The notes below the pieces were generated by a model. The model searched no databases, was not told the origin of the DNA, and worked only from the letters and a program-made list of their open reading frames with translations. 64,000 nucleotides of DNA, taken from assembly GCA_026391675.1 (NCBI GenBank), contig JAPLDQ010000042.1, positions 62,001 through 126,000 on the forward strand, given 5' to 3'. Positions within the stretch are counted from its first letter, which is position 1. Every line of letters starts with the position of its first letter. This document shows, piece after piece, positions 1 through 64,000 of this stretch. This DNA comes from Bacteroidota bacterium. GTDB taxonomy: Bacteria > Bacteroidota > Bacteroidia > Bacteroidales > JACABE01. The position numbers and the translations under genes were made by a program.

Positions 1-204
1 CCAAAAACCGGGATTCATATTGGATGAATCAATTAATGGATTAAAACTATAGGAATCAATTTGGTAATTAAAATTACGTAAAACAGGGATGGACTGATAA
101 AGCAGATCCATATTTATAGGATGCAGGGCACCGCTTACAGCATCCTTTATCATACCTATTGTACCACCGGTATAAATAACCAGAATTGAAGCTTTGGATT
201 CCAT
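1..204 (-). CDS. ansA: Type I L-asparaginase, N-terminal fragment
   Basis: The minus strand opens an ATG at 204 and stays open for 68 codons to the window edge, so only the N terminus is present. It reads MESKASILVIYTGGTIGM at the start. TGGTIG is the first active-site motif of the asparaginase family, carrying the nucleophilic threonine, and a motif this close to the N terminus with no signal peptide fits the cytoplasmic type I (AnsA) enzyme that converts asparagine to aspartate and ammonia. It lies 83 bases downstream of tatD on the same strand, a neighbourhood common in Bacteroidota, and is probably co-transcribed with it. The remaining catalytic residues lie outside the window. Confidence 0.85.
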   Translation of the reverse strand, partial: MESKASILVIYTGGTIGMIKDAVSGALHPINMDLLYQSIPVLRNFNYQIDSYSFNPLIDSSNMNPGFW

Positions 205-287
205 ATTATTAGTTGAAAGTTTATAAAGTTTGAAAGTTCATAAAGTTAAAAATTGCTTCAGAGAAAATTATTGATTTTCTGATATAG

Positions 288-1055
288 CTAAATTTTAAAA
301 AGGTCAAGTGCATTTTTGGTTGTAATTTCAGCAACTTCTTCAATTGAAACTGCTTTTAACTCTGCTATCTTTTCTGCAATCAGCATTAAGTAGGCACTTT
401 CATTTCTTAAACCTCTGTAAGGTGATGGGGTTAAATAAGGTGAATCTGATTCAAGAATAATATGTTCCAGCCCAATATGGTCAATTACTTTATCCAGTCC
501 GGAGTTTTTAAAAGTAACAACACCGCCTATTCCCAGTAAAAATCCCATATCTATAATGTCTATAGCTTGCTGGTATGAGCCACCAAAACAATGAAAAACA
601 CCTCTTAAATTTTCATCTTTAACTTCTCTTACAATTTCAATGGCTTCATCAAATGAACTACGGGTATGTATGGCAACAGGTAATTTAAACTCCTTTGCCA
701 GCTCAAGCTGATATCTCAAAACAAACTCCTGTTCTTTGTGGTATGATTTGTCCCAATGAAGATCAACACCTATTTCGCCTATTCCATAATATTTGTTGGT
801 AAGCAATTCATGTCTGATAATAGATAATTCCTGCATATAATCATCTTTAACAGAAGTAGGATGCAAGCCTATCATAGGAAACATCTTGTCAGGATATTCC
901 CTGCATAAAGCGTTCATTTTGTTTATTGTAGTACTATCAATATTAGGAAGTAAAAAATAATTAATGCTATTTTGCAATGCATTTTTTATAACTTCCTGAA
1001 TATCATCCTTGTATTCATCAAGATAAAGGTGTGTATGTGTATCTACGAGTACCAT
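288..1055 (-). CDS. tatD: TatD family metal-dependent hydrolase (DNase)
   Basis: This 255-residue protein has the full TatD metal-site set: DTHTHLYLDE at the N terminus (HxH), GEIGVDLHW with the bridging Glu, PVAIHTR, a second His in VFHCFGGS, and ESDSPYLTP with the catalytic Asp. The length is typical. TatD proteins are cytoplasmic Mg-dependent 3'-5' exonucleases with roles in DNA repair and RNA quality control. The start is well placed: a promoter-like box ends only 4 bases before the ATG, so the mRNA could be leaderless. It is divergent from the GT9 gene and followed by the asparaginase gene on the same strand. Confidence 0.93.
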   Translation of the reverse strand: MVLVDTHTHLYLDEYKDDIQEVIKNALQNSINYFLLPNIDSTTINKMNALCREYPDKMFPMIGLHPTSVKDDYMQELSIIRHELLTNKYYGIGEIGVDLHWDKSYHKEQEFVLRYQLELAKEFKLPVAIHTRSSFDEAIEIVREVKDENLRGVFHCFGGSYQQAIDIIDMGFLLGIGGVVTFKNSGLDKVIDHIGLEHIILESDSPYLTPSPYRGLRNESAYLMLIAEKIAELKAVSIEEVAEITTKNALDLFKI

Positions 1056-1059
1056 AATG

Positions 1060-1067
1060 CAAAAATA
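1060..1067 (-). promoter_or_regulatory. Bacteroidota -7 box for tatD
   Basis: Read on the minus strand this is TATTTTTG, matching the TAnnTTTG -7 consensus. It ends 4 bases before the tatD ATG, so transcription would begin at or next to the start codon. No -33 element was confirmed. Confidence 0.5.
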
Positions 1068-1092
1068 GATTTATTTTTCATTTTTTATTATT

Positions 1093-1100
1093 TAATTTTG
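1093..1100 (+). promoter_or_regulatory. Bacteroidota -7 box for the GT9 gene
   Basis: TAATTTTG matches TAnnTTTG. It ends 17 bases before the proposed TTG start at 1118, leaving a 5' leader of about ten bases. With the box for tatD it forms a compact divergent promoter region. Confidence 0.5.
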
Positions 1101-1117
1101 TAAAAAATAAAAAAAAA

Positions 1118-2101
1118 TTGAAAATTCTAATTATCAGGTTTAGCTCTATTGGTGATATTGTACTGACTACCCCTGTTATAAGGTGTATTAATAAACAGCT
1201 TCCTGATGCTGAAATTCATTACCTGACAAAGCAAAAATTTTCTGATTTACTTAGCAATAACCCTTATATTCATAAGGTTCACTGTTTAAATGAAAGTATT
1301 ACAGAAACTATAAAAGAGCTCAGGAAAGAGAATTTTGATTTTATTGTTGATTTGCATCATAATCTTAGAACTTTAATAGTTAAACTTGCTTTATTAAAAC
1401 CTTCAGCTGGTTTTAATAAGTTAAATCTGCAAAAGTGGCTGCTGGTTAATTTTAAAATCAATATGCTGCCTGATATTCATATTGTTGACCGGTATTTTAA
1501 AGCTGTTAAAAAACTAAATGTTATCAATGATAAGCTTGGCCTTGATTATTTTTATCCTAACAGCGAAAAAGTAAATTTAAATACTTTGCCCGATCATTTT
1601 CAACAGGGATATTTATGTCTTGTTGTAGGTGGAAAGCATTTTACCAAACAGATTCCTGATTTAATATTAACACAACTTTGCTCTAAGACTGAAATTCCAA
1701 TAATATTATTAGGAGGTGCCGAAGATCGTGAACGGGCTGAGAATATCATAACTGCTGCAGGAAATCCTGCTGTATTTAATACTTGCGGAATTTATAATAT
1801 ACATCAGACCGCCTCTGTTATTGAACAATCTTTAAAAATAATAACGCCGGATACCGGTTTAATGCATATTGCTGCTGCGTTTAAAAAAGAAATTATTTCA
1901 CTTTGGGGTAATACCGTTACTGCTTTTGGAATGTATCCTTATTTGCCTGAAAGCGATAAAGAAAAATCACATATTTATGAAATAAATGGCTTAAAGTGCC
2001 GTCCCTGCAGTAAAATTGGATACAATTCCTGCCCCGAAAAACACTTTAATTGTATGATGCAGATAGATATTAATCAGCTACTTAAATACCTTAATAAATG
2101 A
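1118..2101 (+). CDS. Glycosyltransferase family 9 (heptosyltransferase-like)
   Basis: The 327-residue protein opens with KILIIRFSSIGDIVLTTPVI, the N-terminal signature of ADP-heptose:LPS heptosyltransferases (GT9), and carries the donor-site motif TPDTGLMHIAAAF in the C-terminal Rossmann half. A cysteine-rich C terminus (KCRPCSKIGYNSCPEKHF) is common in Bacteroidota GT9 proteins. It probably adds a heptose or related sugar to the lipopolysaccharide core at the inner face of the cytoplasmic membrane; the sugar cannot be read from sequence. The start codon appears to be TTG, because no ATG fits and the family N terminus begins exactly there. Its stop overlaps the next gene's start (ATGA), indicating translational coupling with mazG. 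Confidence 0.85.
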   Translation: MKILIIRFSSIGDIVLTTPVIRCINKQLPDAEIHYLTKQKFSDLLSNNPYIHKVHCLNESITETIKELRKENFDFIVDLHHNLRTLIVKLALLKPSAGFNKLNLQKWLLVNFKINMLPDIHIVDRYFKAVKKLNVINDKLGLDYFYPNSEKVNLNTLPDHFQQGYLCLVVGGKHFTKQIPDLILTQLCSKTEIPIILLGGAEDRERAENIITAAGNPAVFNTCGIYNIHQTASVIEQSLKIITPDTGLMHIAAAFKKEIISLWGNTVTAFGMYPYLPESDKEKSHIYEINGLKCRPCSKIGYNSCPEKHFNCMMQIDINQLLKYLNK

Positions 2102-2868
2102 CAGAAAACGCAAAAGCATTTGATCGCTTACTCGAAATAATGGACAACTTAAGAGCCAATTGCCCCTGGGACAAAAAACAAACCTTAGACAGTTTAAGAT
2201 ATTTAACCATTGAGGAAATGTATGAATTATCCGATGCCATTTTAAACAATGATATGGATGAAATACGCAAGGAATTGGGCGATTTGATGCTGCATATTGT
2301 TTTTTATGCTAAAATCGGTCAGGAAAAAGGCAGTTTTGATATGAAAGATGTGTTAAACGGCATTTGTGATAAACTGGTAAACCGTCATCCCCATATTTAT
2401 GGTGATGTAAAGGTAAATGATGCCGAAGATGTAAAAAACAACTGGGAAAAAATTAAACTGGCTGAAGGACGTACTTCTGTTTTGGAGGGAGTTCCCAATG
2501 CCTTGCCGGCCATGGTTAAGGCATACAGAATTCAGGAAAAAGTTAGAGGTGTTGGATTTGACTGGGAAGAAACACATCAGGTATGGGATAAGGTAAAAGA
2601 AGAAATAGATGAATTAAAAATTGAAATTGAGCAAAATGCTCCAAAAGCCAAGATAGAAGACGAGTTTGGCGATGTATTGTTTGCGTTGATAAACTATGCC
2701 CGCTTTATTGATATCAACCCTGAAGATGCATTGGAAAAAACAAACAGGAAATTCATTAAACGCTTTAAATACCTGGAAGGAAAAGCCCTGGAAAACGGAA
2801 GAAATCTGCATGATATGACATTGGCTGAAATGGATGTTTTCTGGAATGAGGCAAAAACAAAGGAATAA
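2098..2868 (+). CDS. mazG: Nucleoside triphosphate pyrophosphohydrolase MazG
   Basis: The 256-residue protein contains two MazG repeats, as in the roughly 263-residue E. coli enzyme. Each has the metal-binding helix pattern: ELGDLMLHIVFYAKI in the first half and EFGDVLFALINYARF in the second, with upstream acidic EEMYE and EEIDE helices. CPWDKKQTLDSL is the conserved N-terminal motif. The enzyme hydrolyses NTPs and dNTPs to monophosphates and pyrophosphate, cleaning aberrant nucleotides from the cytoplasmic pool. Its ATG overlaps the GT9 stop codon by one base (ATGA), so the two are translationally coupled. Confidence 0.94.
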   Translation: MTENAKAFDRLLEIMDNLRANCPWDKKQTLDSLRYLTIEEMYELSDAILNNDMDEIRKELGDLMLHIVFYAKIGQEKGSFDMKDVLNGICDKLVNRHPHIYGDVKVNDAEDVKNNWEKIKLAEGRTSVLEGVPNALPAMVKAYRIQEKVRGVGFDWEETHQVWDKVKEEIDELKIEIEQNAPKAKIEDEFGDVLFALINYARFIDINPEDALEKTNRKFIKRFKYLEGKALENGRNLHDMTLAEMDVFWNEAKTKE

Positions 2869-2918
2869 GTCAGTTATAAAAATTATAAAGTTATAAAGTT
2901 CATAAAGTTAAAATTTAG

Positions 2919-2924
2919 AAGGAG
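2919..2924 (+). promoter_or_regulatory. Shine-Dalgarno-like sequence before the MBL gene
   Basis: AAGGAG lies 3 bases before the ATG at 2928. Clear Shine-Dalgarno motifs are rare in this window, so this one stands out and supports the chosen start. The spacing is shorter than ideal. Confidence 0.4.
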
Positions 2925-2927
2925 AAA

Positions 2928-3563
2928 ATGATTAATATTAAAAAATTTGTATTCAACGCTTTTCAGGTAAATACCTATGTATTGTACGACGAAACCAAAG
3001 CCTGTGTTATTATTGATCCTGCCAATTACGATGGATTTGAAGACAAAGCATTGAAAGATTTCATTGAAAAAGAAAATCTGAACGTAAAAGCCCAGTTATA
3101 TACACATTGTCATATCGACCATGTGCTGGGAAGTGCTTTTGTGGGGAAAACCTATAACGTCGGCATGAGTATTCACGAAGCCAGCCGCGGTTTTCTGGAA
3201 AAAGCCTCTTCGCAAGCCAATGTATACGGATTTAATCTGAAAGAAACTGCAAAAGTTGATCATATTATCAAGGAAGGCGACAACATCATATTCGGAAACA
3301 GTGAAATGGAAGTAGTTTATACTCCCGGACATGCTGATGGCAGTGTTTGCTTTATCAATCATGCGCAAAAATTTGTAATTACCGGCGATGTCTTGTTTTA
3401 TGAAAGCATTGGCCGATCAGATTTACCTACAGGTAATTTAGACCTTTTATTTGAAAGTATTACCAAAAAACTATTTACTTTAGATGATAATTATACAGTT
3501 TATCCCGGTCATGGTCCTGAAACAAGCATAGGACATGAAAAGGTAAATAACCCGTTTTTATAA
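2928..3563 (+). CDS. MBL-fold metallohydrolase, glyoxalase II-like
   Basis: The 211-residue protein has the metallo-beta-lactamase metal ligands in order: THCHIDHVLG (HxHxDH), YTPGHADGSV, TGDVLFYESIGRSD and a C-terminal YPGHGPETS. This layout matches the short hydroxyacylglutathione hydrolase-like proteins of Bacteroidota. These have a binuclear metal centre and hydrolyse thioesters, though glutathione itself is often missing in such anaerobes, so the true substrate is open. It has no signal peptide and should be cytoplasmic. It follows mazG by 59 bases containing a TATAAAGTT-type repeat and may be transcribed with it. Confidence 0.85.
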   Translation: MINIKKFVFNAFQVNTYVLYDETKACVIIDPANYDGFEDKALKDFIEKENLNVKAQLYTHCHIDHVLGSAFVGKTYNVGMSIHEASRGFLEKASSQANVYGFNLKETAKVDHIIKEGDNIIFGNSEMEVVYTPGHADGSVCFINHAQKFVITGDVLFYESIGRSDLPTGNLDLLFESITKKLFTLDDNYTVYPGHGPETSIGHEKVNNPFL

Positions 3564-3566
3564 AGA

Positions 3567-3599
3567 AACCCTGGAAGGGTTTTAAACCCTTCCAGGGTT
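3567..3599 (+). terminator. Perfect 16-bp palindrome between MBL and tadA genes
   Basis: AACCCTGGAAGGGTTT is followed, after one T, by its exact reverse complement. The hairpin starts 4 bases after the MBL stop and lies between convergent genes, so it could end transcription in both directions. There is no long T tract, and it may instead be a dispersed intergenic palindrome of the kind common in this phylum. Confidence 0.55.
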
Positions 3600-3640
3600 A
3601 ACATATCAAGTACATTATAATGAATCACAATTAATATATC

Positions 3641-4087
3641 TTATCTTTTCTTTTTGAAAAATTCTTTTATTATATCTGCACATTCTGTCTCTAATACACC
3701 TCCTCTTATTATCGTTTTTGGATGCAGGAAATCAGCCTTGTGTATGGAGTAACCGCGTTTTTCATCTTTAGCACCATACACTATTTTTCCGATTTGTGTC
3801 CAGAATGATGCCCCGGCACACATTACACAAGGTTCCAGTGTTACATATAAGGTGCATTCCTTTAAATATTTACCGCCAAGATAATTTGTTGCTGCTGTAA
3901 AAGCCTGCATTTCTGCATGAGCAGTTACATCATTTAATCTTTCCGTCAGATTATGGCCTTTTGCAATTACCCTTTCATTTGCAACTATTACAGCACCAAT
4001 AGGAACTTCGTCTTCCTCAAACCCCTGTTTCGCTTCTTTTAATGCTTCACGCATAAAATATTCATCGTTGAATTCAATAATTGCCAT
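3641..4087 (-). CDS. tadA: tRNA-specific adenosine deaminase TadA
   Basis: This 148-residue cytidine/deoxycytidylate deaminase-fold protein has both zinc motifs: HAEMQAF (HAE) and PCVMCAGA (PCxxC), plus the N-terminal MREALKEAKQG typical of TadA. TadA converts adenosine-34 to inosine in the anticodon of tRNA-Arg(ACG), which permits reading of CGN codons, and is normally essential. The length matches bacterial TadA. A broader nucleoside deaminase such as guanine deaminase is the alternative, but the motif context favours TadA. It is convergent with the MBL gene across a strong palindrome. Confidence 0.88.
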   Translation of the reverse strand: MAIIEFNDEYFMREALKEAKQGFEEDEVPIGAVIVANERVIAKGHNLTERLNDVTAHAEMQAFTAATNYLGGKYLKECTLYVTLEPCVMCAGASFWTQIGKIVYGAKDEKRGYSIHKADFLHPKTIIRGGVLETECADIIKEFFKKKR

Positions 4088-4136
4088 TGACTAATTTTAT
4101 TTGGGAATAAAAAGAACAAATATCGGAATTTTGTTT

Positions 4137-4144
4137 TAGTTTTG
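4137..4144 (+). promoter_or_regulatory. Bacteroidota -7 box for the MFS gene
   Basis: TAGTTTTG matches TAnnTTTG and lies 38 bases before the MFS ATG, leaving an AT-rich leader of about 30 bases. Confidence 0.55.
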
Positions 4145-4181
4145 CGAATTAAATAAAATTTTAAACTTAAAATATTATAAT

Positions 4182-5888
4182 ATGACAGAAAAAGTACATA
4201 AGGTTCTTAGCGAATCTAGAGGAGCACGCTGGACTGCTTTAATTGTTGTTTCTTTTACCATGCTATGTGGATATTACCTTGCTGATGTTATGGCTCCTTT
4301 AAAAGGACTCTTGGAACAGCAATTGTCCTGGAATAGTGAAGATTATGGATTTTTCACCAGTGCTTACGGCTGGTTTAATGTATTCCTGCTTTTCTTAATT
4401 ATCGGTGGTATTATCCTTGATAAAAAAGGAATCAGATTTACTGGGGTAATGGCTACATCCATAATGGTTGTTGGTATTGCTATTAAATACTGGGCTATTA
4501 CTACCCATAGCCTTGATGGTCAGGTATGGGATTTGTTTATATTTAAATCCAAAGCTCAGGTTCTGGTAGCAGGTATTGGATATGCTATTTTTGGCGTGGG
4601 TATTGAAGTTGTTGGGATTACCGCTTCCAAGGTTATCGTAAAATGGTTCAGGGGAAAAGAAATGGCCTTGGCTATGGGATTGCAGGTTTCTGTTGCACGT
4701 GTTGGAACTGGAATTGCTATAGGCACTTCATTACCTATTGCTAAATATTTTGCAACGGTTTCTATGCCATTGCTTTTTGGCTTGGTACTTGCCTGTATCG
4801 GATTAATCGCATTTATTTTTTATACATTTTTGGATAAAAAGCTTGAAGTTTCTCAGCAGGCTTATGATAAACAAAATAATGTAGTTGATGATGAAGAGGC
4901 ATTCAGCATTAAAGATATCTGGAAAATTGTAACCAATAAAGGATGGTGGTATCTGGCGATACTTTGTGTATTGTTCTATTCAGCCGTTTTCCCCTTTCTT
5001 AAATATGCCACTGATTTAATGGTCCAAAAATTTAATATTAATGAAGATTGGGCAGGACTAATTCCATCTATGCTTCCGATTGGGGCAATAATATTAACTC
5101 CCGTTTTCGGTAGTATTTATGATAAAAAAGGTAAAGGTGCAACAATCATGATTATCGGTTCATTATTGCTTATTTTAGTTCATTTACTCTATGCAACTCC
5201 ATTTTTAAATCATTGGTCTATAGCCATTATATTGATTTTAATCTTAGGTATTGGTTTTTCTCTGGTGCCTTCAGCCATGTGGCCTTCAGTTCCTAAAATT
5301 ATTCCTGAACGACAATTGGGTACAGCGTATTCCCTTATCTTCTGGGTTCAGAACTGGGGTTTAATGGGTGTTCCCGCATTAATAGGTTGGGTTGTAAATA
5401 AATATTGTTTTGTTGGTTATGTTACACTTTTGGGAACAGGATTTACAACTCAACATGGTTCAATGATAACCAAAGCAGTGGTAAATAATAAAGTTATTGA
5501 AATGAAAGAAGCTGGTATGGTTAATAGAAATGATTCAACATTTACCATTAGTTCAATTAATCATGACTCAAAATCTAATATTATTTCTGTAATTTCTATT
5601 GGTAATGATACTGTTTCAAAAGAATTAATTCCAGATAATAAATTTTCAAAAATTGATAAGTTTAGTTTGCCAATATTTTCTATTAATAAAACTAAAGTCG
5701 ATGCTTTTATAACAGAGAAAGGTGAAAGAATATCTAAATATTCTATTGTATCTTCTTATTACAATTATACTTTACCTATGCTTATATTTGCATGTTTTGG
5801 TTTCCTTGCCCTTTTATTCGGATTCTTATTAAAAATAGAAGACAAGAAAAAAGGCTATGGTTTGGAATTGCCTAATATAAAGAAGTAA
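4182..5888 (+). CDS. MFS transporter with a large loop before the last helix
   Basis: The 568-residue membrane protein has the expected MFS run of hydrophobic helices, starting at WTALIVVSFTMLCGYYLADV, and the cytoplasmic motif GGIILDKKGIRFTG between helices 2 and 3, repeated as GSIYDKKGKGATIM in the second half. It is longer than a usual 400-450-residue MFS because residues about 406-525 form a hydrophilic, Ser/Asn/Lys-rich stretch between the last two membrane segments. The substrate is unknown; MFS proteins are proton- or solute-coupled inner-membrane carriers. It has its own promoter box and is closed by a strong terminator, so it is a single-gene unit upstream of ptb-buk. Confidence 0.82.
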   Translation: MTEKVHKVLSESRGARWTALIVVSFTMLCGYYLADVMAPLKGLLEQQLSWNSEDYGFFTSAYGWFNVFLLFLIIGGIILDKKGIRFTGVMATSIMVVGIAIKYWAITTHSLDGQVWDLFIFKSKAQVLVAGIGYAIFGVGIEVVGITASKVIVKWFRGKEMALAMGLQVSVARVGTGIAIGTSLPIAKYFATVSMPLLFGLVLACIGLIAFIFYTFLDKKLEVSQQAYDKQNNVVDDEEAFSIKDIWKIVTNKGWWYLAILCVLFYSAVFPFLKYATDLMVQKFNINEDWAGLIPSMLPIGAIILTPVFGSIYDKKGKGATIMIIGSLLLILVHLLYATPFLNHWSIAIILILILGIGFSLVPSAMWPSVPKIIPERQLGTAYSLIFWVQNWGLMGVPALIGWVVNKYCFVGYVTLLGTGFTTQHGSMITKAVVNNKVIEMKEAGMVNRNDSTFTISSINHDSKSNIISVISIGNDTVSKELIPDNKFSKIDKFSLPIFSINKTKVDAFITEKGERISKYSIVSSYYNYTLPMLIFACFGFLALLFGFLLKIEDKKKGYGLELPNIKK

Positions 5889-5910
5889 AAAAACTTTAAA
5901 AATATTTAAA

Positions 5911-5940
5911 AGCTCCTTATTCGAATAAGGAGCTTTTTTT
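5911..5940 (+). terminator. Rho-independent terminator after the MFS gene
   Basis: AGCTCCTTAT and its reverse complement ATAAGGAGCT form a stem at 5911-5934 around the central TTCGAA-like turn, followed directly by a run of T to 5940. It starts 22 bases after the MFS stop. Confidence 0.9.
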
Positions 5941-5977
5941 ATGTTAATTTATTAACAAATATATCAGAAAATCTTAC

Positions 5978-5985
5978 TACTTTTG
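5978..5985 (+). promoter_or_regulatory. Bacteroidota -7 box for ptb
   Basis: TACTTTTG matches TAnnTTTG, 50 bases upstream of the ptb ATG and just after the MFS terminator, so ptb-buk start a new transcription unit here. Confidence 0.6.
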
Positions 5986-6035
5986 CAGCGTTAAAATAAA
6001 CCATTAATCAATAAACCAAAAAACAAGATATTAGT

Positions 6036-6941
6036 ATGGCTATCAACAAATTAGACCAAATGTTTGAGGTCTTGAAATCTAAAGAAAAAAAACGTTTAGT
6101 AGCTGCTTATGCTATAGATTCACACACTATAGGTGCAGTAAGCAAAGCTATTGATTTAGGAATTGTAGATGCTACTTTAGTTGGAGACGAAGAATCTATC
6201 CGTAAAGTATGTAAAGAAGAAGGCATTGATGTTAATAAATTTAAAATTGTTCAGGAAGCTGATGAAACCAAGGCTGCAGCTTTAGCAGTAAAGTTAATCA
6301 ACGACGGACAGGGTAATTTATTGATGAAAGGTGCCGTAACTACTGATAAATACATGCGTGCTATTTTGAATAAAGAAACCGGATTGATGAATCCCGGCGC
6401 TATTCTTACCCATGTTGCCGTAATGGAAAATTCAGGATATCACAAATTGTTGATTTGTAGTGATGTGGCTATTATCCCTGCTCCTGATTTTAAACAAAAA
6501 TTAACGATGCTTAATTATTTGATCAGTACTGCAAAAGCCTTACAGATTCCTAAACCAAAAGTGGCTATAATTGCCGCAACTGAACAGATGTTACAAGGCA
6601 TGCCGGCTTGTGTTGATGCAGCTATTTTAGCTAAAATGGGCGACAGAGGTCAGATTAAAGATGCTGTTATCGATGGTCCGTTATCCCTGGATTGTGCCAT
6701 AGATAAAGAAAGTGCCGAAATCAAGAAATTAAAGAGTGAAGTTGCCGGTGATGCAGATTGTCTGCTTTTCCCGAATATCGAAGCTGCCAATGTTTTCTAT
6801 AAAACACATACCAAACTTTGTGGTGGCGAATTAGGCGCTATCGTTGTTGGAGCAAGGGTTCCTTCCATCTTATCATCAAGAGGTGACAGCGAAATGACAA
6901 AATTATATTCAATTGCATTAGCAGCATTAACTGCAAAATAA
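6036..6941 (+). CDS. ptb: Phosphate butyryltransferase
   Basis: The 301-residue protein belongs to the phosphate acetyl/butyryltransferase family: MKGAVTTDKYMRAIL, GLMNPGAILTHVAVME and GPLSLDCAID are the substrate- and CoA-site blocks of Ptb. It exchanges CoA for phosphate on butyryl-CoA (or branched-chain acyl-CoA) to give the acyl phosphate used by butyrate kinase. Its length matches clostridial Ptb, and the adjacent butyrate kinase gene supports Ptb over Pta. It acts in the cytoplasm at the energy-conserving end of butyrate fermentation or amino-acid fermentation. The two genes share a strand and are separated by 135 bases holding a hairpin. Confidence 0.88.
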   Translation: MAINKLDQMFEVLKSKEKKRLVAAYAIDSHTIGAVSKAIDLGIVDATLVGDEESIRKVCKEEGIDVNKFKIVQEADETKAAALAVKLINDGQGNLLMKGAVTTDKYMRAILNKETGLMNPGAILTHVAVMENSGYHKLLICSDVAIIPAPDFKQKLTMLNYLISTAKALQIPKPKVAIIAATEQMLQGMPACVDAAILAKMGDRGQIKDAVIDGPLSLDCAIDKESAEIKKLKSEVAGDADCLLFPNIEAANVFYKTHTKLCGGELGAIVVGARVPSILSSRGDSEMTKLYSIALAALTAK

Positions 6942-6954
6942 ATTTTATACTTCG

Positions 6955-6992
6955 GCTGTTCAGGTTTTCGAAACTTTCAAAACCTGAACAGC
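6955..6992 (+). repeat. Hairpin between ptb and buk
   Basis: GCTGTTCAGGTTTT and its exact reverse complement AAAACCTGAACAGC enclose a 10-base loop. No T tract follows on the plus strand, so it need not end transcription. It could protect the ptb message or set the ptb:buk ratio. The related words CTGTCAGGTTTC at about 7031 and TTATCAGGTTTGG near 16499 suggest a dispersed family. Confidence 0.6.
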
Positions 6993-7076
6993 TCAGCATA
7001 ACTGAAGCTAAACATCTTTACTTTACAAATCTGTCAGGTTTCAGTATAAAGCATATACTTTTAAAAGCATATACTT

Positions 7077-8153
7077 ATGATTAATAGTAGGATTCTTGCC
7101 ATAAATCCGGGTTCAACCTCTACAAAAATTGCTGTTTTTGAGGGCTCAAAGCAGATATTTCTGAAGAATATCAAACATACTTCTGAAGAAATCGGCAATT
7201 TTGAGAGAATAACCGACCAATATGAGTTCAGAAAAACTATCATTCTTGAAGAACTCAAAAATGCAAACATCGAAATTGATAGTTTGCAGGTTATTGTTGG
7301 TCGTGGTGGATTGGTAAAACCAATACCTTCCGGTGTTTATGAAGTAAACGAAGCCTTGATTGCTGACCTTAAAGTTGGTGTTTTGGGCCAACATGCCAGT
7401 AATCTGGGTGGTTTGATTGCCAATGATATTGCAAAATCAATTCCCGGAGCACGTGCTTATATTGCCGACCCTGTTGTGGTGGATGAATTGCATGATTTAG
7501 CAAGAATTTCAGGTCATCCGCTATTTCAACGGCAAAGTATTTTTCACGCATTAAACCAGAAAGCAATTGCACGAACCCATGCCAAATCGCAAAATAAAAA
7601 TTACGAAGACATGAACCTGATTGTAGCCCATTTGGGTGGTGGAATCAGTGTTGGCGCTCATCAGAAAGGTAAAGTTATTGATGTAAATCAGGCTTTGGAT
7701 GGCGAAGGCCCTTTTTCTCCCGAAAGAAGCGGAACTTTACCTGTTGGAGCTTTGGTGAAAATGTGTTTCAGTAATAAATATTCTTTTGTGGATATTGCTA
7801 AAATGATAACCGGACAAGGTGGTTATGTAGCTTATTTAGGTACAAATGATGCTTATAAAGTTGAAACTGCTGCCAATAATGGTGATGCCAAAGCTAAACT
7901 TATACAGGATGCAATGGCTTATCAGGTTGCAAAAGAGATAGGAGCTATGTCAACTGTATTGATGGGTGACGTAGATGCAATTTTACTTACCGGTGGTATT
8001 GCATACGGAAAACCTTTCGTGGAAGAAGTTATCAAACGTGTTGCTCATATTGCTCCGGTTCAGGTTTACCCCGGAGAAGACGAAATGAGGGCACTCGCCA
8101 TGAACGGGTTGATGGTTATAAATAACGAAGTCGAGGTAAAAGAATACAAATAA
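7077..8153 (+). CDS. buk: Butyrate kinase
   Basis: The 358-residue acetokinase-family protein starts LAINPGSTSTKIAVFEG (phosphate-1 motif), then has LIVAHLGGGISVGAH and LTGGIAYGKPFVEEV, all typical of Buk. It transfers phosphate from butyryl phosphate to ADP, giving butyrate and ATP. The length matches clostridial and Bacteroidota Buk (about 355) and is shorter than acetate kinase (about 400). With ptb just upstream it completes butyryl-CoA to butyrate. Branched-chain acids such as isobutyrate are alternative products. It is followed by a strong terminator. Confidence 0.93.
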   Translation: MINSRILAINPGSTSTKIAVFEGSKQIFLKNIKHTSEEIGNFERITDQYEFRKTIILEELKNANIEIDSLQVIVGRGGLVKPIPSGVYEVNEALIADLKVGVLGQHASNLGGLIANDIAKSIPGARAYIADPVVVDELHDLARISGHPLFQRQSIFHALNQKAIARTHAKSQNKNYEDMNLIVAHLGGGISVGAHQKGKVIDVNQALDGEGPFSPERSGTLPVGALVKMCFSNKYSFVDIAKMITGQGGYVAYLGTNDAYKVETAANNGDAKAKLIQDAMAYQVAKEIGAMSTVLMGDVDAILLTGGIAYGKPFVEEVIKRVAHIAPVQVYPGEDEMRALAMNGLMVINNEVEVKEYK

Positions 8154-8194
8154 ACTAAAAGAAAATATTTTAAAGCGTAAAATAAGAGAAACTG

Positions 8195-8236
8195 CACTCC
8201 GGAAGTTTTATAAAAGCTTTTGGAGTGTTTTTTTTT
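8195..8236 (+). terminator. Rho-independent terminator after buk
   Basis: CACTCC (8195-8200) pairs with GGAGTG (8222-8227), with an additional AAG/CTT inner stem, and is followed by nine T. It lies about 40 bases after the buk stop. Confidence 0.85.
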
Positions 8237-8330
8237 GCAAAGTTTTAAAAACAGTAAATATTGTTTCAACTAAATAAAGAAATCATTCAAAATGAGCAAT
8301 ATTATGCTGTCTTAATTACTTTTAAAACAA

Positions 8331-8385
8331 CAATAACTAAATAACTTATTAACCCAATAACTTAATAACCTAATAACCAATAACT
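8331..8385. repeat. TAATAACC/TTAATAACT-type AT-rich repeat
   Basis: Within the 319-base gap between buk and lacI is a run of loose repeats of ATAACTTA and ATAACC(T/A)A. The same words recur in the gaps at 17688-17720 and 46186-46220, so this is a dispersed intergenic repeat. The rest of the gap holds the buk terminator and the lacI promoter and operator. Confidence 0.55.
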
Positions 8386-8425
8386 CCAAATGTAAATATT
8401 TTTACTAAATTTTTTCAAATTTTTG

Positions 8426-8439
8426 CTAAACCGATTTAG
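8426..8439 (+). promoter_or_regulatory. Candidate LacI-family operator
   Basis: CTAAACCGATTTAG is a near-palindrome (12 of 14 positions symmetric) with a central CG, the shape bound by LacI/GalR regulators. It sits directly upstream of the -7 box and overlaps the expected -33 region of the lacI-GH92 transcription unit, consistent with autoregulation by the encoded repressor. Confidence 0.55.
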
Positions 8440-8447
8440 TATATTCG

Positions 8448-8455
8448 TATATTTG
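8448..8455 (+). promoter_or_regulatory. Bacteroidota -7 box for lacI-GH92
   Basis: TATATTTG matches TAnnTTTG and lies 18 bases before the lacI ATG. TTTG at 8422-8425 is a plausible -33 element at the expected distance. Confidence 0.65.
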
Positions 8456-8472
8456 TTTTTTATTTAACAACT

Positions 8473-9510
8473 ATGAAGAAGATAAAACTCGAAGATATTG
8501 CTAAAAAGATAGGCGTTAGCAAAACATTGGTATCCATGGTTTTAAATGGCCTTGGCGATAAAAATGGAATAAAAAAAGAAACCCAGGAGAAGGTGATGGC
8601 CTTGTGTAAGAAACTGGATTATAAGCCCAATAAGATTGCCCGTAGCTTAAGATTAGGTAAAACCAACACCATTGGCTTGATTGTAGCTGATATTTCCAAT
8701 ATTTTTTATGCTAAAATGGCCAGAAGTGTGGAGGATTATTGCAATAAGTATGGTTATAACCTTATTATCTGCAGTTCTGATGAGAAAGATGCCAAAGAAG
8801 CTTCTATTATTAAAATGCTGAAAGAAAAACAAGTGGATGGTTTAATCATTTCCTCTACTTTGATTGATAATACTGAAATAGTAGCGTTGAAAAATGAGCA
8901 TTTTCCTTTTGTTTTAGTTGACCGCTATTTTCCTGAAGTCTTAAATACCAATTATGTTGTAGTTGATAATTACCATGGTGCTTACAGTGCAGTAAATCAT
9001 CTGATTAAAAACGGACACCAGACCATAGCCATGCTTACCATTTCTCCTGCTCATATTACTTCTGTAAGAGACAGAAACAAAGGCTATACTGATGCTTTAT
9101 TAAAAGCCGGTATTAATAACGACCATTATTTGCTTTGTCAGATTCCTTTTGAAAATATTGAACAAGGTGTTGAAACTGAAATAAAAAAATTATTATCCTA
9201 TCAAAAGAAAGTCACAGCAATTTTAGCTGTTAACCAGAATATTGCCATTGCAGCCATTAAAGCATTAAGAAAATTAAATATCGAAATTCCTAAGGAAATT
9301 TCATTGATTTCATTTGACGATCTGCCATTTTTTGAAATTATGAATCCAAGCATTACTGCTATTGCTCAACCTTTGGATACTATCTGCAAAAATGCAATTG
9401 AAATATTAATGACAGAAATTAACAACAAATCATTTACACCAGAAAAAAGCCAGTTGGTTTTGCCAACAGAGTTAATTGTAAGAAATTCATCAGGTATAAT
9501 AAAAAACTAA
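8473..9510 (+). CDS. LacI-family transcriptional regulator
   Basis: The 345-residue protein has an N-terminal LacI helix-turn-helix (KLEDIAKKIGVSKTLVSMVL) with hinge helix NKIARSLRLGKTNTIGLIV, then a periplasmic-binding-like effector domain to residue about 340. LacI regulators bind a sugar or sugar phosphate and release their operator. It starts 7 bases before the GH92 gene on the same strand, so they are one transcription unit, and a LacI-like palindrome covers the promoter. It is therefore likely the local switch for the glycan genes; the inducer is unknown, with mannose or N-acetylglucosamine derivatives reasonable guesses from the neighbours. Confidence 0.93.
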   Translation: MKKIKLEDIAKKIGVSKTLVSMVLNGLGDKNGIKKETQEKVMALCKKLDYKPNKIARSLRLGKTNTIGLIVADISNIFYAKMARSVEDYCNKYGYNLIICSSDEKDAKEASIIKMLKEKQVDGLIISSTLIDNTEIVALKNEHFPFVLVDRYFPEVLNTNYVVVDNYHGAYSAVNHLIKNGHQTIAMLTISPAHITSVRDRNKGYTDALLKAGINNDHYLLCQIPFENIEQGVETEIKKLLSYQKKVTAILAVNQNIAIAAIKALRKLNIEIPKEISLISFDDLPFFEIMNPSITAIAQPLDTICKNAIEILMTEINNKSFTPEKSQLVLPTELIVRNSSGIIKN

Positions 9511-9517
9511 ATTATTT

Positions 9518-12448
9518 ATGAGCACATTAAAAAAATTATCCGGCATTTTATTATTAGTGTTGGTATTGGTATCATGCAGCAAACCAAAACATATGAAACC
9601 AGTAGATTATGTAAATCCGTTTATTGGAACGGGAGGACATGGACATACTTATCCCGGAGTAGCCCTGCCATTTGGAATGGTGCAGTTAAGCCCCGATACC
9701 CGTCTTGATGGATGGGATGGTTGCGGTGGTTATCATTACTCCGACAGCATAGTGTATGGCTTTTCGCATACCCACTTAAGCGGAACTGGTTGCTCTGATT
9801 ATGGTGATATTCTTTTAATGCCTACAGTTGGAGATATTCAATGGGATAACAAGCAATATGCCTCAACATTCAGTCATCAGAATGAAAAAGCCAGACCGGG
9901 TTATTATCAGCTGATGCTGGATAAATACAAAGTAAATGTAGAATTAACTGCTACTAAACGGGTTGGTTTTCACAAATATACTTTTCCGGAATCTAAACAG
10001 TCCAATATTTTAATTGATTTAAAACATCGCGACAGGGTCATTGATTCCTATATAAAAATTGGGAAAGATGAAGTTGAAGGTTATCGCCGTTCCATGGCAT
10101 GGGCTGCTGACCAGCATGTTTATTTTGTAGCTAAATTCTCAAAAGCATTCGAAAATCATCAGATAGCATTGAATGATACGGTTCAGCAAGGTATCAGTGA
10201 ATTAAAAGGTATCAATATTAAGGCATATGTGAATTTCAGCACGAAAAAAGATGAGGTAATTTATGTAAAAGTGGGTATTTCAGCGGTTAGTATCGAAAAT
10301 GCACGTAAAAATCTGGAAGCCGAAATCAAGGACTGGGATTTTGATAAAGTTAAAATTGATGCTGATTCTGCCTGGAATAAGGAATTGGGAAAAATTGAAG
10401 TTGAAGGCGGCACGGATGACCAGAAATCAATTTTCTATACCGCTATGTATCATGCTTTTTTAAATCCTAATACTTACAGCGATGTGGATGGTCAATACCG
10501 CGGTAGGGATTTGAAAGTTCATCAGGCAGATTTTGATTATTATACCGTATTTTCGTTGTGGGATACCTATCGTGCAACCCATCCTTTATACACTTTGGTA
10601 CAGCAAAAACGTACCACTGATTTCATCAAGACTTTCATCAGACAATATGAAGAAGGCGGATTGTTACCGGTTTGGGAACTTTCAGGCAACGAAACCGGCT
10701 GTATGATTGGATACCATGCAGTTCCTGTAATAGTTGATGCTTATATGAAGGGCATACGTGATTTTGATGCCGAAAAAGCTTTTGCAGCCATGAAAGCAAG
10801 TGCCGAACAGGACAAATTAGGCTTAAAAAGCTACAAAGCCTGTGGTGTTATTTATGCCAACGAAGAAGGCGAATCCGTATCGAAATTACTGGAATATGCC
10901 TACGACGACTGGTGTATTGCTCAAATGGCAAAAGCCCTGAATAAAACGGATGATTACAACTATTTCATTGTTAGGGCACAATCATATAAAAACCTTCTGG
11001 ATCCTCAGACCGGTTTTATGCGTGCCCGTATGAACAACATCTGGTTCTCACCATTTGAGCCTGCAGAAGTGAATTTTAACTATACAGAAGCCAATGCATG
11101 GCAGTACAGTTTTTATGTTCCTCAGGATATCAGCGGTTTTGCAGGATATTTAGGTGGCAAGGAAAAACTTGCCGAAAAGCTTGACCAGTTATTCAAGGCA
11201 GATTCAAAGACAAAAGGTCGCGAACAGGCTGATATTACAGGCTTAATCGGACAATATGCCCATGGCAATGAACCCAGCCATCACATGGCTTATTTGTATG
11301 ATTTTGTAGGACAACCATGGAAAACACAGGAAATTATCCATAAAATCCAAAGCGAAATGTATTCCAATAAACCTGATGGTTTATGCGGCAACGAAGACTG
11401 TGGTCAAATGTCATCCTGGCTGGTAATGAGCGCCATGGGAATTTATGCTGTTACTCCCGGAACCGATGTTTATGTTTTTGGAACCCCCATGTTTGAAAAA
11501 ATGTGCTTGCATTTAGAAAATGGCAAATCTTTTACCATTAAAGCAGAAGGATTGTCAAAGCAAGCTTTTTATATTCAGTCTGTAAAGTTAAATGGCAAGG
11601 ATTATACTAAAACTTACATCACACAAAGTGATATCATGAATGGAGGAGAAATCATCTTTAAAATGGGAAGTTCAGCTTCCAAAACATGTTGTGAAGGTGA
11701 TCAGAATTATCCGAAAACAGCTATTACTGATAATCTGATAACTCCTTTACCCTATATTGCTGTGGGAAAAGTTACCTTCCTGAAACAGCAGAGTGTTGAA
11801 ATTGCCTGTCTTGAAAGAAATGCAGCTATTTATTATACCCTGGATGGCTCAGTGCCCACCCAAAAATCAACAAAATACAATGGGGCATTTGCGATAAGCA
11901 AAACAACTACTGTTAAAGCAATTGCTATTCGCGATGGTTTTCCTGAAAGTAAAGTGATGACGACTACCTTCAGCATGATACCCGAAGGCAGAAGTATTAA
12001 AAATGTTAATCCTTATGCTTCACAATATTCTGCCGGCGGCGATATGGCTTTAATTGACATGATTCGTGGTGGCGAAAACTTTAAAACAGGTACATGGCAG
12101 GGATATGAAGGTGTTGATCTGGAAGCTATTGTTGATTTAGGAAAAAATCAGGCAGTTAAAGAGATTACGATTGGCTTTTTACAGGATGCCGGAGCCTGGA
12201 TTTTTTATCCTTCTGCTGTTGAATTTTCTGTATCAGATGATGGAAATACCTTTAAATCTGTTGCAGTGCTAAAAAATACGGTTGCTCAGAATAAAGAAGG
12301 CGTGATGATACAGGATTTTACCAAGAAATTATCAATAAATGCTAAATTTATAAAAGTTAAAGCAACTACTATCGGTAAATGTCCTCCATGGCATATAGGT
12401 GCAGGTGGAAAAGCATGGATTTTTGCGGATGAAATAGTGATTAAGTAG
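9518..12448 (+). CDS. GH92 alpha-mannosidase lipoprotein with C-terminal binding module
   Basis: The 976-residue protein begins with a lipoprotein signal (LLLVLVLVSC). The GH92 catalytic region shows DYVNPFIGTGGHGHTYPG, GNETGCMIGYHAVPVI, YAHGNEPSHHMAYLYDF and LCGNEDCGQMSSW, the last bearing the acidic catalytic residues. GH92 enzymes are Ca-dependent exo-alpha-mannosidases acting on N-glycans and other mannosides. Residues about 745-825 resemble the chitobiase/hexosaminidase C-terminal domain (YYTLDGSVPT). Residues 829-976 form a discoidin-like module also seen in the GH20 and sulfatase genes nearby. It is cotranscribed with lacI and probably sits at the cell surface or in the periplasm. The exact mannoside linkage cannot be read. 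Confidence 0.93.
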   Translation: MSTLKKLSGILLLVLVLVSCSKPKHMKPVDYVNPFIGTGGHGHTYPGVALPFGMVQLSPDTRLDGWDGCGGYHYSDSIVYGFSHTHLSGTGCSDYGDILLMPTVGDIQWDNKQYASTFSHQNEKARPGYYQLMLDKYKVNVELTATKRVGFHKYTFPESKQSNILIDLKHRDRVIDSYIKIGKDEVEGYRRSMAWAADQHVYFVAKFSKAFENHQIALNDTVQQGISELKGINIKAYVNFSTKKDEVIYVKVGISAVSIENARKNLEAEIKDWDFDKVKIDADSAWNKELGKIEVEGGTDDQKSIFYTAMYHAFLNPNTYSDVDGQYRGRDLKVHQADFDYYTVFSLWDTYRATHPLYTLVQQKRTTDFIKTFIRQYEEGGLLPVWELSGNETGCMIGYHAVPVIVDAYMKGIRDFDAEKAFAAMKASAEQDKLGLKSYKACGVIYANEEGESVSKLLEYAYDDWCIAQMAKALNKTDDYNYFIVRAQSYKNLLDPQTGFMRARMNNIWFSPFEPAEVNFNYTEANAWQYSFYVPQDISGFAGYLGGKEKLAEKLDQLFKADSKTKGREQADITGLIGQYAHGNEPSHHMAYLYDFVGQPWKTQEIIHKIQSEMYSNKPDGLCGNEDCGQMSSWLVMSAMGIYAVTPGTDVYVFGTPMFEKMCLHLENGKSFTIKAEGLSKQAFYIQSVKLNGKDYTKTYITQSDIMNGGEIIFKMGSSASKTCCEGDQNYPKTAITDNLITPLPYIAVGKVTFLKQQSVEIACLERNAAIYYTLDGSVPTQKSTKYNGAFAISKTTTVKAIAIRDGFPESKVMTTTFSMIPEGRSIKNVNPYASQYSAGGDMALIDMIRGGENFKTGTWQGYEGVDLEAIVDLGKNQAVKEITIGFLQDAGAWIFYPSAVEFSVSDDGNTFKSVAVLKNTVAQNKEGVMIQDFTKKLSINAKFIKVKATTIGKCPPWHIGAGGKAWIFADEIVIK

Positions 12449-12451
12449 GTT

Positions 12452-12500
12452 GAAGAGTTATGAGTTATGAGTGGCAAGTGACAAGCGATAAGTGGATTAA
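12452..12500. repeat. TTATGAGTTATGAGTGGCAAGTG-family repeat after GH92
   Basis: GAGTTATGAGTGGCAAGTG followed by ACAAGCGATAAG begins right after the GH92 stop. A close copy (GTTATGAGTGGCAAGTG, then ATAAGCGATAAG) follows the stop of the first sulfatase at 20062-20120. Confidence 0.7.
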
Positions 12501-12554
12501 TTAGGAATTAGAAATTAGGAATCTGGAGTTGCCGGCTACGAAGCTGTGACCGAC

Positions 12555-12722
12555 CTTAAATCCTTTACGCTACAAAACAAGCATTTTTAAATAGCGGTGG
12601 GACTGGCAAGCAATCCACTGTTTTGGCGATAATGTTTGAATAAATGTTAAAAAGTTTAATCCAAAACAGATAGGATTGCGCAGGGATTTAAAAAGCGTAG
12701 TTTTGAAGTAAAGGATTTTAAG
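12555..12722. repeat. MITE-like unit with imperfect terminal inverted repeats
   Basis: The left end CTTAAATCCTTTAC (12555-12568) is matched by the inverted right end GTAAAGGATTTTAAG (12708-12722), and the adjacent bases GCTACAAAAC and AGCGTAGTTTTG are partly inverted too. The interior, about 140 bases, has no open reading frame of note. It could be a miniature inverted-repeat element without transposase. No target-site duplication was identified. Confidence 0.45.
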
Positions 12723-12736
12723 TCTTGATCTTTTGT

Positions 12737-12760
12737 TACTTTTCCATCAAGGGAAAAGTA
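12737..12760. repeat. TACTTTTCC hairpin
   Basis: TACTTTTCC pairs exactly with GGAAAAGTA across a 6-base loop, next to the MITE-like unit. No T tract follows, so it looks like a dispersed palindrome rather than a terminator. Confidence 0.55.
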
Positions 12761-12772
12761 AAATATAAAATT

Positions 12773-12851
12773 GAGATGCTTCACTTCGTTCAGCATGACA
12801 AGAAGAAAGACTACAGCTTGTTTTGTCATTCTGAGCGATAGCGATGAATCT
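12773..12851. repeat. REP-like element GAGATGCTTCA...TGAATCT, copy 1
   Basis: The element opens GAGATGCTTCACTTCGTTCA and closes with GTCATTCTGAGCGATAGCG then ATGAATCT. The two ends are imperfect inverted repeats of each other, so the RNA could fold on itself. A second copy is at 16229-16290 and partial ends occur at 16434-16462 and 16549-16566. Beyond it, at about 12895-12935, lie CAGCGGAAATCTGCG words of another repeat family. Confidence 0.65.
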
Positions 12852-12946
12852 AAATATATATCAAAGCTGTCTGGGTTTGCTAAATAAAATAAAAAAATCA
12901 GCGGAAATCTGCGTTTAACTCAACGGAACTCTGCGAGAAATAAAAT

Positions 12947-13852
12947 ATGAAATTAACAAAAACCACATCTGATTTATTATTGCTGTTGGCTGCCATCATA
13001 TGGGGTTTTGCCTTTGTGGCCCAAAGAATGGGAATGGAGAATGTGGGCCCTTTTGTTTTTAATGCCTGCCGCTTTTTATTGGGCGGACTTATATTAATTC
13101 CTATAGCAATCCGGCAAAAGCCTGCTCAGTTTACTAAAATATATTTGCATCAATCCATTAAAGGGGGAATAATTGCCGGAATATTATTGTTTGGCGGTGC
13201 CACTTTCCAGCAAATGGGAATAGTATATACCACTGCCGGCAATGCAGGTTTTATTACCGGCATTTATGTGGTGCTGGTTCCTGCTTTTGGCATTGTCTTT
13301 TTGCATAAAACTTCATTAAATGTATGGGCAGGAGCTGTACTTGCCTTGCTGGGCATGTATTTTTTAAGCGTTACTTCAGCTTTTGTTGTGTCCAAAGGAG
13401 ATATTTTAGTACTGATTGGTGCTTTTATCTGGGCTTTTCATGTTTTGTTTGTAGGTAAATATGCGCCTATGGCCAATGTCATCATAATAGCCATTATACA
13501 ATTCTTTATCTGTGGCATATTGAGTTTAGTCTTTGCTGTTTTTGCAGAACCCATCGAAATCAGCGGAATTATGGCTGCCGGCATTCCGATATTATACGGA
13601 GGAATATTTTCAGTAGCTATAGCATTTACCTTACAGGTGGTGGTGCAGAAAAATGCTCATCCATCACTTACAGCAATTATTTTAAGTACCGAAGCATTAT
13701 TTGCAGCCTTGGGTGGCTGGCTGATACTGGACGAAAAACTAACAGCCAGGGCCATGTTTGGATGCGTTTTAATGCTTTTCGGTATGATTATCGCACAAAT
13801 CAATTTTACTATCCGCTTAGCGGTTTGGAAAAAGCAAAAAATTAATAATTAA
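12947..13852 (+). CDS. EamA/DMT-family transporter
   Basis: The 301-residue protein has ten predicted membrane helices in two EamA repeats, beginning LLLLLAAIIWGFAFVAQRMG with the usual WG signature, and repeated as ILVLIGAFIWAFHVLFVGK. DMT carriers move small metabolites across the inner membrane; the substrate is unknown. Its place between GH92 and GH20 suggests a link to sugar or amino-sugar handling, but this is only context. The last codons of the gene (TIRLAVWKKQ) overlap a copy of the palindromic repeat CCGCTTAGCGGTTTG found again 36 bases after the first copy ends, so the C terminus may have been altered by repeat insertion. Confidence 0.88.
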   Translation: MKLTKTTSDLLLLLAAIIWGFAFVAQRMGMENVGPFVFNACRFLLGGLILIPIAIRQKPAQFTKIYLHQSIKGGIIAGILLFGGATFQQMGIVYTTAGNAGFITGIYVVLVPAFGIVFLHKTSLNVWAGAVLALLGMYFLSVTSAFVVSKGDILVLIGAFIWAFHVLFVGKYAPMANVIIIAIIQFFICGILSLVFAVFAEPIEISGIMAAGIPILYGGIFSVAIAFTLQVVVQKNAHPSLTAIILSTEALFAALGGWLILDEKLTARAMFGCVLMLFGMIIAQINFTIRLAVWKKQKINN

Positions 13853-13878
13853 TAATTCTATAACCGCTTAGCGGTTTG
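13813..13878. repeat. Two copies of palindromic CCGCTTAGCGGTTTG
   Basis: One copy (13813-13827) is inside the 3' end of the EamA gene and the other (13864-13878) is 11 bases after its stop. The core CCGC-TTA-GCGG is a perfect hairpin. Variants CCTCTTAGCGGATTTG (27635-27650) and CCGTTTAGCGGTTTG (27683-27697) flank the gap after ftsK. Confidence 0.75.
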
Positions 13879-13909
13879 TACTAAATATTTAATTAATAAA
13901 ACATAAAGT

Positions 13910-16141
13910 ATGAAGAAAATTTATTTAATCATTTTAATTATTTCAATGAACTGTCAAGTTTTTTCTCAAATCAACATTATTCCGAAACCTACTTCAATAG
14001 TAGAAAAAAAAGGATATTTTATTGTTGGTAAAAAAATAACGATTAATGTAATTGCTGATGACAAAAGCATAATCGATATCGTTAATCCATTATTAAATAA
14101 ATTTAGTGAGAAATGTAAAGATGGCTTTTTTAAATCAAATTTTAATTCACTGTCAAAATCAGATAATATTGTTTTTCAATTAGACAATAATCTTTTAAAT
14201 TTAGGAGATGAAGGCTATAAATTATCAATAACGACTAAAAAAATTCATGTTTTGGCGTATAAAAAAGCAGGATTATTCTATGCATTACAAAGTTTACGTC
14301 AATTAATTCCGCTTGAAACTAAAGAAATAAAAATCCCCTGTGTAGAAATTATCGATATTCCCAAATTCCAATGGCGGGGTTTATTGCTCGATTGCGGAAG
14401 ACACTTTATGGATAAGGCTTTTGTAAAACGCTATATCGATTTACTGTCTTATTATAAGATGAACCGTCTGCATTGGCACCTTACCGAAGACCAGGGATGG
14501 CGAATTGAAATCAAGAAATATCCAAAACTTACTGAAATTGGTGCCTGGAGAACAGAAGCTGACGGAAGCCGTTACGGTGGCTTCTATACACAGGATGATA
14601 TACGTGAAGTAGTTGCCTATGCAGCAACTAAATTCGTTACAGTTGTTCCTGAGATAGAAATGCCGGGGCATTCAGTAGCTGCCATTGCTTCTTATCCTTC
14701 TCTTTCCTGTACAGGCAAAGAACTGAATGTTGAAACCCAGTGGGGTGTTTTCAAGGATATTTATTGTGCCGGCAACGATTCCACTTTTGTATTTATCAAA
14801 AATGTTTTAACAGAAGTAATGGCATTGTTTCCTTCAAAATATATCCACATCGGTGGTGATGAAGCACCTAAATTCCGTTGGGAACGCTGCGACAAATGCC
14901 AGCAGCGTATCAAAGCCAATGGATTAAAAGGTGAACATGAGCTGCAAAGCTGGTTTATCGGTCAGATTGATGATTTTTTAGCTCAGCATGGCAGAAAACT
15001 GATAGGCTGGGACGAAATACTGGAAGGTGGTTTATCCAAAGGAGCTACCGTACAATCATGGAGAGGTATGGAAGGCGCTGTTGCTGCTGCCCGTTCAGGA
15101 CATGATGCCATCGTTTCACCCACCTCACATGCCTATTTTGATTATGATATTGCCAATATCAATATGGAGAAGGTTTATAATTTTAATCCGCTACCACAAG
15201 AATTAAGCATTGAAGAAAGTATACACATTCTGGGTGGTGAATGTAACCTATGGTCTGAACATGCGTCTCAGGAAAAGGTAGATGAAAGGGTTTTTCCGAG
15301 AATTTTGGCCATGAGCGAAGTATTATGGACCTATCCGCAAAAAAGGGATTATGAATCCTTCAGAGCAAGAGTGCAGCAGCACTATCCTGTTTTAAATGCC
15401 ATGGGTGTTACCTATGGTTTTGAACGCGATCCGCTGATGATTAAGACCAAAGCAGATTACCAAAAAAGGGAAATAAGTGCCATACTCGAAAAAACACAGC
15501 AGGGAACTGATATTTATTTTTCTACCAACGGGAAAAAAGCTGACAGAACATCAACATTATATACTAATCCGATTATTGCCAAAGATTCGCTGAAATTAAA
15601 CATCACCATATTGGCCAAGGGTTCTGAAACAGGCATATATTATGAACGCGAATTTAAGCTGCATAAGGCAACAGGAAAAATTCCTCAGCTTAAAAATCCT
15701 TATAGTAAAAGCTATCCGGCCCAGGGTGAAAACTCTCTTACAGATGGGATAATGGGAACCAATGCATTCAGGGATGGCAACTGGCAGGGCTTTGAAGGTG
15801 ATGATATGGTGGTTGTCATCGATATGGGCGCAGCAACATCATTTTCTCATATATCCTGCGGATTTTTACAATCTACACCATCATGGATATTTTTCCCGCC
15901 TCAAGCTGAATATTTTGTTTCAAAAAATGGGATTGATTTTGTTTCTGTTGGCGTTGTAAAATCACCTGAATCTCCCAAAAACGTTGAATTATCCGTAAAC
16001 AGATATAAAATAGATTTGCCGGAAAGAAATCAATATCAATATATAAAAATAGTGGCTAAGAATATGGGCATTTGTCCCGACTGGCATCCCGGTGCCGGCG
16101 GAAAAGCCTGGATTTTTGCCGATGAAATAACAGTAGAGTAG
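13910..16141 (+). CDS. GH20 beta-N-acetylhexosaminidase with C-terminal binding module
   Basis: The 743-residue exported protein starts with signal peptide IYLIILIISMNCQVFS. It has the GH20b N-terminal domain, then the catalytic barrel with FQWRGLLLDCGRHFM, HWHLTEDQGWR, VPEIEMPGHS and HIGGDEAPK; Asp317-Glu318 are the substrate-assisted catalytic pair. GH20 enzymes remove terminal beta-GlcNAc or beta-GalNAc from glycans. Residues about 520-590 resemble a chitobiase C-terminal domain, and residues 594-743 repeat the discoidin-like module of the GH92 enzyme (NWQGFEGDD, HPGAGGKAWIFADEI). It probably works outside the cytoplasm after sulfatases and with the mannosidase on host-type or microbial glycans. 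Confidence 0.95.
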   Translation: MKKIYLIILIISMNCQVFSQINIIPKPTSIVEKKGYFIVGKKITINVIADDKSIIDIVNPLLNKFSEKCKDGFFKSNFNSLSKSDNIVFQLDNNLLNLGDEGYKLSITTKKIHVLAYKKAGLFYALQSLRQLIPLETKEIKIPCVEIIDIPKFQWRGLLLDCGRHFMDKAFVKRYIDLLSYYKMNRLHWHLTEDQGWRIEIKKYPKLTEIGAWRTEADGSRYGGFYTQDDIREVVAYAATKFVTVVPEIEMPGHSVAAIASYPSLSCTGKELNVETQWGVFKDIYCAGNDSTFVFIKNVLTEVMALFPSKYIHIGGDEAPKFRWERCDKCQQRIKANGLKGEHELQSWFIGQIDDFLAQHGRKLIGWDEILEGGLSKGATVQSWRGMEGAVAAARSGHDAIVSPTSHAYFDYDIANINMEKVYNFNPLPQELSIEESIHILGGECNLWSEHASQEKVDERVFPRILAMSEVLWTYPQKRDYESFRARVQQHYPVLNAMGVTYGFERDPLMIKTKADYQKREISAILEKTQQGTDIYFSTNGKKADRTSTLYTNPIIAKDSLKLNITILAKGSETGIYYEREFKLHKATGKIPQLKNPYSKSYPAQGENSLTDGIMGTNAFRDGNWQGFEGDDMVVVIDMGAATSFSHISCGFLQSTPSWIFFPPQAEYFVSKNGIDFVSVGVVKSPESPKNVELSVNRYKIDLPERNQYQYIKIVAKNMGICPDWHPGAGGKAWIFADEITVE

Positions 16142-16146
16142 GAAAG

Positions 16147-16195
16147 AAGTACTTGGAGTGCCTTGAGTACTTAGAGTACTTAAAGTTATTGGAGT
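16147..16195. repeat. AGTACTTGGAGTGCCTTGAG-family repeat, solo copy
   Basis: AGTACTTGGAGTGCCTTGAG then TACTTAGAGTACTT follows the GH20 stop almost directly. The same family forms the inverted arms around the four-helix-bundle gene at 31913-32284 and another solo copy after ftsK. Confidence 0.8.
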
Positions 16196-16228
16196 ACAAC
16201 AGGTTTCAAAGTTTTAATACATGTAAAG

Positions 16229-16566
16229 GAGATGCTTCACTACGTTCAGCATGACAAATAGATAAACTACAGCTTGATTTGTCATTCTGAGTTTTAACAT
16301 TTAGAAAAATGCTTGAAGGTACGATGACAAAAATATAAAATCATTGCTTTTTCAATCTCTGCGGTCCTTTGCGCCTTCTTTGCGGCTCTCAGCGGTAAAA
16401 AAGTTTAACCGCAGAGTGACAAAAAACAAAACTTGTCATTAGTAGCGATAGCGAAGAATCTTAATAAGAAAAGCATACAAATTATCATGTGTTAAACTTA
16501 TCAGGTTTGGTTAGCATATTTTCCACCCCTGACAGGGGTAAGGTTCAATTGCGAGCGAAGAATCTC
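16229..16566. repeat. Repeat cluster between GH20 and ROK genes
   Basis: This part of the 445-base gap holds no gene. 16229-16290 is the second REP-like copy (GAGATGCTTCACTACGTTCA ... GTCATTCTGAG). 16356-16416 has CTCTGCGGTCCTTTGCGCC and CAGCGGT words of a CGC-rich family. 16434-16462 and 16549-16566 are partial REP-like ends (GCGATAGCGAAGAATCT; GCGAGCGAAGAATCTC). 16525-16539 is a hairpin, ACCCCT-GAC-AGGGGT. Confidence 0.6.
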
Positions 16567-16586
16567 ATTAAAAAAATATTTTTATA

Positions 16587-17687
16587 ATGTCCGAAGATAA
16601 TCATAAAACAGTACTTACCCTCGATGCCGGTGGAACCAATTTCGTTTTTACCGCTATTGCCGCTAACAAAGAAATTGTAAGCCCGATACAGCTTCCTTCC
16701 AATGGAAACAATCTGAGCCTTTGCCTTCAAACCATTAAAGATGGTTTTACTGCTGTAAAAAAGCAACTGAAAGAAGCGCCGGCTGCCATTAGTTTTGCTT
16801 TTCCCGGTCCATCGGATTTCCCAAATGGCATTATCGGCGATTTATTCAATATGCCTGCATTCAGAGGTGGGGTTCCATTGGGTGGTATATTGGAAGAAGA
16901 ATTTAATATTCCTGTTTTTATCAATAATGATGGCGATTTATACGCTTACGGCGAAGCCATTGCAGGTTATCTGCCCTATATCAATCAGCTGATGGAAAAG
17001 GCAGGCAACGAAAAACGCTTCCGTAATCTGGTTGGATTTACACTGGGTACCGGTTTTGGTGCAGGTATCGTTCGTAACGGTGAATTGTATTTGGGTGATA
17101 ACTCAGGGGCTGCTGAGGTCTGGTTGCTCCGCAACCGTATCAATCCCACTACCAATGCTGAGGAAGGCATAAGCATACGTGCCATTAAGCGCGTTTATGC
17201 TGAATGTGCTAAGATTGATATTCAGAATTCTCCCGAACCAAAAGACATCTATGAAATAGGTATTGGCATGAAGCCCGGAAACCGCGATGCCGCCATAGAA
17301 GCTTTCCGCCAGATGGCAGTAATATTAGGTGATGTTATTTCCAATGTGCTTACACTTACCGATGGCATAGCCGTTATAGGCGGTGGTATTGCGGGTGCAC
17401 AGCAACTGATTATGCCGGCTTTGCTGCAGGAAATGAGAAGCAATTATATCAGTTATGGCGGCAATTCCTATCCGCGACTGGCACAAAGGGTCTGTAACCT
17501 CGATGATGCGGATGATTTGGAAGTCTTTATTAAGGGTGAAACCAAAGAAATCCTTATCCCCGGCACTTCAAGAACACAACAATACGATGCCATGAAAAGG
17601 GTAGGTGTTGCCTTCTCTAAAATCGGAACCAGTCAGGCTATTGCCTTGGGGGCTTATAATTATGCGGTTAATAAACTTGGGAATTAG
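16587..17687 (+). CDS. ROK-family sugar kinase-like protein
   Basis: The 366-residue actin-fold protein has the phosphate-1 motif LTLDAGGTNFVF, the FINNDGDLYAYGEA block with the catalytic Asp, GFTLGTGFGAGIVRNG (phosphate-2) and IAVIGGGIAGAQ. This is the layout of ROK glucokinases, N-acetylglucosamine and N-acetylmannosamine kinases. The ROK zinc finger (CxCGxxGCxE) is absent: the corresponding stretch is GDNSGAAEVWLLRNRINP. Given GH20 upstream and sulfatases downstream, phosphorylation of an N-acetylhexosamine is the likely role. There is no signal peptide, so it is cytoplasmic. The substrate is uncertain. Confidence 0.82.
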   Translation: MSEDNHKTVLTLDAGGTNFVFTAIAANKEIVSPIQLPSNGNNLSLCLQTIKDGFTAVKKQLKEAPAAISFAFPGPSDFPNGIIGDLFNMPAFRGGVPLGGILEEEFNIPVFINNDGDLYAYGEAIAGYLPYINQLMEKAGNEKRFRNLVGFTLGTGFGAGIVRNGELYLGDNSGAAEVWLLRNRINPTTNAEEGISIRAIKRVYAECAKIDIQNSPEPKDIYEIGIGMKPGNRDAAIEAFRQMAVILGDVISNVLTLTDGIAVIGGGIAGAQQLIMPALLQEMRSNYISYGGNSYPRLAQRVCNLDDADDLEVFIKGETKEILIPGTSRTQQYDAMKRVGVAFSKIGTSQAIALGAYNYAVNKLGN

Positions 17688-18030
17688 TTATTGGTTATTA
17701 GGTTATTAAGTTAATAAAGCGGTCAACGTAAATTCATAACTTACTACAAATTTTTACTTTATAAGAATAACTCAGAAATATACTTTTAAAATCTGTTTTT
17801 ATCCGCGTTTCCCTTTAGGGATCCGTTTAATCCGTGTTCCATATTTTAATATTAATTAAAACGAAAGAACATTAATAGCTAAAAGCCATTCAACAATCAT
17901 AGGATAAATTAAAAAACCACACTTTTGTTTTTAACTTTCTCTTTGGAAATCATTCAAAAAATATAGCTATTTTTGTTATAGCAAAATTTGCAAAAATTTT
18001 ATCCTCTTTTCATCTTAAAAGGCAGGCATC
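17688..18030. other. 343-base gap before the sulfatase genes
   Basis: No gene seen. It holds TTATTGGTTATTAGGTTATT repeats at 17690-17720 (same family as 8331-8385), a small hairpin TCCCTTTAGGGA at 17810-17821 within ATCCG(C/T)GTTT words, and the promoter box at 17968-17975. Confidence 0.5.
17968..17975 (+). promoter_or_regulatory. Bacteroidota -7 box for the first sulfatase
   Basis: TATTTTTG matches TAnnTTTG, 55 bases before the sulfatase ATG, and would start the sulfatase transcription unit. Confidence 0.6.
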
Positions 18031-20061
18031 ATGAAAACAAAAGCAATGTTTCCCCTTTCAACAGCTTTATTTTTACAGGGCGTTACTACATTGGCTCAGC
18101 AGAACCAGCAAAGGCCCAATATCATCTTTATCATGAGCGACGACCATGCCGCTAAAGCCATCAGTTGCTACGACGGCAGCATCAACAAAACGCCCAATAT
18201 CGACCGCATTGCCGCCAATGGAGTAAGATTCACCAATTGCTTTTGTACCAATGCCGTTAGCGGTCCCAGCAGGGCTGTTATACTCAGCGGTCAGCTTTCG
18301 CATCTGAACGGCATGATCAACAATGAGGTTACCTTCGATTCGGCAACGCTTACCCTGCCAAAAGTACTGAGAGCCAACGGCTACCAGACTGCTATCATCG
18401 GTAAATGGCATCTGAAAAGCAATCCCACCGGTTTTGATTTCTGGAAAGTACTGCCCGGACAAGGTGAATACTTTAATCCTGATTTTATCGAAAACGGTAA
18501 AAAAGTCCGCGAACAGGGCTATGTTACCGATCTGATAACTGACAATGCACTGAATTGGCTGAAAGATCGCGATAAAACCAAACCGTTTTTTATCATGATT
18601 CACAATAAGGCACCACACCGGCCCTGGCTTCCTAAATTTGAGAATGCAACGATGTATGATACGGTAAAGATTCCCCTGCCTTTTAATTTCTTCGACGACT
18701 ACAGTCACCGTGGCGATGCCGCTAAATTGCAGAAAATGATGGTAGCCAGGGATCTGGATTTAAATATTGACCTTAAACTTCCTGATGTCAATAATAAAGA
18801 TAATTATTTTTCAAACGTAAACAGATTAAGCGAAAGCGACCGTAAAATCTGGGACGAAATTTACCATAAGCGCAATAAATCCTATTTTGATGAGAATCCA
18901 CAGGGCGAAGCACTGGCCTACTGGAAATACAGACGCTATATCAATGATTACCTTGCTACCATAAAAACGGTGGATGATAATGTAGGCAGGATACTGGATT
19001 ATCTGGAAGCGAATGATTTATATAAAAATACCATAGTAATCTATACTTCCGACCAGGGTTTCTTCCTGGGCGAACATGGCTGGTTTGATAAACGATTTAT
19101 GTACGACGAAAGTTACCGTATGCCTTTAATCATCGAATATCCTGCAAAATTAAAACCCAGTATTACGAATAATCAAATGCTGATGAATCTTGATTTTGCA
19201 CCTACCATGCTCGATTGGGCCGGCATACAAAAGCCGGAACAGATGCAGGGCCTTTCTTTTGCCAATTATATTGATAATACTGAAAAATTAAGGGATGCAA
19301 CTTATTATCACTATTATGAATATCCCGGTGAGCATGCCGTAAAACGCCATTATGGCATCCGTACTGAAAAATATAAACTCATACATTTTTATTACGACAT
19401 TGATCAGTGGGAATTGTATGATTTGCAGAAAGACCCCCACGAAATGATGAATGTGTATAATGATACTGCCTATGCCGCAATTCAGAAGGAATTATTGAAA
19501 AAGCTGACGCAGCTGCAAACCGAATATAAGGATAAGAGTTATATCGTTCCTTTAGATTTTAAAACGATTGAAAACAAAGCCTTAGGATTGGATTATCTGT
19601 TGATAAACCAGCCTGCTCCAAAATATGCAGCTGGAGGAAAACATGCTATGTTGGATGGAAAAGTTGAAAATCCTGATTTTATTGCCACCGGAATTAACAG
19701 AAACTGGATTGGTTTCGAAAAGAATAATTTTGAAATGCAACTGGATGTAAAAAAACTTAAAATGCTAAACGAAATAGAAATTCGCTTTCTGGATATGCCT
19801 GAAGCTTGGGTATTTCAACCAGATACCGTTGAATTCCAGTATGTAAATAATACAGGTCAGCTCAAATCAGTTCAGGCAATAGCACTGACAAAGGAAAAAA
19901 GAAAGGCAGGTGGTCTTATCCTTCATTATAAGGCTACAATAGAAGATAAAAATATAGCAACGCTTAAAATAAAAGCCGTAAATCATGGCGTTTGTCCTCC
20001 CGGCCATGCTGGCGAAGGAAAACCGGCATGGATTTTTACGGATGAGTTGATCTTGAAATAG
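18031..20061 (+). CDS. Serine-type sulfatase, N-acetylglucosamine-6-sulfatase-like
   Basis: The 676-residue exported protein has a signal peptide ending near LAQQNQQ and the S1 sulfatase fold: metal site FIMSDDHAAK, formylglycine motif AVSGPSRAVILSG with Ser77 as the residue to be converted, GKWHLKS, HNKAPHRPW and TSDQGFFLGEHGW. The NKAPHR and early SCYD features resemble S1_11 N-acetylglucosamine-6-O-sulfatases that desulfate mucin and glycosaminoglycan ends. Activation needs the serine-competent maturase encoded at 22643. Residues 530-676 hold the C-terminal module shared with GH92 and GH20 (HGVCPPGHAGEGKPAWIF). Substrate assignment is inference. Confidence 0.92.
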   Translation: MKTKAMFPLSTALFLQGVTTLAQQNQQRPNIIFIMSDDHAAKAISCYDGSINKTPNIDRIAANGVRFTNCFCTNAVSGPSRAVILSGQLSHLNGMINNEVTFDSATLTLPKVLRANGYQTAIIGKWHLKSNPTGFDFWKVLPGQGEYFNPDFIENGKKVREQGYVTDLITDNALNWLKDRDKTKPFFIMIHNKAPHRPWLPKFENATMYDTVKIPLPFNFFDDYSHRGDAAKLQKMMVARDLDLNIDLKLPDVNNKDNYFSNVNRLSESDRKIWDEIYHKRNKSYFDENPQGEALAYWKYRRYINDYLATIKTVDDNVGRILDYLEANDLYKNTIVIYTSDQGFFLGEHGWFDKRFMYDESYRMPLIIEYPAKLKPSITNNQMLMNLDFAPTMLDWAGIQKPEQMQGLSFANYIDNTEKLRDATYYHYYEYPGEHAVKRHYGIRTEKYKLIHFYYDIDQWELYDLQKDPHEMMNVYNDTAYAAIQKELLKKLTQLQTEYKDKSYIVPLDFKTIENKALGLDYLLINQPAPKYAAGGKHAMLDGKVENPDFIATGINRNWIGFEKNNFEMQLDVKKLKMLNEIEIRFLDMPEAWVFQPDTVEFQYVNNTGQLKSVQAIALTKEKRKAGGLILHYKATIEDKNIATLKIKAVNHGVCPPGHAGEGKPAWIFTDELILK

Positions 20062-20215
20062 TTATGAATTATGAATTATAAGTTATAAGTTATGAGTGGC
20101 AAGTGATAAGCGATAAGCAGCTGCAGAACACATTCAAAATTCTGAATTCTACATTCTAATTTTAAAATTCAGCGAATTTCTGCGATAAACTCTGCTGAAC
20201 TCAGCGAGAAATAAT
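20062..20215. repeat. Repeat words between the two sulfatase genes
   Basis: The 160-base gap opens with GTTATGAGTGGCAAGTG then ATAAGCGATAAG, a copy of the repeat after GH92, followed by AAATTCTGAATTCTACATTC words and CAGCGAATTTCTGCG...CTCAGCGAGAAATAA, members of the CGC-rich family that flanks the GxxExxY gene. No promoter box was recognised, so the second sulfatase may be cotranscribed with the first. Confidence 0.6.
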
Positions 20216-20221
20216 AAATAT

Positions 20222-22153
20222 ATGAAAACATTAACAAAACTGGGATGTACCATATTGGCAGGCAGCACTTCACTGCTTGCTCATGCACAGCAGCAAAAAC
20301 TACCCAATATCATCCTTATTTACACCGATGATCAGGGTTATGGCGATTTGGGATGTTTCGGGGCACAGGGATATAAAACACCCAACATCGATAAACTCGC
20401 TGCCAACGGCATACGTTTTACAGATTTTTATGCTCCTCAGGCAGTAAGCTCTGCATCAAGGGCAGGTTTACTCACCGGCTGCTATCCCAACCGTATTGGC
20501 ATTGCCGGTGCTTTAATGCCCTACGATAATAAAGGCCTGAGCGATAAAGAAGTTACCATAGCCGAAATGCTGAAACAAAGGGGCTATGCAACGGCCATGT
20601 ACGGTAAATGGCATCTGGGCAGACAAGCCAAATTCCTGCCGGTGCATCATGGTTTCGACGAATATTATGGCATTCCCTATTCAGTGGATATGATACCAAT
20701 GGAATACGACGGTACTCCGCCTAAAAACGGAAAATCCAACTATCCGCCTTTACCAGTATTATGGAACGACAGCATCATTTCAAAACTAAACAGTTTACCC
20801 GGTATTGATACTTTAACAAGATTTCTTACGGAAAAATCATTGCAGTTTATTGATAAAAATAAAGATTATCCTTTTTTTATCTATTTCCCGCATCCCATGC
20901 CCCATGTACCGTTGGGTGTAACTGATAAATTCAGAAATACCACAGCACAGGGCAAATATGGTGATGTTATTACCGAAATAGACTGGTCGGTTGGCCAGAT
21001 TGTTGAAGAACTGAAGAAACAAGGCTTATTGGATAATACCCTGATTATTTTCACCAGCGATAACGGACCTTGGCTGAACTTTGGCAAGCATGCAGGTTCT
21101 GCCGGAGGATTGCGCGAAGGCAAGGGCTGCAGTTGGGAAGGCGGACAAAGGGTTCCCTGTGTAATGTATTGGAAAGGCCATATACCCAAGGGAATTGTGA
21201 GCGATAAAATTGCTTCGGCAATAGATATTTTGCCCACTTTGGCTGAGATTACAGGCGCTAAACTACCGGAAAACAAAATTGACGGTATCAGCATATTATC
21301 ATTAATGAAAGGAAATAAAAAAGCTGAGCCACGAAAAGTCTTTCTTTATTATTATGAGAACAACCAGTTGCAGGCTATACGCTATGGCGACTGGAAACTG
21401 GCCTATCCTCATACCTATCGTTCTTATCTGGGTGTGGAGGCGGGTAAAAATGGTATGCCGGGACCATACAGTTCTTCTACTTGTGGCAAGGAATTATATA
21501 ACCTTCGCACTGACAGGGCCGAAACAAAGAATGTTATCAATGAACACCCTGATATTGTAAAAGTAATTGACTCAATAGCCGCTGCTGCCCGAGAAGATTT
21601 GGGCGATTTTCTGCTGAATATGAAAGGTAAAAACAGACGTGAACCGGGTTTTTCCTATGTTTATAAGAATAAAGTTGAACATAAAGCTTTGGGTGCTGAG
21701 GTTAAATACAATACTGCTTATAGCGTAAAATATGATGGTGGCGGAGTTAAAGCACTTACGGATGGCAATACAGGATATTCCGATTATGCACACAAGGCCT
21801 GGCAGGGATTTGAAGGTGTGGATTTTAACGCTATCATTACATTAAAAGATACCACATTGGTAAGAACAATCAGAGTGGGTGTTTTACAGGATGAAAACGC
21901 ATGGATTTTCAGACCAAAAGCAATGAAAATAGAATATTCTCTGGATGGAATAAGCTATTTCCCTTTTGGTGAAATAGATGGTAAAGATTTTACTGAAACT
22001 TCAGTTCCTAATCGCCTGGAAGGAATTATTTCCGGTCCTTTAAAACTGAAATACTTAAGAATTCAGGTAGTGAATATGGGTAAATGTCCTGATAATCATC
22101 CCGGTAAGGGACTCCCGGCATGGCTGTTTATGGATGAGATTATTGTAAATTGA
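20222..22153 (+). CDS. Serine-type arylsulfatase A-like sulfatase
   Basis: The 643-residue exported S1 sulfatase has a signal peptide ending near LLAHAQQQ, metal site IYTDDQGYGDLGCFG, activation motif QAVSSASRAGLLTG, GKWHLG, FPHPMPHVPLG and FTSDNGPWLNFG. Ser76 in S-S-A-S-R would become formylglycine; Ala replaces the usual Pro, as in many Bacteroidota sulfatases. The GYGDLGCFGAQGYKTPN start is typical of arylsulfatase A-like enzymes acting on sulfated galactose or N-acetylgalactosamine, but substrate is not decided. Residues 494-643 carry the shared C-terminal module (AWQGFEGVD, NMGKCPDNHPGKGLPAWLF). Confidence 0.93.
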   Translation: MKTLTKLGCTILAGSTSLLAHAQQQKLPNIILIYTDDQGYGDLGCFGAQGYKTPNIDKLAANGIRFTDFYAPQAVSSASRAGLLTGCYPNRIGIAGALMPYDNKGLSDKEVTIAEMLKQRGYATAMYGKWHLGRQAKFLPVHHGFDEYYGIPYSVDMIPMEYDGTPPKNGKSNYPPLPVLWNDSIISKLNSLPGIDTLTRFLTEKSLQFIDKNKDYPFFIYFPHPMPHVPLGVTDKFRNTTAQGKYGDVITEIDWSVGQIVEELKKQGLLDNTLIIFTSDNGPWLNFGKHAGSAGGLREGKGCSWEGGQRVPCVMYWKGHIPKGIVSDKIASAIDILPTLAEITGAKLPENKIDGISILSLMKGNKKAEPRKVFLYYYENNQLQAIRYGDWKLAYPHTYRSYLGVEAGKNGMPGPYSSSTCGKELYNLRTDRAETKNVINEHPDIVKVIDSIAAAAREDLGDFLLNMKGKNRREPGFSYVYKNKVEHKALGAEVKYNTAYSVKYDGGGVKALTDGNTGYSDYAHKAWQGFEGVDFNAIITLKDTTLVRTIRVGVLQDENAWIFRPKAMKIEYSLDGISYFPFGEIDGKDFTETSVPNRLEGIISGPLKLKYLRIQVVNMGKCPDNHPGKGLPAWLFMDEIIVN

Positions 22154-22215
22154 TGCAGTAATGCGATAATGCGCTGATGCGGTGATGCTGTAATGAGTTA
22201 ATTAAAAAAGTTTAT

Positions 22216-22223
22216 TAATTTTG
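22216..22223 (+). promoter_or_regulatory. Bacteroidota -7 box for four-helix-bundle gene A
   Basis: TAATTTTG matches TAnnTTTG and ends 4 bases before the ATG, so the message would be essentially leaderless. If this is the start site, the left repeat arm is not part of the transcript from this promoter. Confidence 0.5.
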
Positions 22224-22227
22224 AGTA

Positions 22228-22599
22228 ATGGAAAAAGAAAATTTAATTTTAGATAAAAGTTTTGCGTTTTCACTTAAGATTATTGATTATGCTGAAATAT
22301 TAGAAGAAAGCAGAAAATATATTTTATCCAGACAATTATTAAAATCAGGAACTTCAATCGGTGCCAATATTAATGAAGCCCAAAGTTCAGAATCCAAGGC
22401 CGATTTTATACATAAATTAAAAATTGCGGATAAAGAAGCTTATGAAACTGAATATTGGCTAAAGCTTTGTAAATTCTCAAAAAATTACCCCAATCCGGAT
22501 GCTTTAATTGAAGAATTAGTCATCCTAAAAAACTACTTTCAAAAATCATTTCTACATCCAAAAAATCATTACATAAATAATACATTATTTCATATATAA
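22228..22599 (+). CDS. Four-helix-bundle protein (23S rRNA intervening-sequence family)
   Basis: The 123-residue protein has the family signature LLKSGTSIGANINEAQSSES, KADFIHKLKIADKEAYETEYW, and helical heptads throughout. This family (four helix bundle protein, S23/IVP) was first seen as the ORF inside intervening sequences of 23S rRNA genes, and is related to the Avd accessory protein of diversity-generating retroelements; members form pentameric barrels and are thought to bind nucleic acid. The molecular role of free-standing copies is unknown. It interrupts the sulfatase-maturase gene pair and is bracketed by inverted repeats. A second member is at 31913-32284. Confidence 0.9.
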   Translation: MEKENLILDKSFAFSLKIIDYAEILEESRKYILSRQLLKSGTSIGANINEAQSSESKADFIHKLKIADKEAYETEYWLKLCKFSKNYPNPDALIEELVILKNYFQKSFLHPKNHYINNTLFHI

Positions 22600-22642
22600 A
22601 TCATCGTATCAGCACATTACCGCATCATCGTATTAACACATT

Positions 22643-23803
22643 ATGATAAGAAAACCCCTCAATACCATCATCGTTAAAACCACGGGCTCACGCTGTAACC
22701 TGAACTGTGATTATTGCTTTTACCTTCGTAAAGACCTTGTTTACAATGATCAAAATGTTATGAAGGAAGAAGTTCTGGAGAACTTTATCCGTCAGCTTAT
22801 TGAACAGAGTGGCAGCAGTTTTGGAATTGTCTGGCAGGGTGGAGAGCCAAGTCTGGCCGGGGCTGCATTTTTCAGAAAAGCCATTTCACTGATGATTAAA
22901 TATGGTGAAGGCAAAAATAAACTCATCAGTAATTTATTGCAAACCAATGGCTATGCCTTAAGCAATGATTTAATCGATGTCCTGGCCGAATATTCCTTTC
23001 TGGTCGGTATATCCATTGATGGACCGGAAGATATACATAATGCATTCAGAAAGACAGCTTCAGGAAAAGGAAGCTGGAAAGAAGTAATGCGCAGTTGGCA
23101 AAAGCTTGAAGACAGAAAAATTGCAACAAATATCCTTAGCTGTATAACCGCAAATTCATCGAAACAAGCAGAAAGGATTTACATTTTTTTTAAAAAGCAT
23201 TCCATGCAGTGGCTGCAGTTTATTCCGGTAATGGAGTTTGATAAAAATGGTAGTATAGCTGATTTTTCAGTTTCAGCCAAAGATTGGGGCAATTTTATGT
23301 GTCAGATTTTTGATTTTTGGTATCAGGATTTTCTAAGTAATAATCAGCTACCATCCATACGCTTTATCGAAAATGCCTTTCAGGCTCACCTTGGCCTGGC
23401 GGCCGTTGAATGTACTTTTGCTGAGGAATGTGGTAATTATCTGGTGCTGGAACATAATGGTGATGTCTTTTCCTGCGATTATCTGGTTGGAACGGATACT
23501 AATCTTGGCAATATTGAGCAAAACAAGTTGATTGAGATGTTAAACAGCAATCAGCAGATTGATTTTGGAAAAGAAAAAACCAATATGCATACCGATTGCA
23601 ATAATTGCCGATGGTTGAGGTTCTGTTATGGAGGATGCCTGAAATACCGTGATAATGAAACAAATAAGAACTATTTCTGCGAATCATGGAAGCAGTTTTT
23701 AAATTACAGCGAATCACGTTTCGAATTAATTGCTGAACAATACATAAAAACACATCCTGAAGTTAAAAATACAAGCATAGATATTTCAGGATATTTTCAG
23801 TAA
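22643..23803 (+). CDS. Anaerobic sulfatase-maturating enzyme (radical SAM)
   Basis: The 386-residue protein has the radical SAM cluster motif SRCNLNCDYCFYL (Cys18, Cys22, Cys25) and a SPASM C terminus (CTFAEECGNYLVL, FSCDYLVG, CNNCRWLRFCYGGCLKYRD) that holds two auxiliary 4Fe-4S clusters. These features identify anSME, which oxidises the active-site Cys or Ser of sulfatases to formylglycine in the cytoplasm before export. Both sulfatases upstream are serine type, which the aerobic enzyme cannot use, so the pairing is functional. The ATG lies at the end of the right repeat arm of unit A, so its native leader may have been replaced. Confidence 0.95.
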   Translation: MIRKPLNTIIVKTTGSRCNLNCDYCFYLRKDLVYNDQNVMKEEVLENFIRQLIEQSGSSFGIVWQGGEPSLAGAAFFRKAISLMIKYGEGKNKLISNLLQTNGYALSNDLIDVLAEYSFLVGISIDGPEDIHNAFRKTASGKGSWKEVMRSWQKLEDRKIATNILSCITANSSKQAERIYIFFKKHSMQWLQFIPVMEFDKNGSIADFSVSAKDWGNFMCQIFDFWYQDFLSNNQLPSIRFIENAFQAHLGLAAVECTFAEECGNYLVLEHNGDVFSCDYLVGTDTNLGNIEQNKLIEMLNSNQQIDFGKEKTNMHTDCNNCRWLRFCYGGCLKYRDNETNKNYFCESWKQFLNYSESRFELIAEQYIKTHPEVKNTSIDISGYFQ

Positions 23804-24103
23804 ATTAATTTTCATCTCCTGAATAGACCTTTTTATGATGCAAATCCTGAACTTTGTCTAATAATTTTGTCAAATTACTTCTTATACTATAATATTGTAT
23901 TTTTATAAATTTAAGCATTAATAGTACTTTACTTATTTTAAATACTTTTATAGTGTCTTAGTGCCTTTGTGGCATAAACAGATTTGGCATAAACTTTGTA
24001 TTTAAAAACAAAAATAAAAAATAATTGTAGCGAGCAAAAAAATATATATTTTTGCAACATATTATCAGAAAATTAATTAATTAATCAAACACATAAAAAT
24101 TTT
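23804..24103. other. 300-base gap after the maturase gene
   Basis: No gene seen. It contains the repeat ATAGTGTCTTAGTGCCTTTG then TGGCATAA at 23950-23977, a close match to 27733-27760, and the promoter box of the next gene. Confidence 0.5.
24047..24054 (+). promoter_or_regulatory. Bacteroidota -7 box for the 24104 gene
   Basis: TATTTTTG matches TAnnTTTG, 49 bases before the ATG, leaving an AT-rich leader of about 40 bases. Confidence 0.6.
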
Positions 24104-24814
24104 ATGAAAAATTCATTAAAAACCGTATTCGTATTGATGGCAATTTTAGTTGCTTTTTCGTCATCAGTTTTTGCACAAAAAAAAGCAAAACCTTTTAGAG
24201 GTACCATTACCTATGAATTGAAATTTAGTGGAGATGGAATTGAACCGGCTCAATTGGCACAAATGCCAAAAGAACTTGTTATAAAAATATATGATAATCT
24301 CACATTAACTGAACAAGGACCAGCAACTGTTATCACCAACGGTGACTTAAAAAAGGTTTCTACAATTTATGATTTAAGTTCTTATGGGCTAAAAAAATAT
24401 TTAATTGTAAAAAAACAGGAAGAAGTTGAAAAAGATAATAAAGGAACTGTGATAAAATACATGGATGAAACAAAAGAAATCTTAGGTTATAAAGTTAAAA
24501 AAGCTGTAATTACTGCTGCTGTTAAAGAAGATGAAGAAGAAGGCAGTGGCGGTACAATTACAGTTTATTATACTGAAGAATTAGGCGGGCCTGAGGTAAA
24601 TTTTGGATCTGATATGTTCCACGGATTAAATGGAGTAGCTTTGGAATTTGAGGCAGTTACAAAAAAAATGACTTTTAAAGCTGTTGCTAAAGTTGTTGAA
24701 AAAGGAAAAGTTAAAGAAACTGATTTCTTAATCCCAACCGGATGTACAGAAACTACCATGGAAGCTTTCCAGGAAGAAATTAAAGCATTACGCGGCGGTG
24801 GAGGCGACGATTAA
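24104..24814 (+). CDS. Exported protein of unknown function
   Basis: I do not recognise this 236-residue protein with certainty. It has a clear signal peptide (TVFVLMAILVAFSSSVFAQ) and no membrane segment after it. The mature part is beta-rich, starting FRGTITYELKFSG, and reads like the secreted GLPGLI/DUF4412-type proteins of Bacteroidota, which have an ITYE-like strand and later an EILGYKVKKAVI strand. The end is acidic and glycine rich (LRGGGGDD). It has its own promoter and terminator, so it is a single-gene unit. It should be periplasmic or at the surface. Confidence 0.6.
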   Translation: MKNSLKTVFVLMAILVAFSSSVFAQKKAKPFRGTITYELKFSGDGIEPAQLAQMPKELVIKIYDNLTLTEQGPATVITNGDLKKVSTIYDLSSYGLKKYLIVKKQEEVEKDNKGTVIKYMDETKEILGYKVKKAVITAAVKEDEEEGSGGTITVYYTEELGGPEVNFGSDMFHGLNGVALEFEAVTKKMTFKAVAKVVEKGKVKETDFLIPTGCTETTMEAFQEEIKALRGGGGDD

Positions 24815-24835
24815 TCTTTAATCATTACGATACTT

Positions 24836-24870
24836 AAGCCTTTTTATCTTTTGGTGAAAAGGCTTTTTTT
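24836..24870 (+). terminator. Rho-independent terminator after the 24104 gene
   Basis: AAGCCTTTT (24836-24844) pairs with AAAAGGCTT (24857-24865), followed by T to 24870. It starts 21 bases after the stop codon. Confidence 0.88.
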
Positions 24871-25068
24871 ATTTTAATTTAGAATTCAGAATTCATAAGT
24901 TAGAATTTGAAACTTTGGAACCTCATAACTTCTAATTCTACCTTCTGCCTTTTTGTCATATTGAACGAAGAAATGCATCTCATTTTAAATCAAGATAATT
25001 CTACATTTTACATTACATCGTAAAAAAAGAACTGAAGAAATTTTAAAATATTGAAACAGTTTTTTTCT

Positions 25069-25076
25069 TACTTTTG
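25069..25076 (+). promoter_or_regulatory. Bacteroidota -7 box for ftsK
   Basis: TACTTTTG matches TAnnTTTG, 29 bases before the ftsK ATG. Confidence 0.6.
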
Positions 25077-25105
25077 TAGTTTATAGCTAAATAGATTATT
25101 ACTGC

Positions 25106-27574
25106 ATGTCAAATACCAACAATATCAGCAAAAAGAATGTTTTTAAAAACAAACTTGAAGTTGAACCTGAAAAAAAGAAAAAGAAAAACGACTCCAAAAA
25201 GTCTTTTGATGGATGGAATAAAATCTTTGCCAACGAAAAATCCTTGAAGGTAATAGGCGTATTTTTGATTCTTTTTGCGCTTTTTCTGACTTTCTCCTTT
25301 ATTTCATTTTTCACAACATGGTGGATGGATTATGATAAAATTTCCCATGCCGGATTGCGTGATATTTTATTCAATAATTCTATTGAAACCACTAATATGT
25401 CAGGCCGGCTGGGTGCAGCGCTCTCTCATATTTTTATTAAAAAATGGTTTGGTGTAGCTTCTTTTATCTTTATTTTTCTTTTTTTTATTACCGGCTTAAA
25501 ACTGCTCAAAATCAATTTGCTTAAATTATCAAAAGCATATGGTTTTTCGTTTTTTATACTGATTTTTGCTTCCGTTGGATTTGCTTATATTTTTAAAAAC
25601 AGCAATTACATTATATTGGGCGGTGAATTCGGTTACGAAACATCAAGTTTTCTGGAAGGTTTATTGGGAAAGATAGGAGCAGGTATATTATTGGTTTTCG
25701 CCTTTTTATGTTTTCTGATTGTTGCTTTTAATACTTCTTTCCGTTTACCCATATTAAGTAAGGAAAATAATGATGAAATTACTGAAGATAACACTGCTGT
25801 TGGTAATTCATATATTGATACCCCTAAAGAAGAAGATGCTATAGAAGAGGTAGATAACGAGCTTGAGCCCGGAAGTCTTGATTTTGAAGTCGTAACAAAA
25901 GCAACAAAACCTGCAAAACCTGCTCAGTCTGAAACTGTTATTGATAATAAGAATGATGTAATCTTTACTGTTGAAACCCCTGCTGAAACCTTTATCAATC
26001 AGGATGAAGATGAGGAAACCCTTCTGGAATCTGAAGATGAGATTGCTATGGTGCATAATACCATCGACAGTGAATACGATCCACGGCTTGATTTATCCAC
26101 CTATCAGTTTCCTACGCTTGATTTAATGGCAGACTACAACGAAAGTCCATCTGCTGTTCAGAATGATGAATTGATTTCGAATAAGAACAAGATTATTGAA
26201 ACCCTACGTAATTATTCTATTGAGATTGTTCAGATAAAAGCTACCATCGGCCCAACAGTAACCCTTTACGAAATAGTACCGGCACCGGGTGTAAGAATTT
26301 CCAAAATTAAAAACCTCGAAGATGATATAGCCCTGAGTTTATCAGCTTTGGGTATCCGTATTATAGCACCGATTCCGGGTAAAGGAACCATTGGTATTGA
26401 AGTTCCTAACCAGAATCCTCAGATTGTTTCCATGAAAACCATGCTGAGCAGCGAGAAATTCCAGAATTCAAAAATGGAACTGCCCATCGCAATTGGAAAA
26501 ACTATTGCAAATGAACCTTATATTGCCGATCTGGCCAAGATGCCCCACTTATTAATGGCGGGAGCCACAGGACAAGGTAAATCAGTGGGATTGAATGCTA
26601 TCATTGCTTCATTATTATACAAAAAGCATCCGGCTGAAATTAAATTTGTAATGGTTGACCCTAAAAAGGTAGAATTATCACTTTTTAATAAAATTGAACG
26701 ACATTTTCTGGCTAAACTGCCTGATTCTGAAGAAGCCATTATTACCGATACCCGTAAGGTGGTCCGTACACTCAACTCCTTAACCATCGAGATGGACCAG
26801 CGCTATGATCTGTTGAAAGACGCTCAGGTTAAAAATATAAAAGAATACAATACTAAATTTATTGCAAGGAAATTAAATCCTAACGATGGTCACAGGTTTT
26901 TACCTTATATCATTCTTATTGTTGATGAGTTTGCCGATTTAATGATGACTGCCGGCAAGGAAGTGGAAACACCTATCACCCGTCTGGCACAATTGGCAAG
27001 AGCTATAGGTATCCATTTGATAATAGCTACGCAACGCCCTTCTGTAAACATTATTACAGGAACTATCAAAGCAAATTTCCCGGCACGTGTGGCTTTCAGG
27101 GTTATTTCTAAGATAGATTCCCGTACCATCCTTGATACCGGTGGTGCAGACCAGCTGGTTGGCCGTGGTGATATGCTGCTTTCAACCGGTAATGACCTTA
27201 TCCGTTTACAATGTGCTTTTATTGATACTCCTGAAATTGATAATATTGTTGATTTTATCGGAGCTCAGCGTGGTTACACATCAGCCTTTAATTTGCCTGA
27301 ATACCTGGATGAAGACAGTGAGCCAAACAAGGATTTTGACCCTTCACAAAAGGATGAATTATTTGAGGATGCAGCACGTATTATCGTTGCACATCAGCAT
27401 GGTTCTACCTCTTTGTTACAGCGTAAGCTTAAACTGGGCTATAATCGTGCAGGACGTATTATCGACCAGCTGGAAGCTGCCGGTATTGTTGGTCCTTTTG
27501 AAGGCAGCAAAGCACGCGAAGTTAAATACAAGGATGAAATAGCTTTGGAACAGTTTTTGAGAGACAACCGGTAG
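25106..27574 (+). CDS. ftsK: DNA translocase FtsK/SpoIIIE
   Basis: The 822-residue protein has a lysine-rich cytoplasmic start, four membrane helices in the first 220 residues (from VIGVFLILFALFLTFSF), an acidic linker of about 120 residues, and the RecA-like motor with Walker A GATGQGKSVGLNAI and Walker B IILIVDEFADL. The winged-helix gamma domain closes the protein (EDAARIIVAHQHGSTSLLQR, KLGYNRAGRIIDQL). FtsK pumps chromosome DNA at the septum toward KOPS sites to finish segregation and dimer resolution. The linker is much shorter than in E. coli, as usual in Bacteroidota. lolA follows on the same strand. Confidence 0.96.
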   Translation: MSNTNNISKKNVFKNKLEVEPEKKKKKNDSKKSFDGWNKIFANEKSLKVIGVFLILFALFLTFSFISFFTTWWMDYDKISHAGLRDILFNNSIETTNMSGRLGAALSHIFIKKWFGVASFIFIFLFFITGLKLLKINLLKLSKAYGFSFFILIFASVGFAYIFKNSNYIILGGEFGYETSSFLEGLLGKIGAGILLVFAFLCFLIVAFNTSFRLPILSKENNDEITEDNTAVGNSYIDTPKEEDAIEEVDNELEPGSLDFEVVTKATKPAKPAQSETVIDNKNDVIFTVETPAETFINQDEDEETLLESEDEIAMVHNTIDSEYDPRLDLSTYQFPTLDLMADYNESPSAVQNDELISNKNKIIETLRNYSIEIVQIKATIGPTVTLYEIVPAPGVRISKIKNLEDDIALSLSALGIRIIAPIPGKGTIGIEVPNQNPQIVSMKTMLSSEKFQNSKMELPIAIGKTIANEPYIADLAKMPHLLMAGATGQGKSVGLNAIIASLLYKKHPAEIKFVMVDPKKVELSLFNKIERHFLAKLPDSEEAIITDTRKVVRTLNSLTIEMDQRYDLLKDAQVKNIKEYNTKFIARKLNPNDGHRFLPYIILIVDEFADLMMTAGKEVETPITRLAQLARAIGIHLIIATQRPSVNIITGTIKANFPARVAFRVISKIDSRTILDTGGADQLVGRGDMLLSTGNDLIRLQCAFIDTPEIDNIVDFIGAQRGYTSAFNLPEYLDEDSEPNKDFDPSQKDELFEDAARIIVAHQHGSTSLLQRKLKLGYNRAGRIIDQLEAAGIVGPFEGSKAREVKYKDEIALEQFLRDNR

Positions 27575-27576
27575 TA

Positions 27577-27762
27577 AGAGTACTTAGAGTGCCTTGAGTA
27601 CTTGGAGTACTTAGAGTTAAAAAGAAGATTGTTACCTCTTAGCGGATTTGATAAAAAAGTAATGAATATATAAAATACATATCCGTTTAGCGGTTTGTTT
27701 ATAAAGTATTTAAAGTTAAAAGAGTAAATAAATTAGTGTCTTTGTGCCTTTGTGGTATAATT
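27577..27762. repeat. Repeat cluster between ftsK and lolA
   Basis: The 204-base gap is filled with repeats: AGTACTTAGAGTGCCTTGAG then TACTTGGAGTACTTAG directly after the ftsK stop, CCTCTTAGCGGATTTG and CCGTTTAGCGGTTTG palindromes at 27635-27650 and 27683-27697, and TTAGTGTCTTTGTGCCTTTG then TGGTATAA at 27733-27760. Each has relatives elsewhere in the window. No promoter box or terminator was recognised. Confidence 0.7.
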
Positions 27763-27778
27763 AATAAAAAAATTAAAA

Positions 27779-28429
27779 ATGAAAAGAGTTAGTTTTATTG
27801 CATTGTTATTAATGGTTATTTTTTTTAAACAGTCAATATCTCAGGTAGTTGATACAAAAGCGAATGCAATTTTAGACAAGGTTTCAGCCAAAATGAAATC
27901 CTATACCAGTATGAAAATTGAGTTTACCTATACTCTCGATAATAAAGCTGAAAAAATACACCAGAGCAAAACCGGTGTTGTTACCATAAAAGGCGATAAA
28001 TATACATTGAACGTGCAGAAACAAAGAATAATTTCTGATGGTAAAACCGTATGGACCTATATTCCTGATGCCAACGAAGTACAGATAAACAATGTAAACA
28101 CCAAAGACGATGAAGCCTTAAACCCTGCAAAACTGCTTTCTACCTATAATAAAAACTACAGGGCCAAATTAATAAAAGAAGCCATGATGGATGGCGTTTC
28201 CACCCAGATTATAGATTTGGTTCCTATTAAAGGCAAAGCTTTCTTTAAAGTAAGACTGTTGATTGATAAAATTAAATTACAGGTGATAAGTACCGAAATT
28301 TACAATAAGAATGGAAGTATTTATGCCTATAAGGTAAATAAATTTACACCCAACACCAAAGTAGCCGATTCCGATTTTGTATTTAAAGCTGCTGAATTTC
28401 CCGGTGTGGAACTGAATGATATGAGGTAG
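27779..28429 (+). CDS. LolA-like outer-membrane lipoprotein carrier
   Basis: The 216-residue exported protein has a signal peptide ending around KQSISQ and the LolA fold pattern: KMKSYTSMKIEFTYTL, ITIKGDKYTL-like strands (VVTIKGDKYTLNV), SDGKTVWTYIPDANEVQI and a C-terminal NKFTPNTKVADSDFVF. LolA shuttles lipoproteins across the periplasm to the outer membrane. Its place after ftsK is the arrangement usual in Bacteroidota. Whether it acts as a true LolA or a related LolA-fold factor cannot be decided here. It is convergent with the LysM gene, 29 bases away. Confidence 0.85.
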   Translation: MKRVSFIALLLMVIFFKQSISQVVDTKANAILDKVSAKMKSYTSMKIEFTYTLDNKAEKIHQSKTGVVTIKGDKYTLNVQKQRIISDGKTVWTYIPDANEVQINNVNTKDDEALNPAKLLSTYNKNYRAKLIKEAMMDGVSTQIIDLVPIKGKAFFKVRLLIDKIKLQVISTEIYNKNGSIYAYKVNKFTPNTKVADSDFVFKAAEFPGVELNDMR

Positions 28430-28458
28430 GTTAGGGTTTGAAAATTTATGTTTACAGC

Positions 28459-30153
28459 TTATTTATTCACCCCAACATATTTAAAATCCTGCATTTTGTA
28501 AATATTAACAAAGGTATTTTCAAAACCATTGTTTTCGCCGGCTCTTTTAAACACAAAATTAGTTTGAAGAGTATGGGCTTTAATATTGGGCAGGTATTGC
28601 TGGAAATCTGTACCAAAATTGGATAAAGCGGACAGGAAAAAGAGGGCAACATCATAGCCGGCAAAAGCCATTTCATTGGGTTCTGTCAGGTATTTTTCGC
28701 GGAAACGTTTGATAAATGCCTTGGTATCCACTTCGTTGTAATCCACAAAATTTGGTTCATAGAAATGAGTATTGAGTTTAATAAAATATTCAGTTTCAAT
28801 TTTATCAAAATTTTTCCATTGTATAGGAGCTATCAGCGTAATCTTACGGTCTTTTATGCTGTTTAATTTACTGATATAGCCTGTAACAAAGAGTTCACTT
28901 TCTATCAGTGTTATAATCATATTTTCCTTCTCAGCTGAAAGCTTGGCCTGTAAACCTGCAAAACCGGCCTGGCTGTATATTATCTCTTTAGCCGGATTTT
29001 CTTTAACTGATTTTTCTTTAAAAATAGTATTTATTGCAGTTTTAAAGCATTCAGCATGCTTTTTCTCTAATTCTTTTGCATTGTGAATCAGTAAAATATT
29101 GGCAGTTGGAAAGCTGTCAGCTAAATATTTTACAATATTATCCACCTGATTATCGTAAGCCGGCGTTAATTTGAAGGCATAGGGATTGTTTTCCAGTATA
29201 TTCCTGCGTTCAGAAAAAGGATTAATAATAGGAATCTTTTCATTTTTGGCATATTCTGCTACAATTTTAAAGGTCTTATAAAAGAAAGGCCCAACTATCA
29301 AATCCATCTTCGACAGATCATTTTTTTTCAGGAAGCTGGCTGTAAGGGCAGTATCATCAGGCATATCATAGGTAAATACCTTAAGGTTTAATCCTTGTTT
29401 TGCCATAGTATCCACAACCTGCATAAAACCTTCGTAAAACTGAATAAAAGTAAATGATTTAAAATCAGCAGCAGTTTGTTTATTCAATACAACATTCTCA
29501 GGAATAATTTCACCCATATTCTTAAGGTAGAGTGGAATTAACAATGCTATATTATAGGACTTTTTTTTATTCAGTTTTGCCGTAACTGCTTCCTGAATTT
29601 TAGGCTTTTCAACTTCAATATTTTCTTTAGGCAATTCAAGCTGTTGTTGTTCTACTTGTTTTACTTTTTCTTTTTTTATTTCAGTTTGCTTCTTTAACTG
29701 GATTTTGATAATTTGTCCGGGTTTTAATCCGTCTTTCAATTCAGGATTTAGTTTAAGTATGTCTTCTTCTTCAACATTATATTTATGAGCAATGCCATAG
29801 AGTGTTTCTTTGCTGGCAATAGTATGGGTTTTAAAGTTAGAATCTGGTTTTTGTGTAGCAATAACGGCTTCTTTCACCACTTCATTGCTGGGAATCCTTA
29901 TGATCTGGCCAATTTTTAAGTGTAAATTATTGGTATCGGCTTCCAGTACTTTTAAATCAACCTGATAGATTTTTGAAATTGAATAAAGGGTATGTCCTTT
30001 CTCTATGGTATGGAGGTAATACTTTTTGCCATTAACAATTTCTGTTTTATCAGATTTAACAATCGGTTTAGCATCCTGAGCCTGAAGCATACCAAAGGAA
30101 AAAAGAAATAAATACACAAAAATTAATTGCTTTCTGATCAATAAAAACTTCAT
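28459..30153 (-). CDS. LysM protein with a substrate-binding-like domain
   Basis: The 564-residue exported protein has a signal peptide (FVYLFLFSFGMLQAQ), two LysM repeats (HTIEKGHTLYSISKIYQV and HTIASKETLYGIAHKYNV, residues about 48-150), a lysine/glutamate linker, and then a type 1 periplasmic-binding fold from YNIALLIPLYLKNMG to the end, with YEGFMQVVDTMAKQGLN and LIVGPFFYKTFKIVAEYA. LysM binds peptidoglycan; the second domain resembles branched-chain amino-acid binding proteins and the LpoA-type activators of peptidoglycan synthases. It may therefore be a periplasmic wall-associated sensor or regulator rather than an ABC component; no transporter genes are adjacent. Confidence 0.82.
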   Translation of the reverse strand: MKFLLIRKQLIFVYLFLFSFGMLQAQDAKPIVKSDKTEIVNGKKYYLHTIEKGHTLYSISKIYQVDLKVLEADTNNLHLKIGQIIRIPSNEVVKEAVIATQKPDSNFKTHTIASKETLYGIAHKYNVEEEDILKLNPELKDGLKPGQIIKIQLKKQTEIKKEKVKQVEQQQLELPKENIEVEKPKIQEAVTAKLNKKKSYNIALLIPLYLKNMGEIIPENVVLNKQTAADFKSFTFIQFYEGFMQVVDTMAKQGLNLKVFTYDMPDDTALTASFLKKNDLSKMDLIVGPFFYKTFKIVAEYAKNEKIPIINPFSERRNILENNPYAFKLTPAYDNQVDNIVKYLADSFPTANILLIHNAKELEKKHAECFKTAINTIFKEKSVKENPAKEIIYSQAGFAGLQAKLSAEKENMIITLIESELFVTGYISKLNSIKDRKITLIAPIQWKNFDKIETEYFIKLNTHFYEPNFVDYNEVDTKAFIKRFREKYLTEPNEMAFAGYDVALFFLSALSNFGTDFQQYLPNIKAHTLQTNFVFKRAGENNGFENTFVNIYKMQDFKYVGVNK

Positions 30154-30275
30154 TTTCGGCTATTTTACATTTATAACTCTAAGTATTCTCAACTTCTTTT
30201 GAACAAACCACTAAGCGGGTATAAAAATTTCACACTTCGACTACGCTCAGTGTCCGGTTACTCTAAGTACTCATT

Positions 30276-31805
30276 TTATTCCCATTCAATGGTAGCAGGT
30301 GGTTTGGAACTGATATCATATACCACTCTGTTTACCCCTTTTACACGATTGATTATTTCATTGGAAACTTTTGCCAGAAACTCATAAGGCAAGTGTGACC
30401 AGTCTGCAGTCATACCGTCGGTTGAACTAACTGCACGCAAGGCAACTACATTTTCATAGGTTCTTTCATCGCCCATAACACCAACCGATTGAACCGGCAG
30501 CAATATTGCGCCTGCCTGCCAAACCTTATTGTATAATTCGTGGCTTTTTAATTCCTCGATGTAAATATAATCAACTTCCTGTAATATACGTACTTTTTCA
30601 GGTGTAATATCCCCTAAGATTCTGATTCCCAAACCCGGTCCCGGAAAAGGATGACGGTTCAGCAGTTCATCCTTAATACCCAGCGTACGGCCAACTCTTC
30701 TGACTTCATCCTTAAAAAGTGTATTCAGTGGTTCAACTATTTTCAACTTCATATAATCAGGTAAACCACCAACATTATGATGCGATTTGATAGTAGCTGA
30801 AGGACCGTTCACAGAAATGGATTCAATAACATCAGGATAAATGGTGCCCTGAGCCAGCCATTTCACATTTTCGATGGTATGTGCTTCTGCATCAAAAATT
30901 TCAATAAAGGTTTTTCCAATAGCTTTACGTTTGGCTTCCGGTTCTGATAAACCTTTTAAGGCTTTATAAAACTGCTTTTTTGCATCTACTCCTTTTACAT
31001 TTAAGCCCATGTTTAAGTATGAATGCAATACCGTTTCAAATTCATGTTTACGAAGCAAGCCATTATCTACAAAAATACAATGTAAATTTTTATCAATGGC
31101 CTTATGCAGCAATATAGCAGCAACGGATGAGTCAACACCGCCTGATAATCCTAATACTACTTTATCATTGCCTAATTTTTTCTTTAATTCATTGATGGTA
31201 GTTTCAACAAAAGAATCAGGAGTCCAGCTTTGCTGGCATTTACAGATATCAACTACAAAATTTTTCAGTAATATCATACCTTCTGTTGAATGATAAACTT
31301 CAGGATGAAACTGTATGCCGTAAGTAGCTTCATTTTTAATTTTAAAACCGCCGTATTTCACATTAGCTGTACTGGCAATGGTTTCAAAATTATTGGGAAT
31401 GCTCAATATCGTATCTCCATGCGACATCCATACCTGTGAACCATCGCTTAAGCCTTTCATCAATTCATTTTCATGATTTATAAAGCTTAAGTTTGCCCTG
31501 CCGTATTCACGTATGGCTGAAGGCGCAACTTCTCCGCCATTGGTGTGAGATAAAAATTGTGCTCCATAACATACACCCAATAAGGGTACTTTTGTTCTGA
31601 TGGCTGTTAAATCAGGATTAGGGGCGTTTTTATCACGGACAGAAAATGGACTGCCTGATAATATTACTCCTTTAATATTATTTGTTATTTCAGGTATTTT
31701 GTTAAACGGATGTATTTCGCAATACACATTCAATTCCCTGACCCTTCGTGCAATTAACTGTGTATATTGTGAGCCGAAATCTAAAATTAATATTGTTTGA
31801 TGCAT
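30276..31805 (-). CDS. guaA: GMP synthase (glutamine-hydrolysing)
   Basis: The 509-residue protein has the class I glutamine amidotransferase half ([20 protein letters not shown], catalytic Cys in [12 protein letters not shown], His-Glu in [11 protein letters not shown]), the ATP pyrophosphatase half ([19 protein letters not shown]) and the C-terminal dimerisation domain ([16 protein letters not shown], ending PPATIEWE). It converts XMP, ATP and glutamine to GMP, the last step of guanine nucleotide synthesis. Length and all motifs are normal. Confidence 0.98.
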
Positions 31806-31869
31806 GGGGATTTTAACTTTTGTTTATATATATTTTATCTAAATTTTATTATTCAGTAAGTAAGTTACA

Positions 31870-32332
31870 AGTACTTGGAGTGCCTTGATTACTTGGAGTA
31901 CTTATTAGTATTTTATTCTTTCTGAGTACTTTTTATTTTATTAGCAATTGAGGTAAAAATAGCCAGCAATTCATTAGCTTCTGTATAAACTGGTTCAATT
32001 ACTTCAGATTTCACCCAATTCAGTTCTTTAATTATTTCAATCCAATAAACTGTTTCACTCGCTTCACTTACACTTATTTTAATTTTATTATAAAAGTCTG
32101 ATTTACTTCTTGATCTGTTAGCTTCCCGATAATTAGCCCCTATGCTGGTTTCTGATTTGCAAAGCTGATTTCGAAAAACAAATCCTTCAGAATTATTGGG
32201 CAAACTAACACAAAGTTTTACTATTTCAATAGCAAATTTCTTTGTTCTGTTTTCCAACTGTAAACTAAACTCTTTATTATCCATATTTTGTGCTGTTTTT
32301 TAACTCCAAGTACTCAAGGCACTCTAAGTACT
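31870..32332. mobile_element. IVS-like unit B: 30-bp inverted repeats around a four-helix-bundle gene
   Basis: The left arm 31870-31899 (AGTACTTGGAGTGCCTTGAT...) and the right arm 32303-32332 (ACTCCAAGTACTCAAGGCAC...) are inverted copies with 28 of 30 positions identical; one mismatch would still pair as G-U. They stand 13 bases after the stop and 18 bases before the start of the enclosed gene, and nothing else lies between them. Solo copies of the same repeat occur at 16147-16195 and 27577-27620. Mobility is inferred. Confidence 0.6.
31913..32284 (-). CDS. Four-helix-bundle protein (23S rRNA intervening-sequence family)
   Basis: The 123-residue protein shows the same family signature as the gene at 22228: LCKSETSIGANYREANRSRS, KSDFYNKIKISVSEASETVYW, with a helical C terminus (ELLAIFTSIANKIKSTQKE). 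The two are clearly related but not recent duplicates, and the repeats around them belong to different families. Members of this family are found inside IVS elements of 23S rRNA genes and as single genes; their function is unknown, with nucleic-acid binding suspected. It sits between guaA and the M23 peptidase gene inside a 30-bp inverted repeat. Confidence 0.9.
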   Translation of the reverse strand: MDNKEFSLQLENRTKKFAIEIVKLCVSLPNNSEGFVFRNQLCKSETSIGANYREANRSRSKSDFYNKIKISVSEASETVYWIEIIKELNWVKSEVIEPVYTEANELLAIFTSIANKIKSTQKE

Positions 32333-32342
32333 CAAGGCACTT

Positions 32343-34061
32343 TTACTTTAGTAATTCAAATTTTATTTCACTTACATTTTGGCGATTATCTTCTGCTTTG
32401 ATTATTAAATAATTACTTTCCTCAAGCGTTTTCATATCGACATCAATTGTAAATAAGTTGTTTTTACCGTCATATTCCATTAAAATCCACTTTTCATTTA
32501 AAAATGCATTGTATTTTGATAGGCCGGCAAGATTATCTGTTATTTTTATTTCTAATTTTTTTATTTTTGTAATATTTGATTTATCTCTGAAATTCAATGG
32601 CTTAATAGCAGGAGCAGTAGTATCAATTACGACTGCAAATTTACCAAAATTATTGATATTTGTTTTAATAAATCCTTTCTCCCATTTACCGCCTTCTGCA
32701 GTTATGCTATGATCTTCTTTTACACGAACTATCAATAGTTTGGAATTTAAGCTATCTGCAATGCTGTCAGGTCGGATGGAAAGGGAAATATTCCGGTGCA
32801 AAGGAGTGTAAATATCATGTATTTCATGTATATTGGATAAGAATTTGCCTGTCCCTTTTGAGCTGTGATATTTCATAATTATATTATCATACAGGGCATC
32901 AGCAGGAAAATTCAGTTTTACTTCATCTGTTATAAAAGAATCTGTTTTGTTATAGGTTATCAGCATACTGCTGTCAGCAGCTGTTAAGCCTAAGTTTTTA
33001 CTATAGTTAAGTGTAGTATCTCTTTTAACATAAAATACAAGTTCACAGCAGTTTCCATTTACATCCAGAACATTGTATCTGAGTTGATGCGAAAGATTAT
33101 CAGAGAGTTGTATCCAGCCTTTTTTACTTACATATTTGTAAATACTTAATTTATTACCCGGCAATATCCGGGTTTGATAGTACTTTATCCCTGTTTTTAT
33201 ATATGTTGCATAATTAATCAGGCAATTTACATAGCGGCTTTCATCAAAAGCAAAACTTTCGAGTATATGTTTGTAAAAAAGCGAAGTATCAATATATAAT
33301 TCCAGCTGATATATTCCTTTTTTGGAGCTGAATTGCTGCACCTGATCAAAGGCTTCAATTCCAAGGTAAAATTTTGCCGGAACAGCAATAGTGTCATGGG
33401 TTTTAAGATATGTTTTTTTGTGTTTTGTAATTACTTCAAATTCGCTTTGATGCAATCCGTCTTCTGTAAATATTTTTACTGACTGAATTACAGGTTGCAG
33501 GGTATCTTCCAATTTTAATCCAAAAAGCAAAGGATTGATAGGTTTTTCAGTTCTTTCATCTCTGATTTCGAAATGCAGATGTGGTCCTTCTGAACCACCG
33601 GAATTTCCTGCTATAGCTATCGTATCTCCTTTTTTTATTCTTATTTTATTTTTAGGCAGCAATAAATCCTGTTCGAAATTTTCTTTTTCGTACTGAAATT
33701 TTCTTAAATATGCAGTAATTGCCGGATTAAATCCCCTGAGATGTCCGTAAACCGTAACATATCCATTGGGATGTGTAATGTAAAGTGCATTCCCAAATCC
33801 CCACGGAGAAACTTTTATTCTGGAAACATAGCCATTGGCCGGTGCATAAACAATGAATCCTTCCTTTTCCTGTGTACGTAAATCTAAACCAGAATGTAAA
33901 TGATTACTCCTGGGTTCACCGAAGGTACCGGCCAGTTTTAATGGAATATGTAGCGGAGACGAAAAGTAATTGATAGGGTATTGTTTCTGTGCAATGACAA
34001 AAGCATTACTAAAAAATAGTAAAAATAAGAATAAGAATATTTTTTTTGTATTGCGTTTCAT
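32343..34061 (-). CDS. M23-family metallopeptidase
   Basis: The 572-residue exported protein has a signal peptide (IFLFLFLLFFSNAFVIA) and near the N terminus an M23 (LytM/lysostaphin) domain: HSGLDLRTQ with the HxxxD zinc ligands, VTVYGHLRGF and HLHFEIRD (HxH). The remaining 370 residues are beta-rich repeats of unknown role. M23 enzymes cut peptide cross-links in peptidoglycan, or, when degenerate, activate amidases; here the zinc ligands look intact, so it is likely an active endopeptidase in the periplasm. Its stop is 10 bases beyond the right arm of unit B. Confidence 0.9.
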   Translation of the reverse strand: MKRNTKKIFLFLFLLFFSNAFVIAQKQYPINYFSSPLHIPLKLAGTFGEPRSNHLHSGLDLRTQEKEGFIVYAPANGYVSRIKVSPWGFGNALYITHPNGYVTVYGHLRGFNPAITAYLRKFQYEKENFEQDLLLPKNKIRIKKGDTIAIAGNSGGSEGPHLHFEIRDERTEKPINPLLFGLKLEDTLQPVIQSVKIFTEDGLHQSEFEVITKHKKTYLKTHDTIAVPAKFYLGIEAFDQVQQFSSKKGIYQLELYIDTSLFYKHILESFAFDESRYVNCLINYATYIKTGIKYYQTRILPGNKLSIYKYVSKKGWIQLSDNLSHQLRYNVLDVNGNCCELVFYVKRDTTLNYSKNLGLTAADSSMLITYNKTDSFITDEVKLNFPADALYDNIIMKYHSSKGTGKFLSNIHEIHDIYTPLHRNISLSIRPDSIADSLNSKLLIVRVKEDHSITAEGGKWEKGFIKTNINNFGKFAVVIDTTAPAIKPLNFRDKSNITKIKKLEIKITDNLAGLSKYNAFLNEKWILMEYDGKNNLFTIDVDMKTLEESNYLIIKAEDNRQNVSEIKFELLK

Positions 34062-34135
34062 ATTTTTTTAATAGCACACTGATGACACAGATTTTACTAA
34101 TATACACTGATTTTTTTAAATTCGGACTTCTGACT

Positions 34136-35332
34136 TTATAAACTCTTTACTTTTTTAAATTTTAACATCAGGAAATATATCACCACCAATACAACTCCTG
34201 TGCCTGAAAATAAAAACATTATTTTCGGACTGTGAAAAAACAAAAACCCTCCGATACTGCTGGCCAAAAATGCAAATATACTTGCAAAACTGGTATAGAA
34301 ACCAATAGCAGTAGCTGTTTCTTCTTTTGCTGAAATATTACTTATCAAAGCTTTTGATATACCTTCAGTAGCAGCAGCATACAATCCGTAAAAGAAAAAT
34401 ATCAGTCCGAATTGCCATAAAGCTGCTGCAAACCCCATGCTTAAATAAACAGCCGCAAATAAAATAAAGCCAATTATCATGGTTTTGCGCAAGCCGATTT
34501 TATCAGCTAAAATACCAACAGGCAGCGCAGCTAAAGCATACACAAGGTTATAGAAAATATAGACACCTATCATCATGGTATCACTCATGCCATTGGATTT
34601 TAGAGCCAGTAATAAAAAGGCATCCGAGCTATTGAAAAAGGTAAAGGCGAGCAAGCCAATAATAATTTGTTTATAGATTTTTGGTGCTTTATACCAGTAT
34701 TTTAAATAATCGAAAAAACTGACTTTAACTTTATTCCCGTTATTTACTTGCTCCTTCTTTTTTTCTTTTATAAAAAAAGTAAGCAAAATTGAACATAAAC
34801 CGGGTGCAAAAGCAATAAAAAACATCCATTTGTATTGTTCAGGATAGAAATAAAGAAATACTAAAGCTATAAACGGACCAATGGAGGCGCCCAATGTGTC
34901 AAATGCGCGGTGAAATCCAAATACTTTTCCTTTGTGTTCTGCAGTTGTTTCATCACTCAACATGGCATCCCTGGCGCTTGTCCTTACACCTTTCCCTAGT
35001 TTATCCAGCGTTCTGGCCGAAAATATCCAGAATGGAAAAGTAAAAATAGCCATCATGGGTTTTGAAACAGCACTTAACATATACCCAATCTGCACAAAAG
35101 GTAAACGTTTTCCTCGTTTGTCGGATAAATTACCAAAATATCCCTTGCTTAAACCTGCAGTTAATTCAGCCAATCCTTCCAATATGCCAATCATTACAAA
35201 TGAAAACCCTATGGATTTCAAGTATACCGGCATGATTGGATAAAGCATTTCACTGGCAATATCATTAAAGAAGCTTACAAATGAAACCAGTAAAATGGTC
35301 CGGGTTATAATTTTTTTATAGTTCACACGCAA
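34136..35332 (-). CDS. MFS transporter
   Basis: The 398-residue protein has 12 predicted membrane helices and the MFS motif YFGNLSDKRGKRLPF after helix 2, repeated weakly as GILADKIGLRKTMI in the second half. ASEMLYPIMPVYLKSIGFS and DKLGKGVRTSARDAMLSD are typical of the drug/solute exporter branch related to YnfM/tetracycline-type carriers. The substrate is unknown. A perfect 8-bp palindrome overlaps its -7 box, so a repressor that is not in the window probably controls it. Confidence 0.88.
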   Translation of the reverse strand: MRVNYKKIITRTILLVSFVSFFNDIASEMLYPIMPVYLKSIGFSFVMIGILEGLAELTAGLSKGYFGNLSDKRGKRLPFVQIGYMLSAVSKPMMAIFTFPFWIFSARTLDKLGKGVRTSARDAMLSDETTAEHKGKVFGFHRAFDTLGASIGPFIALVFLYFYPEQYKWMFFIAFAPGLCSILLTFFIKEKKKEQVNNGNKVKVSFFDYLKYWYKAPKIYKQIIIGLLAFTFFNSSDAFLLLALKSNGMSDTMMIGVYIFYNLVYALAALPVGILADKIGLRKTMIIGFILFAAVYLSMGFAAALWQFGLIFFFYGLYAAATEGISKALISNISAKEETATAIGFYTSFASIFAFLASSIGGFLFFHSPKIMFLFSGTGVVLVVIYFLMLKFKKVKSL

Positions 35333-35358
35333 TTTTGATTAGCTGATAATCTAACAAA

Positions 35359-35366
35359 CAAAGGTA
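35359..35366 (-). promoter_or_regulatory. Bacteroidota -7 box for the MFS exporter
   Basis: Minus-strand TACCTTTG matches TAnnTTTG, 26 bases before the ATG at 35332. It overlaps the palindrome at 35362-35382. Confidence 0.55.
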
Positions 35367-35382
35367 TAAAATGCTTATACCT
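35362..35382. promoter_or_regulatory. Candidate operator over the MFS promoter
   Basis: AGGTATAA and its exact reverse complement TTATACCT are separated by AATGC. The palindrome covers part of the -7 box, so a bound protein would block RNA polymerase. TetR- or MarR-type repressors use sites of this size. Confidence 0.5.
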
Positions 35383-35452
35383 ATACATGAATAATACAAA
35401 TAATTAAGTAACAAAGTGGTGTTAATAAAATAAATTATGATTTTTTAATAAT

Positions 35453-35460
35453 TATATTTG
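35453..35460 (+). promoter_or_regulatory. Bacteroidota -7 box for the cytochrome gene
   Basis: TATATTTG matches TAnnTTTG, 69 bases before the ATG at 35530. Confidence 0.55.
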
Positions 35461-35529
35461 CAATAATTTCTTTTTAAAATTGTTTACGTTTTGTTATAAT
35501 TCATAATTATATTCATTAAAAATAATCAA

Positions 35530-35859
35530 ATGCGGTCAATTAAAATCAAATGCGTTTTATGTATGTTCGGAATTGTTTTTTTTATGTCATGTAAAAAAGA
35601 TAATAACAGCAGCAGTAATACCAGTGATTTATACATTCCTTCAGCTGCCGATGTAACTCCAATTGCAACCCTTGCTGAATTACAGCAAGGCCGTGATTTG
35701 TATATAAACAATTGTGGCAGTTGCCATAGTTTACACTCACCTGACAGCTATACACCTGCTTCATGGAATACAATTATGCCAAATATGGGACCTAAAACAA
35801 ATTTAAATTATAATCAGCTTACGTTGGTTACAAAATATGTTTGCAGGGGGAAACAGTAA
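35530..35859 (+). CDS. Small monohaem cytochrome c lipoprotein
   Basis: The 109-residue protein has a lipoprotein signal (CMFGIVFFMSCKKDN), a Ser/Asn linker, and a single haem-binding motif NNCGSCHSLHSP (Cys62, Cys65, His66). MPNMG, 18-22 residues later, supplies possible Met ligands. Such short c-type proteins occur singly in Bacteroidota and should hang from a periplasm-facing membrane leaflet, carrying electrons to an unknown partner. No cytochrome maturation or oxidase genes are in the window. It has its own promoter and no close operon partner; the MATE gene downstream has a separate promoter box. Confidence 0.75.
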   Translation: MRSIKIKCVLCMFGIVFFMSCKKDNNSSSNTSDLYIPSAADVTPIATLAELQQGRDLYINNCGSCHSLHSPDSYTPASWNTIMPNMGPKTNLNYNQLTLVTKYVCRGKQ

Positions 35860-35882
35860 TATTTTTATAAGTGTATTATCCT

Positions 35883-35890
35883 TATTTTTG
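35883..35890 (+). promoter_or_regulatory. Bacteroidota -7 box for the MATE gene
   Basis: TATTTTTG matches TAnnTTTG and ends 22 bases before the GTG start at 35913. Confidence 0.6.
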
Positions 35891-35912
35891 CAATCAGATT
35901 TAAGATTGAAAG

Positions 35913-37205
35913 GTGAATAAAAAAATACTTCGTTTAGCCATACCTAATGTTATCAGTAATATAACAGTACCCTTGTTGGGAATGGTTGATGTCGGGCTGA
36001 TGGGGCATTTAGGATCACAAGTTTACATTGGTGCCATTGCCATTGCCACTATGATTTTCAATATTATATTCTGGGCTTTTGGTTTTCTCCGGATGGGAAG
36101 TAGTGGATTTACAGCTCAGGCTTATGGAAGACGTGATTTCCCCGAAGCCGTAATGGTTTTTGCCCGTTCGATTACACTGGCAGTTATAAGTGGAATTGCT
36201 ATTATATTATTACAAAAGCCCATTGCTTTTGTGGCTTTCGGACTCATTGGTGTGAATAATGAAATGGAAATTATTGCTTCTTCCTATTATTATATCAGAA
36301 TTTATACCGCTCCGGCAACTATTGCGCTAACAGCTATTATTGGCTGGCTGATAGGCATGCAGAATGCCAGAACACCCATGGCTATTACAATTTTAGTCAA
36401 TGCAGTTAATATTGCCTATAGTTTTTTCTTTGTAATCGTTTTGGGAATGAAAGCAGAAGGCATAGCTTGGGGTTCACTGCTTGCTCAATATACCGGATTG
36501 ATATTTGCGTTGTGGATGGTTCACCGGCATTATGGCAAGCTGTTCAGAACTTTTAAAGCTGAGAAACTAAAAAACTTACAACCCTTCATTAATTTCCTTG
36601 CGGTTAATAAGGATATTTTTATCAGAACTTTACTTATCATAGTGGTTATTTCTTTTTTTACCTTCCGTTCAGCTAAACTTGGCGATGCCATATTGGCAGG
36701 GAATACCCTGCTCTATCAGTTTTTTATCTTTTTCTCTTATTTTATGGATGGATTTGCTTATGCAGCCGAATCCTTGGTTGGGAAGTATTATGGTGCAAAC
36801 GACAAATTAATGCTGGAAAAAACTGTTAAAAAACTTTTCGTTTGGGGAGGAGGGATCTGCCTTTCTTTTACATTAATTTATTTTCTGTTCGGTAAAATGT
36901 TATTGCCACTTTTGACAAATAATAAAGAAACTATCCTTATTGCCAATACTTATTTTTATTGGGTTTATTTAATCCCTCTGGTTACCTTTTCTGCTTTTTT
37001 ATGGGATGGCATTTATGTGGGTTGTACAGCATCTGCAGCCATGCGGAATGCTATGATTATTTCAACAATAGTATTGTTTTTCCCTTTGTATTTCTTTGTT
37101 TTAAAAGGCTGGGGGAATAATGGGTTATGGCTGGCATTTATTATTTTTCTGGCTTCCAGAGGCTTGTTGTTGCAATGGCAGGCAAAGAAACAGATTTATA
37201 GTTAG
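35913..37205 (+). CDS. MATE-family efflux transporter (DinF-like)
   Basis: The 430-residue protein has 12 predicted membrane helices in two MATE halves. ILRLAIPNVISNITVPLLG, DVGLMGHLGSQVYIGAIAIA and FLRMGSSGFTAQAYGRRD are the DinF-branch signatures. MATE carriers export drugs or metabolites in exchange for H+ or Na+. The start codon is GTG, since the family N terminus begins there and no ATG fits. It is convergent with the response-regulator gene. Confidence 0.93.
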   Translation: MNKKILRLAIPNVISNITVPLLGMVDVGLMGHLGSQVYIGAIAIATMIFNIIFWAFGFLRMGSSGFTAQAYGRRDFPEAVMVFARSITLAVISGIAIILLQKPIAFVAFGLIGVNNEMEIIASSYYYIRIYTAPATIALTAIIGWLIGMQNARTPMAITILVNAVNIAYSFFFVIVLGMKAEGIAWGSLLAQYTGLIFALWMVHRHYGKLFRTFKAEKLKNLQPFINFLAVNKDIFIRTLLIIVVISFFTFRSAKLGDAILAGNTLLYQFFIFFSYFMDGFAYAAESLVGKYYGANDKLMLEKTVKKLFVWGGGICLSFTLIYFLFGKMLLPLLTNNKETILIANTYFYWVYLIPLVTFSAFLWDGIYVGCTASAAMRNAMIISTIVLFFPLYFFVLKGWGNNGLWLAFIIFLASRGLLLQWQAKKQIYS

Positions 37206-37250
37206 AAAGTTATTGGTTGTAAAGTTAATTCTAATTTCTGAATTCTAATT

Positions 37251-38417
37251 TTAATTCCTCTTCAAAGGGTGAGCATATTTTTTTACATCTACAGCAGTAA
37301 TTACATTATCGCAAAGAATATTCAAACGTTCCACTACATTACGCAGTTCGCGGATATTACCTGTCCATTCAATTTTCTGCAGCTCTTCAATGGCTGATTT
37401 CTCAAATAAAATCAATGGCTTGCCCTGCTGCTGGCAGAATTCATTAATAAAATGCTCGGCAAGCAACGGAATATCATCAATTCTGCTGTTTAAATCAGGA
37501 ACTTCAATCAATATTACACTTAAGCGATGGTATAAATCTTCTCTGAAACTGTTTTTCGCAATTTCATCTTTAAGATTCTTATTTGTCGCAGCTATAACGC
37601 GTACATCCACATTAATTTCCTTTTCACCACCGATGCGTGTGATTTTATGCTCCTGTAATGCCCGTAAAACCTTGGCCTGAGCTGAAAGGCTCATATCTCC
37701 TATTTCATCCAGAAACAAGGTTCCTCCATCCGCCTGTTCAAAATCACCTTTACGTTGTTTGATGGCTGATGTAAAACTTCCTTTTTCATGTCCGAATAAC
37801 TGGCTTTCAATGAGTTCAGATGGTATTGCCGCACAATTTACTTCAACAAATGGAGCATCGGCCCGTTTACTTTTTTCGTGCAACCAGCGTGCTACCAATT
37901 CTTTCCCGGTGCCATTGCTGCCTGTTATTAATACACGGGCATCGGTAGGTGCTACTTTTTCAATAATAGCCTTAACATCATTAATAGCATCGGATTCACC
38001 TATCATTTCATAGGTTTTGGATATTTTACGTTTTAATACTTTGGTTTCGGCAACCAGGGTTGATTTATCCAGACCATTGCGGATTGTAATTAATAAACGG
38101 TTTAAATCCAGTGGTTTGGCAATATAATCGTAAGCACCTTTCTTTATTGCCTCAACTGCCGTTTCTATGGTTCCATGTCCTGAAATCATCACAACCGGAG
38201 CATCAGTAATTGGCAGCATTTTTTCAAGTAATTCAATACCATCCATTTGAGGCATTTTTATGTCACAAAGAATGATATCATATTTGTTCTCTTTTAATAA
38301 TTCGAGGGCAGACATGCCATCAGCGGCATCATCAACACTATATTTTTCGTATTCAAGAATATCACGTAATGTATTGCGTATGCTTTTTTCGTCGTCGATT
38401 ACTAGTATTTTGGACAT
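37251..38417 (-). CDS. NtrC-like response regulator without a DNA-binding domain
   Basis: The 388-residue protein has a receiver domain (ILVIDDE, phospho-acceptor Asp52 in ILCDIKMPQMDG, VMISGHG, AKPLD) and an AAA+ sigma54-activator domain: Walker A GSNGTGKE at 166-173, GGTLFLDEIGDM, and the sensor II region WTGNIRELRNVVERL. Two features are odd. The sigma54 contact loop GAFTGA reads GSFTSA (213-218), keeping the Phe-Thr pair but changing two small residues. The protein then ends VDVKKYAHPLKRN, with no Fis helix-turn-helix. It may activate sigma54 from solution, depend on a partner, or have another AAA+ role. No histidine kinase gene is adjacent. Confidence 0.9.
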   Translation of the reverse strand: MSKILVIDDEKSIRNTLRDILEYEKYSVDDAADGMSALELLKENKYDIILCDIKMPQMDGIELLEKMLPITDAPVVMISGHGTIETAVEAIKKGAYDYIAKPLDLNRLLITIRNGLDKSTLVAETKVLKRKISKTYEMIGESDAINDVKAIIEKVAPTDARVLITGSNGTGKELVARWLHEKSKRADAPFVEVNCAAIPSELIESQLFGHEKGSFTSAIKQRKGDFEQADGGTLFLDEIGDMSLSAQAKVLRALQEHKITRIGGEKEINVDVRVIAATNKNLKDEIAKNSFREDLYHRLSVILIEVPDLNSRIDDIPLLAEHFINEFCQQQGKPLILFEKSAIEELQKIEWTGNIRELRNVVERLNILCDNVITAVDVKKYAHPLKRN

Positions 38418-38443
38418 TTTGGTATAAGTAGTTTAAGAAAATC

Positions 38444-39580
38444 TTATTTATTTATCAGCAATTTCTTTATTAAAATACTGTTATTCTGTTGTTTAATTTT
38501 AATATAGTAAATTCCGTTTTTCAAATTTTCAACATTTATGCTTACTGGATTTCTGTTTGTTATTGATTGATCAATAATTCGGTTCCCTAAAACATCATAA
38601 ATTTGTATCTGCATATCTTTTTCAAATCCAAAATTGAAATCAATATTAAAATATTTAGATGCAGGATTGGGATAAATCAGGATGGAATTCACATTATTAA
38701 TTTCAGGAACAGAAATTCCGATAGTGAAATTTGCAACTAGAGTCCTGTTGGAATTTACAGTAAATGAATATATTGAATCTGTTGAGACAGGAATGGCATT
38801 TTCGGTCCAGTTTACAAAATGATATCCTGAAAAGCTATGGGCTGAGAGGATACAATTCTGATTTATATTATAACTCCCTGAACCTGTAACATATCCTCCG
38901 TTAGCCGGATTAGCTGTTGCCAGAATGTAAAAAGAACTGGGAATATTAACTAAAAAGCTCGAAGCAAGCATTAATATTCCATCAGTAGAATTATTGGTAT
39001 AGGTATGATAATAACCGGGAACTGCATTTGAAGGTATGGAATAATTTGCAGTTAAGTTTGTGGCTGAAGTAGAATTCTGCGTTGTCGGATATATAATGGT
39101 TGAGCTTCCTTGTTGAAACCAGCATACAGTTCCGGTTCCCTGGTTAAAATGTGTATTCTGGCCACTTATTGTTACATTTAATACACTTCCCTGGCTTGCA
39201 CTGTTAGGGGTAACACTTATCAGTTGAGCAGTATTAATATTAACTGTAAAAGAATTCAGAAGGCTTAAGTTTCCAACAACACTATTATTTAGTCTTACAT
39301 TATACAAACCTGTTGGTTGAAGTGGATTTACCTGAAGTGTTGTGGTTAAAGTATTATCATTAACTGTTACGATATTGTTCGGAAGCATTATGGTGGAACT
39401 GCCCTGTTCAAACCAAACCGTTGTATTGGTTGCCTGTGAAAAAAATGTATTTGAACCTGAAATACTCACATTAAGCAATTGTCCTCTTACAGCAGAAGTT
39501 GGAGACACAGCTGTAAGTGTTTGCTCGTAACTACTTATAATACTGAATAGTAAAATAAAAAAAATAAATATTTTCTTCAT
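38444..39580 (-). CDS. T9SS-secreted protein with two tandem Ig-like repeats
   Basis: The 378-residue exported protein has a signal peptide (IFIFFILLFSIISSYEQ), then two tandem beta-rich repeats of about 90 residues, each opening with (S/T)P(T/N)SA(V/S)xGxxLNVxISGxNTxF and containing WFEQGSSTIMLP or WFQQGSSTIIYP. A bacterial-repeat domain follows (ATANPANGGYVTGSGSYN ... FVNWTEN ... NRTLVANF). The last 80 residues are a type A T9SS sorting domain (ILIYPNPASKYFNIDF ... GIYYIKIKQQ). It should be exported across the outer membrane and anchored or released. Function is unknown; adhesion is a guess. Confidence 0.85.
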   Translation of the reverse strand: MKKIFIFFILLFSIISSYEQTLTAVSPTSAVRGQLLNVSISGSNTFFSQATNTTVWFEQGSSTIMLPNNIVTVNDNTLTTTLQVNPLQPTGLYNVRLNNSVVGNLSLLNSFTVNINTAQLISVTPNSASQGSVLNVTISGQNTHFNQGTGTVCWFQQGSSTIIYPTTQNSTSATNLTANYSIPSNAVPGYYHTYTNNSTDGILMLASSFLVNIPSSFYILATANPANGGYVTGSGSYNINQNCILSAHSFSGYHFVNWTENAIPVSTDSIYSFTVNSNRTLVANFTIGISVPEINNVNSILIYPNPASKYFNIDFNFGFEKDMQIQIYDVLGNRIIDQSITNRNPVSINVENLKNGIYYIKIKQQNNSILIKKLLINK

Positions 39581-39591
39581 ATCTTTTTGTA

Positions 39592-41670
39592 TTAAGAATT
39601 TAAATATTTGCGTTTTAATTCAACATACTGCTTTTCATCTATCGATTTATCAATTTCTTTTAATACGAATAAACAATCGATAAATAATTGCTTATCAAAA
39701 GTAATACTATTTCTTTTTGATTTTATAAAAATATTTCGCATCCATTCATTATTGGCAATTATTTTTGTCAATACATCTAAAATCAGTTTATTATCTATGG
39801 TTTTAATTTTATCATCAAGTCTCTTTTTAAGAATTGCTTCTAAAAAAGGAAGGTATTTTACATTTTTTGTTAAAGTATCAACCAGGTATATATAATTTGT
39901 TGCACTATCTATGTTTCCCATATTAAAATAAACAGCTGTTAAATTTAATAATGCATCCTCAAAATTAGGTGAGATAGAAATAGCTTTTTTATACAATTCA
40001 ATTGCTTTTTCATGTTCACTTTTAATTTCATATGTTGTAGCTAAATTATTTAATACATGGATATGATAAGGATTTAATATAAGACTTTGTTGATAATTGA
40101 TAAAAGCCATTTCGATATCTGCTTTTTTAAAGTAAGCTTCGCCTCTATACCAGCTGATTGGAGTCGATAACATATCTATCTGATAAAAATCAGATTCCGA
40201 CAGATTACATTCATTTATAACTTTATCCCAATCAGCTGCATTTCTGGCTTCAAAGGCCTTTTTCAAATGTGTTTCAGCATTAAACCGGGTATATGCAACT
40301 TTAATACCAAAGATTAAAAATATTAATATAATGACAAAAACTATATTTAAATAATTATTATTCAGCAATTTCGTTGTTGATTTGATTTTTATTTTCTGAT
40401 AATTTGTTATGATAAATCCTAAGATAATTCCAAGAAATAAATTATGTTCAATTCTTTCGCGTGGAAAACTAAAAAATGAAAAAATAGTATAACCAGTTAA
40501 TAAATAAAACATTAAATAATAAAAATTACGCTCTTTATTCGAAGAAACGGATTTTATTATTTTAATCAGGTAAAAACATATTAACACCAATAATGACAGA
40601 TAGAATAACAAACCAATTATACCTTGCTCAGATAATATCCACAAAAAGTCATTGTGTGGGCGCTGATAAAATGTAATATTATCTTCTGACTTCAGATTTC
40701 TATTTCCATATTTCAGCACTTCTATACGCCACATTCCTAACCCTTTACCTATCAAAGGGCTTTCTTTTGTGATTTCAATACTTCGTTTCCACAATTCAAC
40801 CCTGTGTTGCGAAGAATCATAGACCTTAAATATTTTCCGGACTGATTTATTAATGGTTTCAAAACTGTCTAATCTTGAATAAACAAATAAAGAAGAGGCA
40901 ATTACAATAATAAATGAGATGATAAATAAATAAAATTTCCTGTTTTTAAACAAAGAAATTATATTCTCTTTTCCGGAAATTATGATGAATAAAAGTGTAG
41001 TTATAAAATACCCAAGAATCAATGAAATCCAGACAGCTCTGGTTAGCAGAATAATAATGAAAAATAAAATTCCAACGCTGTTGATTAATCCCAAAATTCT
41101 AAGCCACTTATTTCCATGAATTAATAAGTATAGTGCAAAAGGAAATAAAATAAACAGGACTTCAGATAGTATATTCTTATGAGAAAACGTTGCTTTAATT
41201 TTATAAATGCTTTGATGTGAAAGACTGCATATTGATAGAATTTTAAAACAGTCAATTATAATCAGACTTAGAATTACTAAAGCTAATACATTAAAAATTA
41301 ATGCAATATCCTGAAATTTAAATGAAAATGTATTGAAAAGAATAGCATAAAAAAATATCAATAACCCTAAATTTGTAATCATTATAAATTGAAAGGCTGC
41401 ATCTGCATAATTATTTGATAAGTAGAAACTTATTACTGAATATAAAATATAAAATAAATAGAGTGCCAGAAATTTATTGAAGTCAATTGAGATTTTTTTT
41501 CTGTTGAAAATTAAGAAACCCAACAGCATAATAAGCCAGATATTTAATGCCAGAAATCTGATATTCAGGCTTAAATCAAGCAATAAACCAGACTGTAAAA
41601 AAGGAATTACAGATAATGGAATTATTAAAAATAAAAGAAAGTAATTTTGGTTAAATATCTTTCGGATCAC
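39592..41670 (-). CDS. O-antigen ligase-like membrane protein with TPR domain
   Basis: The 692-residue protein has about a dozen membrane helices over residues 1-450 and the Wzy_C/WaaL landmark region near 300-345: SSQHRVELWKRSIEITKESP, LIGKGLGMWR, RPHNDFLWILSEQGIIGLL. This is the O-antigen ligase fold, which joins polysaccharide to a lipid or protein acceptor on the periplasmic side. The C-terminal 220 residues hold TPR repeats (AFINYQQSLILNPYHIHVLN, AIELYKKAISISPNFEDALLN). Such ligase-TPR fusions are frequent in Bacteroidota, but acceptor and glycan are unknown. It is upstream of the T9SS cargo gene at 38444 by 11 bases, so they may be cotranscribed. Confidence 0.82.
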   Translation of the reverse strand: MIRKIFNQNYFLLFLIIPLSVIPFLQSGLLLDLSLNIRFLALNIWLIMLLGFLIFNRKKISIDFNKFLALYLFYILYSVISFYLSNNYADAAFQFIMITNLGLLIFFYAILFNTFSFKFQDIALIFNVLALVILSLIIIDCFKILSICSLSHQSIYKIKATFSHKNILSEVLFILFPFALYLLIHGNKWLRILGLINSVGILFFIIILLTRAVWISLILGYFITTLLFIIISGKENIISLFKNRKFYLFIISFIIVIASSLFVYSRLDSFETINKSVRKIFKVYDSSQHRVELWKRSIEITKESPLIGKGLGMWRIEVLKYGNRNLKSEDNITFYQRPHNDFLWILSEQGIIGLLFYLSLLVLICFYLIKIIKSVSSNKERNFYYLMFYLLTGYTIFSFFSFPRERIEHNLFLGIILGFIITNYQKIKIKSTTKLLNNNYLNIVFVIILIFLIFGIKVAYTRFNAETHLKKAFEARNAADWDKVINECNLSESDFYQIDMLSTPISWYRGEAYFKKADIEMAFINYQQSLILNPYHIHVLNNLATTYEIKSEHEKAIELYKKAISISPNFEDALLNLTAVYFNMGNIDSATNYIYLVDTLTKNVKYLPFLEAILKKRLDDKIKTIDNKLILDVLTKIIANNEWMRNIFIKSKRNSITFDKQLFIDCLFVLKEIDKSIDEKQYVELKRKYLNS

Positions 41671-41953
41671 AACTATTTATTAAAATAAGAATGATGTAAA
41701 AATATAGAATATTTTACTAATTTGAGCATTTAGTTATTTCAAATATGGTTAAATTACGACACTTCGACCGAGCTCAGTGTAAAAATAAAAATTACGAATT
41801 ACGAATTACGATCTTTTAGCTGTGATTTGTATTTTCCCAATAATCTTCAAAATTTTAAATATTTGTATGCGATATTATTTTTAACGCAAAAGTGAATGTT
41901 TTTTTTGAATTATATTCTTTTTTAACTCATAACTAATATCTTATAACTCATAA
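41671..41953. other. Gap with repeat fragments before the ABC transporter genes
   Basis: No gene seen. GACACTTCGACCGAGCTCAG then TGT (41758-41780) resembles CACTTCGACTACGCTCAGTG at 30233-30252, and ATTACGAATTACGAATTACG is a short tandem run at about 41791. Confidence 0.45.
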
Positions 41954-43273
41954 CTAATACCGCAGCCACTTCCACAATTCACGGTAACTCACTTTTTTTC
42001 CGTACATCAATATACCTGTTCTGTATATTCTGCCGGCTACCCAGGTCGTTGCAATAAAACCAAGAATCAACAATCCCATTGATAAATAAACCTGTTCAAC
42101 AGGAACACCAAATGGTATTCTCACCATCATGATAATGGGAGATGTTAACGGAATGATTGATAACCAAAAAGCTACGGGTCCATCAGGGTTGTTAATCACA
42201 AAATTAGACATAATTATTGCAAACAATAAAGGTATAGTAATTGGCAGCATAAATTGTTGTGTATCTGCTTCACTGTCAACAGCAGCACCTATAGAAGCAA
42301 ACAAACTGGCATAAAGTAAATATCCGGCTAAAAAATAAAATAGAAACTGAAGAATCATTAGTCCATAATCTATTTCAAATATTCCGGTTAACATTTCTTT
42401 AATTTCCTGATTCTGTAATTTTTGTAATTGAATCTGATCTGCAGAAGGAATTTTTTGTCCGGCATCAAAAGCCTGTTCTGTTTTGGGTGATTTAAAAACA
42501 TCAGGTTTAGCTATTTGCAATGATGTTATTATGAAAAATGTAAGTAAAATCCATAAAGCAAACTGTGTTAAACCCACTAAAGCTATTCCTACTATCTTTC
42601 CCATCATCAGTTGAAAGGGTTTAACCGATGATATAATAACTTCGACTATTCGACTTGTCTTTTCTTCAATAACACCACGCATTACCTGAGCACCATACAT
42701 AAATATGAAGAAATAGATCAGTATCCCTGAGAAAATACCTAATGCAGTTTTAATTTCTGTATAACTTTTTTTCCCTGTCCTGATATCCTCTGTATTTAAT
42801 TTGATATTGGTCCGGTTAATCAGATCAAAATCTTCCTTGGATATATTATGTGCATTTATCAGAAGATTATTCTTCAGTATGGTTTGCATCGCATTGGAAA
42901 TATAGCTTTGTGTTATTATACCCGGCGATTTATCTGAATAATAAAGCATGGCATGGTCAGGAATGGAATTTGTTGGTTTACAGATATATAAAACTGCAGA
43001 ATATTTTTCTTTGGTCAGATCTGCTCTTGATTTCTCCAGATCGGTTTCATAAACAAACAATATTTTAGCTGTAGATTCAAATTTATCGACAAAAACTCCT
43101 GTTTCATCTACAACAGACACAACTTTTTTCTCATCGCTCATCGTAGCAAGGAAAAAGGGAACTATCCAGATTGAAGCCATTAATACCGGACCTAAAATGG
43201 TCATGATAATAAAAGATCTTTTTTTAACCCTGCTTAAATACTCGCGTTGGATAATAAGGCGTATTTTCTTCAT
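41954..43273 (-). CDS. ABC exporter permease, NatB type
   Basis: The permease has an N-terminal helix (SFIIMTILGPVLMASIWIVPF), a periplasmic domain of about 170 residues, and five or six C-terminal helices including FIFMYGAQVMRGVIEEKTSR, VGIALVGLTQFALWILLTF and the SEADTQQFMLPITIPLLFAIIM region. This is the ABC-2/NatB architecture of Na+ or drug exporters. I place the start at 43273 (MKKIRLIIQREYLS), 10 bases after the ATPase stop; an in-frame ATG at 43333 would add 20 residues but overlaps the ATPase gene. It forms an operon with the ATPase gene. Confidence 0.88.
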   Translation of the reverse strand: MKKIRLIIQREYLSRVKKRSFIIMTILGPVLMASIWIVPFFLATMSDEKKVVSVVDETGVFVDKFESTAKILFVYETDLEKSRADLTKEKYSAVLYICKPTNSIPDHAMLYYSDKSPGIITQSYISNAMQTILKNNLLINAHNISKEDFDLINRTNIKLNTEDIRTGKKSYTEIKTALGIFSGILIYFFIFMYGAQVMRGVIEEKTSRIVEVIISSVKPFQLMMGKIVGIALVGLTQFALWILLTFFIITSLQIAKPDVFKSPKTEQAFDAGQKIPSADQIQLQKLQNQEIKEMLTGIFEIDYGLMILQFLFYFLAGYLLYASLFASIGAAVDSEADTQQFMLPITIPLLFAIIMSNFVINNPDGPVAFWLSIIPLTSPIIMMVRIPFGVPVEQVYLSMGLLILGFIATTWVAGRIYRTGILMYGKKVSYRELWKWLRY

Positions 43274-43283
43274 CGTTATGGAC

Positions 43284-44213
43284 TTAAAAGGATTTTTGCT
43301 TCTGTTCGTTAACTTTTTGAATAAAAATATCATTCATGCTGGGTAAAATTTCATTGAATGAATGCATTTCCATGTGAGGAATCAAATATTTTATCAATTG
43401 ATTCGGCATTTCATCAGCAGGAATTTTAATCTGTATTTTTGAAATTCCGTTTTGGTGGATATCGCTCAGGATTTCATAGGATTGCGGTACAATTTCATTA
43501 AAATTAATTTCCTGCTTATTATATCCGATTTCAAAAATATTGGCTTTATAAGTATTTTTGATTTCATGGACTTTACCATCCAGTATCTTCTCGGCCTTAT
43601 TGATCAGGGCTATATTATCACATAACTCTTCTACTGATTCCATATTATGAGTGGAAAAGATGATGGTTGCCCCGTTATTCCTGAGATTGAGGATTTCTTC
43701 TTTCAGTAGGTTCACATTTATTGGATCGAAGCCACTGAAAGGTTCATCAAATATAAGTAATTTTGGTTCATGCAATATGGTTACGATAAACTGTATCTTT
43801 TGCTGCATACCTTTTGATAATTCTTCAACTTTTTTGTTCCACCAGTCAAGTATTTCAAATTTCTCAAACCAGTATTTCAGCTTTTTCAGGGCTTCCGCTT
43901 TTGGAACTCCTTTTAACTGAGCCAGGTACAAAGCCTGTTCGCCAACTTTCATTTTTTTATATAAACCGCGTTCTTCAGGCAGATAACCAATTAATGAAAT
44001 ATGATGAGGTTTAAGCTTTTCTCCATTAAAATAAAGTTCACCCTCATCAGGAGCTGTTATCTGGTTTATGATACGGATAAGTGAAGTTTTTCCGGCACCA
44101 TTGGGGCCTAATAGTCCGAATATAGTTTGTGCAGAAACGTCAATACTTACATTTTTTAATGCAGTATGGGCTGCATAGTTTTTTGTAATGTTATGTGCTG
44201 AAAATAAATACAT
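43284..44213 (-). CDS. ABC transporter ATP-binding protein, NatA type
   Basis: The 309-residue ATPase has Walker A LLGPNGAGKTSLI, the Q-loop in GYLPEERGLYKK, signature ELSKGMQQKIQF, Walker B LLIFDEPFSGFDP and the switch His in IFSTHNMESVEEL. The C-terminal 90 residues are the extension typical of ABC-2 exporter ATPases. It powers the permease encoded immediately downstream; NatAB-type pairs in Bacteroidota are annotated as Na+ or multidrug exporters, but the substrate is unproved. Confidence 0.93.
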   Translation of the reverse strand: MYLFSAHNITKNYAAHTALKNVSIDVSAQTIFGLLGPNGAGKTSLIRIINQITAPDEGELYFNGEKLKPHHISLIGYLPEERGLYKKMKVGEQALYLAQLKGVPKAEALKKLKYWFEKFEILDWWNKKVEELSKGMQQKIQFIVTILHEPKLLIFDEPFSGFDPINVNLLKEEILNLRNNGATIIFSTHNMESVEELCDNIALINKAEKILDGKVHEIKNTYKANIFEIGYNKQEINFNEIVPQSYEILSDIHQNGISKIQIKIPADEMPNQLIKYLIPHMEMHSFNEILPSMNDIFIQKVNEQKQKSF

Positions 44214-44220
44214 ATCTTTG

Positions 44221-44871
44221 ATTTCTCGCAGATTTCCGCAGAGTTTCTCGCAGATTTCCGCTGGTTTTTTTATATTTCTCGCAGATTTCCGCGGTGTTTA
44301 ACGCAGATTTGTGCAGATTTTTTTCTTTTTATAATTTATTTACAATTCTGATAATAGATTCATTTAAAGAAGTTGAATTAAAATTAATGAGTATTCCTAA
44401 CTTTTTATCGGTTAATTTCAAATAAGTTAATAGTTGTTTGTGATGAACATCTGATAATTCATTCACGGATTTAACTTCAATAATAACTTTGTCTTCCACT
44501 ATAATATCCAAACGAAATCCTATTTCAAATATTAAATCAGCATATGACATTGGAACAGGAAGTTGTGTTTGAACTTTTAATCCTTTCTGCGAAATCTCAT
44601 AAGCTAATGCTACTTCATAAACAGACTCTAATAATCCCGGTCCAAGTGCCGAATGTACTTTGAAAGCAGCCCCCCTTATTATATATGAGATATCGTTTTC
44701 GTGCATTTAAGTCTTATTTCTCGCAGATTTCCGCTGATTTATTTTATTTTTCTCTCGCTGAGTTTCGCAGAGTTTAACGCAGATTTCCGCAGATATTTTA
44801 AATAATTGTAGTTTTCATATTATTAATTCTGCGCGACTCCGCGAATTACTCCGCGTAACTCCGCGAGAAAT
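44221..44871. mobile_element. IVS-like unit C: CGC-rich repeats around the GxxExxY gene
   Basis: Left arm 44221-44254 (ATTTCTCGCAGATTTCCGCA...) and right arm 44838-44871 (TCCGCGAATTACTCCGCGTA...) are imperfect inverted copies, 26 of 34 positions. Further direct copies of CTCGCAGATTTCCGC lie at 44252-44320 and 44715-44800, so the flanks are denser than in units A and B. The only gene between is the GxxExxY gene. Related words occur at 12895-12935 and 20165-20215. Mobility is inferred. Confidence 0.4.
44329..44706 (-). CDS. GxxExxY protein
   Basis: The 125-residue protein carries the name motif G-P-G-L-L-E-S-V-Y near residue 22 and the core FRLDIIVEDKVIIEVKSV, a D...ExK pattern typical of PD-(D/E)xK nuclease-like folds (family PDDEXK_3). 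A second conserved part is HHKQLLTYLKLTDKKLGILINF. No function has been settled for this family, which is common in intergenic regions of Bacteroidota, Planctomycetota and others. It sits between the ABC transporter and dnaJ genes in a stretch packed with CGC-rich repeats on both sides, and should be cytoplasmic. Confidence 0.9.
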   Translation of the reverse strand: MHENDISYIIRGAAFKVHSALGPGLLESVYEVALAYEISQKGLKVQTQLPVPMSYADLIFEIGFRLDIIVEDKVIIEVKSVNELSDVHHKQLLTYLKLTDKKLGILINFNSTSLNESIIRIVNKL

Positions 44872-44969
44872 AATTTTATTTTTATCTTTGCGAGAACAAA
44901 TTTAAAGAATTTTTATTTCATTTCCTGCGTGATTCAGCAATTAAGTATGCAAACACTGCGAGAAAAAAA

Positions 44970-46127
44970 TTACTGAAAATATTCTCTCATTCGCTCAAAA
45001 AATCCTTTATCTTTTCTGTCAGGATCTGGTTTAAAATTGGTAGATGCAGACAGTTTCTCCATTATTGCTTTTTCTTCCTTACTTAAATGTTTGGGTGTCC
45101 ATACATTAATATTGATAAGTAAATCGCCTCTTCCATATGAATTAATATCAGGTAAACCTTTACCTTTCAAACGTAAAACTTTTCCAGCCTGTGTACCGGC
45201 ATCTATTTTAATTTTAACCTTACCTTCAATTGTTGGTATTTCAACACTTGTGCCTAATGCAACATCAGGAAAACTGATATAATGGTCATATAAAAGATTA
45301 CGACCATCGCGTTTAAGTAATGGATGCTCAATTTCTTCTACCAGAACAATCAAATCTCCGTTAATACCTCCTCTGGCAGCTGCATTTCCTTTTCCGCTGA
45401 CTGATAGCTGCATTCCATCCTGAACACCGGCCGGAATATTTAATGATATTACTTCTTCACCCTGTACTATTCCGTTTCCTGCACATTCAGGGCATTTATG
45501 GGTAATGGTTTGCCCATCGCCGCCACAACTTGGGCAAACGGATGATGTCTGCATCTGACCCAGGATTGTATTAGTTACTCTGGTAACCTGACCTGTTCCA
45601 CGACAGGTTGAGCATGTTGTATGTCCTGACCCATCTTTTGCTCCGGTTCCACGGCAAGGTTTGCAGTCAATATATTTATTAACCTTTATTTTCTTTTCAA
45701 CGCCATTTGCAATTTCTTCCAGTGTAAGTTTTACTTTAACCCTTAAGTTACTTCCTTTATTTACCCGTCTTCCCTGAGAACGGCCACCACCGAAACCACT
45801 AAAACCGCCAAAACCACCTCCAAAGGCTCCTTCAAAAATATCACCAAAATGGCTGAAAATATCTTCCATATTCATTCCACCACCACCAAAACCGGCATTA
45901 TTTCCCATTCCTGCATGACCATATTGATCATAACGGGCACGTTTTTCCTTGTGGCTAAGCACTTCATATGCTTCAGCAGCTTCTTTAAAATTTTCTTCGG
46001 ACTGTTTATCGCCGGGGTTTTTATCAGGATGAAATTGTATAGCCTTTTGGCGGTAAGCCTTCTTTAATTCAGCTTCTGTCGCGTTTTTCGAAACGCCCAA
46101 TACTTCATAGTAATCTCTTTTTGCCAT
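44970..46127 (-). CDS. dnaJ: Chaperone DnaJ
   Basis: The 385-residue protein has all DnaJ parts: J domain with HPDKNPGD, a Gly/Phe-rich linker ([14 protein letters not shown]), four zinc motifs ([32 protein letters not shown]) and the C-terminal substrate domain. It delivers unfolded proteins to DnaK and stimulates its ATPase. It lies downstream of grpE on the same strand with a 96-base spacer holding ATAACTTAATAACTT repeats, and is probably cotranscribed with it. dnaK is not in the window. Confidence 0.97.
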
Positions 46128-46223
46128 TTTCTATTTTTGAATTTAAGTTAACAGGAAGTTCTTTTAAATAAAGTATTCTTAAGCAAAATAACCCAATAAC
46201 TTAATAACTTAATAACTAAAATC

Positions 46224-46802
46224 TTAATTAGCAACCACCACTTTAGCATGGCGAATTACTTTATCATATAAATAATATCCTTTTACAACTTCATCAAATA
46301 TTTTTCCTTTAGCTGCTTCATCCTGGGCAGGCATTTGTGCAATAGCTTCATGTAATTCTGAATCGAAATTATTACCTATACTTTCCATAGCTTTCAATCC
46401 TTTCTGATTTAGTATGTTTTGCATTTTATTGTAAATCAAACTAACACCATCATACAATGCCTGAGTCTGTTCAGTTGGTTCAATTGCTTTTAAAGCCCTG
46501 TCGAAATCATCGAGTACAGGTAATAAGTTAACTATCATATCTTCAGCAGCATTCTTACTCAGCTCAATTCTTTCTTTTGCTGTACGTTTACGGTAATTGT
46601 CAAATTCTGAATATAAACGAAGGTATTTATCATTTGTTTCAGCCAGCTTATTGCCTAAATCATTGATTTTATCTTCAAATTTCTCTTTTTCAGTTTTTTT
46701 AGGTTCAGTTTTATGTTTCTTTTTATCTTTTTCAATCATATCTGCTTTATTTTTTTCTTCCGAATTTTCTTGCGCTGTTTGATTCTTTTCTTTGTCGGAC
46801 AT
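46224..46802 (-). CDS. grpE: Nucleotide exchange factor GrpE
   Basis: The protein has a charged, low-complexity N-terminal region (SDKEKNQTAQENSEEKNKAD), the long dimerising helix with DKYLRLYSEFDNYRKRTAKE, and the C-terminal beta domain ending in GYYLYDKVIRHAKVVVAN. GrpE releases ADP from DnaK. I place the start at the ATG at 46802; an in-frame ATG at 46823 would add seven residues (MFNIFTA) that do not look like the family. A perfect palindrome lies upstream and may control the grpE-dnaJ unit. Confidence 0.95.
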   Translation of the reverse strand: MSDKEKNQTAQENSEEKNKADMIEKDKKKHKTEPKKTEKEKFEDKINDLGNKLAETNDKYLRLYSEFDNYRKRTAKERIELSKNAAEDMIVNLLPVLDDFDRALKAIEPTEQTQALYDGVSLIYNKMQNILNQKGLKAMESIGNNFDSELHEAIAQMPAQDEAAKGKIFDEVVKGYYLYDKVIRHAKVVVAN

Positions 46803-46838
46803 AGCTGTAAAAATATTAAACATTAAATTTGGGTATAT

Positions 46839-46855
46839 TATACCAAACTGGTATA
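46839..46855. promoter_or_regulatory. Palindrome upstream of grpE-dnaJ
   Basis: TATACCA and its exact reverse complement TGGTATA are separated by AAC. It lies 36 bases from the grpE ATG, and a second half-site TTGGTATAAT follows at 46875-46884. It is not a CIRCE element. The rest of the 370-base gap holds a terminator near 47100 and no other recognised signal. Confidence 0.45.
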
Positions 46856-47097
46856 TAAATTAATTCTATCGAAATTGGTATAATGCCGATCAGAAAGCGT
46901 GTAGCTCCAAGAGCGATAGTGAATTGGACTACTACATATTTCATTTCGGTATTATTGATTATTTGCATTATCAAACAATCTGCCACAGTTTAAAAACTGA
47001 CATATTGACAGGCTTTTTGCCGATAAAAATAATTTCTGACAAAAGTAGTGTTTTTTAATGAGGGACAACACTTAGATTTTCTTAATATTTTAAAAAA

Positions 47098-47138
47098 AAC
47101 AGAAAAACCTCAATTCATAATTGAGCGTTTTTCTGTTT
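47098..47138 (-). terminator. Terminator after the small T9SS gene
   Basis: AACAGAAAAAC and its inverse GTTTTTCTGTT enclose a second stem, TCAATT/AATTGA. On the minus strand the hairpin is followed by a run of T, placing it 35 bases after the stop of the gene at 47173-47553. Confidence 0.85.
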
Positions 47139-47172
47139 AGAAAAATGTAATAATAAATTGAATAATAAGTAT

Positions 47173-47553
47173 TTATTGTTTCAAGAATTTATACAGATAA
47201 ATCTTTTTTTCTTTATCTAAAGCTTTGAAAAAATAAAATCCGCTTTTCAGGCAAGAAACATCAATACTTTCATTTTTTGTATAGTTTCCTATAATAATTT
47301 CTTTTCCGGACAAATCTGAAATAGTAAATGTAAGTGGTAAGCTTAAATAGTCTTCATTATAGTTAATCTGAAAACTATTGATAACAGGATTTGGAAAAAT
47401 CTGAATATGTTTTATCAGAACCTGTTCTTTGACAGCCAATGTGCAAGGAACAGCAGTACTATTAGGATAAGTTTGAGCAAATAAACTGAAGTTAAAAATC
47501 ACTAAAATAAATAAAAGTGATAGCTTTTTGGTGATAATTTTTTTTGTTTCCAT
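47173..47553 (-). CDS. Short T9SS sorting-domain protein
   Basis: The 126-residue protein consists of a signal peptide (LSLLFILVIFNFSLFAQ), about 20 residues, and a complete type A T9SS sorting domain (IKHIQIFPNPVINSFQI ... SGKEIIIGNYTKNE ... LKSGFYFFKALDKE). There is almost no cargo. It could be a small secreted peptide tagged for T9SS export, or the remnant of a larger protein that lost its passenger. It has its own promoter and terminator, which argues for an expressed gene. Confidence 0.75.
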   Translation of the reverse strand: METKKIITKKLSLLFILVIFNFSLFAQTYPNSTAVPCTLAVKEQVLIKHIQIFPNPVINSFQINYNEDYLSLPLTFTISDLSGKEIIIGNYTKNESIDVSCLKSGFYFFKALDKEKKIYLYKFLKQ

Positions 47554-47657
47554 TTTTTATAAATTTTTAAGTTGAGTTCTAAAAATTTATTTATTTAATT
47601 TTTCATGAAAACATTAAGAACTCATGAAATGTTTTGGTGAAACATGCTATAAAGTTA

Positions 47658-47665
47658 CAAATATA
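47658..47665 (-). promoter_or_regulatory. Bacteroidota -7 box for the small T9SS gene
   Basis: Minus-strand TATATTTG matches TAnnTTTG, about 105 bases upstream of the ATG at 47553, leaving a leader of nearly 100 bases. Confidence 0.45.
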
Positions 47666-47844
47666 TTTGTTTAAAAACAAGTAAATTGGTCAATAATTAG
47701 TTCAGTTTATAGCTATTAACAATGTAATAGGCTGATTTTTTACATCATGTTTTCAATCAGTTGAATAGAATATTTAAACAATATTATTTGTATATAAAAA
47801 TTCAAAAAAGGACTTCAAAAAAACACCCTTTTTGAATAATTTTC

Positions 47845-50800
47845 TTATTTAGTTTTATCAGGATAAGGAGGAACAGGAGGTAATTCCTTTGGATTATTTT
47901 TTAATTCTTCAAGAATAACTTCAATGGCTTTATCCAACTGTTCATCGATACCATTATATTCTTTTGCCGGGTCATTTTCAACTTTTATATCCGGTTCAAC
48001 ACCCCTGCCTTCAATAATAAACTCTTTACCTTGTGCATCATAGTGAGCAAATTCAGGTTTTGATAATGTGCCTCCATCGATAAATGGTAGTGAACCTCTT
48101 ATACCAACAACGCCACCCCAGGTTCTTACACCTATGGCTTTCCCGATTTTCATGGTTTTAAACTGATAGGGGAATAAATCACCATCAGATGCTGAATACT
48201 GATCGATTAAAATAACTTTCGGACCATATTGCATGGCCAGTCTTCCTCCCTGAGGATCATTGTTTCTGCTTACGCGCATCAAGACCAGCTCGCGGTTTAA
48301 TCTTTCGATAATCATTGGTGATACATTTCCACCGCCATTTCCTCTGTCGTCGATTATTAATGCTTTCTTGCTCAGCTGAGGGTAAAAATGCTTCACAAAT
48401 TCGTTTAATCCTTCAACGCCCATGTCGGGAATATGGATGTATCCAATCTGACTATTGGATGCTTTATCTACTTTTTCTATATTATTCTGAACCCAGTTGT
48501 AATAATACAAGCCTGCTTCACTATAGGTTGGGATAACAATAACTTTATGTGCAGTGGATTCTGAAGCCGTTGAATTAACTGTTAATTCAAGCTGTTTGTT
48601 TGCTGTATTAATCAATAACTCATATATATCTGATACATCTTTAACCGATTTGCCATTTACTGCCATGATGTAATCACCTTCCTTCACATTAACTCCAATT
48701 TCAGTTAAAGGTGAGCGGTGAGCACCTTCCCAGTTTTCACCCTTAAGAATTTTATCGATTTTATAAAAGCCGGAAGCATCTTTGCTTAATCTTGCACCCA
48801 ATAAACCCAGATTTATCCTGTCAGCTTCTTTTTTATCACCGCCACCTACATAAGCATGACCAATATTCAGTTCACCTATCATTTCGCCGATGATATAGTT
48901 CAAATCATTGCGGTTATTGATATAAGGCAATAATGGTGAATACTTTTTATTAATCGATTTCCAGTCAACACCATGCATATTTTTATCATAAAAGAAATAC
49001 TCCATCTGACGCCAGGATTCATTGAAAATCTGAGCCCATTCAGCTTTTAAATCAACCCAGACTTTCATATTATTTAAATCTATGGCATCTTTTAATTCTG
49101 GTTTTGATTTTGGCAAATCAATAATGCCCATTCTGCCATTCATATTGATAAACATTTTTTTATTATCAGCAGTAATTTCATATCCGCCCATATCTCCTAA
49201 ATTGGTTTCTTTCTGATCCTTTAGATTATAAAGCATGAGATAGGCTTTTTTATCAGATTTTGAGAATTTCTGGTAATATACATTGTCATCAATTGCAGTA
49301 ATATTCCAATATTGTGCTGCTTCAACAGGCAATGCAACTATTCTTCCTATAATTCCATCAAAGTCAACTTTCATTGCTTCAGGTTTTGGCGTTTCTTCCT
49401 TTTTGTCTTTAGTATCAGATTTATCAGCTTTCTTTTCCTCTTTTTTTATTGCAACATCATCATTAACAGGCTCAAAAGGTGATTTTGTTTCTTTTGCCAG
49501 GGTTAGAAAATAAACCTTTGTCATGTCAGTGTAAACATGATTCCATTCAGTCCAGCTGTAAGTAGGATTAAAATCCCGGTTTGAAGTAAAAAATAAATAT
49601 TTACCATCGCTGCTAAAATTCGGGTTACCGCAATCATACCAACCATCAGTTACAGGACTCTTAGATTTTGAGGTTGTTTCGTACAAATAAATTTTAGTGG
49701 CTGATGATTTATCAGGTTTTGAATAGGCTATCCATTTACTGTCTGCAGACCAGGTATAATCGTTAAATTCTCCGTCTTTTGACTGATCTATTACTATAAC
49801 ATCTTTAGAATCAATATCTACATATTGGATTCGGTTCATTTTATCTGCCCACATTATTTTTTTGGAATCCGGTGACCAGTCAATCCTGTATTTATAGGTA
49901 TCAGCATTCTTTGTAATCTGGATGGCTTTTTCGCTGCCATCCTGTTTTTGTATGTAAATTTCATCTTCTCCGCTGGCATCACTGATATAGGCAATATTTT
50001 TACCATCCGGTGACCATGCTACATTTCTTTCATGAACACCAGAAGTCTGAGTAAGATTTTTGGTAATACCCGTTTTTGCCGGTAAAGTCCAAATATCACC
50101 TCTGGCTCCAAGGGCTATGCGTTTGCCGTCAGGCGAAACACTGGAAGAACCGATATTTCTGGATGCATCTTTCAGTTGATTTCTGCCGGTTACAAAATCA
50201 TCGGCAATTCTGATTGTAATTTTTTCAGTCTTTTCGGTTTTTACATCAAATACATAAATATAACCGGCTTGTTCAAATATAATAGCATCCTGACTTGCAG
50301 AAGGAAATTTAATATCATAATCAGTAAATTGAGTTAACTTTTTTGTTTGTTTTGATGAAATATTGTATACAAAAAGATTCATAATTCTATCACGGTCCGA
50401 AATAAAATAGATATTTTCGCCTATCCACATTGGTTGGATATCCTGAGCATTATTACTGGTGATATTTTCAACTTTTTTGGTTTTAAAATCATAAATCCAG
50501 ATATCGTCTGCCATTCCGCCCTTATAATATTTCCATGTTCTGAATTCACGGAATACACGGTTATAGGCTAATTTTGTTTTATCAGGGGAATAGCTGCAAA
50601 ATCCACCGCAGGGAAAGGGTAATTCTTCTGATAAACCGCCATTGGTATTGGCTAAAAACAATTGTCCTTTAAAATCATTAAATGTTTGTTTCCGTGAACG
50701 GTATATCACATTTTGATTGTCTTTCCATCCCATGACTATATTGTTTGGTCCCATACGGTCAGAAATATCATCTCTTGTCAAAGTTGCAGTTATGGTGAGT

Positions 50801-51111
50801 CTTTTTGGAATACCGCCTTCTGATGGCATCATATAAACCTCAGTATTTCCATCATATTGAGCTGTAAAGGCAATGTTTTTCCCATCAGGAGAAAATTTGG
50901 CAAACATCTCATAACCAGCATCATTTGTTAATTTTCTGGCCATACCACCGGTTTTAGCAACAGTATATAAATCTCCTGCATAGGAAAATACAACCTGATT
51001 TGCATAAATACAGGGAAATCTCATTAATCTGCTTTCATTAGTTTGGGCATATGAGCTGCAAACAATTGAAAATAAAATCGTTAAAATAATAATACTTTTT
51101 TTCATACTCAT
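47845..51111 (-). CDS. Tricorn-like S41 protease
   Basis: The 1088-residue exported protein has a signal peptide (IIILTILFSIVCSSYAQ), an N-terminal region of TolB/WD40-like propeller repeats (FSPDGKNIAFTAQYDG, WSPDGKNIAYISDASG, FSSDGKYLFFTSNRD), a PDZ domain (IGVNVKEGDYIMAVNGKSV) and a C-terminal S41 domain with IDDRGNGGGN and the nucleophile region QYSASDGDLF. This is the order of archaeal tricorn protease and its bacterial homologues, which break peptides from proteolysis into small pieces. With the signal peptide, it works in the periplasm or outside the cell. A Lys/Asp/Glu-rich insert (KKEEKKADKSDTKDKKEE) lies between propeller and PDZ. Confidence 0.93.
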   Translation of the reverse strand: MSMKKSIIILTILFSIVCSSYAQTNESRLMRFPCIYANQVVFSYAGDLYTVAKTGGMARKLTNDAGYEMFAKFSPDGKNIAFTAQYDGNTEVYMMPSEGGIPKRLTITATLTRDDISDRMGPNNIVMGWKDNQNVIYRSRKQTFNDFKGQLFLANTNGGLSEELPFPCGGFCSYSPDKTKLAYNRVFREFRTWKYYKGGMADDIWIYDFKTKKVENITSNNAQDIQPMWIGENIYFISDRDRIMNLFVYNISSKQTKKLTQFTDYDIKFPSASQDAIIFEQAGYIYVFDVKTEKTEKITIRIADDFVTGRNQLKDASRNIGSSSVSPDGKRIALGARGDIWTLPAKTGITKNLTQTSGVHERNVAWSPDGKNIAYISDASGEDEIYIQKQDGSEKAIQITKNADTYKYRIDWSPDSKKIMWADKMNRIQYVDIDSKDVIVIDQSKDGEFNDYTWSADSKWIAYSKPDKSSATKIYLYETTSKSKSPVTDGWYDCGNPNFSSDGKYLFFTSNRDFNPTYSWTEWNHVYTDMTKVYFLTLAKETKSPFEPVNDDVAIKKEEKKADKSDTKDKKEETPKPEAMKVDFDGIIGRIVALPVEAAQYWNITAIDDNVYYQKFSKSDKKAYLMLYNLKDQKETNLGDMGGYEITADNKKMFINMNGRMGIIDLPKSKPELKDAIDLNNMKVWVDLKAEWAQIFNESWRQMEYFFYDKNMHGVDWKSINKKYSPLLPYINNRNDLNYIIGEMIGELNIGHAYVGGGDKKEADRINLGLLGARLSKDASGFYKIDKILKGENWEGAHRSPLTEIGVNVKEGDYIMAVNGKSVKDVSDIYELLINTANKQLELTVNSTASESTAHKVIVIPTYSEAGLYYYNWVQNNIEKVDKASNSQIGYIHIPDMGVEGLNEFVKHFYPQLSKKALIIDDRGNGGGNVSPMIIERLNRELVLMRVSRNNDPQGGRLAMQYGPKVILIDQYSASDGDLFPYQFKTMKIGKAIGVRTWGGVVGIRGSLPFIDGGTLSKPEFAHYDAQGKEFIIEGRGVEPDIKVENDPAKEYNGIDEQLDKAIEVILEELKNNPKELPPVPPYPDKTK

Positions 51112-51245
51112 TTTTTAGGATTATTTAAATCTAAAATAAAGTGCAAGTTTAATCATTTTAAAGCTAAATACTTAATTTTTTCGATGAAAACAGGATTATA
51201 GAAGATATATTTAGGTTAACAGCATTTGAATAAGAAAGAAATAAA

Positions 51246-51277
51246 AAAGCTCAATCATTTCTTTATGATTGAGCTTT
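51246..51277 (-). terminator. Terminator after the BNR-repeat T9SS gene
   Basis: AAAGCTCAATCAT and ATGATTGAGCTTT form an exact 13-bp stem with a 6-base loop, 25 bases downstream of the stop at 51302; on the minus strand a T run follows. Confidence 0.88.
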
Positions 51278-51301
51278 AAAAACATAAAATATTTTTAGAA
51301 T

Positions 51302-53563
51302 TTACTTCCGGATAATTGTCTTTCTATAGATTTCATTATTTGCTTCAATTACAATAAAATAGCTTGCTGATGGTAATTTACGTAAGTCTAACTGGAATTG
51401 TAAAGCTTTTACAGTATTTGAAATTATCTCTTTTCCTTCTACATCATACAATGAAATATTAGCAGTTTTTCCTTTTAAATCAGGTAAAATAATATTTATA
51501 AAGTCGCTAGATGGATTTGGAAATACCTGGACTTCATTATCTTTCATTTGTTCTAAAATCCCGGTTGATAAAGTAATATACCAGACACCATTTGCTAATG
51601 TTCCTAAAAATACTTTATTGCCAATCATTTGAATTGAATTAACAACGATACCATTTTGCCAGCTGGCTTGTGTATGAACCATAGTCCAGTTTACACCACT
51701 GTTTGTACTTCTGTATAATCCGGTACTTGTGGCAAGCAACCATGTATTATTCCCTATATATTTGATACAGTTTGCAAGATAATCAAAAGTCAGACCTGAC
51801 GTAATAATTTCTGACCATGCGTTAGTTGAGAAATTATAAGAGAAAAGTTTATCTAAACCACTTCCTATTGTTCTGTCTCTTACAACAAAAACAGCAAAAT
51901 TGTTTATTGTATCATGATCCATCATCATATTTCCTTTATCACCATTTTTCTCCAATAATCTTTTAATCAAAACATTATTGTTAAACATATTTCCGGTGTT
52001 AATATCCGTAAAACTTCCACCAAAATTAGTTGTTTTCCAGATGTTTGAGAAATCGTCCCAACTATTGTTGGAAGTTGCATAACATGCAAATAAGCATTTT
52101 TTAGGCCCCTTTAAGTAAATTGGAGTAGTTGGATTTGAACTGCCTGGTTTTGTCCAGGAAGCTCCATTATTAAAACTAACAATTAATGGATAGGATAAAT
52201 TATTTGTATCTAAATAACTTACAAATAAAGCAGAATCGCTTTTACCGGCAAACCAGTATTCTGTTGCATTTGTGTAAGGTGAAGGAATAGGAGCAGAAGT
52301 CCAGGATGTTCCGTTGTTTGATGATTTATACAGTGAAACTGCATTCGTATTTGGATCTGACTGACAAAATGAAAACAGTGTATCTTTTACCTGAATAATA
52401 TCATTAACAAAATAAGCTATACCACCAAATCCGGGAACCCCATTATTTGCATTAGCCCATGATGTACCAGAATTAGTTGAACGGACCAGGCCACGAACTT
52501 CTCTTGAAAATAACAGGGAAGTGCCCGAACGGATCAGATTTCCTGTATAAGATGCAATATACTGTGTATTTGGCATGGTCCAGCTTGTTCCTCCGTTGGA
52601 TGATGTTAAAATTCTGTCATCCATCCAATTGCCAATTAAATTTGTAGCAGAAACTTCTATAATATTGCCAATCATAGGTAAAGCTAATCCTGTGGCTGTT
52701 AATTCAGTAAATGTGCTTCCATGATCAGTTGATTTGTAAAATTTCATTCCCAGCGTATTGTTCATTGCCAATACAAAAAGATTATTATCGGTAGCAGAAT
52801 AATCAAAAATCTGAAAACCACTGGCAATTTTACCAGTAGAAATATCACTCCATGATTTTAAAGTAAAATTATATTTAAAAACAGCATTATCACCTCTGTA
52901 ATAGAGATTACCTGTTGCATCACCATCAATTTTATTGTCATTTGTATTTAAACCTGATGTTAGTCCGGTAGTTTTTACAGTATCAATGGTATTACCGTCT
53001 GATGTGAAATAAAGTGCATTATTATATACAATATAAAGCTTTGTCTGGTTAAATGACAATAATTCACAATTCCCGTTTTGCCCGGTATTGTTCCAGATCA
53101 TTGCTTTCTGTGTCCAGTTGGTTCCATCTGTAGTTGAATATAAATAACCACTATTCGAATTATTTCCTAATGCATATAATGTTGTTGAAATTTTACCAAT
53201 AGAAATTGGGCCCCAGCCTGAAATTGATAAACCAGTCCACATACTGCCATTATTAGTGCTTTTGTAAATAGCTGATCCTGTATTATTTTCAGACATGGCA
53301 TAAAAATCAGTTCCAATACATACGATTTGTCTGCATCCTACTGCATCTGCATCAAAAGTTTGAGAAACATTGGTCCAGCTTTGTCCCGAGTTGGTTGTTT
53401 TAAATATTCCACCTTCAGTAGCTACGAGTACACAAGTTGTATTCTGTGCATAGTCCCTGATTTTTCCTCCATGCATGGTAGTATCATTATACTGTGATAT
53501 TACCTGTGCCTGTGAAATTATGCAAAGCATTAATCCCACCATAAAAAGATAGATTTTTTTCAT
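51302..53563 (-). CDS. T9SS-secreted beta-propeller protein with Asp-box-like repeats
   Basis: The 753-residue exported protein has a signal peptide (IYLFMVGLMLCIISQAQ), then many propeller repeats with the Asp-box-like pattern Sx(N/D)xGxxW (TNSGQSWTN, SNGGTSWTM, TNSGTSWAN, SNNGTSWTS, TNSGVNWTM), as in sialidase- and VPS10-like folds, and a C-terminal type A sorting domain (VQVFPNPSSDFINIIL ... SASYFIVIEANNE). No sialidase catalytic Arg triad or FRIP motif is seen, so enzyme activity is not claimed. It is secreted by the type IX system and probably binds surface or extracellular ligands. Confidence 0.87.
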   Translation of the reverse strand: MKKIYLFMVGLMLCIISQAQVISQYNDTTMHGGKIRDYAQNTTCVLVATEGGIFKTTNSGQSWTNVSQTFDADAVGCRQIVCIGTDFYAMSENNTGSAIYKSTNNGSMWTGLSISGWGPISIGKISTTLYALGNNSNSGYLYSTTDGTNWTQKAMIWNNTGQNGNCELLSFNQTKLYIVYNNALYFTSDGNTIDTVKTTGLTSGLNTNDNKIDGDATGNLYYRGDNAVFKYNFTLKSWSDISTGKIASGFQIFDYSATDNNLFVLAMNNTLGMKFYKSTDHGSTFTELTATGLALPMIGNIIEVSATNLIGNWMDDRILTSSNGGTSWTMPNTQYIASYTGNLIRSGTSLLFSREVRGLVRSTNSGTSWANANNGVPGFGGIAYFVNDIIQVKDTLFSFCQSDPNTNAVSLYKSSNNGTSWTSAPIPSPYTNATEYWFAGKSDSALFVSYLDTNNLSYPLIVSFNNGASWTKPGSSNPTTPIYLKGPKKCLFACYATSNNSWDDFSNIWKTTNFGGSFTDINTGNMFNNNVLIKRLLEKNGDKGNMMMDHDTINNFAVFVVRDRTIGSGLDKLFSYNFSTNAWSEIITSGLTFDYLANCIKYIGNNTWLLATSTGLYRSTNSGVNWTMVHTQASWQNGIVVNSIQMIGNKVFLGTLANGVWYITLSTGILEQMKDNEVQVFPNPSSDFINIILPDLKGKTANISLYDVEGKEIISNTVKALQFQLDLRKLPSASYFIVIEANNEIYRKTIIRK

Positions 53564-53587
53564 AAATTTTTGATTTATTAGTTTTCA

Positions 53588-53595
53588 CAAATATA
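53588..53595 (-). promoter_or_regulatory. Bacteroidota -7 box for the BNR-repeat gene
   Basis: Minus-strand TATATTTG matches TAnnTTTG and ends 24 bases before the ATG at 53563. Confidence 0.6.
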
Positions 53596-53682
53596 ATACA
53601 AAAAATAGTGAATAGGTAAAATTTGTTAAAATAATAACAACTTAAATTATAAGTAAATTAAGTGAAAGGGAAACTTTAAAAA

Positions 53683-55587
53683 TTAATAGGCTCTAACGTT
53701 TTTACCTTCTATATAATTAATGAATGATTTGTTCACCACTTTATTGCCACCCGGAGTAGGATATTTTCCTGTAAAATACCAATCACCCAGGTCCTCAGGG
53801 CAGGCATGGTGCAAATCTTCTATGGTCTGATAAACAATCTGAACTTTAGCTCTGGCACCTTCAGGTGTAATTAATTCAGCAATTTTCTGTGAAATCTGTT
53901 CAATTGTAAATGGTTTGTAGATTTCTCTTACGTAGTTTACAATTTCTTCTTTGGGGAAGTTTTCCTGTATTTTTGATTTTTTATAAACTTCGTTGATAAT
54001 ATGGGTTTGTTTAGTATCCTTAAGTAATGCTATTACAGCTTTAAAAGCAATAAAATCACCTAATTTGGCCATATCAATACCATAGCAGTCAGGATAACGG
54101 ATCTGAGGGGCTGATGAAGCAATAATTATCTTTTTAGGACCCAGGCGGTCAAGTATCCGGATAATGCTTTGTTTTAAGGTTGTTCCACGAACGATAGAAT
54201 CATCAACCACTACCAGATTGTCAACACCTTCTTTAACAACGCCATAGGTAACATCATAAACATGTGCGACCAGATCATCCCTTTGTTTATCCTGAGTTAT
54301 AAAAGTACGCATTTTAACATCCTTAACAGCAATGGTCTCGATGCGGGGGTGAATTGCAAGAATTTCATCTAATTTTTTTGGTGTAATTTTATTTCCCTGC
54401 TCTAAAATTCTGTCTTTCTGGACGTCTTTACAAAAATCATTTAATCCTTCTACCAATCCCTGAAAAGCTACTGATGCAGTATTTGGAATATAGGAAAAAA
54501 CAGTATTTTCAATATCATAATCTACTGCTTTCAGTAAAGATGGGGTTAATAACCTTCCCAATTTCTTACGTTCCTTATAAATCTTGGCATCAGTACCTCT
54601 TGAAAAATATATTCTTTCAAAAGAACATGATTTCTGGTCAACTGAAGGTTGTTTAAATAATACTTCTTCAACTCTTCCGCTTCGTTTAACAATTAGAGCA
54701 TGACCAGGTTTTATAGCTTTTATTGAATCGAAAGGCACATTAAAAGCTGTTTGTATAACAGGTCTTTCTGATGCTGCAACAACTACTTCATCATCCTGAT
54801 AATAGAATGCAGGCCGGATTCCGACAGGATCGCGCATTACAAAAGCATCACCATGTCCCAATAATCCGGCAATTACGTAACCGCCATCCCAATATTTAGC
54901 TGCTCTGTGTAATATTTTCTGAATATTTAAATCTTTGGCTATTAAGTCTGAAATTTCACGGTGTGAGTTGCCTTCTGCCTTGTATTTTGTAAATAATTCC
55001 TGATTTTCATCGTCTAAAAACTTGCCAATTTTTTCTAAAATCGTAATCGTATCATTCGTTTGCAATGGGTGTTGTCCTAATCTTACCAGTTTATTAAACA
55101 ATTCATCAACATTGGTTAAATTGAAGTTACCGGCTGTTACCAGGTTTCTTGACATCCAGTTATTGGCTCTTACAAAAGGATGAATGTTTTCCAGACTGTT
55201 TTTACCAAATGTTCCGTATCGTAGGTGACCAAGGAATAATTCTCCGGTAAAATTTATATTTTCCTTCATCCAGTTTACGTCACTAAGTAAATCAGGATTT
55301 TTGTCTTTTATTTTCTGAATGCTGGAATATACCTGTCCGAAAATATCTTTAATCGGACTTTCTGAATTAGATTTTGCTATGTTTATATATTCGTTTCCGG
55401 GTTTGAGGTCGAACTTAATATTTGCCATTCCGGCACCATCCTGACCGCGATTATGCTGTTTTTCCATCAGCAGATACAGTTTGTTTAAACCGTAAAGTGA
55501 GGTTCCGTATTTGGCATAATAATATTCAAGGGGTTGTAATAAACGGATAAATGCTATTCCGCATTCGTGTTTTATTTGTTCGCTCAT
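53683..55587 (-). CDS. Amidophosphoribosyltransferase-like class II amidotransferase
   Basis: The 634-residue protein has the class II glutamine amidotransferase start HECGIAFIRLL with catalytic Cys9 exposed by removal of eight residues, RGQDGAGMANI, LGHLRYGTFG and GNFNLTNVDE, and a phosphoribosyltransferase PRPP loop LVVVDDSIVRGTT. It is the PurF layout, which makes phosphoribosylamine in purine synthesis, but it is more than 100 residues longer than E. coli PurF. Bacteroidota often have such a long PurF-like protein alongside a standard one. It may be the main PurF or a paralogue. It has its own promoter. Confidence 0.85.
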   Translation of the reverse strand: MSEQIKHECGIAFIRLLQPLEYYYAKYGTSLYGLNKLYLLMEKQHNRGQDGAGMANIKFDLKPGNEYINIAKSNSESPIKDIFGQVYSSIQKIKDKNPDLLSDVNWMKENINFTGELFLGHLRYGTFGKNSLENIHPFVRANNWMSRNLVTAGNFNLTNVDELFNKLVRLGQHPLQTNDTITILEKIGKFLDDENQELFTKYKAEGNSHREISDLIAKDLNIQKILHRAAKYWDGGYVIAGLLGHGDAFVMRDPVGIRPAFYYQDDEVVVAASERPVIQTAFNVPFDSIKAIKPGHALIVKRSGRVEEVLFKQPSVDQKSCSFERIYFSRGTDAKIYKERKKLGRLLTPSLLKAVDYDIENTVFSYIPNTASVAFQGLVEGLNDFCKDVQKDRILEQGNKITPKKLDEILAIHPRIETIAVKDVKMRTFITQDKQRDDLVAHVYDVTYGVVKEGVDNLVVVDDSIVRGTTLKQSIIRILDRLGPKKIIIASSAPQIRYPDCYGIDMAKLGDFIAFKAVIALLKDTKQTHIINEVYKKSKIQENFPKEEIVNYVREIYKPFTIEQISQKIAELITPEGARAKVQIVYQTIEDLHHACPEDLGDWYFTGKYPTPGGNKVVNKSFINYIEGKNVRAY

Positions 55588-55628
55588 ATTGGCCTAAAAG
55601 TTAAGAAAGCTTGATACTTTTAAGCGTG

Positions 55629-55636
55629 CAAATTTA
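55629..55636 (-). promoter_or_regulatory. Bacteroidota -7 box for the PurF-like gene
   Basis: Minus-strand TAAATTTG matches TAnnTTTG, 41 bases before the ATG at 55587. Confidence 0.6.
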
Positions 55637-55702
55637 CAAAAATTTTCGGTATTATTATTGATAAGTTTATAATCAAATTTATTGAATTGGATAGATTAAA
55701 AC

Positions 55703-55734
55703 GAAGAAAGCCAGCATTTACGCCGGCTTTCTTC
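55703..55734 (-). terminator. Terminator after the first M16 peptidase gene
   Basis: GAAGAAAGCC pairs with GGCTTTCTTC with a GC/GC inner stem. It starts 25 bases beyond the stop at 55760; the T run on the minus strand is short. Confidence 0.75.
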
Positions 55735-55759
55735 ATTTATTAAAAAATTATAAATTTAA

Positions 55760-58681
55760 TTAGTATCCAAAAATTTCTTCTAAAGTTAATGAACTTACTT
55801 TTCCGTAATCTTTCAGTACTTTGAAATCTGTTTCTTTTTTATCACCCAAAACCAGGTAAGTATGATTTTTATTTTTAATAAATTTATCAGCAAATGCTTT
55901 AACATTGGCAAAAGTCATACCAGGTATTTTTTCAAATATATCTCTGCGGATATCATAATCCAGTCCTAATTTTTTAGCATTTTCATATTGCCATAAAATA
56001 TCAGATTTAGTAGTTCTGTCGGTTCTTAGATTCTGAATAATACCGTCTTTAGCTAATTTAAAAGCTTTTTCTGATTCCGGCATATTATTTATCAGTTCAT
56101 TCAGTGCTTTTAAAGCATCAATCAGTTTATCGTTCTGTGTAGCGATATAAGAAAGTCCTGCATAAGATTTATCTTTTCTTGCAGGAGACTGATACCATGA
56201 TTGGGCTGTATAAGCTAATGAACGAGATTCCCTTAATTCCTGGAATACTATAGAATTCATACTTCCACCGAAATATTCGTTATATAACCTTACATCAGCA
56301 ACTAAGTTTTTGTCGTATAAACCACCTTTGTTTACAATTAACATGGTAGATTGTTTAGAATCGAAATCAACATGATAAACAATGTTTTTCTTAGTTTCAA
56401 GCATTTCAAATTTAGTTTCTGCAGGAACAGCTTTTAATTGTGCAGGTACATTATGATAAGCGTTTAATATTTTAGTAACTTCAGCAATTGATTGATTTCC
56501 ATAATATAAAATATGATGGTTGTAAGAAAGTAATGATTTTATTTTTGTAATCATTTCTTCAGGAGTTATTGCTTTTAATTCGGCTTCTGATAATATATTT
56601 GTTGAAGGTGATTTTTTACCATACATTCCATAAGCTACCATTGCACTGAATACTCTTTGCTGGTTCAGTTTTGCATCGGCTCTCTTCTTCAGATTATCTT
56701 TAATAAGATTGTCCAAGGCTTCTTTATCAGGTTGGCAATCAGCAATAACAGATTCAAAAAGCTGTAATGCTTTTTCCATATTTTCGCTTAATCCACTCAG
56801 GCTTACATAAGTTTGATCAGCTGAATTTGATACATTAAATGAGCATCCCAATTTGTAAAACTCTTCTTTTAACTGATCATCAGTAAATTTTGATGTTCCA
56901 AGGAATTTCAGGTAATTGATGGCAGTACCCATTTTTTTATCATTGTTGCTACCCATTTCGAATACGTAGAAAATATCAAAGGTTTTGTTTTCAGTATTTT
57001 CTTTATAAGTAACAGGTATATTGCTTTTTATATTAAAAAATTGCAAATCTTTTTTGAAATCAGCAAAAACCGGTTGTATCTCTGCAGGTTTATTAGCCTG
57101 AATTTGTTTAAGGAAATCTGATTCAGCATCACGGTTGATTTTAATTGGTGTTATTTTAGGTTTTTTTACTTTCTTGATGCTTTCGTCTTTACCTTTTCTT
57201 TTATATACTACAACATAATTATCTTTTAAATTATTATTTGCAAAATCAACGATTTCTTTTTTTGTTATTTTTGAAAGTCTGTCAATTGATTCAACCTGAT
57301 CTTTCCAAGGAGTATTTTCAATGAATGTATTTACAAATGCCATGGCTCTGTTGCCATTGGATTCATATTCCTTGATTCTTCTTAATTTTAAATCATTTAT
57401 TGTTGCTGTTAATAACCAATCAGGGAATTCACCTTTTTTAAGTAATTCAACTTGTGATAATAATAAGTTTTTAACTTCATCCAGTGTTTGACCGGCTTTA
57501 GGTTTACCGTTTAGCTCAAAAGCAGAGTAGTCATTCATAATTTCAGGACCTGAGCCTGCACTCAATACTTTTTGTTTCTGATTAAGGTTTAAATCAATTA
57601 AACCAGCAGTACCATTGGTTAAAATCATATCCATCATGGTAAGAACATCAGCTTCTCTTGAACCTGCACCTGGGAAACGGTAAGCAAGTGTAATGCTTTC
57701 AGCATCAGTACCAAAAACTTCTTTTACAACCGGTGATGTTAATGGTTGTTCTTTTGTAAATGTAAAGGCAGGTACTTCAGATCTTTTCATCCCGCCGAAT
57801 TTTGCGTCAATTACTTTAATGGCATAATCAGGATCAAAATCACCTGACATACAGATTGCCATATTATTTGGTACATAATATTTTGCAAAAAACTCCCTGA
57901 TATTTTTCATGGAAGGATTTTTAATATGTTCTTGTGTTCCAATGGTAGTTTGTGTTCCGTAAGGATGATTTGGGAATAATCCTTCCAAAACAGCAGTATA
58001 AATTTTACGACCATCATTGGTTAACGTCATGTTTTTTTCTTCATAAATAGTTTCCAGTTCAGTATGGAACAAACGTAATACAGGATTACTAAAGCGTTCA
58101 GCCTGAATGGTTGCCCAGTTTTCTATCTGATTGGAAGGAATATCTTCTACATAAACAGTTTGTTCCAGCGAAGTAAAAGCATTGGTACCATCAGCACCAA
58201 TTGCTGACATTAATTTATCATATTCATTAGGGATTGCAAAAGTTGATGCAATATAAGAGATACTGTCAATTAAATGATACATTTCTTTGCGTTGTGCATC
58301 ATCTTTTAATAATCTGTAAATTTCGAATAATGAATCAATCTTAGCAATAAGAGGAGCTTCATTTTTCCAGTCTTTTGAGCCATAATTAGGTGTCCCTTTG
58401 AACATCATGTGCTCAAAATAATGTGCCAGACCTGTGGTTTCATGTGGGTCGTTTTTACTCCCAACTCTTACTGCAACATAAGTTTGTATTCTTGGAGCAT
58501 CTTTATATACGGTCATGTAAACCTTTAACCCATTTTCGAGTGTGTAAATCCTTGCTTTCAGCGGATCTCCGGCAACAGTTTCATAAGTATACTGCTTTTG
58601 TGCATTGGTTTTCTCAATGCTGACAATAAAAATTGAAATGCTTATCAAAGCAATACAAAATAGTCTTAATTTGTTTCTCAT
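55760..58681 (-). CDS. M16-family zinc peptidase, double-domain
   Basis: The 973-residue exported protein has a signal peptide (LFCIALISISIFIVSIEKTNA) and two M16 halves. The N-terminal half holds the inverted zinc motif GLAHYFEHMMFKG (HxxEH) and the downstream ligand Glu in ELETIYEEKN. The C-terminal half (LRESRSLAYTAQSWY) lacks zinc ligands, as usual. M16 peptidases form clamshells that degrade peptides, in bacteria mostly in the periplasm. A second, distinct M16 gene lies directly upstream; the terminator between them suggests separate control. Confidence 0.92.
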   Translation of the reverse strand: MRNKLRLFCIALISISIFIVSIEKTNAQKQYTYETVAGDPLKARIYTLENGLKVYMTVYKDAPRIQTYVAVRVGSKNDPHETTGLAHYFEHMMFKGTPNYGSKDWKNEAPLIAKIDSLFEIYRLLKDDAQRKEMYHLIDSISYIASTFAIPNEYDKLMSAIGADGTNAFTSLEQTVYVEDIPSNQIENWATIQAERFSNPVLRLFHTELETIYEEKNMTLTNDGRKIYTAVLEGLFPNHPYGTQTTIGTQEHIKNPSMKNIREFFAKYYVPNNMAICMSGDFDPDYAIKVIDAKFGGMKRSEVPAFTFTKEQPLTSPVVKEVFGTDAESITLAYRFPGAGSREADVLTMMDMILTNGTAGLIDLNLNQKQKVLSAGSGPEIMNDYSAFELNGKPKAGQTLDEVKNLLLSQVELLKKGEFPDWLLTATINDLKLRRIKEYESNGNRAMAFVNTFIENTPWKDQVESIDRLSKITKKEIVDFANNNLKDNYVVVYKRKGKDESIKKVKKPKITPIKINRDAESDFLKQIQANKPAEIQPVFADFKKDLQFFNIKSNIPVTYKENTENKTFDIFYVFEMGSNNDKKMGTAINYLKFLGTSKFTDDQLKEEFYKLGCSFNVSNSADQTYVSLSGLSENMEKALQLFESVIADCQPDKEALDNLIKDNLKKRADAKLNQQRVFSAMVAYGMYGKKSPSTNILSEAELKAITPEEMITKIKSLLSYNHHILYYGNQSIAEVTKILNAYHNVPAQLKAVPAETKFEMLETKKNIVYHVDFDSKQSTMLIVNKGGLYDKNLVADVRLYNEYFGGSMNSIVFQELRESRSLAYTAQSWYQSPARKDKSYAGLSYIATQNDKLIDALKALNELINNMPESEKAFKLAKDGIIQNLRTDRTTKSDILWQYENAKKLGLDYDIRRDIFEKIPGMTFANVKAFADKFIKNKNHTYLVLGDKKETDFKVLKDYGKVSSLTLEEIFGY

Positions 58682-58740
58682 TTAATTTTAAAAGATTAAT
58701 TAATAAAAATTATGAATTTAATTTTCTTATTATTGCAAAT

Positions 58741-58783
58741 AAAAAAACTTGTCCAAAATTAAACATTTCAAACAAGTTTTTTT
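58741..58783 (-). terminator. Terminator between the two M16 genes
   Basis: AAAAAAACTTGT pairs with ACAAGTTTTTTT in an exact 12-bp stem with a loop of 19 bases, about 65 bases after the stop at 58849. On the minus strand the stem ends in T. Confidence 0.8.
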
Positions 58784-58848
58784 AAAAAATTAGTTAATAT
58801 CTGTTCTTTTACAGATAAAACGACTGATTTACCCGATTAACTATTTTA

Positions 58849-61665
58849 TTATTTAGTTTCTTCCGGCATTAAAACTACCCTTACATAATGGTCTTTTGTG
58901 AAGCATTTTTGAGCAAGTTGTTTTAAATCATCAATTGTAATTGCTTTAATTCTTTGTTCAAAGGTTAATACCTGGTTGATATCATCTCCATCAAAATAAG
59001 CTGATTCCAGTTTATTTAACCAGTAATTATTTTTCTTAATATTGGTTTCCCTTGATCTGATTAAGGTTTCTTTTGCTTTGTCAAAATCAATCTGAGTTGG
59101 TCCTTTTTTCAAAATGTCTTTCATTATACCAAACACAGCTTTAGTAAGTTTATCAGCACTTTTTGGAGCGCAGCCAAACATTACCATTAAATTATATTCA
59201 GTTTTAGGATAGTGTTCTAAACTCATACTTGCTTGTGGGCTATAAACTCCGCTCATTTTTTCACGAATTACTTCAACCAGCTTAATATCCATTATTTCCT
59301 GCAATAATCCGATACAAAGTTTGTTTTTATCATTCCATTCCAAATTACCTGACATTAATAATCCAACCATACCTTGTTTTTCAGTTCCTTTATGGAAACT
59401 AACTTCGGTTATACCCTTGGCAAATTCAGGACTTACATCTTTCCATGTTTCTTTTCTCTTGGTTGATGGCAAACTACCTAAATATTTTTCTATCATAGGA
59501 GTAATAGAATCTATATCAAAATTACCAACAAATACAAAAGTGAAATCACTGGCATCAGCAAATCTATCCTGATAAATCTGGTACACTTTATCCAGTTCAA
59601 TCTGGTTAATTTGTTGCTCTGTTGGAAGAATAATCAATCTTTTTGCACCGGGGTAAGATGATTTGTATAATGTGTCGTAAAAAGCAAATTGAGGATTAGC
59701 TTTGACGAACTTTAACTGATTTTTCATCTGTGAAGCAAAAGTTCTGAAAGCTGAAGTGTCTTTACGTGGCGCTTTAAAATATAAATAAGTTAACTGCAAT
59801 AAAGTTTCAAAGTCTTTTGGTGTAGAACTTCCTGTAAATCCTTCTTTTATATCAGAAATATAAGGACTTATCTGTACAACTTTTCCCTTTAATTTCTTTT
59901 CCAATTGTACATTGTCGAAATTACCAATACCACTTTGATCAATTATCTGGCTTGAAAAATTAGCTGAAATAAAATCCTTGTCAGGATACAATGAATGACC
60001 ACCCGGACTGGAAGCTGTTACTAAGATTTCATCATTTTTAAAATCAGTCGATTTCAAAACAACTTTAACACCATTTGCCAATGTAAGCTCTGTAAAGTTT
60101 AAATCTTTATTTTCTTTTTTATTAATTATTTTTGATCCTTTTAAGTCTTCTGATAATAAAGGCTCAGTTTTAAAATTATCAACGTAGGGTTCAATTTGTT
60201 TGTTTCTTGTATCTTTAATAATAGTAAGAACCTGTTCCTGTGTTGGAACTTTAACGCCTTCTTTTTCAGGAGCAGTTATTACCAGCGCTATATTGTCGTC
60301 AGAAACCCATTTTTTTGCCAAAGCATTTATATCAGATAATAATATTTCAGGTAATAATTTTTTAGTGAATTTTAATTCGTTTTTGATACCTGGAATTGGC
60401 TCGTCGGATAAAAAGTTATCTGCATATTCTGAGCAAAAATTTGCTGATTCAGTTTTGTCGGCTTCTTTTGCAGATTTTTCCATTCTGCTGAGAATCTCTT
60501 CTTTTTGTCTTTCGAATTCACTTTCAAGGAAACCGTATTTTTTAACTCTTTCATTCTCAGTTAAAATTAATTCCAGTGATTTGTCAATTTGGTTTTCTTT
60601 GGCAGCTACATAACAACTATAAGCATCACCACTCCGGGCTAAAAATTGACCATAGGAAGTAGATGCACCGATAAATACGGCATCCGGTTTTAATGCAAGT
60701 TCTGATAATCTGGCATTTAACATACCGGTATATAATTCTTCCATTAAGTATTCTTTATAGTCACCTATAAGTTTTTTAACTGAATGAGGGTGTTTGTAAA
60801 ATATCATGGCCATATTTCCGGTTGCTTCTTTATCAGTAGTAATGGCAATTAATGGTTCTTTATTCGAAGGTAAATCGAAAGCAACTCTGGTTTTTGGGTT
60901 TTCAGGTCCTTTTATTCCTCCGAAATGTTGTCTGATTTTAGCTTCTGCTGAATCTAAATTTACATCACCAACAATAATAACAGCTTGTAAATCTGGGCGA
61001 TACCAGTCATGATAAAATTCACGCAAGACTTCATGTTTAAAATTTTGTAAATTTTCATACGTTCCAATCGGAATTCTGTCAGCATATTTTGAACCCTTAA
61101 ATATTATAGGGAAATATTTTTTACGCATTCTGTCATTTGCACCTAAACCTAATCTCCATTCTTCTGTAATAACACCTCTTTCCTTATCGATTTCCTTACC
61201 ATCAAATGTAACATTATGGGCCCAATCTTCAATTACCTGGTAACCTTTTTCAAGTAATCCTTCTTTATCAGTAGGGATCTGGAGCATATAAACGGTTTCA
61301 TCAAAACTGGTATAAGCATTTATATCGGCACCAAAGCGAACACCTATGGTTTGCAAAAAGTTAACCAATTCATTTTTAGGGAAATGTGTTGTTCCATTAA
61401 AACACATATGTTCAGTAAAATGTGCCAGCCCTTGTTGAAGATCTGTTTCCATAATTGAACCTGTATTAACAGCCAATCTTAGTTCAACACGTTTTTCCGG
61501 CTTTTTATTCTGACGGATATAATATCTTAATCCGTTGTCTAACTTTCCTGTTCTGACTTTTGGGTCAACAGGTATGGGTTTGCTGAGGTCAAGTTTTGCA
61601 TCTTGCCCGAATAAACTTGATAGCATAAATGTTGCCAGCAAGAAACTTAAAAATCTAATTTTCAT
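58849..61665 (-). CDS. M16-family zinc peptidase, double-domain
   Basis: The 938-residue exported protein has a signal peptide (FLSFLLATFMLSSLFGQ) and an N-terminal M16 domain with GLAHFTEHMCFNG (HxxEH) and the third ligand in GVITEEWRLG; a non-catalytic partner half follows (IREKMSGVYSPQASMS). It is the PqqL/pitrilysin-like branch and differs from the other M16 gene by sequence and by lacking a long insertion after the zinc motif. It starts 33 bases after the dnaX stop on the same strand, so it may be read from the dnaX promoter. Peptide degradation in the periplasm is the likely role. Confidence 0.92.
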   Translation of the reverse strand: MKIRFLSFLLATFMLSSLFGQDAKLDLSKPIPVDPKVRTGKLDNGLRYYIRQNKKPEKRVELRLAVNTGSIMETDLQQGLAHFTEHMCFNGTTHFPKNELVNFLQTIGVRFGADINAYTSFDETVYMLQIPTDKEGLLEKGYQVIEDWAHNVTFDGKEIDKERGVITEEWRLGLGANDRMRKKYFPIIFKGSKYADRIPIGTYENLQNFKHEVLREFYHDWYRPDLQAVIIVGDVNLDSAEAKIRQHFGGIKGPENPKTRVAFDLPSNKEPLIAITTDKEATGNMAMIFYKHPHSVKKLIGDYKEYLMEELYTGMLNARLSELALKPDAVFIGASTSYGQFLARSGDAYSCYVAAKENQIDKSLELILTENERVKKYGFLESEFERQKEEILSRMEKSAKEADKTESANFCSEYADNFLSDEPIPGIKNELKFTKKLLPEILLSDINALAKKWVSDDNIALVITAPEKEGVKVPTQEQVLTIIKDTRNKQIEPYVDNFKTEPLLSEDLKGSKIINKKENKDLNFTELTLANGVKVVLKSTDFKNDEILVTASSPGGHSLYPDKDFISANFSSQIIDQSGIGNFDNVQLEKKLKGKVVQISPYISDIKEGFTGSSTPKDFETLLQLTYLYFKAPRKDTSAFRTFASQMKNQLKFVKANPQFAFYDTLYKSSYPGAKRLIILPTEQQINQIELDKVYQIYQDRFADASDFTFVFVGNFDIDSITPMIEKYLGSLPSTKRKETWKDVSPEFAKGITEVSFHKGTEKQGMVGLLMSGNLEWNDKNKLCIGLLQEIMDIKLVEVIREKMSGVYSPQASMSLEHYPKTEYNLMVMFGCAPKSADKLTKAVFGIMKDILKKGPTQIDFDKAKETLIRSRETNIKKNNYWLNKLESAYFDGDDINQVLTFEQRIKAITIDDLKQLAQKCFTKDHYVRVVLMPEETK

Positions 61666-61698
61666 ATGTTTATGTTTAATTATTAATAGGTGTTTATT

Positions 61699-63438
61699 TT
61701 AAAATTCTAATTCCAGATTTAGTTCATCTTTTAATCTGATGATATCAGGATTTTTTTCAGCCATTTTTTTAAATTTATCATTATCAGTATAAGCAATATC
61801 ATTTGCTTTTTCAATGGCAATTATCTGTGTTTCAATTTGCAATGCTTTATTTCCTGACTTCATTCTTAAAAATTCAAGCATTTCTCCTTTTTTATGTTTT
61901 ATCTCGGTTTCCTGTATTTTGTTATCAATAGTTAGATTAATTGTATTTTCAATGATTGTAGGTTTGTTTTTGCTCAGCGTAACATATAAACTTGGGGAAT
62001 TTAGCTGAATGGAAACAAGGTATTCTGACCAAATTAAATCAAAATCTTGTTGGGTAATTTCATATTGGGTTTCCGGTTCATGAACCGTTGCTGTTGTCTC
62101 TGATGTATTTTTAGCCTTATCACTTAAGCCAACATTCATCATTTCTTTAACTGAAATATTACTGTAAGTTTCAGCTTTTTTTACTGGAATAGCTTTTACC
62201 TCCTCAACTTTTAATTCTGGTTGACCTGATGTTTCTTCATGTTTTGCAACTTCAACTATAGGCAGATTTGCTTCAATTTTAGGCTTAACATCCTGCTTGG
62301 TGGTCAATATTTCGTGCTTTTTAGATGGTTCTGTTCCGGGATTAGTTTGATTTAAAGAACTGATTTGCATCAGCATAATTTCAATACTTAAGCGTTTGTT
62401 ATTACTGATCTTATAATTTAAATCGCATTGATTAATAATTTCTAAAGATTTAAACAGAAATGGAACAGAACATTTTAATGCTTGTTCATTATATTTTACC
62501 TTTAAACTTTCGCCAATCTCCATCAACTTAATAGTTGCTACATCCTTGCATACCAGCAAATTACGGAGATGTTCTCCCAGTCCGATGATAAAATGCTGTC
62601 CATCAAATCCTTTTTCAATTACTTCGTTGAAAAGGAGTAAACTATCAGGTATTTCATTTTGAAGAAAATAGTCAGTTAGTTTAAAATAATAATCGTAGTC
62701 TAAAACATTCAGATTTTCAATAACAGCTTGGTATGTAAGGTGCTGTCCGGCAAAACTAACCAATTGATCAAATATAGAAAGGGCATCGCGCAAAGCACCA
62801 TCAGCTTTTTGAGCAATAATATGCAATGCATCAGCATCAGCTGTAATATTTTCTTTTTCAGCAACATAAGCAAGATGATGGGCGATATCTTCTATCTTTA
62901 TTCTTTTAAAATCAAATATCTGGCAACGTGATAAAATTGTTGGGATAATCTTATGTTTTTCAGTAGTGGCAAGGATAAACTTGGCATATGCAGGTGGTTC
63001 TTCCAACGTTTTAAGGAAAGCATTAAAAGCACTCTGGGATAACATATGAACCTCATCAATAATATAAACCTTATACTTTCCATCCTGAGGCGGAATTCTT
63101 ACCTGATCTACCAAACTGCGAATATCTTCAACTGAATTGTTGGAAGCAGCATCTAATTCATAGATGTTAAATGAAGATGAATTGTTAAACGACAGACAGG
63201 ATTCACAAACATCGCAAGCTTCAAATTTTTCTGAAATCTGTCTGCAATTAATAGTTTTAGCTAATATTCTTGCACAGGTAGTTTTCCCAACACCACGTGG
63301 TCCGCAGAACAAAAAGGCCTGTGCTAAATGATTATTTTTAATGGCATTTTTCAGGGTATTTGTAATAGATGTTTGCCCAACAACAGTATCAAAAGTAATA
63401 GGGCGGTATTTTCGGGCTGAAACAATATAATTTTCCAT
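61699..63438 (-). CDS. dnaX: DNA polymerase III subunit gamma/tau
   Basis: The 579-residue protein has the clamp-loader AAA+ region: RKYRPITFDTVVGQ, Walker A FCGPRGVGKTTCARIL, zinc cysteines in CRQISEKFEACDVCESC, Walker B YIIDEVHMLS and the SRC motif (TILSRCQIFDF). Residues about 370-460 are a low-complexity linker, and the end (QQDFDLIWSEYL ...) is the family's variable tau-like tail. It is the motor subunit of the beta-clamp loader in the replisome. I saw no obvious programmed-frameshift signal for a short gamma form. It begins a transcription unit that may include the M16 gene downstream. Confidence 0.96.
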   Translation of the reverse strand: MENYIVSARKYRPITFDTVVGQTSITNTLKNAIKNNHLAQAFLFCGPRGVGKTTCARILAKTINCRQISEKFEACDVCESCLSFNNSSSFNIYELDAASNNSVEDIRSLVDQVRIPPQDGKYKVYIIDEVHMLSQSAFNAFLKTLEEPPAYAKFILATTEKHKIIPTILSRCQIFDFKRIKIEDIAHHLAYVAEKENITADADALHIIAQKADGALRDALSIFDQLVSFAGQHLTYQAVIENLNVLDYDYYFKLTDYFLQNEIPDSLLLFNEVIEKGFDGQHFIIGLGEHLRNLLVCKDVATIKLMEIGESLKVKYNEQALKCSVPFLFKSLEIINQCDLNYKISNNKRLSIEIMLMQISSLNQTNPGTEPSKKHEILTTKQDVKPKIEANLPIVEVAKHEETSGQPELKVEEVKAIPVKKAETYSNISVKEMMNVGLSDKAKNTSETTATVHEPETQYEITQQDFDLIWSEYLVSIQLNSPSLYVTLSKNKPTIIENTINLTIDNKIQETEIKHKKGEMLEFLRMKSGNKALQIETQIIAIEKANDIAYTDNDKFKKMAEKNPDIIRLKDELNLELEF

Positions 63439-63466
63439 TAAAGCTGTTAAATTTTTAAATAGCTTC

Positions 63467-63474
63467 CAAAATTA
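63467..63474 (-). promoter_or_regulatory. Bacteroidota -7 box for dnaX
   Basis: Minus-strand TAATTTTG matches TAnnTTTG, 28 bases before the dnaX ATG at 63438. Confidence 0.6.
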
Positions 63475-63646
63475 TAAAAAATAACAAGCGAAATTTCTAT
63501 GTTGTCTAAAGTTTTTTAAATTTTTAAGTTTTTCTCTTTGTATGAATTCTTAAAACATCTGTTAAATCAATGATAACTTTTAAAACAAAAATTACTATTA
63601 ATGTTAGAATTTTAACAGAATTTATTTGAGTTAATAAAAAAAGAAA

Positions 63647-63654
63647 TATATTTG
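63647..63654 (+). promoter_or_regulatory. Bacteroidota -7 box for the 63810 gene
   Basis: TATATTTG matches TAnnTTTG. It is 155 bases upstream of the ATG, so the message has an unusually long leader for this window. The rest of the 371-base gap after dnaX holds no gene. Confidence 0.55.
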
Positions 63655-63755
63655 CAGTATTATTTTGATAAATTAATAAATATGCAATAACAATTCTATG
63701 AAATAGCCATAAGAATAATGTTCATTCAAACCGAGAATGTTATTATGGCGTATTC

Positions 63756-63771
63756 TCCCGATAAATCGGGA
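63756..63771 (+). promoter_or_regulatory. Leader hairpin before the 63810 gene
   Basis: TCCCGAT and ATCGGGA form an exact 7-bp stem with an AA loop inside the long 5' leader, 38 bases before the ATG. No T tract follows, so it is not a simple terminator; it may stabilise the message or be part of a dispersed repeat. Confidence 0.4.
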
Positions 63772-63809
63772 CAAGCTATTTGACAAATAAATAATTAAAT
63801 TAATAACAT

Positions 63810-64000
63810 ATGAAAAAGATATTTTTTTTACTGACATTTTGTTCCATTTTTTATGGTAATGTTTTTTCTCAAATTAGTTTTAATGAGGTTAAAATCAAAA
63901 AAAGCAATGTTGATTTTATTCAGGATAATATAAACATTCAGAATAGATTAAACATTTTTATTCCTAAGACAAATGATAGCAAACTCCTGATATCAGACGA
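63810..64000 (+). CDS. Exported protein, N-terminal fragment
   Basis: An ATG at 63810 opens a frame that runs off the window after 63 codons. It begins with a signal peptide (IFFLLTFCSIFYGNVFSQ) followed by ISFNEVKIKKSNVDFI. The mature part is too short for a family call. It is the only plus-strand gene after 37205 and has its own promoter and a long leader. Confidence 0.7.
   Translation, partial: MKKIFFLLTFCSIFYGNVFSQISFNEVKIKKSNVDFIQDNINIQNRLNIFIPKTNDSKLLISD

What the first reader, a model, noticed from the sequence alone, without database searches (positions are those of the whole stretch)
22166..22644. Second four-helix-bundle gene framed by a different inverted repeat, inserted before the sulfatase maturase gene
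Seen: arms 22166-22202 and 22608-22644 match inverted at 28 of 37 positions, with four more G-U pairs possible in RNA. The repeat family (GATGCGGTAATG words) is unrelated to that of unit B, yet the layout is the same. The left arm begins just after the sulfatase stop and the right arm runs into the anSME start codon. Inference: each unit may carry or adopt its own stem, and this insertion replaced the native leader of the maturase gene, putting it under the unit's control.
Basis: partly seen in the sequence, partly recalled or inferred. Interest (0 to 1): 0.7.

Follow-up and report, generated by a model that had tools for sequence, protein, structure and literature searches.

The report
Mobile S23 gene with matching repeat arms
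A small gene of the family found inside some ribosomal RNA genes sits here between two operon genes, framed by mirror-image arms of short tandem repeats that belong to it, and it appears to be one copy of a widespread and largely unrecognised class of mobile DNA.

Summary
In detail: 28 of 37 arm positions match inverted, plus four G-U. The arms are octamer arrays abutting the sulfatase stop and the anSME start; the gene is PF05635 (S23), one of 13 matches in this genome. Of 118 units here and in relatives, 67% have inverted arms, against 4-5% of controls. Arms are degenerate 7-8-mer arrays whose word follows the S23 subfamily, also at unrelated sites (39 of 56 pairs). Two congeners lack the unit: sulfatase stop and anSME start overlap, so no leader was replaced. 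The window subfamily keeps the octamer RATKWGNN across Bacteroidota. Units in Cyanobacteria, Gemmatirosa and Azospirillum share the plan; the Azospirillum one lies inside a 23S rRNA gene. Cognate arrays without the gene are amplified genome-wide. Best reading: a mobile S23 element with its own recognition arms, the classical rRNA intervening sequence being a special case. Transposition chemistry is unknown; mismatch data do not support selection on an RNA stem.

The parts
20222..22153 (+). Sulfatase gene upstream; its TGA stop (22151-22153) is the start of the first octamer of the left arm
   Evidence: ORF; PF00884; sequence
22151..22195 (+). Left arm: octamer array TGATGCAG TAATGCGA TAATGCGC TGATGCGG TGATGCTG TAATG
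   Evidence: array found at 22153-22195, period 8; fits the subfamily motif R-A-T-K-W-G-N-N except for C at position 5
22228..22599 (+). S23 / four-helix-bundle gene, 123 aa, PF05635 (23S rRNA-intervening sequence protein)
   Evidence: closest solved structure 2rld_A, five chains, E 3.8e-44 by profile
22600..22643 (-). Right arm: the same octamer family on the minus strand, running up to the anSME start codon
22643..23803 (+). anSME-like sulfatase maturase (radical SAM + SPASM)
   Evidence: empty junction in congeners
31870..32332 (-). Unit B: second S23 unit (gene match 31955-32260), arms 31870-31899 and 32303-32332 of word AGTACTTGG
   Evidence: locus L009 = contig 92455-95760, window = contig minus 62000
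20062..20118 (+). Solo array TTATGAATTATGAATTATAAG... directly after the first sulfatase stop, no S23 gene; same word as units L005/L006 of this genome
8332..8378 (-). Solo array AATAACTTAATAACC (word of units L003/L004)
46187..46220 (-). Solo array AATAACTTAATAAC (word of units L003/L004)
41781..41811 (+). Short solo heptamer array AATTACGAATTACG

Best explanation
The unit is one copy of a mobile element: an S23 gene between two inverted arms of degenerate 7-8-nt tandem repeats that are the element's own ends. Shown: (1) it is absent from this junction in two congeners and sits in the stop/start overlap of two operon genes; (2) arms and S23 subfamily travel together to unrelated sites; (3) left and right arms of a unit match each other better than arms of other units, so they change together; (4) units lie in the direction of the operon; (5) cognate arrays without the gene are numerous in this genome; (6) an S23 unit inside a 23S rRNA gene (Azospirillum) has the same kind of heptamer arms, so the rRNA intervening sequence and the intercistronic units look like one class; (7) S23 is under strong purifying selection. 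Inferred: S23, a homologue of pentameric proteins and of the Avd proteins of diversity-generating retroelements, recognises its own repeat word and helps copy or insert arm-bearing DNA with a host enzyme, in cis and in trans. The unit is transcribed with the operon, its arms pair, and the transcript is probably cut as rRNA intervening sequences are cut by RNase III, so insertion between cistrons is tolerated. Unknown: the catalytic enzyme, the intermediate, and any target-site duplication.
For: Arms: 67% of 118 units score >=13, vs 4.1% of 705 mismatched pairs and 5.1% of 59 control ORFs; 66 of 84 named Bacteroidota units; 12 of 12 units scored from the plasmid collection and Gemmatirosa. Period 7 in 48, 8 in 18 of 78. 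Left arm G>C in 72 of 79 and 60 of 66. Word follows protein: r 0.41, permutation maximum 0.11. Different sites: 39 of 56 pairs keep the word. Own arms pair better than cross: 19.0 vs 11.5, p 4e-15. Motif R-A-T-K-W-G-N-N nearly equal in both arms. Empty sites: sulfatase/anSME, nuoJ/nuoK, gmk/nadD, TraM. Both neighbours codirectional in 60 of 79, both opposite in 2; 57 vs 1 of 66. Arm-to-stop median 1 nt, within 15 nt in 46 of 63. Amplified arrays: 237 vs 16 control matches in G000, 336 vs 8 in G026; octamer arrays associate with octamer S23 units, Fisher p 0.003. rRNA case. dN/dS 0.06-0.09 in 5 pairs.
Against: No enzyme or target-site duplication found. Word and protein are physically linked, so their joint inheritance alone does not prove recognition. 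G010 has 94 octamer array matches but no S23 hit; 4 of 10 array-rich genomes lack a detected octamer unit. 33% of units and 18 of 84 show no clear arms by my score; L011 and L013 of this genome show none. Sense G-U is not in excess, which does not favour an RNA stem as the selected feature. At the TraM site native spacer was lost, so insertion is not always clean. The one phage-record unit examined has no arms.
Confidence: 0.6

Rival explanations
1. MITE-like passenger: the arms are ends used by an unrelated host transposase, and S23 is cargo.
For: Gene-less hairpins are common; S23 has no known catalytic domain; this genome has five Y1 (RAYT-type) transposase genes.
Against: The Y1 genes here are framed by different, short palindromic repeats. 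The word changes with the S23 subfamily, which a shared transposase would not predict. S23 is under purifying selection.
Confidence: 0.18
2. Regulatory stem: the unit is a resident operon device whose RNA stem controls the downstream gene, and mobility is incidental.
For: Strong bias to the operon's direction (60 vs 2; 57 vs 1); arms close to stop and start; the arms pair in the RNA fold; arms change together.
Against: Neighbouring genes are of many kinds; empty sites are common; no excess of sense G-U; solo arrays show no orientation preference (13 vs 15).
Confidence: 0.1
3. Retroelement: S23 acts like Avd with a reverse transcriptase supplied in trans.
For: PF05635 resembles Avd (PMC10053308, passages); operon-direction bias fits an RNA intermediate; G000 has one RT.
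Against: 11 S23-bearing genomes of this set have no PF00078 match, though some are incomplete.
Confidence: 0.08
4. Local slippage: the arms are simple repeats grown at the site, unrelated to the gene.
For: Arms are tandem repeats and vary in length.
Against: The same word appears with the same S23 subfamily at unrelated sites and in other families; arms are inverted far more often than controls.
Confidence: 0.04

Closest known systems
23S rRNA intervening sequence (IVS) with S23 ORF, e.g. Coxiella (PMC4990558, passages read)
   Same: S23 (PF05635) ORF in the loop, complementary ends forming a long stem, scattered presence, regarded as a selfish element; the Azospirillum IVS found here has heptamer arms too
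   Different: The window unit lies between two protein genes, not in rRNA; the tandem-repeat nature of the arms, word-by-subfamily coupling and genome-wide cognate arrays were not seen in the passages I read
REPIN / RAYT (PMC3116915, abstract and passages)
   Same: A gene framed by its own repeat family, with many gene-less single and inverted double copies across the genome, several families per genome
   Different: The repeat is a tandem heptamer/octamer, not a palindrome; the gene is a small helical protein, not a Y1 transposase; this genome also has true RAYT-type genes with their own repeats
Heptamer repeat families: GGGAATC in Xanthomonas and GGGGATT in Nostoc (PMC4692102, passages); TAACTGA in Beggiatoaceae, Cyanobacteria and Bacteroidetes (PMC4679880, abstract and passages)
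   Same: Intergenic heptamer arrays close to stop or start codons; 70 inverted pairs in one Xanthomonas genome; spotty distribution without a known mechanism
   Different: Not linked to S23 in the passages read; a common origin is my inference
Avd of diversity-generating retroelements (PMC10053308, passages)
   Same: Homologous protein family, as stated there
   Different: No RT beside the unit; the genome's one RT match is on another contig

Membership tests
rRNA intervening sequence (IVS) | S23 / PF05635 ORF | tested here: met
rRNA intervening sequence (IVS) | Complementary ends that can form a stem around the ORF | tested here: met
rRNA intervening sequence (IVS) | Location inside a 23S rRNA gene | tested here: not met
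   Window unit lies between sulfatase and anSME; met for Azospirillum L339
rRNA intervening sequence (IVS) | Excision by RNase III | not testable with these tools
   needs RNA work
REPIN/RAYT | Y1 tyrosine transposase gene at the repeats | tested here: not met
   S23 at the unit; Y1 genes lie elsewhere with other repeats
REPIN/RAYT | Repeat is a short palindrome | tested here: not met
   Arms are direct tandem words
REPIN/RAYT | Many gene-less copies, singly and as inverted pairs | tested here: met
   40 array regions of G000: none with S23; 7 of 40 scored as +/- pairs, 2 of these (L291, L308) with long spacers that hold other ORFs; G026 pairs
MITE / DDE transposon | Target-site duplication at an exact junction | tested here: inconclusive
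   Window junction compatible with a 3-nt ATG repeat, but the arm word itself contains ATG; TraM site lost native spacer
Diversity-generating retroelement | RT gene beside an Avd-like gene | tested here: not met
   Only RT match in G000 is on contig C4, window is C6

The most novel reading that the evidence does not exclude
S23 proteins and their cognate heptamer/octamer words form a general two-part mobile-repeat system without a recognisable transposase, present at least in Bacteroidota, Cyanobacteriota, Gemmatimonadota and Alphaproteobacteria. Its full copies insert at stop/start junctions of operons or in rRNA loops (the classical IVS), its solo arrays account for several orphan heptamer-repeat families of bacteria, and each S23 subfamily reads its own word.
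Probability: 0.45. Interest if true: 0.92.

Novelty: new variant of a known kind. Interest (0 to 1): 0.8.

Why it matters
The function and spread of S23 proteins and rRNA intervening sequences have been open for over 25 years (PMC4990558, passages), and heptamer repeat families in Xanthomonas, Nostoc and Beggiatoaceae have been described without a mechanism (PMC4692102, PMC4679880; passages). Coupling of repeat word to S23 subfamily would join these puzzles and make both testable: one protein, one short word, a simple binding assay. It would also explain many small S23 genes sitting inside operons, here between a sulfatase and its maturase.

Tried and rejected
Replaced leader: rejected, the junction in congeners has no leader. 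RNA-stem selection judged by wobble: no excess of sense G-U. Stop codons in all frames as the reason for 7- and 8-nt periods: only weak (36 of 79 left arms have stops in all three frames, right arms 29). RAYT as owner of the arms: their repeats differ. RT as a necessary partner: RT-free genomes carry S23. Rfam: no family at the unit. Structure prediction was not run; the family already has solved relatives. Not tested: whether xcc0516 (2gsc) of Xanthomonas campestris lies between GGGAATC arms; no such genome was at hand.

Rows dropped: of 126 merged units 118 had enough flank, one duplicate removed, 79 of 117 with score >=13 used for arm statistics. Named set: 80 loci, 84 units scored, one match (L146) skipped for a short flank, 66 with score >=13. 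Plasmid set: 12 of 40 records fetched and scored, and a 13th, Gemmatirosa. Phage set: 1 of 2 records examined. Gene context rests on ORF length, not on curated genes. One search counts homologous flanks only within about 1.5 kb. The array counts are overlapping matches, not separate arrays.

Full report
WHAT IS THERE. Between a sulfatase gene (20222-22153) and an anSME-like maturase gene (22643-23803) lies a 123-aa ORF, 22228-22599, that belongs to PF05635, the 23S rRNA-intervening sequence protein or S23 family (E 7.5e-22). It is framed by two arms. Each arm is an array of degenerate octamers, for example TAATGCGA TAATGCGC TGATGCGG. The left array overlaps the sulfatase stop and the right one ends at the anSME ATG.

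IT IS AN INSERTION. In two genomes of the same genus that carry close relatives of the maturase (68% and 66% identity) the sulfatase stop and the maturase start overlap: CTGATGGC in G001 and GTAATGAT in G002. Nothing lies between. So the unit most likely arrived in a stop/start overlap, and no leader was replaced. The same holds for other units of this genome: the nuoJ/nuoK junction is two bases long in G003 and G004, and the gmk/nadD junction is at most six bases in G001-G004, overlapping in G004.

IT IS ONE OF A LARGE CLASS. The genome has 13 PF05635 matches, 12 over the cut-off; 11 of the 13 show arms of tandem 7-9-mers by eye or score (L012 by eye, its score being 9.5). A search of this genome and 39 relatives found the family in 29 of 40. 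For 118 units with enough flank, the inverted score upstream against downstream reached 13 in 67%, against 4.1% of 705 mismatched pairs and 5.1% of 59 control ORFs. In the 79 armed units the period is 7 in 48, 8 in 18 and 9 in 6 of 78, and the left arm has more G than C in 72. Words differ widely between units: GGCAATA, AGTTATTA, AATTAGG, AAGGCTC, CGGGTTG and others.

THE WORD BELONGS TO THE ELEMENT. Between genomes, the similarity of arm words rises with the identity of the S23 proteins (r 0.41; largest of 1000 permutations 0.11). Words are shared by 94% of pairs at 70% identity or more, 62% at 60-70%, 16% at 50-60%, and about 2% below 40%. Of 63 pairs at 60% or more, 56 have no homologous flanking gene, and 39 of these still share the word. 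So arms and gene travel together. Conversely one site, upstream of the gene MNIIEKILASHSN..., carries a GTTATTA-word unit in G000 (L003) and a GATTTGG-word unit in G001 and G004 (L052, L069). One same-site pair (L107, L110; 70% identical) has changed its word in both arms.

THE WINDOW'S OWN SUBFAMILY. A scan of named genomes gave 80 loci, all of Bacteroidota by title except one labelled Bifidobacterium, whose arms equal those of a Flavobacterium locus. Of 84 units, 66 have arms, with period 8 in 62 of 66. The octamer is R-A-T-K-W-G-N-N, with nearly the same information per position in the left arm and in the reverse complement of the right arm (225 and 226 octamers). Arms of a unit match each other far better than arms of other units of the same subfamily (19.0 vs 11.5, p 4e-15), so the variable positions also change together. 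Neighbours on both sides run with S23 in 57 and against it in 1 of 66; the left arm starts at a median of 1 nt from the upstream stop, within 15 nt in 46 of 63. In the first set the figures were 60 and 2 of 79.

BEYOND BACTEROIDOTA. S23 genes in the plasmid collection (40 records) were sampled: 12 of 12 have inverted heptamer arms, from Nostoc, Anabaena, Calothrix, Pseudanabaena, Stanieria, Aulosira, Geminocystis, Riemerella (itself Bacteroidota) and Azospirillum; Gemmatirosa too. The Azospirillum lipoferum unit lies inside a 23S rRNA gene (LSU_rRNA_bacteria 292-3339): a classical intervening sequence whose stem reads CAGAGGA CGGATGA CAGAGGA CGGAGGA. On Nostoc plasmids one junction occurs empty, with a gene-less GGGAAC hairpin, and with a full S23 unit. 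One of two phage records with S23 was examined and had no arms.

ARRAYS WITHOUT THE GENE. The word AGTTATTA (three copies, up to 3 mismatches) has 237 matches in G000 against 16 for the reversed control. Only G001, which has a unit with a related word (L046), has many others (48); the other 38 genomes have 0-6. AAGGCTC has 336 in G026 against 8, several as +/- pairs 65-110 bases apart with no room for S23. The octamer motif is abundant in 10 of 40 genomes; 6 of 9 genomes with an octamer-armed unit and 4 of 31 without are among them (Fisher p 0.003). G010 is a clear exception: 94 matches and no S23 found. Of 40 array regions of G000 none holds S23; 7 of 40 score as inverted pairs, two of them with long spacers that contain other ORFs (L291, L308), and the rest are solo. 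Solo arrays often abut an ORF end but show no preferred orientation (13 vs 15), unlike S23 units. The five Y1 transposase genes of G000 have other, palindromic repeats.

HOW IT MAY WORK. S23 is not a passenger in decay: dN/dS is 0.06-0.09 in the five pairs where dS could be estimated (three pairs were saturated and one had no synonymous change). Its nearest solved relatives are 2rld and 2gsc, each with five chains; the pentameric ring of the Xanthomonas protein is described in papers I saw only as passages. I propose that S23 recognises its own word and assists the spread of arm-bearing DNA by a host enzyme, in cis and in trans. The strand bias, operon position and IVS case suggest that the transcript is processed at the arms. 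Against a simple RNA-stem view, mismatches that are G-U in the sense RNA are not commoner than those that are A-C (76 vs 104; 62 vs 80). Arms may instead be kept alike by copying or by DNA pairing. A reverse transcriptase is not needed for presence: 11 S23-bearing genomes have no PF00078 match.

PRIOR WORK. Passages of PMC4990558 describe the IVS, its 28-bp ends, RNase III excision and the idea of a mobile element. Passages of PMC4692102 and PMC4679880 describe heptamer arrays, including 70 inverted pairs in Xanthomonas campestris, and name no mechanism of spread that I saw. PMC3116915 (abstract and passages) is the model for a repeat family tied to one gene. I found no paper in the held library that links S23 genes to heptamer arms (searches). 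The library lacks most subscription journals. That GGGAATC, TAACTGA and similar families are solo arrays of S23 elements is inference.

Noticed in passing
window 20062-20118: Solo heptamer array right after the first sulfatase stop, with the word of the nuoJ/nuoK unit (L005) but no S23 gene and no obvious partner arm.
   Followed up: partly
L263-L267 (G000): Five Y1 transposase (RAYT-type) genes, beside their own short palindromic repeats such as CTCCGTTAGGAG and GTCCCTACGGGAC.
   Followed up: partly
L330, L332 (Anabaena sp. 90, Pseudanabaena galeata plasmids): S23 units between cas6 and cas4 of type I-D CRISPR operons; in Anabaena the right arm lies inside the annotated start of cas4.
   Followed up: partly
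L342:1100-1400 (Dolichospermum UHCC 0315A): At the same cas6/cas4 junction, a different hairpin insert (GTAGGTTGGGTTGA ends) instead of the S23 unit, in DNA 98.7% identical to Anabaena sp. 90.
   Followed up: no
G010: 94 octamer-motif matches although no S23 gene was found in this genome (600 contigs): arrays outliving the gene, or a gene missed.
   Followed up: no
L005, L010, L012 (G000): S23 genes broken by in-frame stops while their arms are still recognisable by score (L005, L010) or by eye (L012).
   Followed up: no
L185 (record titled Bifidobacterium breve MAG): Arms and spacing identical to a Flavobacterium locus (L167); the record is probably a mislabelled or contaminated MAG.
   Followed up: no

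Follow-up and report, generated by a model that had tools for sequence, protein, structure and literature searches.

Genes for four-helix-bundle (FHB) proteins of the S23 family are annotated in a great many genomes, and two structures from the family were solved in 2006-2007. To our knowledge, neither the S23 protein nor the mobility of the intervening sequences (IVSs) that encode it has an explanation. The closest described system is the 23S rRNA IVS with an S23 open reading frame, known from Coxiella and Leptospira; the Coxiella IVS is 428-444 nt long with a 28-bp terminal stem, and the function and origin of IVSs remain unclear according to the same study (PMC4990558). In the REPIN/RAYT system (RAYT, REP-associated tyrosine transposase; PMC3116915) each repeat family has one gene, which sits beside the repeats it belongs with; intergenic DNA also contains many copies without a gene, single or paired; and gene and repeats co-evolve family by family. 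The Avd protein of diversity-generating retroelements (DGRs; 4DWL, 8UB7; PMC10053308) has the same fold as the S23 proteins. Finally, TAACTGA heptamers form intergenic 7-nt arrays at gene boundaries in Beggiatoaceae, Cyanobacteria and Bacteroidetes, with a patchy distribution suggesting horizontal spread; a post-transcriptional role has been proposed for them, with S1, Csp or Csr as candidate binders (MacGregor 2015, PMC4679880).

The unit described here lies between guaA and an M23 gene in a Bacteroidota genome (G000, the host). The window, by which we mean the whole 64,000-nt stretch of DNA that was analysed, contains the following features.

31866-32343, minus strand: whole unit, between M23 (32343-34061) and guaA (30276-31805), both neighbours on the same strand
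32303-32341, minus strand: 5' arm (in gene sense), a tandem 9-nt G-strand array, AGTGCCTTGAGTACTTAGAGTGCCTTGAGTACTTGGAGT, directly after the M23 stop
31913-32284, minus strand: four-helix-bundle gene (FHB; S23/IVS-protein family), 123 aa, the only gene within the arms, with the signature of purifying selection
31870-31899, minus strand: 3' arm, an inverted C-strand array on the guaA side
22153-22642, plus strand: second unit, with another arm family, TGATGCGG; 5' array, FHB gene at 22228-22599, 3' array
16148-16197, plus strand: solo array of the same family as the guaA-M23 arms, 7 nt past the stop (16141) of a GH20-like gene
27577-27617, plus strand: solo array of the same family as the guaA-M23 arms, 3 nt past the ftsK stop (27574)

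The names GH20 and ftsK come from reading the protein sequences, with no database match behind them.

The inverted arms at 31870-31899 and 32303-32332 are real, as a preliminary description of this DNA had it: they pair at 28 of 30 positions (93%), are spaced by 403 nt and enclose this one gene. What has to be given up is the view of each arm as a single 30-bp repeat, the arms being instead tandem arrays, of 7-9 nt in general and here of the 9-nt units ACTTGGAGT and GCCTTGAGT. The right arm is the longer (32303-32341, an 18-nt tandem repeat of 2x9), reaching 32341 on the M23 side, where it starts at the M23 stop codon. A 16-mer of the arm has 5 matches in the window against 0.42 expected. The gene product matches PF05635 (E 2.5e-20, 73.1 bits against a curated cut-off of 33.8), which is its sole Pfam match, and TIGR02436 (E 1.1e-26, 93.2 bits against a curated cut-off of 24). 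Its AF2 model (pLDDT 91.9; TM 0.75-0.83 to 2rld) predicts the fold of the S23 proteins 2RLD and 2GSC and, more distantly, that of Avd (TM 0.66-0.72). By score and fold, the protein belongs to the S23/23S_rRNA_IVP family. Its dN/dS of 0.07-0.20, calculated with synonymous sites near saturation, indicates that the protein is under purifying selection.

The unit resembles a 23S rRNA IVS in its PF05635 protein, in terminal inverted repeats of ~28-30 bp whose loop holds the open reading frame, in its total size (430-480 nt) and in its sporadic distribution. Unlike such an IVS, it lies between protein genes, and its arms are 7-9-nt arrays with family members throughout the genome. No rRNA was found within 1.5 kb of 40 FHB loci, and thus the unit is not itself a 23S rRNA IVS; an Rfam scan around it returned nothing relevant. 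Structure prediction for the transcript pairs the arms into an outer stem, with the ORF in the loop (z -5.65), in agreement with the earlier proposal. This predicted stem, a size and design like those of the Coxiella IVS, an arm polarity that is fixed relative to the ORF, and an upstream gene that is co-directional in 60 of 70 units would all suit an element that acts as RNA only, that is, an IVS that has moved into mRNA, from which RNase III would free the FHB cistron by cutting the stem, with the scattered arrays falling outside the life cycle. We nevertheless consider this unlikely. Mismatches between arms show no excess of the G.U-compatible kind (78, against 107 of the opposite kind), and we therefore do not claim selection on, or maintenance by, RNA pairing. 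Furthermore, the co-directionality barely exceeds a background of 75% (p=0.03) and was judged too weak to count as evidence, and an RNA-only element leaves unexplained why the scattered arrays match resident genes, as described below.

The reading that we prefer, at a probability of roughly 0.6, takes the unit to be a selfish element that is IVS-like and free-standing, with its FHB protein as the trans-acting partner of its repeat family. Related genomes contain the guaA-M23 gap both with and without the unit. The gap measures 523 nt in the host, where it holds the full unit; 249 nt in G002, where the 5' array is expanded and is separated by a short spacer from the inverted arm, with no gene; 66 nt in G001, where a solo arm occupies the position of the M23-side arm; and 34 nt in G003, where there is no array. 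The gene may have been lost in G001 and G002, or gained in G000. The site of the second unit in the window is empty in G002 and G003 (3-nt gap; genomes and gap are the same for L008), and the L007 site is empty in G003 (18 nt). The L003 site is empty in G003 (11-nt gap) and carries another FHB subfamily with other arms in G001, G002, G004 and G043, while the L004 site in G001 is a gene-less inverted pair. From these empty and replaced sites it follows that gene and arms change together at a site. The earlier proposal of a free-standing IVS-like unit is thus borne out by the predicted outer stem, by empty and intermediate sites and by arms that co-change across relatives; a lack of empty sites or of co-variation between the arms would have spoken against it, and both exist. 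It is important to note that the sister genomes share only ~50-70% protein identity here, too diverged for target-site duplications to be read, and that L008 may show a 3-bp ATG duplication.

The gene-less inverted pairs of the same arms (the guaA site of G002, L004 in G001 and C358 in G002) are reminiscent of MITEs and other non-autonomous transposons; in contrast to these, the FHB arrays have no known transposase partner, and no target-site duplication is established. In C358 of G002 (L212:7850-11470), gene-less inverted pairs follow the stops of a sugar kinase, a rhamnose mutarotase and an FHB gene, and several FHB genes lie within 15 kb; this cluster is one of nested insertions.

Followed across the order, homologues 48-80% identical to the guaA-M23 FHB gene occur in ~27 of 393 genomes, at unrelated sites, and nearly all are flanked on both sides by arms from a single drifting family (AGTACTTAGAGTGCC, AAAGTGCCTAAAGT, GAGTTTGGAGTGCC, AGAATTCGGAATTCGG). 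Gene and arms of the AGTACTTAG family thus stay together in ~27 genomes. Within the family, a copy's own arms are more alike than the arms of other copies (permutation, p=0.003), and the array pattern is present in at least 2 copies in 17 of the 27 genomes with the gene, against 18 of the 366 without it (Fisher p about 1e-13). An empty site and the same unit at unrelated sites, the two marks of a mobile element, are therefore both on hand. Judged from the genome comparisons, gene and arms are shown to be one unit by the clean empty sites in sisters and the family arms at unrelated sites.

The pattern is not confined to this family. The host genome (4.04 Mb) has 13 PF05635 matches, and nearly all of these FHB genes are framed by short tandem arrays in inverted orientation, with a repeat unit specific to each gene (among them TAGGCAA, GTTATTAA, TTATGAA, AATTAGG and TGATGCGG). 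At 118 FHB loci of relatives, the inverted alignment score of a locus's own flanks has a median of 18.75, compared with 9.0 for flanks of mixed loci, and exceeds the 95th percentile in 83% and the 99th in 63%; in direct orientation, the 99th percentile is exceeded in just 19%. The G-rich strand is in the 5' arm in 68 of 74 cases, with 6 opposite (binomial p=2e-14), and the commonest array period is 7 nt (44), followed by 8 nt (19) and 9 nt (6). A signal of AG phase-locking was judged too weak to count. When 155 genes in 228 kb were scanned for inverted flanks, FHB genes came out on top; the one exception was an L-rhamnose-mutarotase-like gene, which lies between composite arrays. Among loci from Clostridia, Acidobacteria, Planctomycetes, Deltaproteobacteria, SAR324, Omnitrophota and others, 24 of 37 exceed the 99th percentile for inverted own flanks. 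The pattern is general to the FHB protein family in many phyla, and so wider than the single unit first described. FHB genes at L005 and L012 are broken by in-frame stops with their arms still recognisable; these are decaying units.

We found 192 arrays in 1.23 Mb of the host, which extrapolates to ~600 per genome. Leaving aside the arms themselves, 103 of 183 arrays have a match among the arms of the resident FHB genes, compared with a mean of 7.75 (maximum 18 in 40 sets) for equal sets of non-resident arms and 17 for the resident arms reversed; in this and the following comparisons arrays are counted as independent although families share descent, and the excess is therefore to be read as a strong association rather than as an exact probability. 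The remaining 80 are unmatched, and some families are without a resident FHB gene. In G107, an unrelated genome of the order, the result was replicated, with 10 of 38 arrays matching against 1.05 (maximum 5 in 60 sets). In other phyla, the pattern of two cognate arms had 238 and 187 matches in the two genomes concerned, against 4 and 2 when reversed; a third genome, with a near-identical arm, had 86 against 12 reversed, and seven other genomes had 0-11. These comparisons show, at the level of sequence, that each genome's gene-less array families match its resident FHB genes. Repeats conserved away from FHB genes had been expected to weaken the preliminary description, and here the outcome is divided: arrays without FHB genes are abundant, yet their families track the resident genes. 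As a separate observation, a family of ~12 arrays in G107 (TAATTAGATCAATTCGATTAATTAGAT; L417-L436) has no match among the ten arms of resident FHB genes that were compared.

On their outer side, arrays lie close against gene boundaries, for the most part stop codons. Where the upstream gene is co-directional, 56% of G-strand arrays lie at most 12 nt from its stop, compared with 13% on random placement in the same gap, and in armed units the 5' arm begins a median of 4 nt past the upstream stop. Such placement, the match of array families to resident genes and the purifying selection on the protein could be expected of a regulon in which FHB proteins bind array RNA near the stop or start codons of many mRNAs, their own arms serving autoregulation; heptamer arrays near start codons have likewise been read as regulatory (PMC4679880). 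We regard a regulon as rather improbable, given that arrays turn over fast and differ between congeners at the same site, that arm families are replaced along with the gene at the same site, and that an unsystematic look noticed no common function among array-adjacent genes. In line with the fast turnover, an intergenic scan of 131 kb of G001 (C34, L203-L209) detected no array, against 11 in the 64-kb host window; array load differs sharply between congeners.

The gene-less copies after the GH20-like gene and ftsK, present as first described, had been thought of as relics, landing sites or protein-binding sites. Gene-less or decayed units are the most likely of these. Were the arrays landing sites that spread by slippage and recombination alone, with FHB genes as passengers trapped between inverted arrays, it would be natural that arrays far outnumber FHB genes, that G001 and G002 have gene-less arrays at the guaA site, and that a DUF1493 gene is also framed. 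This model is improbable, since in the 1.23 Mb the inverted pairs with FHB genes are all G..C whereas five around ordinary genes are opposite, since array families match resident FHB genes, and since gene and arms remain joined at unrelated sites in the AGTACTTAG family. That the pattern arises by chance or from the composition of AT-rich intergenic DNA, where low-complexity arrays inflate local alignment scores generally, has a negligible probability and is already refuted by the controls, in that own flanks beat other loci's flanks, reversed arms and neighbouring genes, and the pattern also appears in GC-richer arms and in other phyla.

Returning to a selfish element with a trans-acting FHB protein, a dependence on reverse transcriptase, as in an Avd-like retro-element role, was considered and is not supported: 9 genomes with at least 10 FHB genes have no RVT_1 hit, and FHB counts do not differ. 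In contrast to Avd, FHB gene number is independent of RT genes; the host's sole RVT_1 hit is on another contig, and no DGR template or variable repeat was identified. As these RVT_1 counts leave an RT role unsupported, we favour a RAYT/REPIN-like relation, in which binding of the protein to its repeats, and their movement, are presumed. The FHB unit shares with REPIN/RAYT all the features listed above, and differs in its protein, which lacks the HUH/Y1 nuclease, and in its repeats, which are 7-9-mers in tandem where REPIN/RAYT has short palindromes; by this analogy it would work like a REPIN/RAYT system without the defining nuclease. No linked transposase or RT was seen for the unit, and the protein has no known catalytic site.

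In the element that we propose, a G-array, the FHB gene and an inverted C-array follow one another, and the arms would be the element's ends. The FHB protein would recognise its own array family, either as hairpin DNA or as the transcript stem, and help copies, whether or not they carry the gene, into new intergenic sites, with host enzymes presumably doing the copying and insertion. In mRNA, the arms would form a stem enclosing the FHB cistron, like that of 23S rRNA IVSs. Gene-less pairs and solo arms would be non-autonomous or decayed copies, and solo arrays, gene-less pairs and full units would be stages of one life cycle, whose order we infer. Most arm families have a single FHB gene, from which it follows that the gene itself can transpose only rarely.

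A broader claim, which we hold only tentatively, is that S23-type FHB proteins are dedicated trans-acting partners of their own tandem-repeat families, forming, in many phyla, a two-part mobile system with no known nuclease that would be the source of many unexplained intergenic 7-9-nt arrays and of the 23S rRNA IVSs. Searches of open-access full texts gave no earlier report of the link between FHB genes and arrays, and the pairing of FHB gene and own repeats has the look of a mobile-element system that is widespread and, it seems, as yet undescribed. The arrays are like the TAACTGA heptamers in position and patchiness; the heptamer study gives no mechanism and, on a text search, makes no mention of S23 or four-helix proteins (PMC4679880). 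The link joins two puzzles, namely the function of S23 proteins and IVSs and the patchy intergenic heptamers, and both become testable because each FHB protein has its own predicted recognition sequence, swappable between families. If true, it would amount to a new logic of mobile DNA, a non-nuclease protein with a tandem-repeat end, and to a major cause of turnover in intergenic DNA, in Bacteroidota as well as in other groups.

Exclusivity of the arms to FHB genes was rejected as an absolute rule, because a DUF1493 gene is framed and gene-less pairs and solo arrays are common. This DUF1493 gene (141 aa; L330:1486-2066) sits between metF and a nucleotidyltransferase gene and is framed by GTTATTAAG arrays in the polarity of an FHB unit, possibly by chance. 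A longer FHB gene (~147 aa), armless, is found beside the same conserved gene in 5 of 5 family genomes (L011, L061, L063, L065 and L076) and is possibly a domesticated, vertically inherited form. In a KSB1 genome, two Acido-Lenti-1 RNAs (RF01687) lie ~0.6-1.2 kb from an FHB gene (L265:2486-3104). Lastly, a GxxExxY gene in the window (PDDEXK_3, PF13366; 44329-44706, minus strand) is flanked by CGCAGATTT arrays that are direct, not inverted (44220-44866), with a third related array, ACTCCGCGA, nearby; GxxExxY genes may be another family of genes that goes with tandem repeats of its own.
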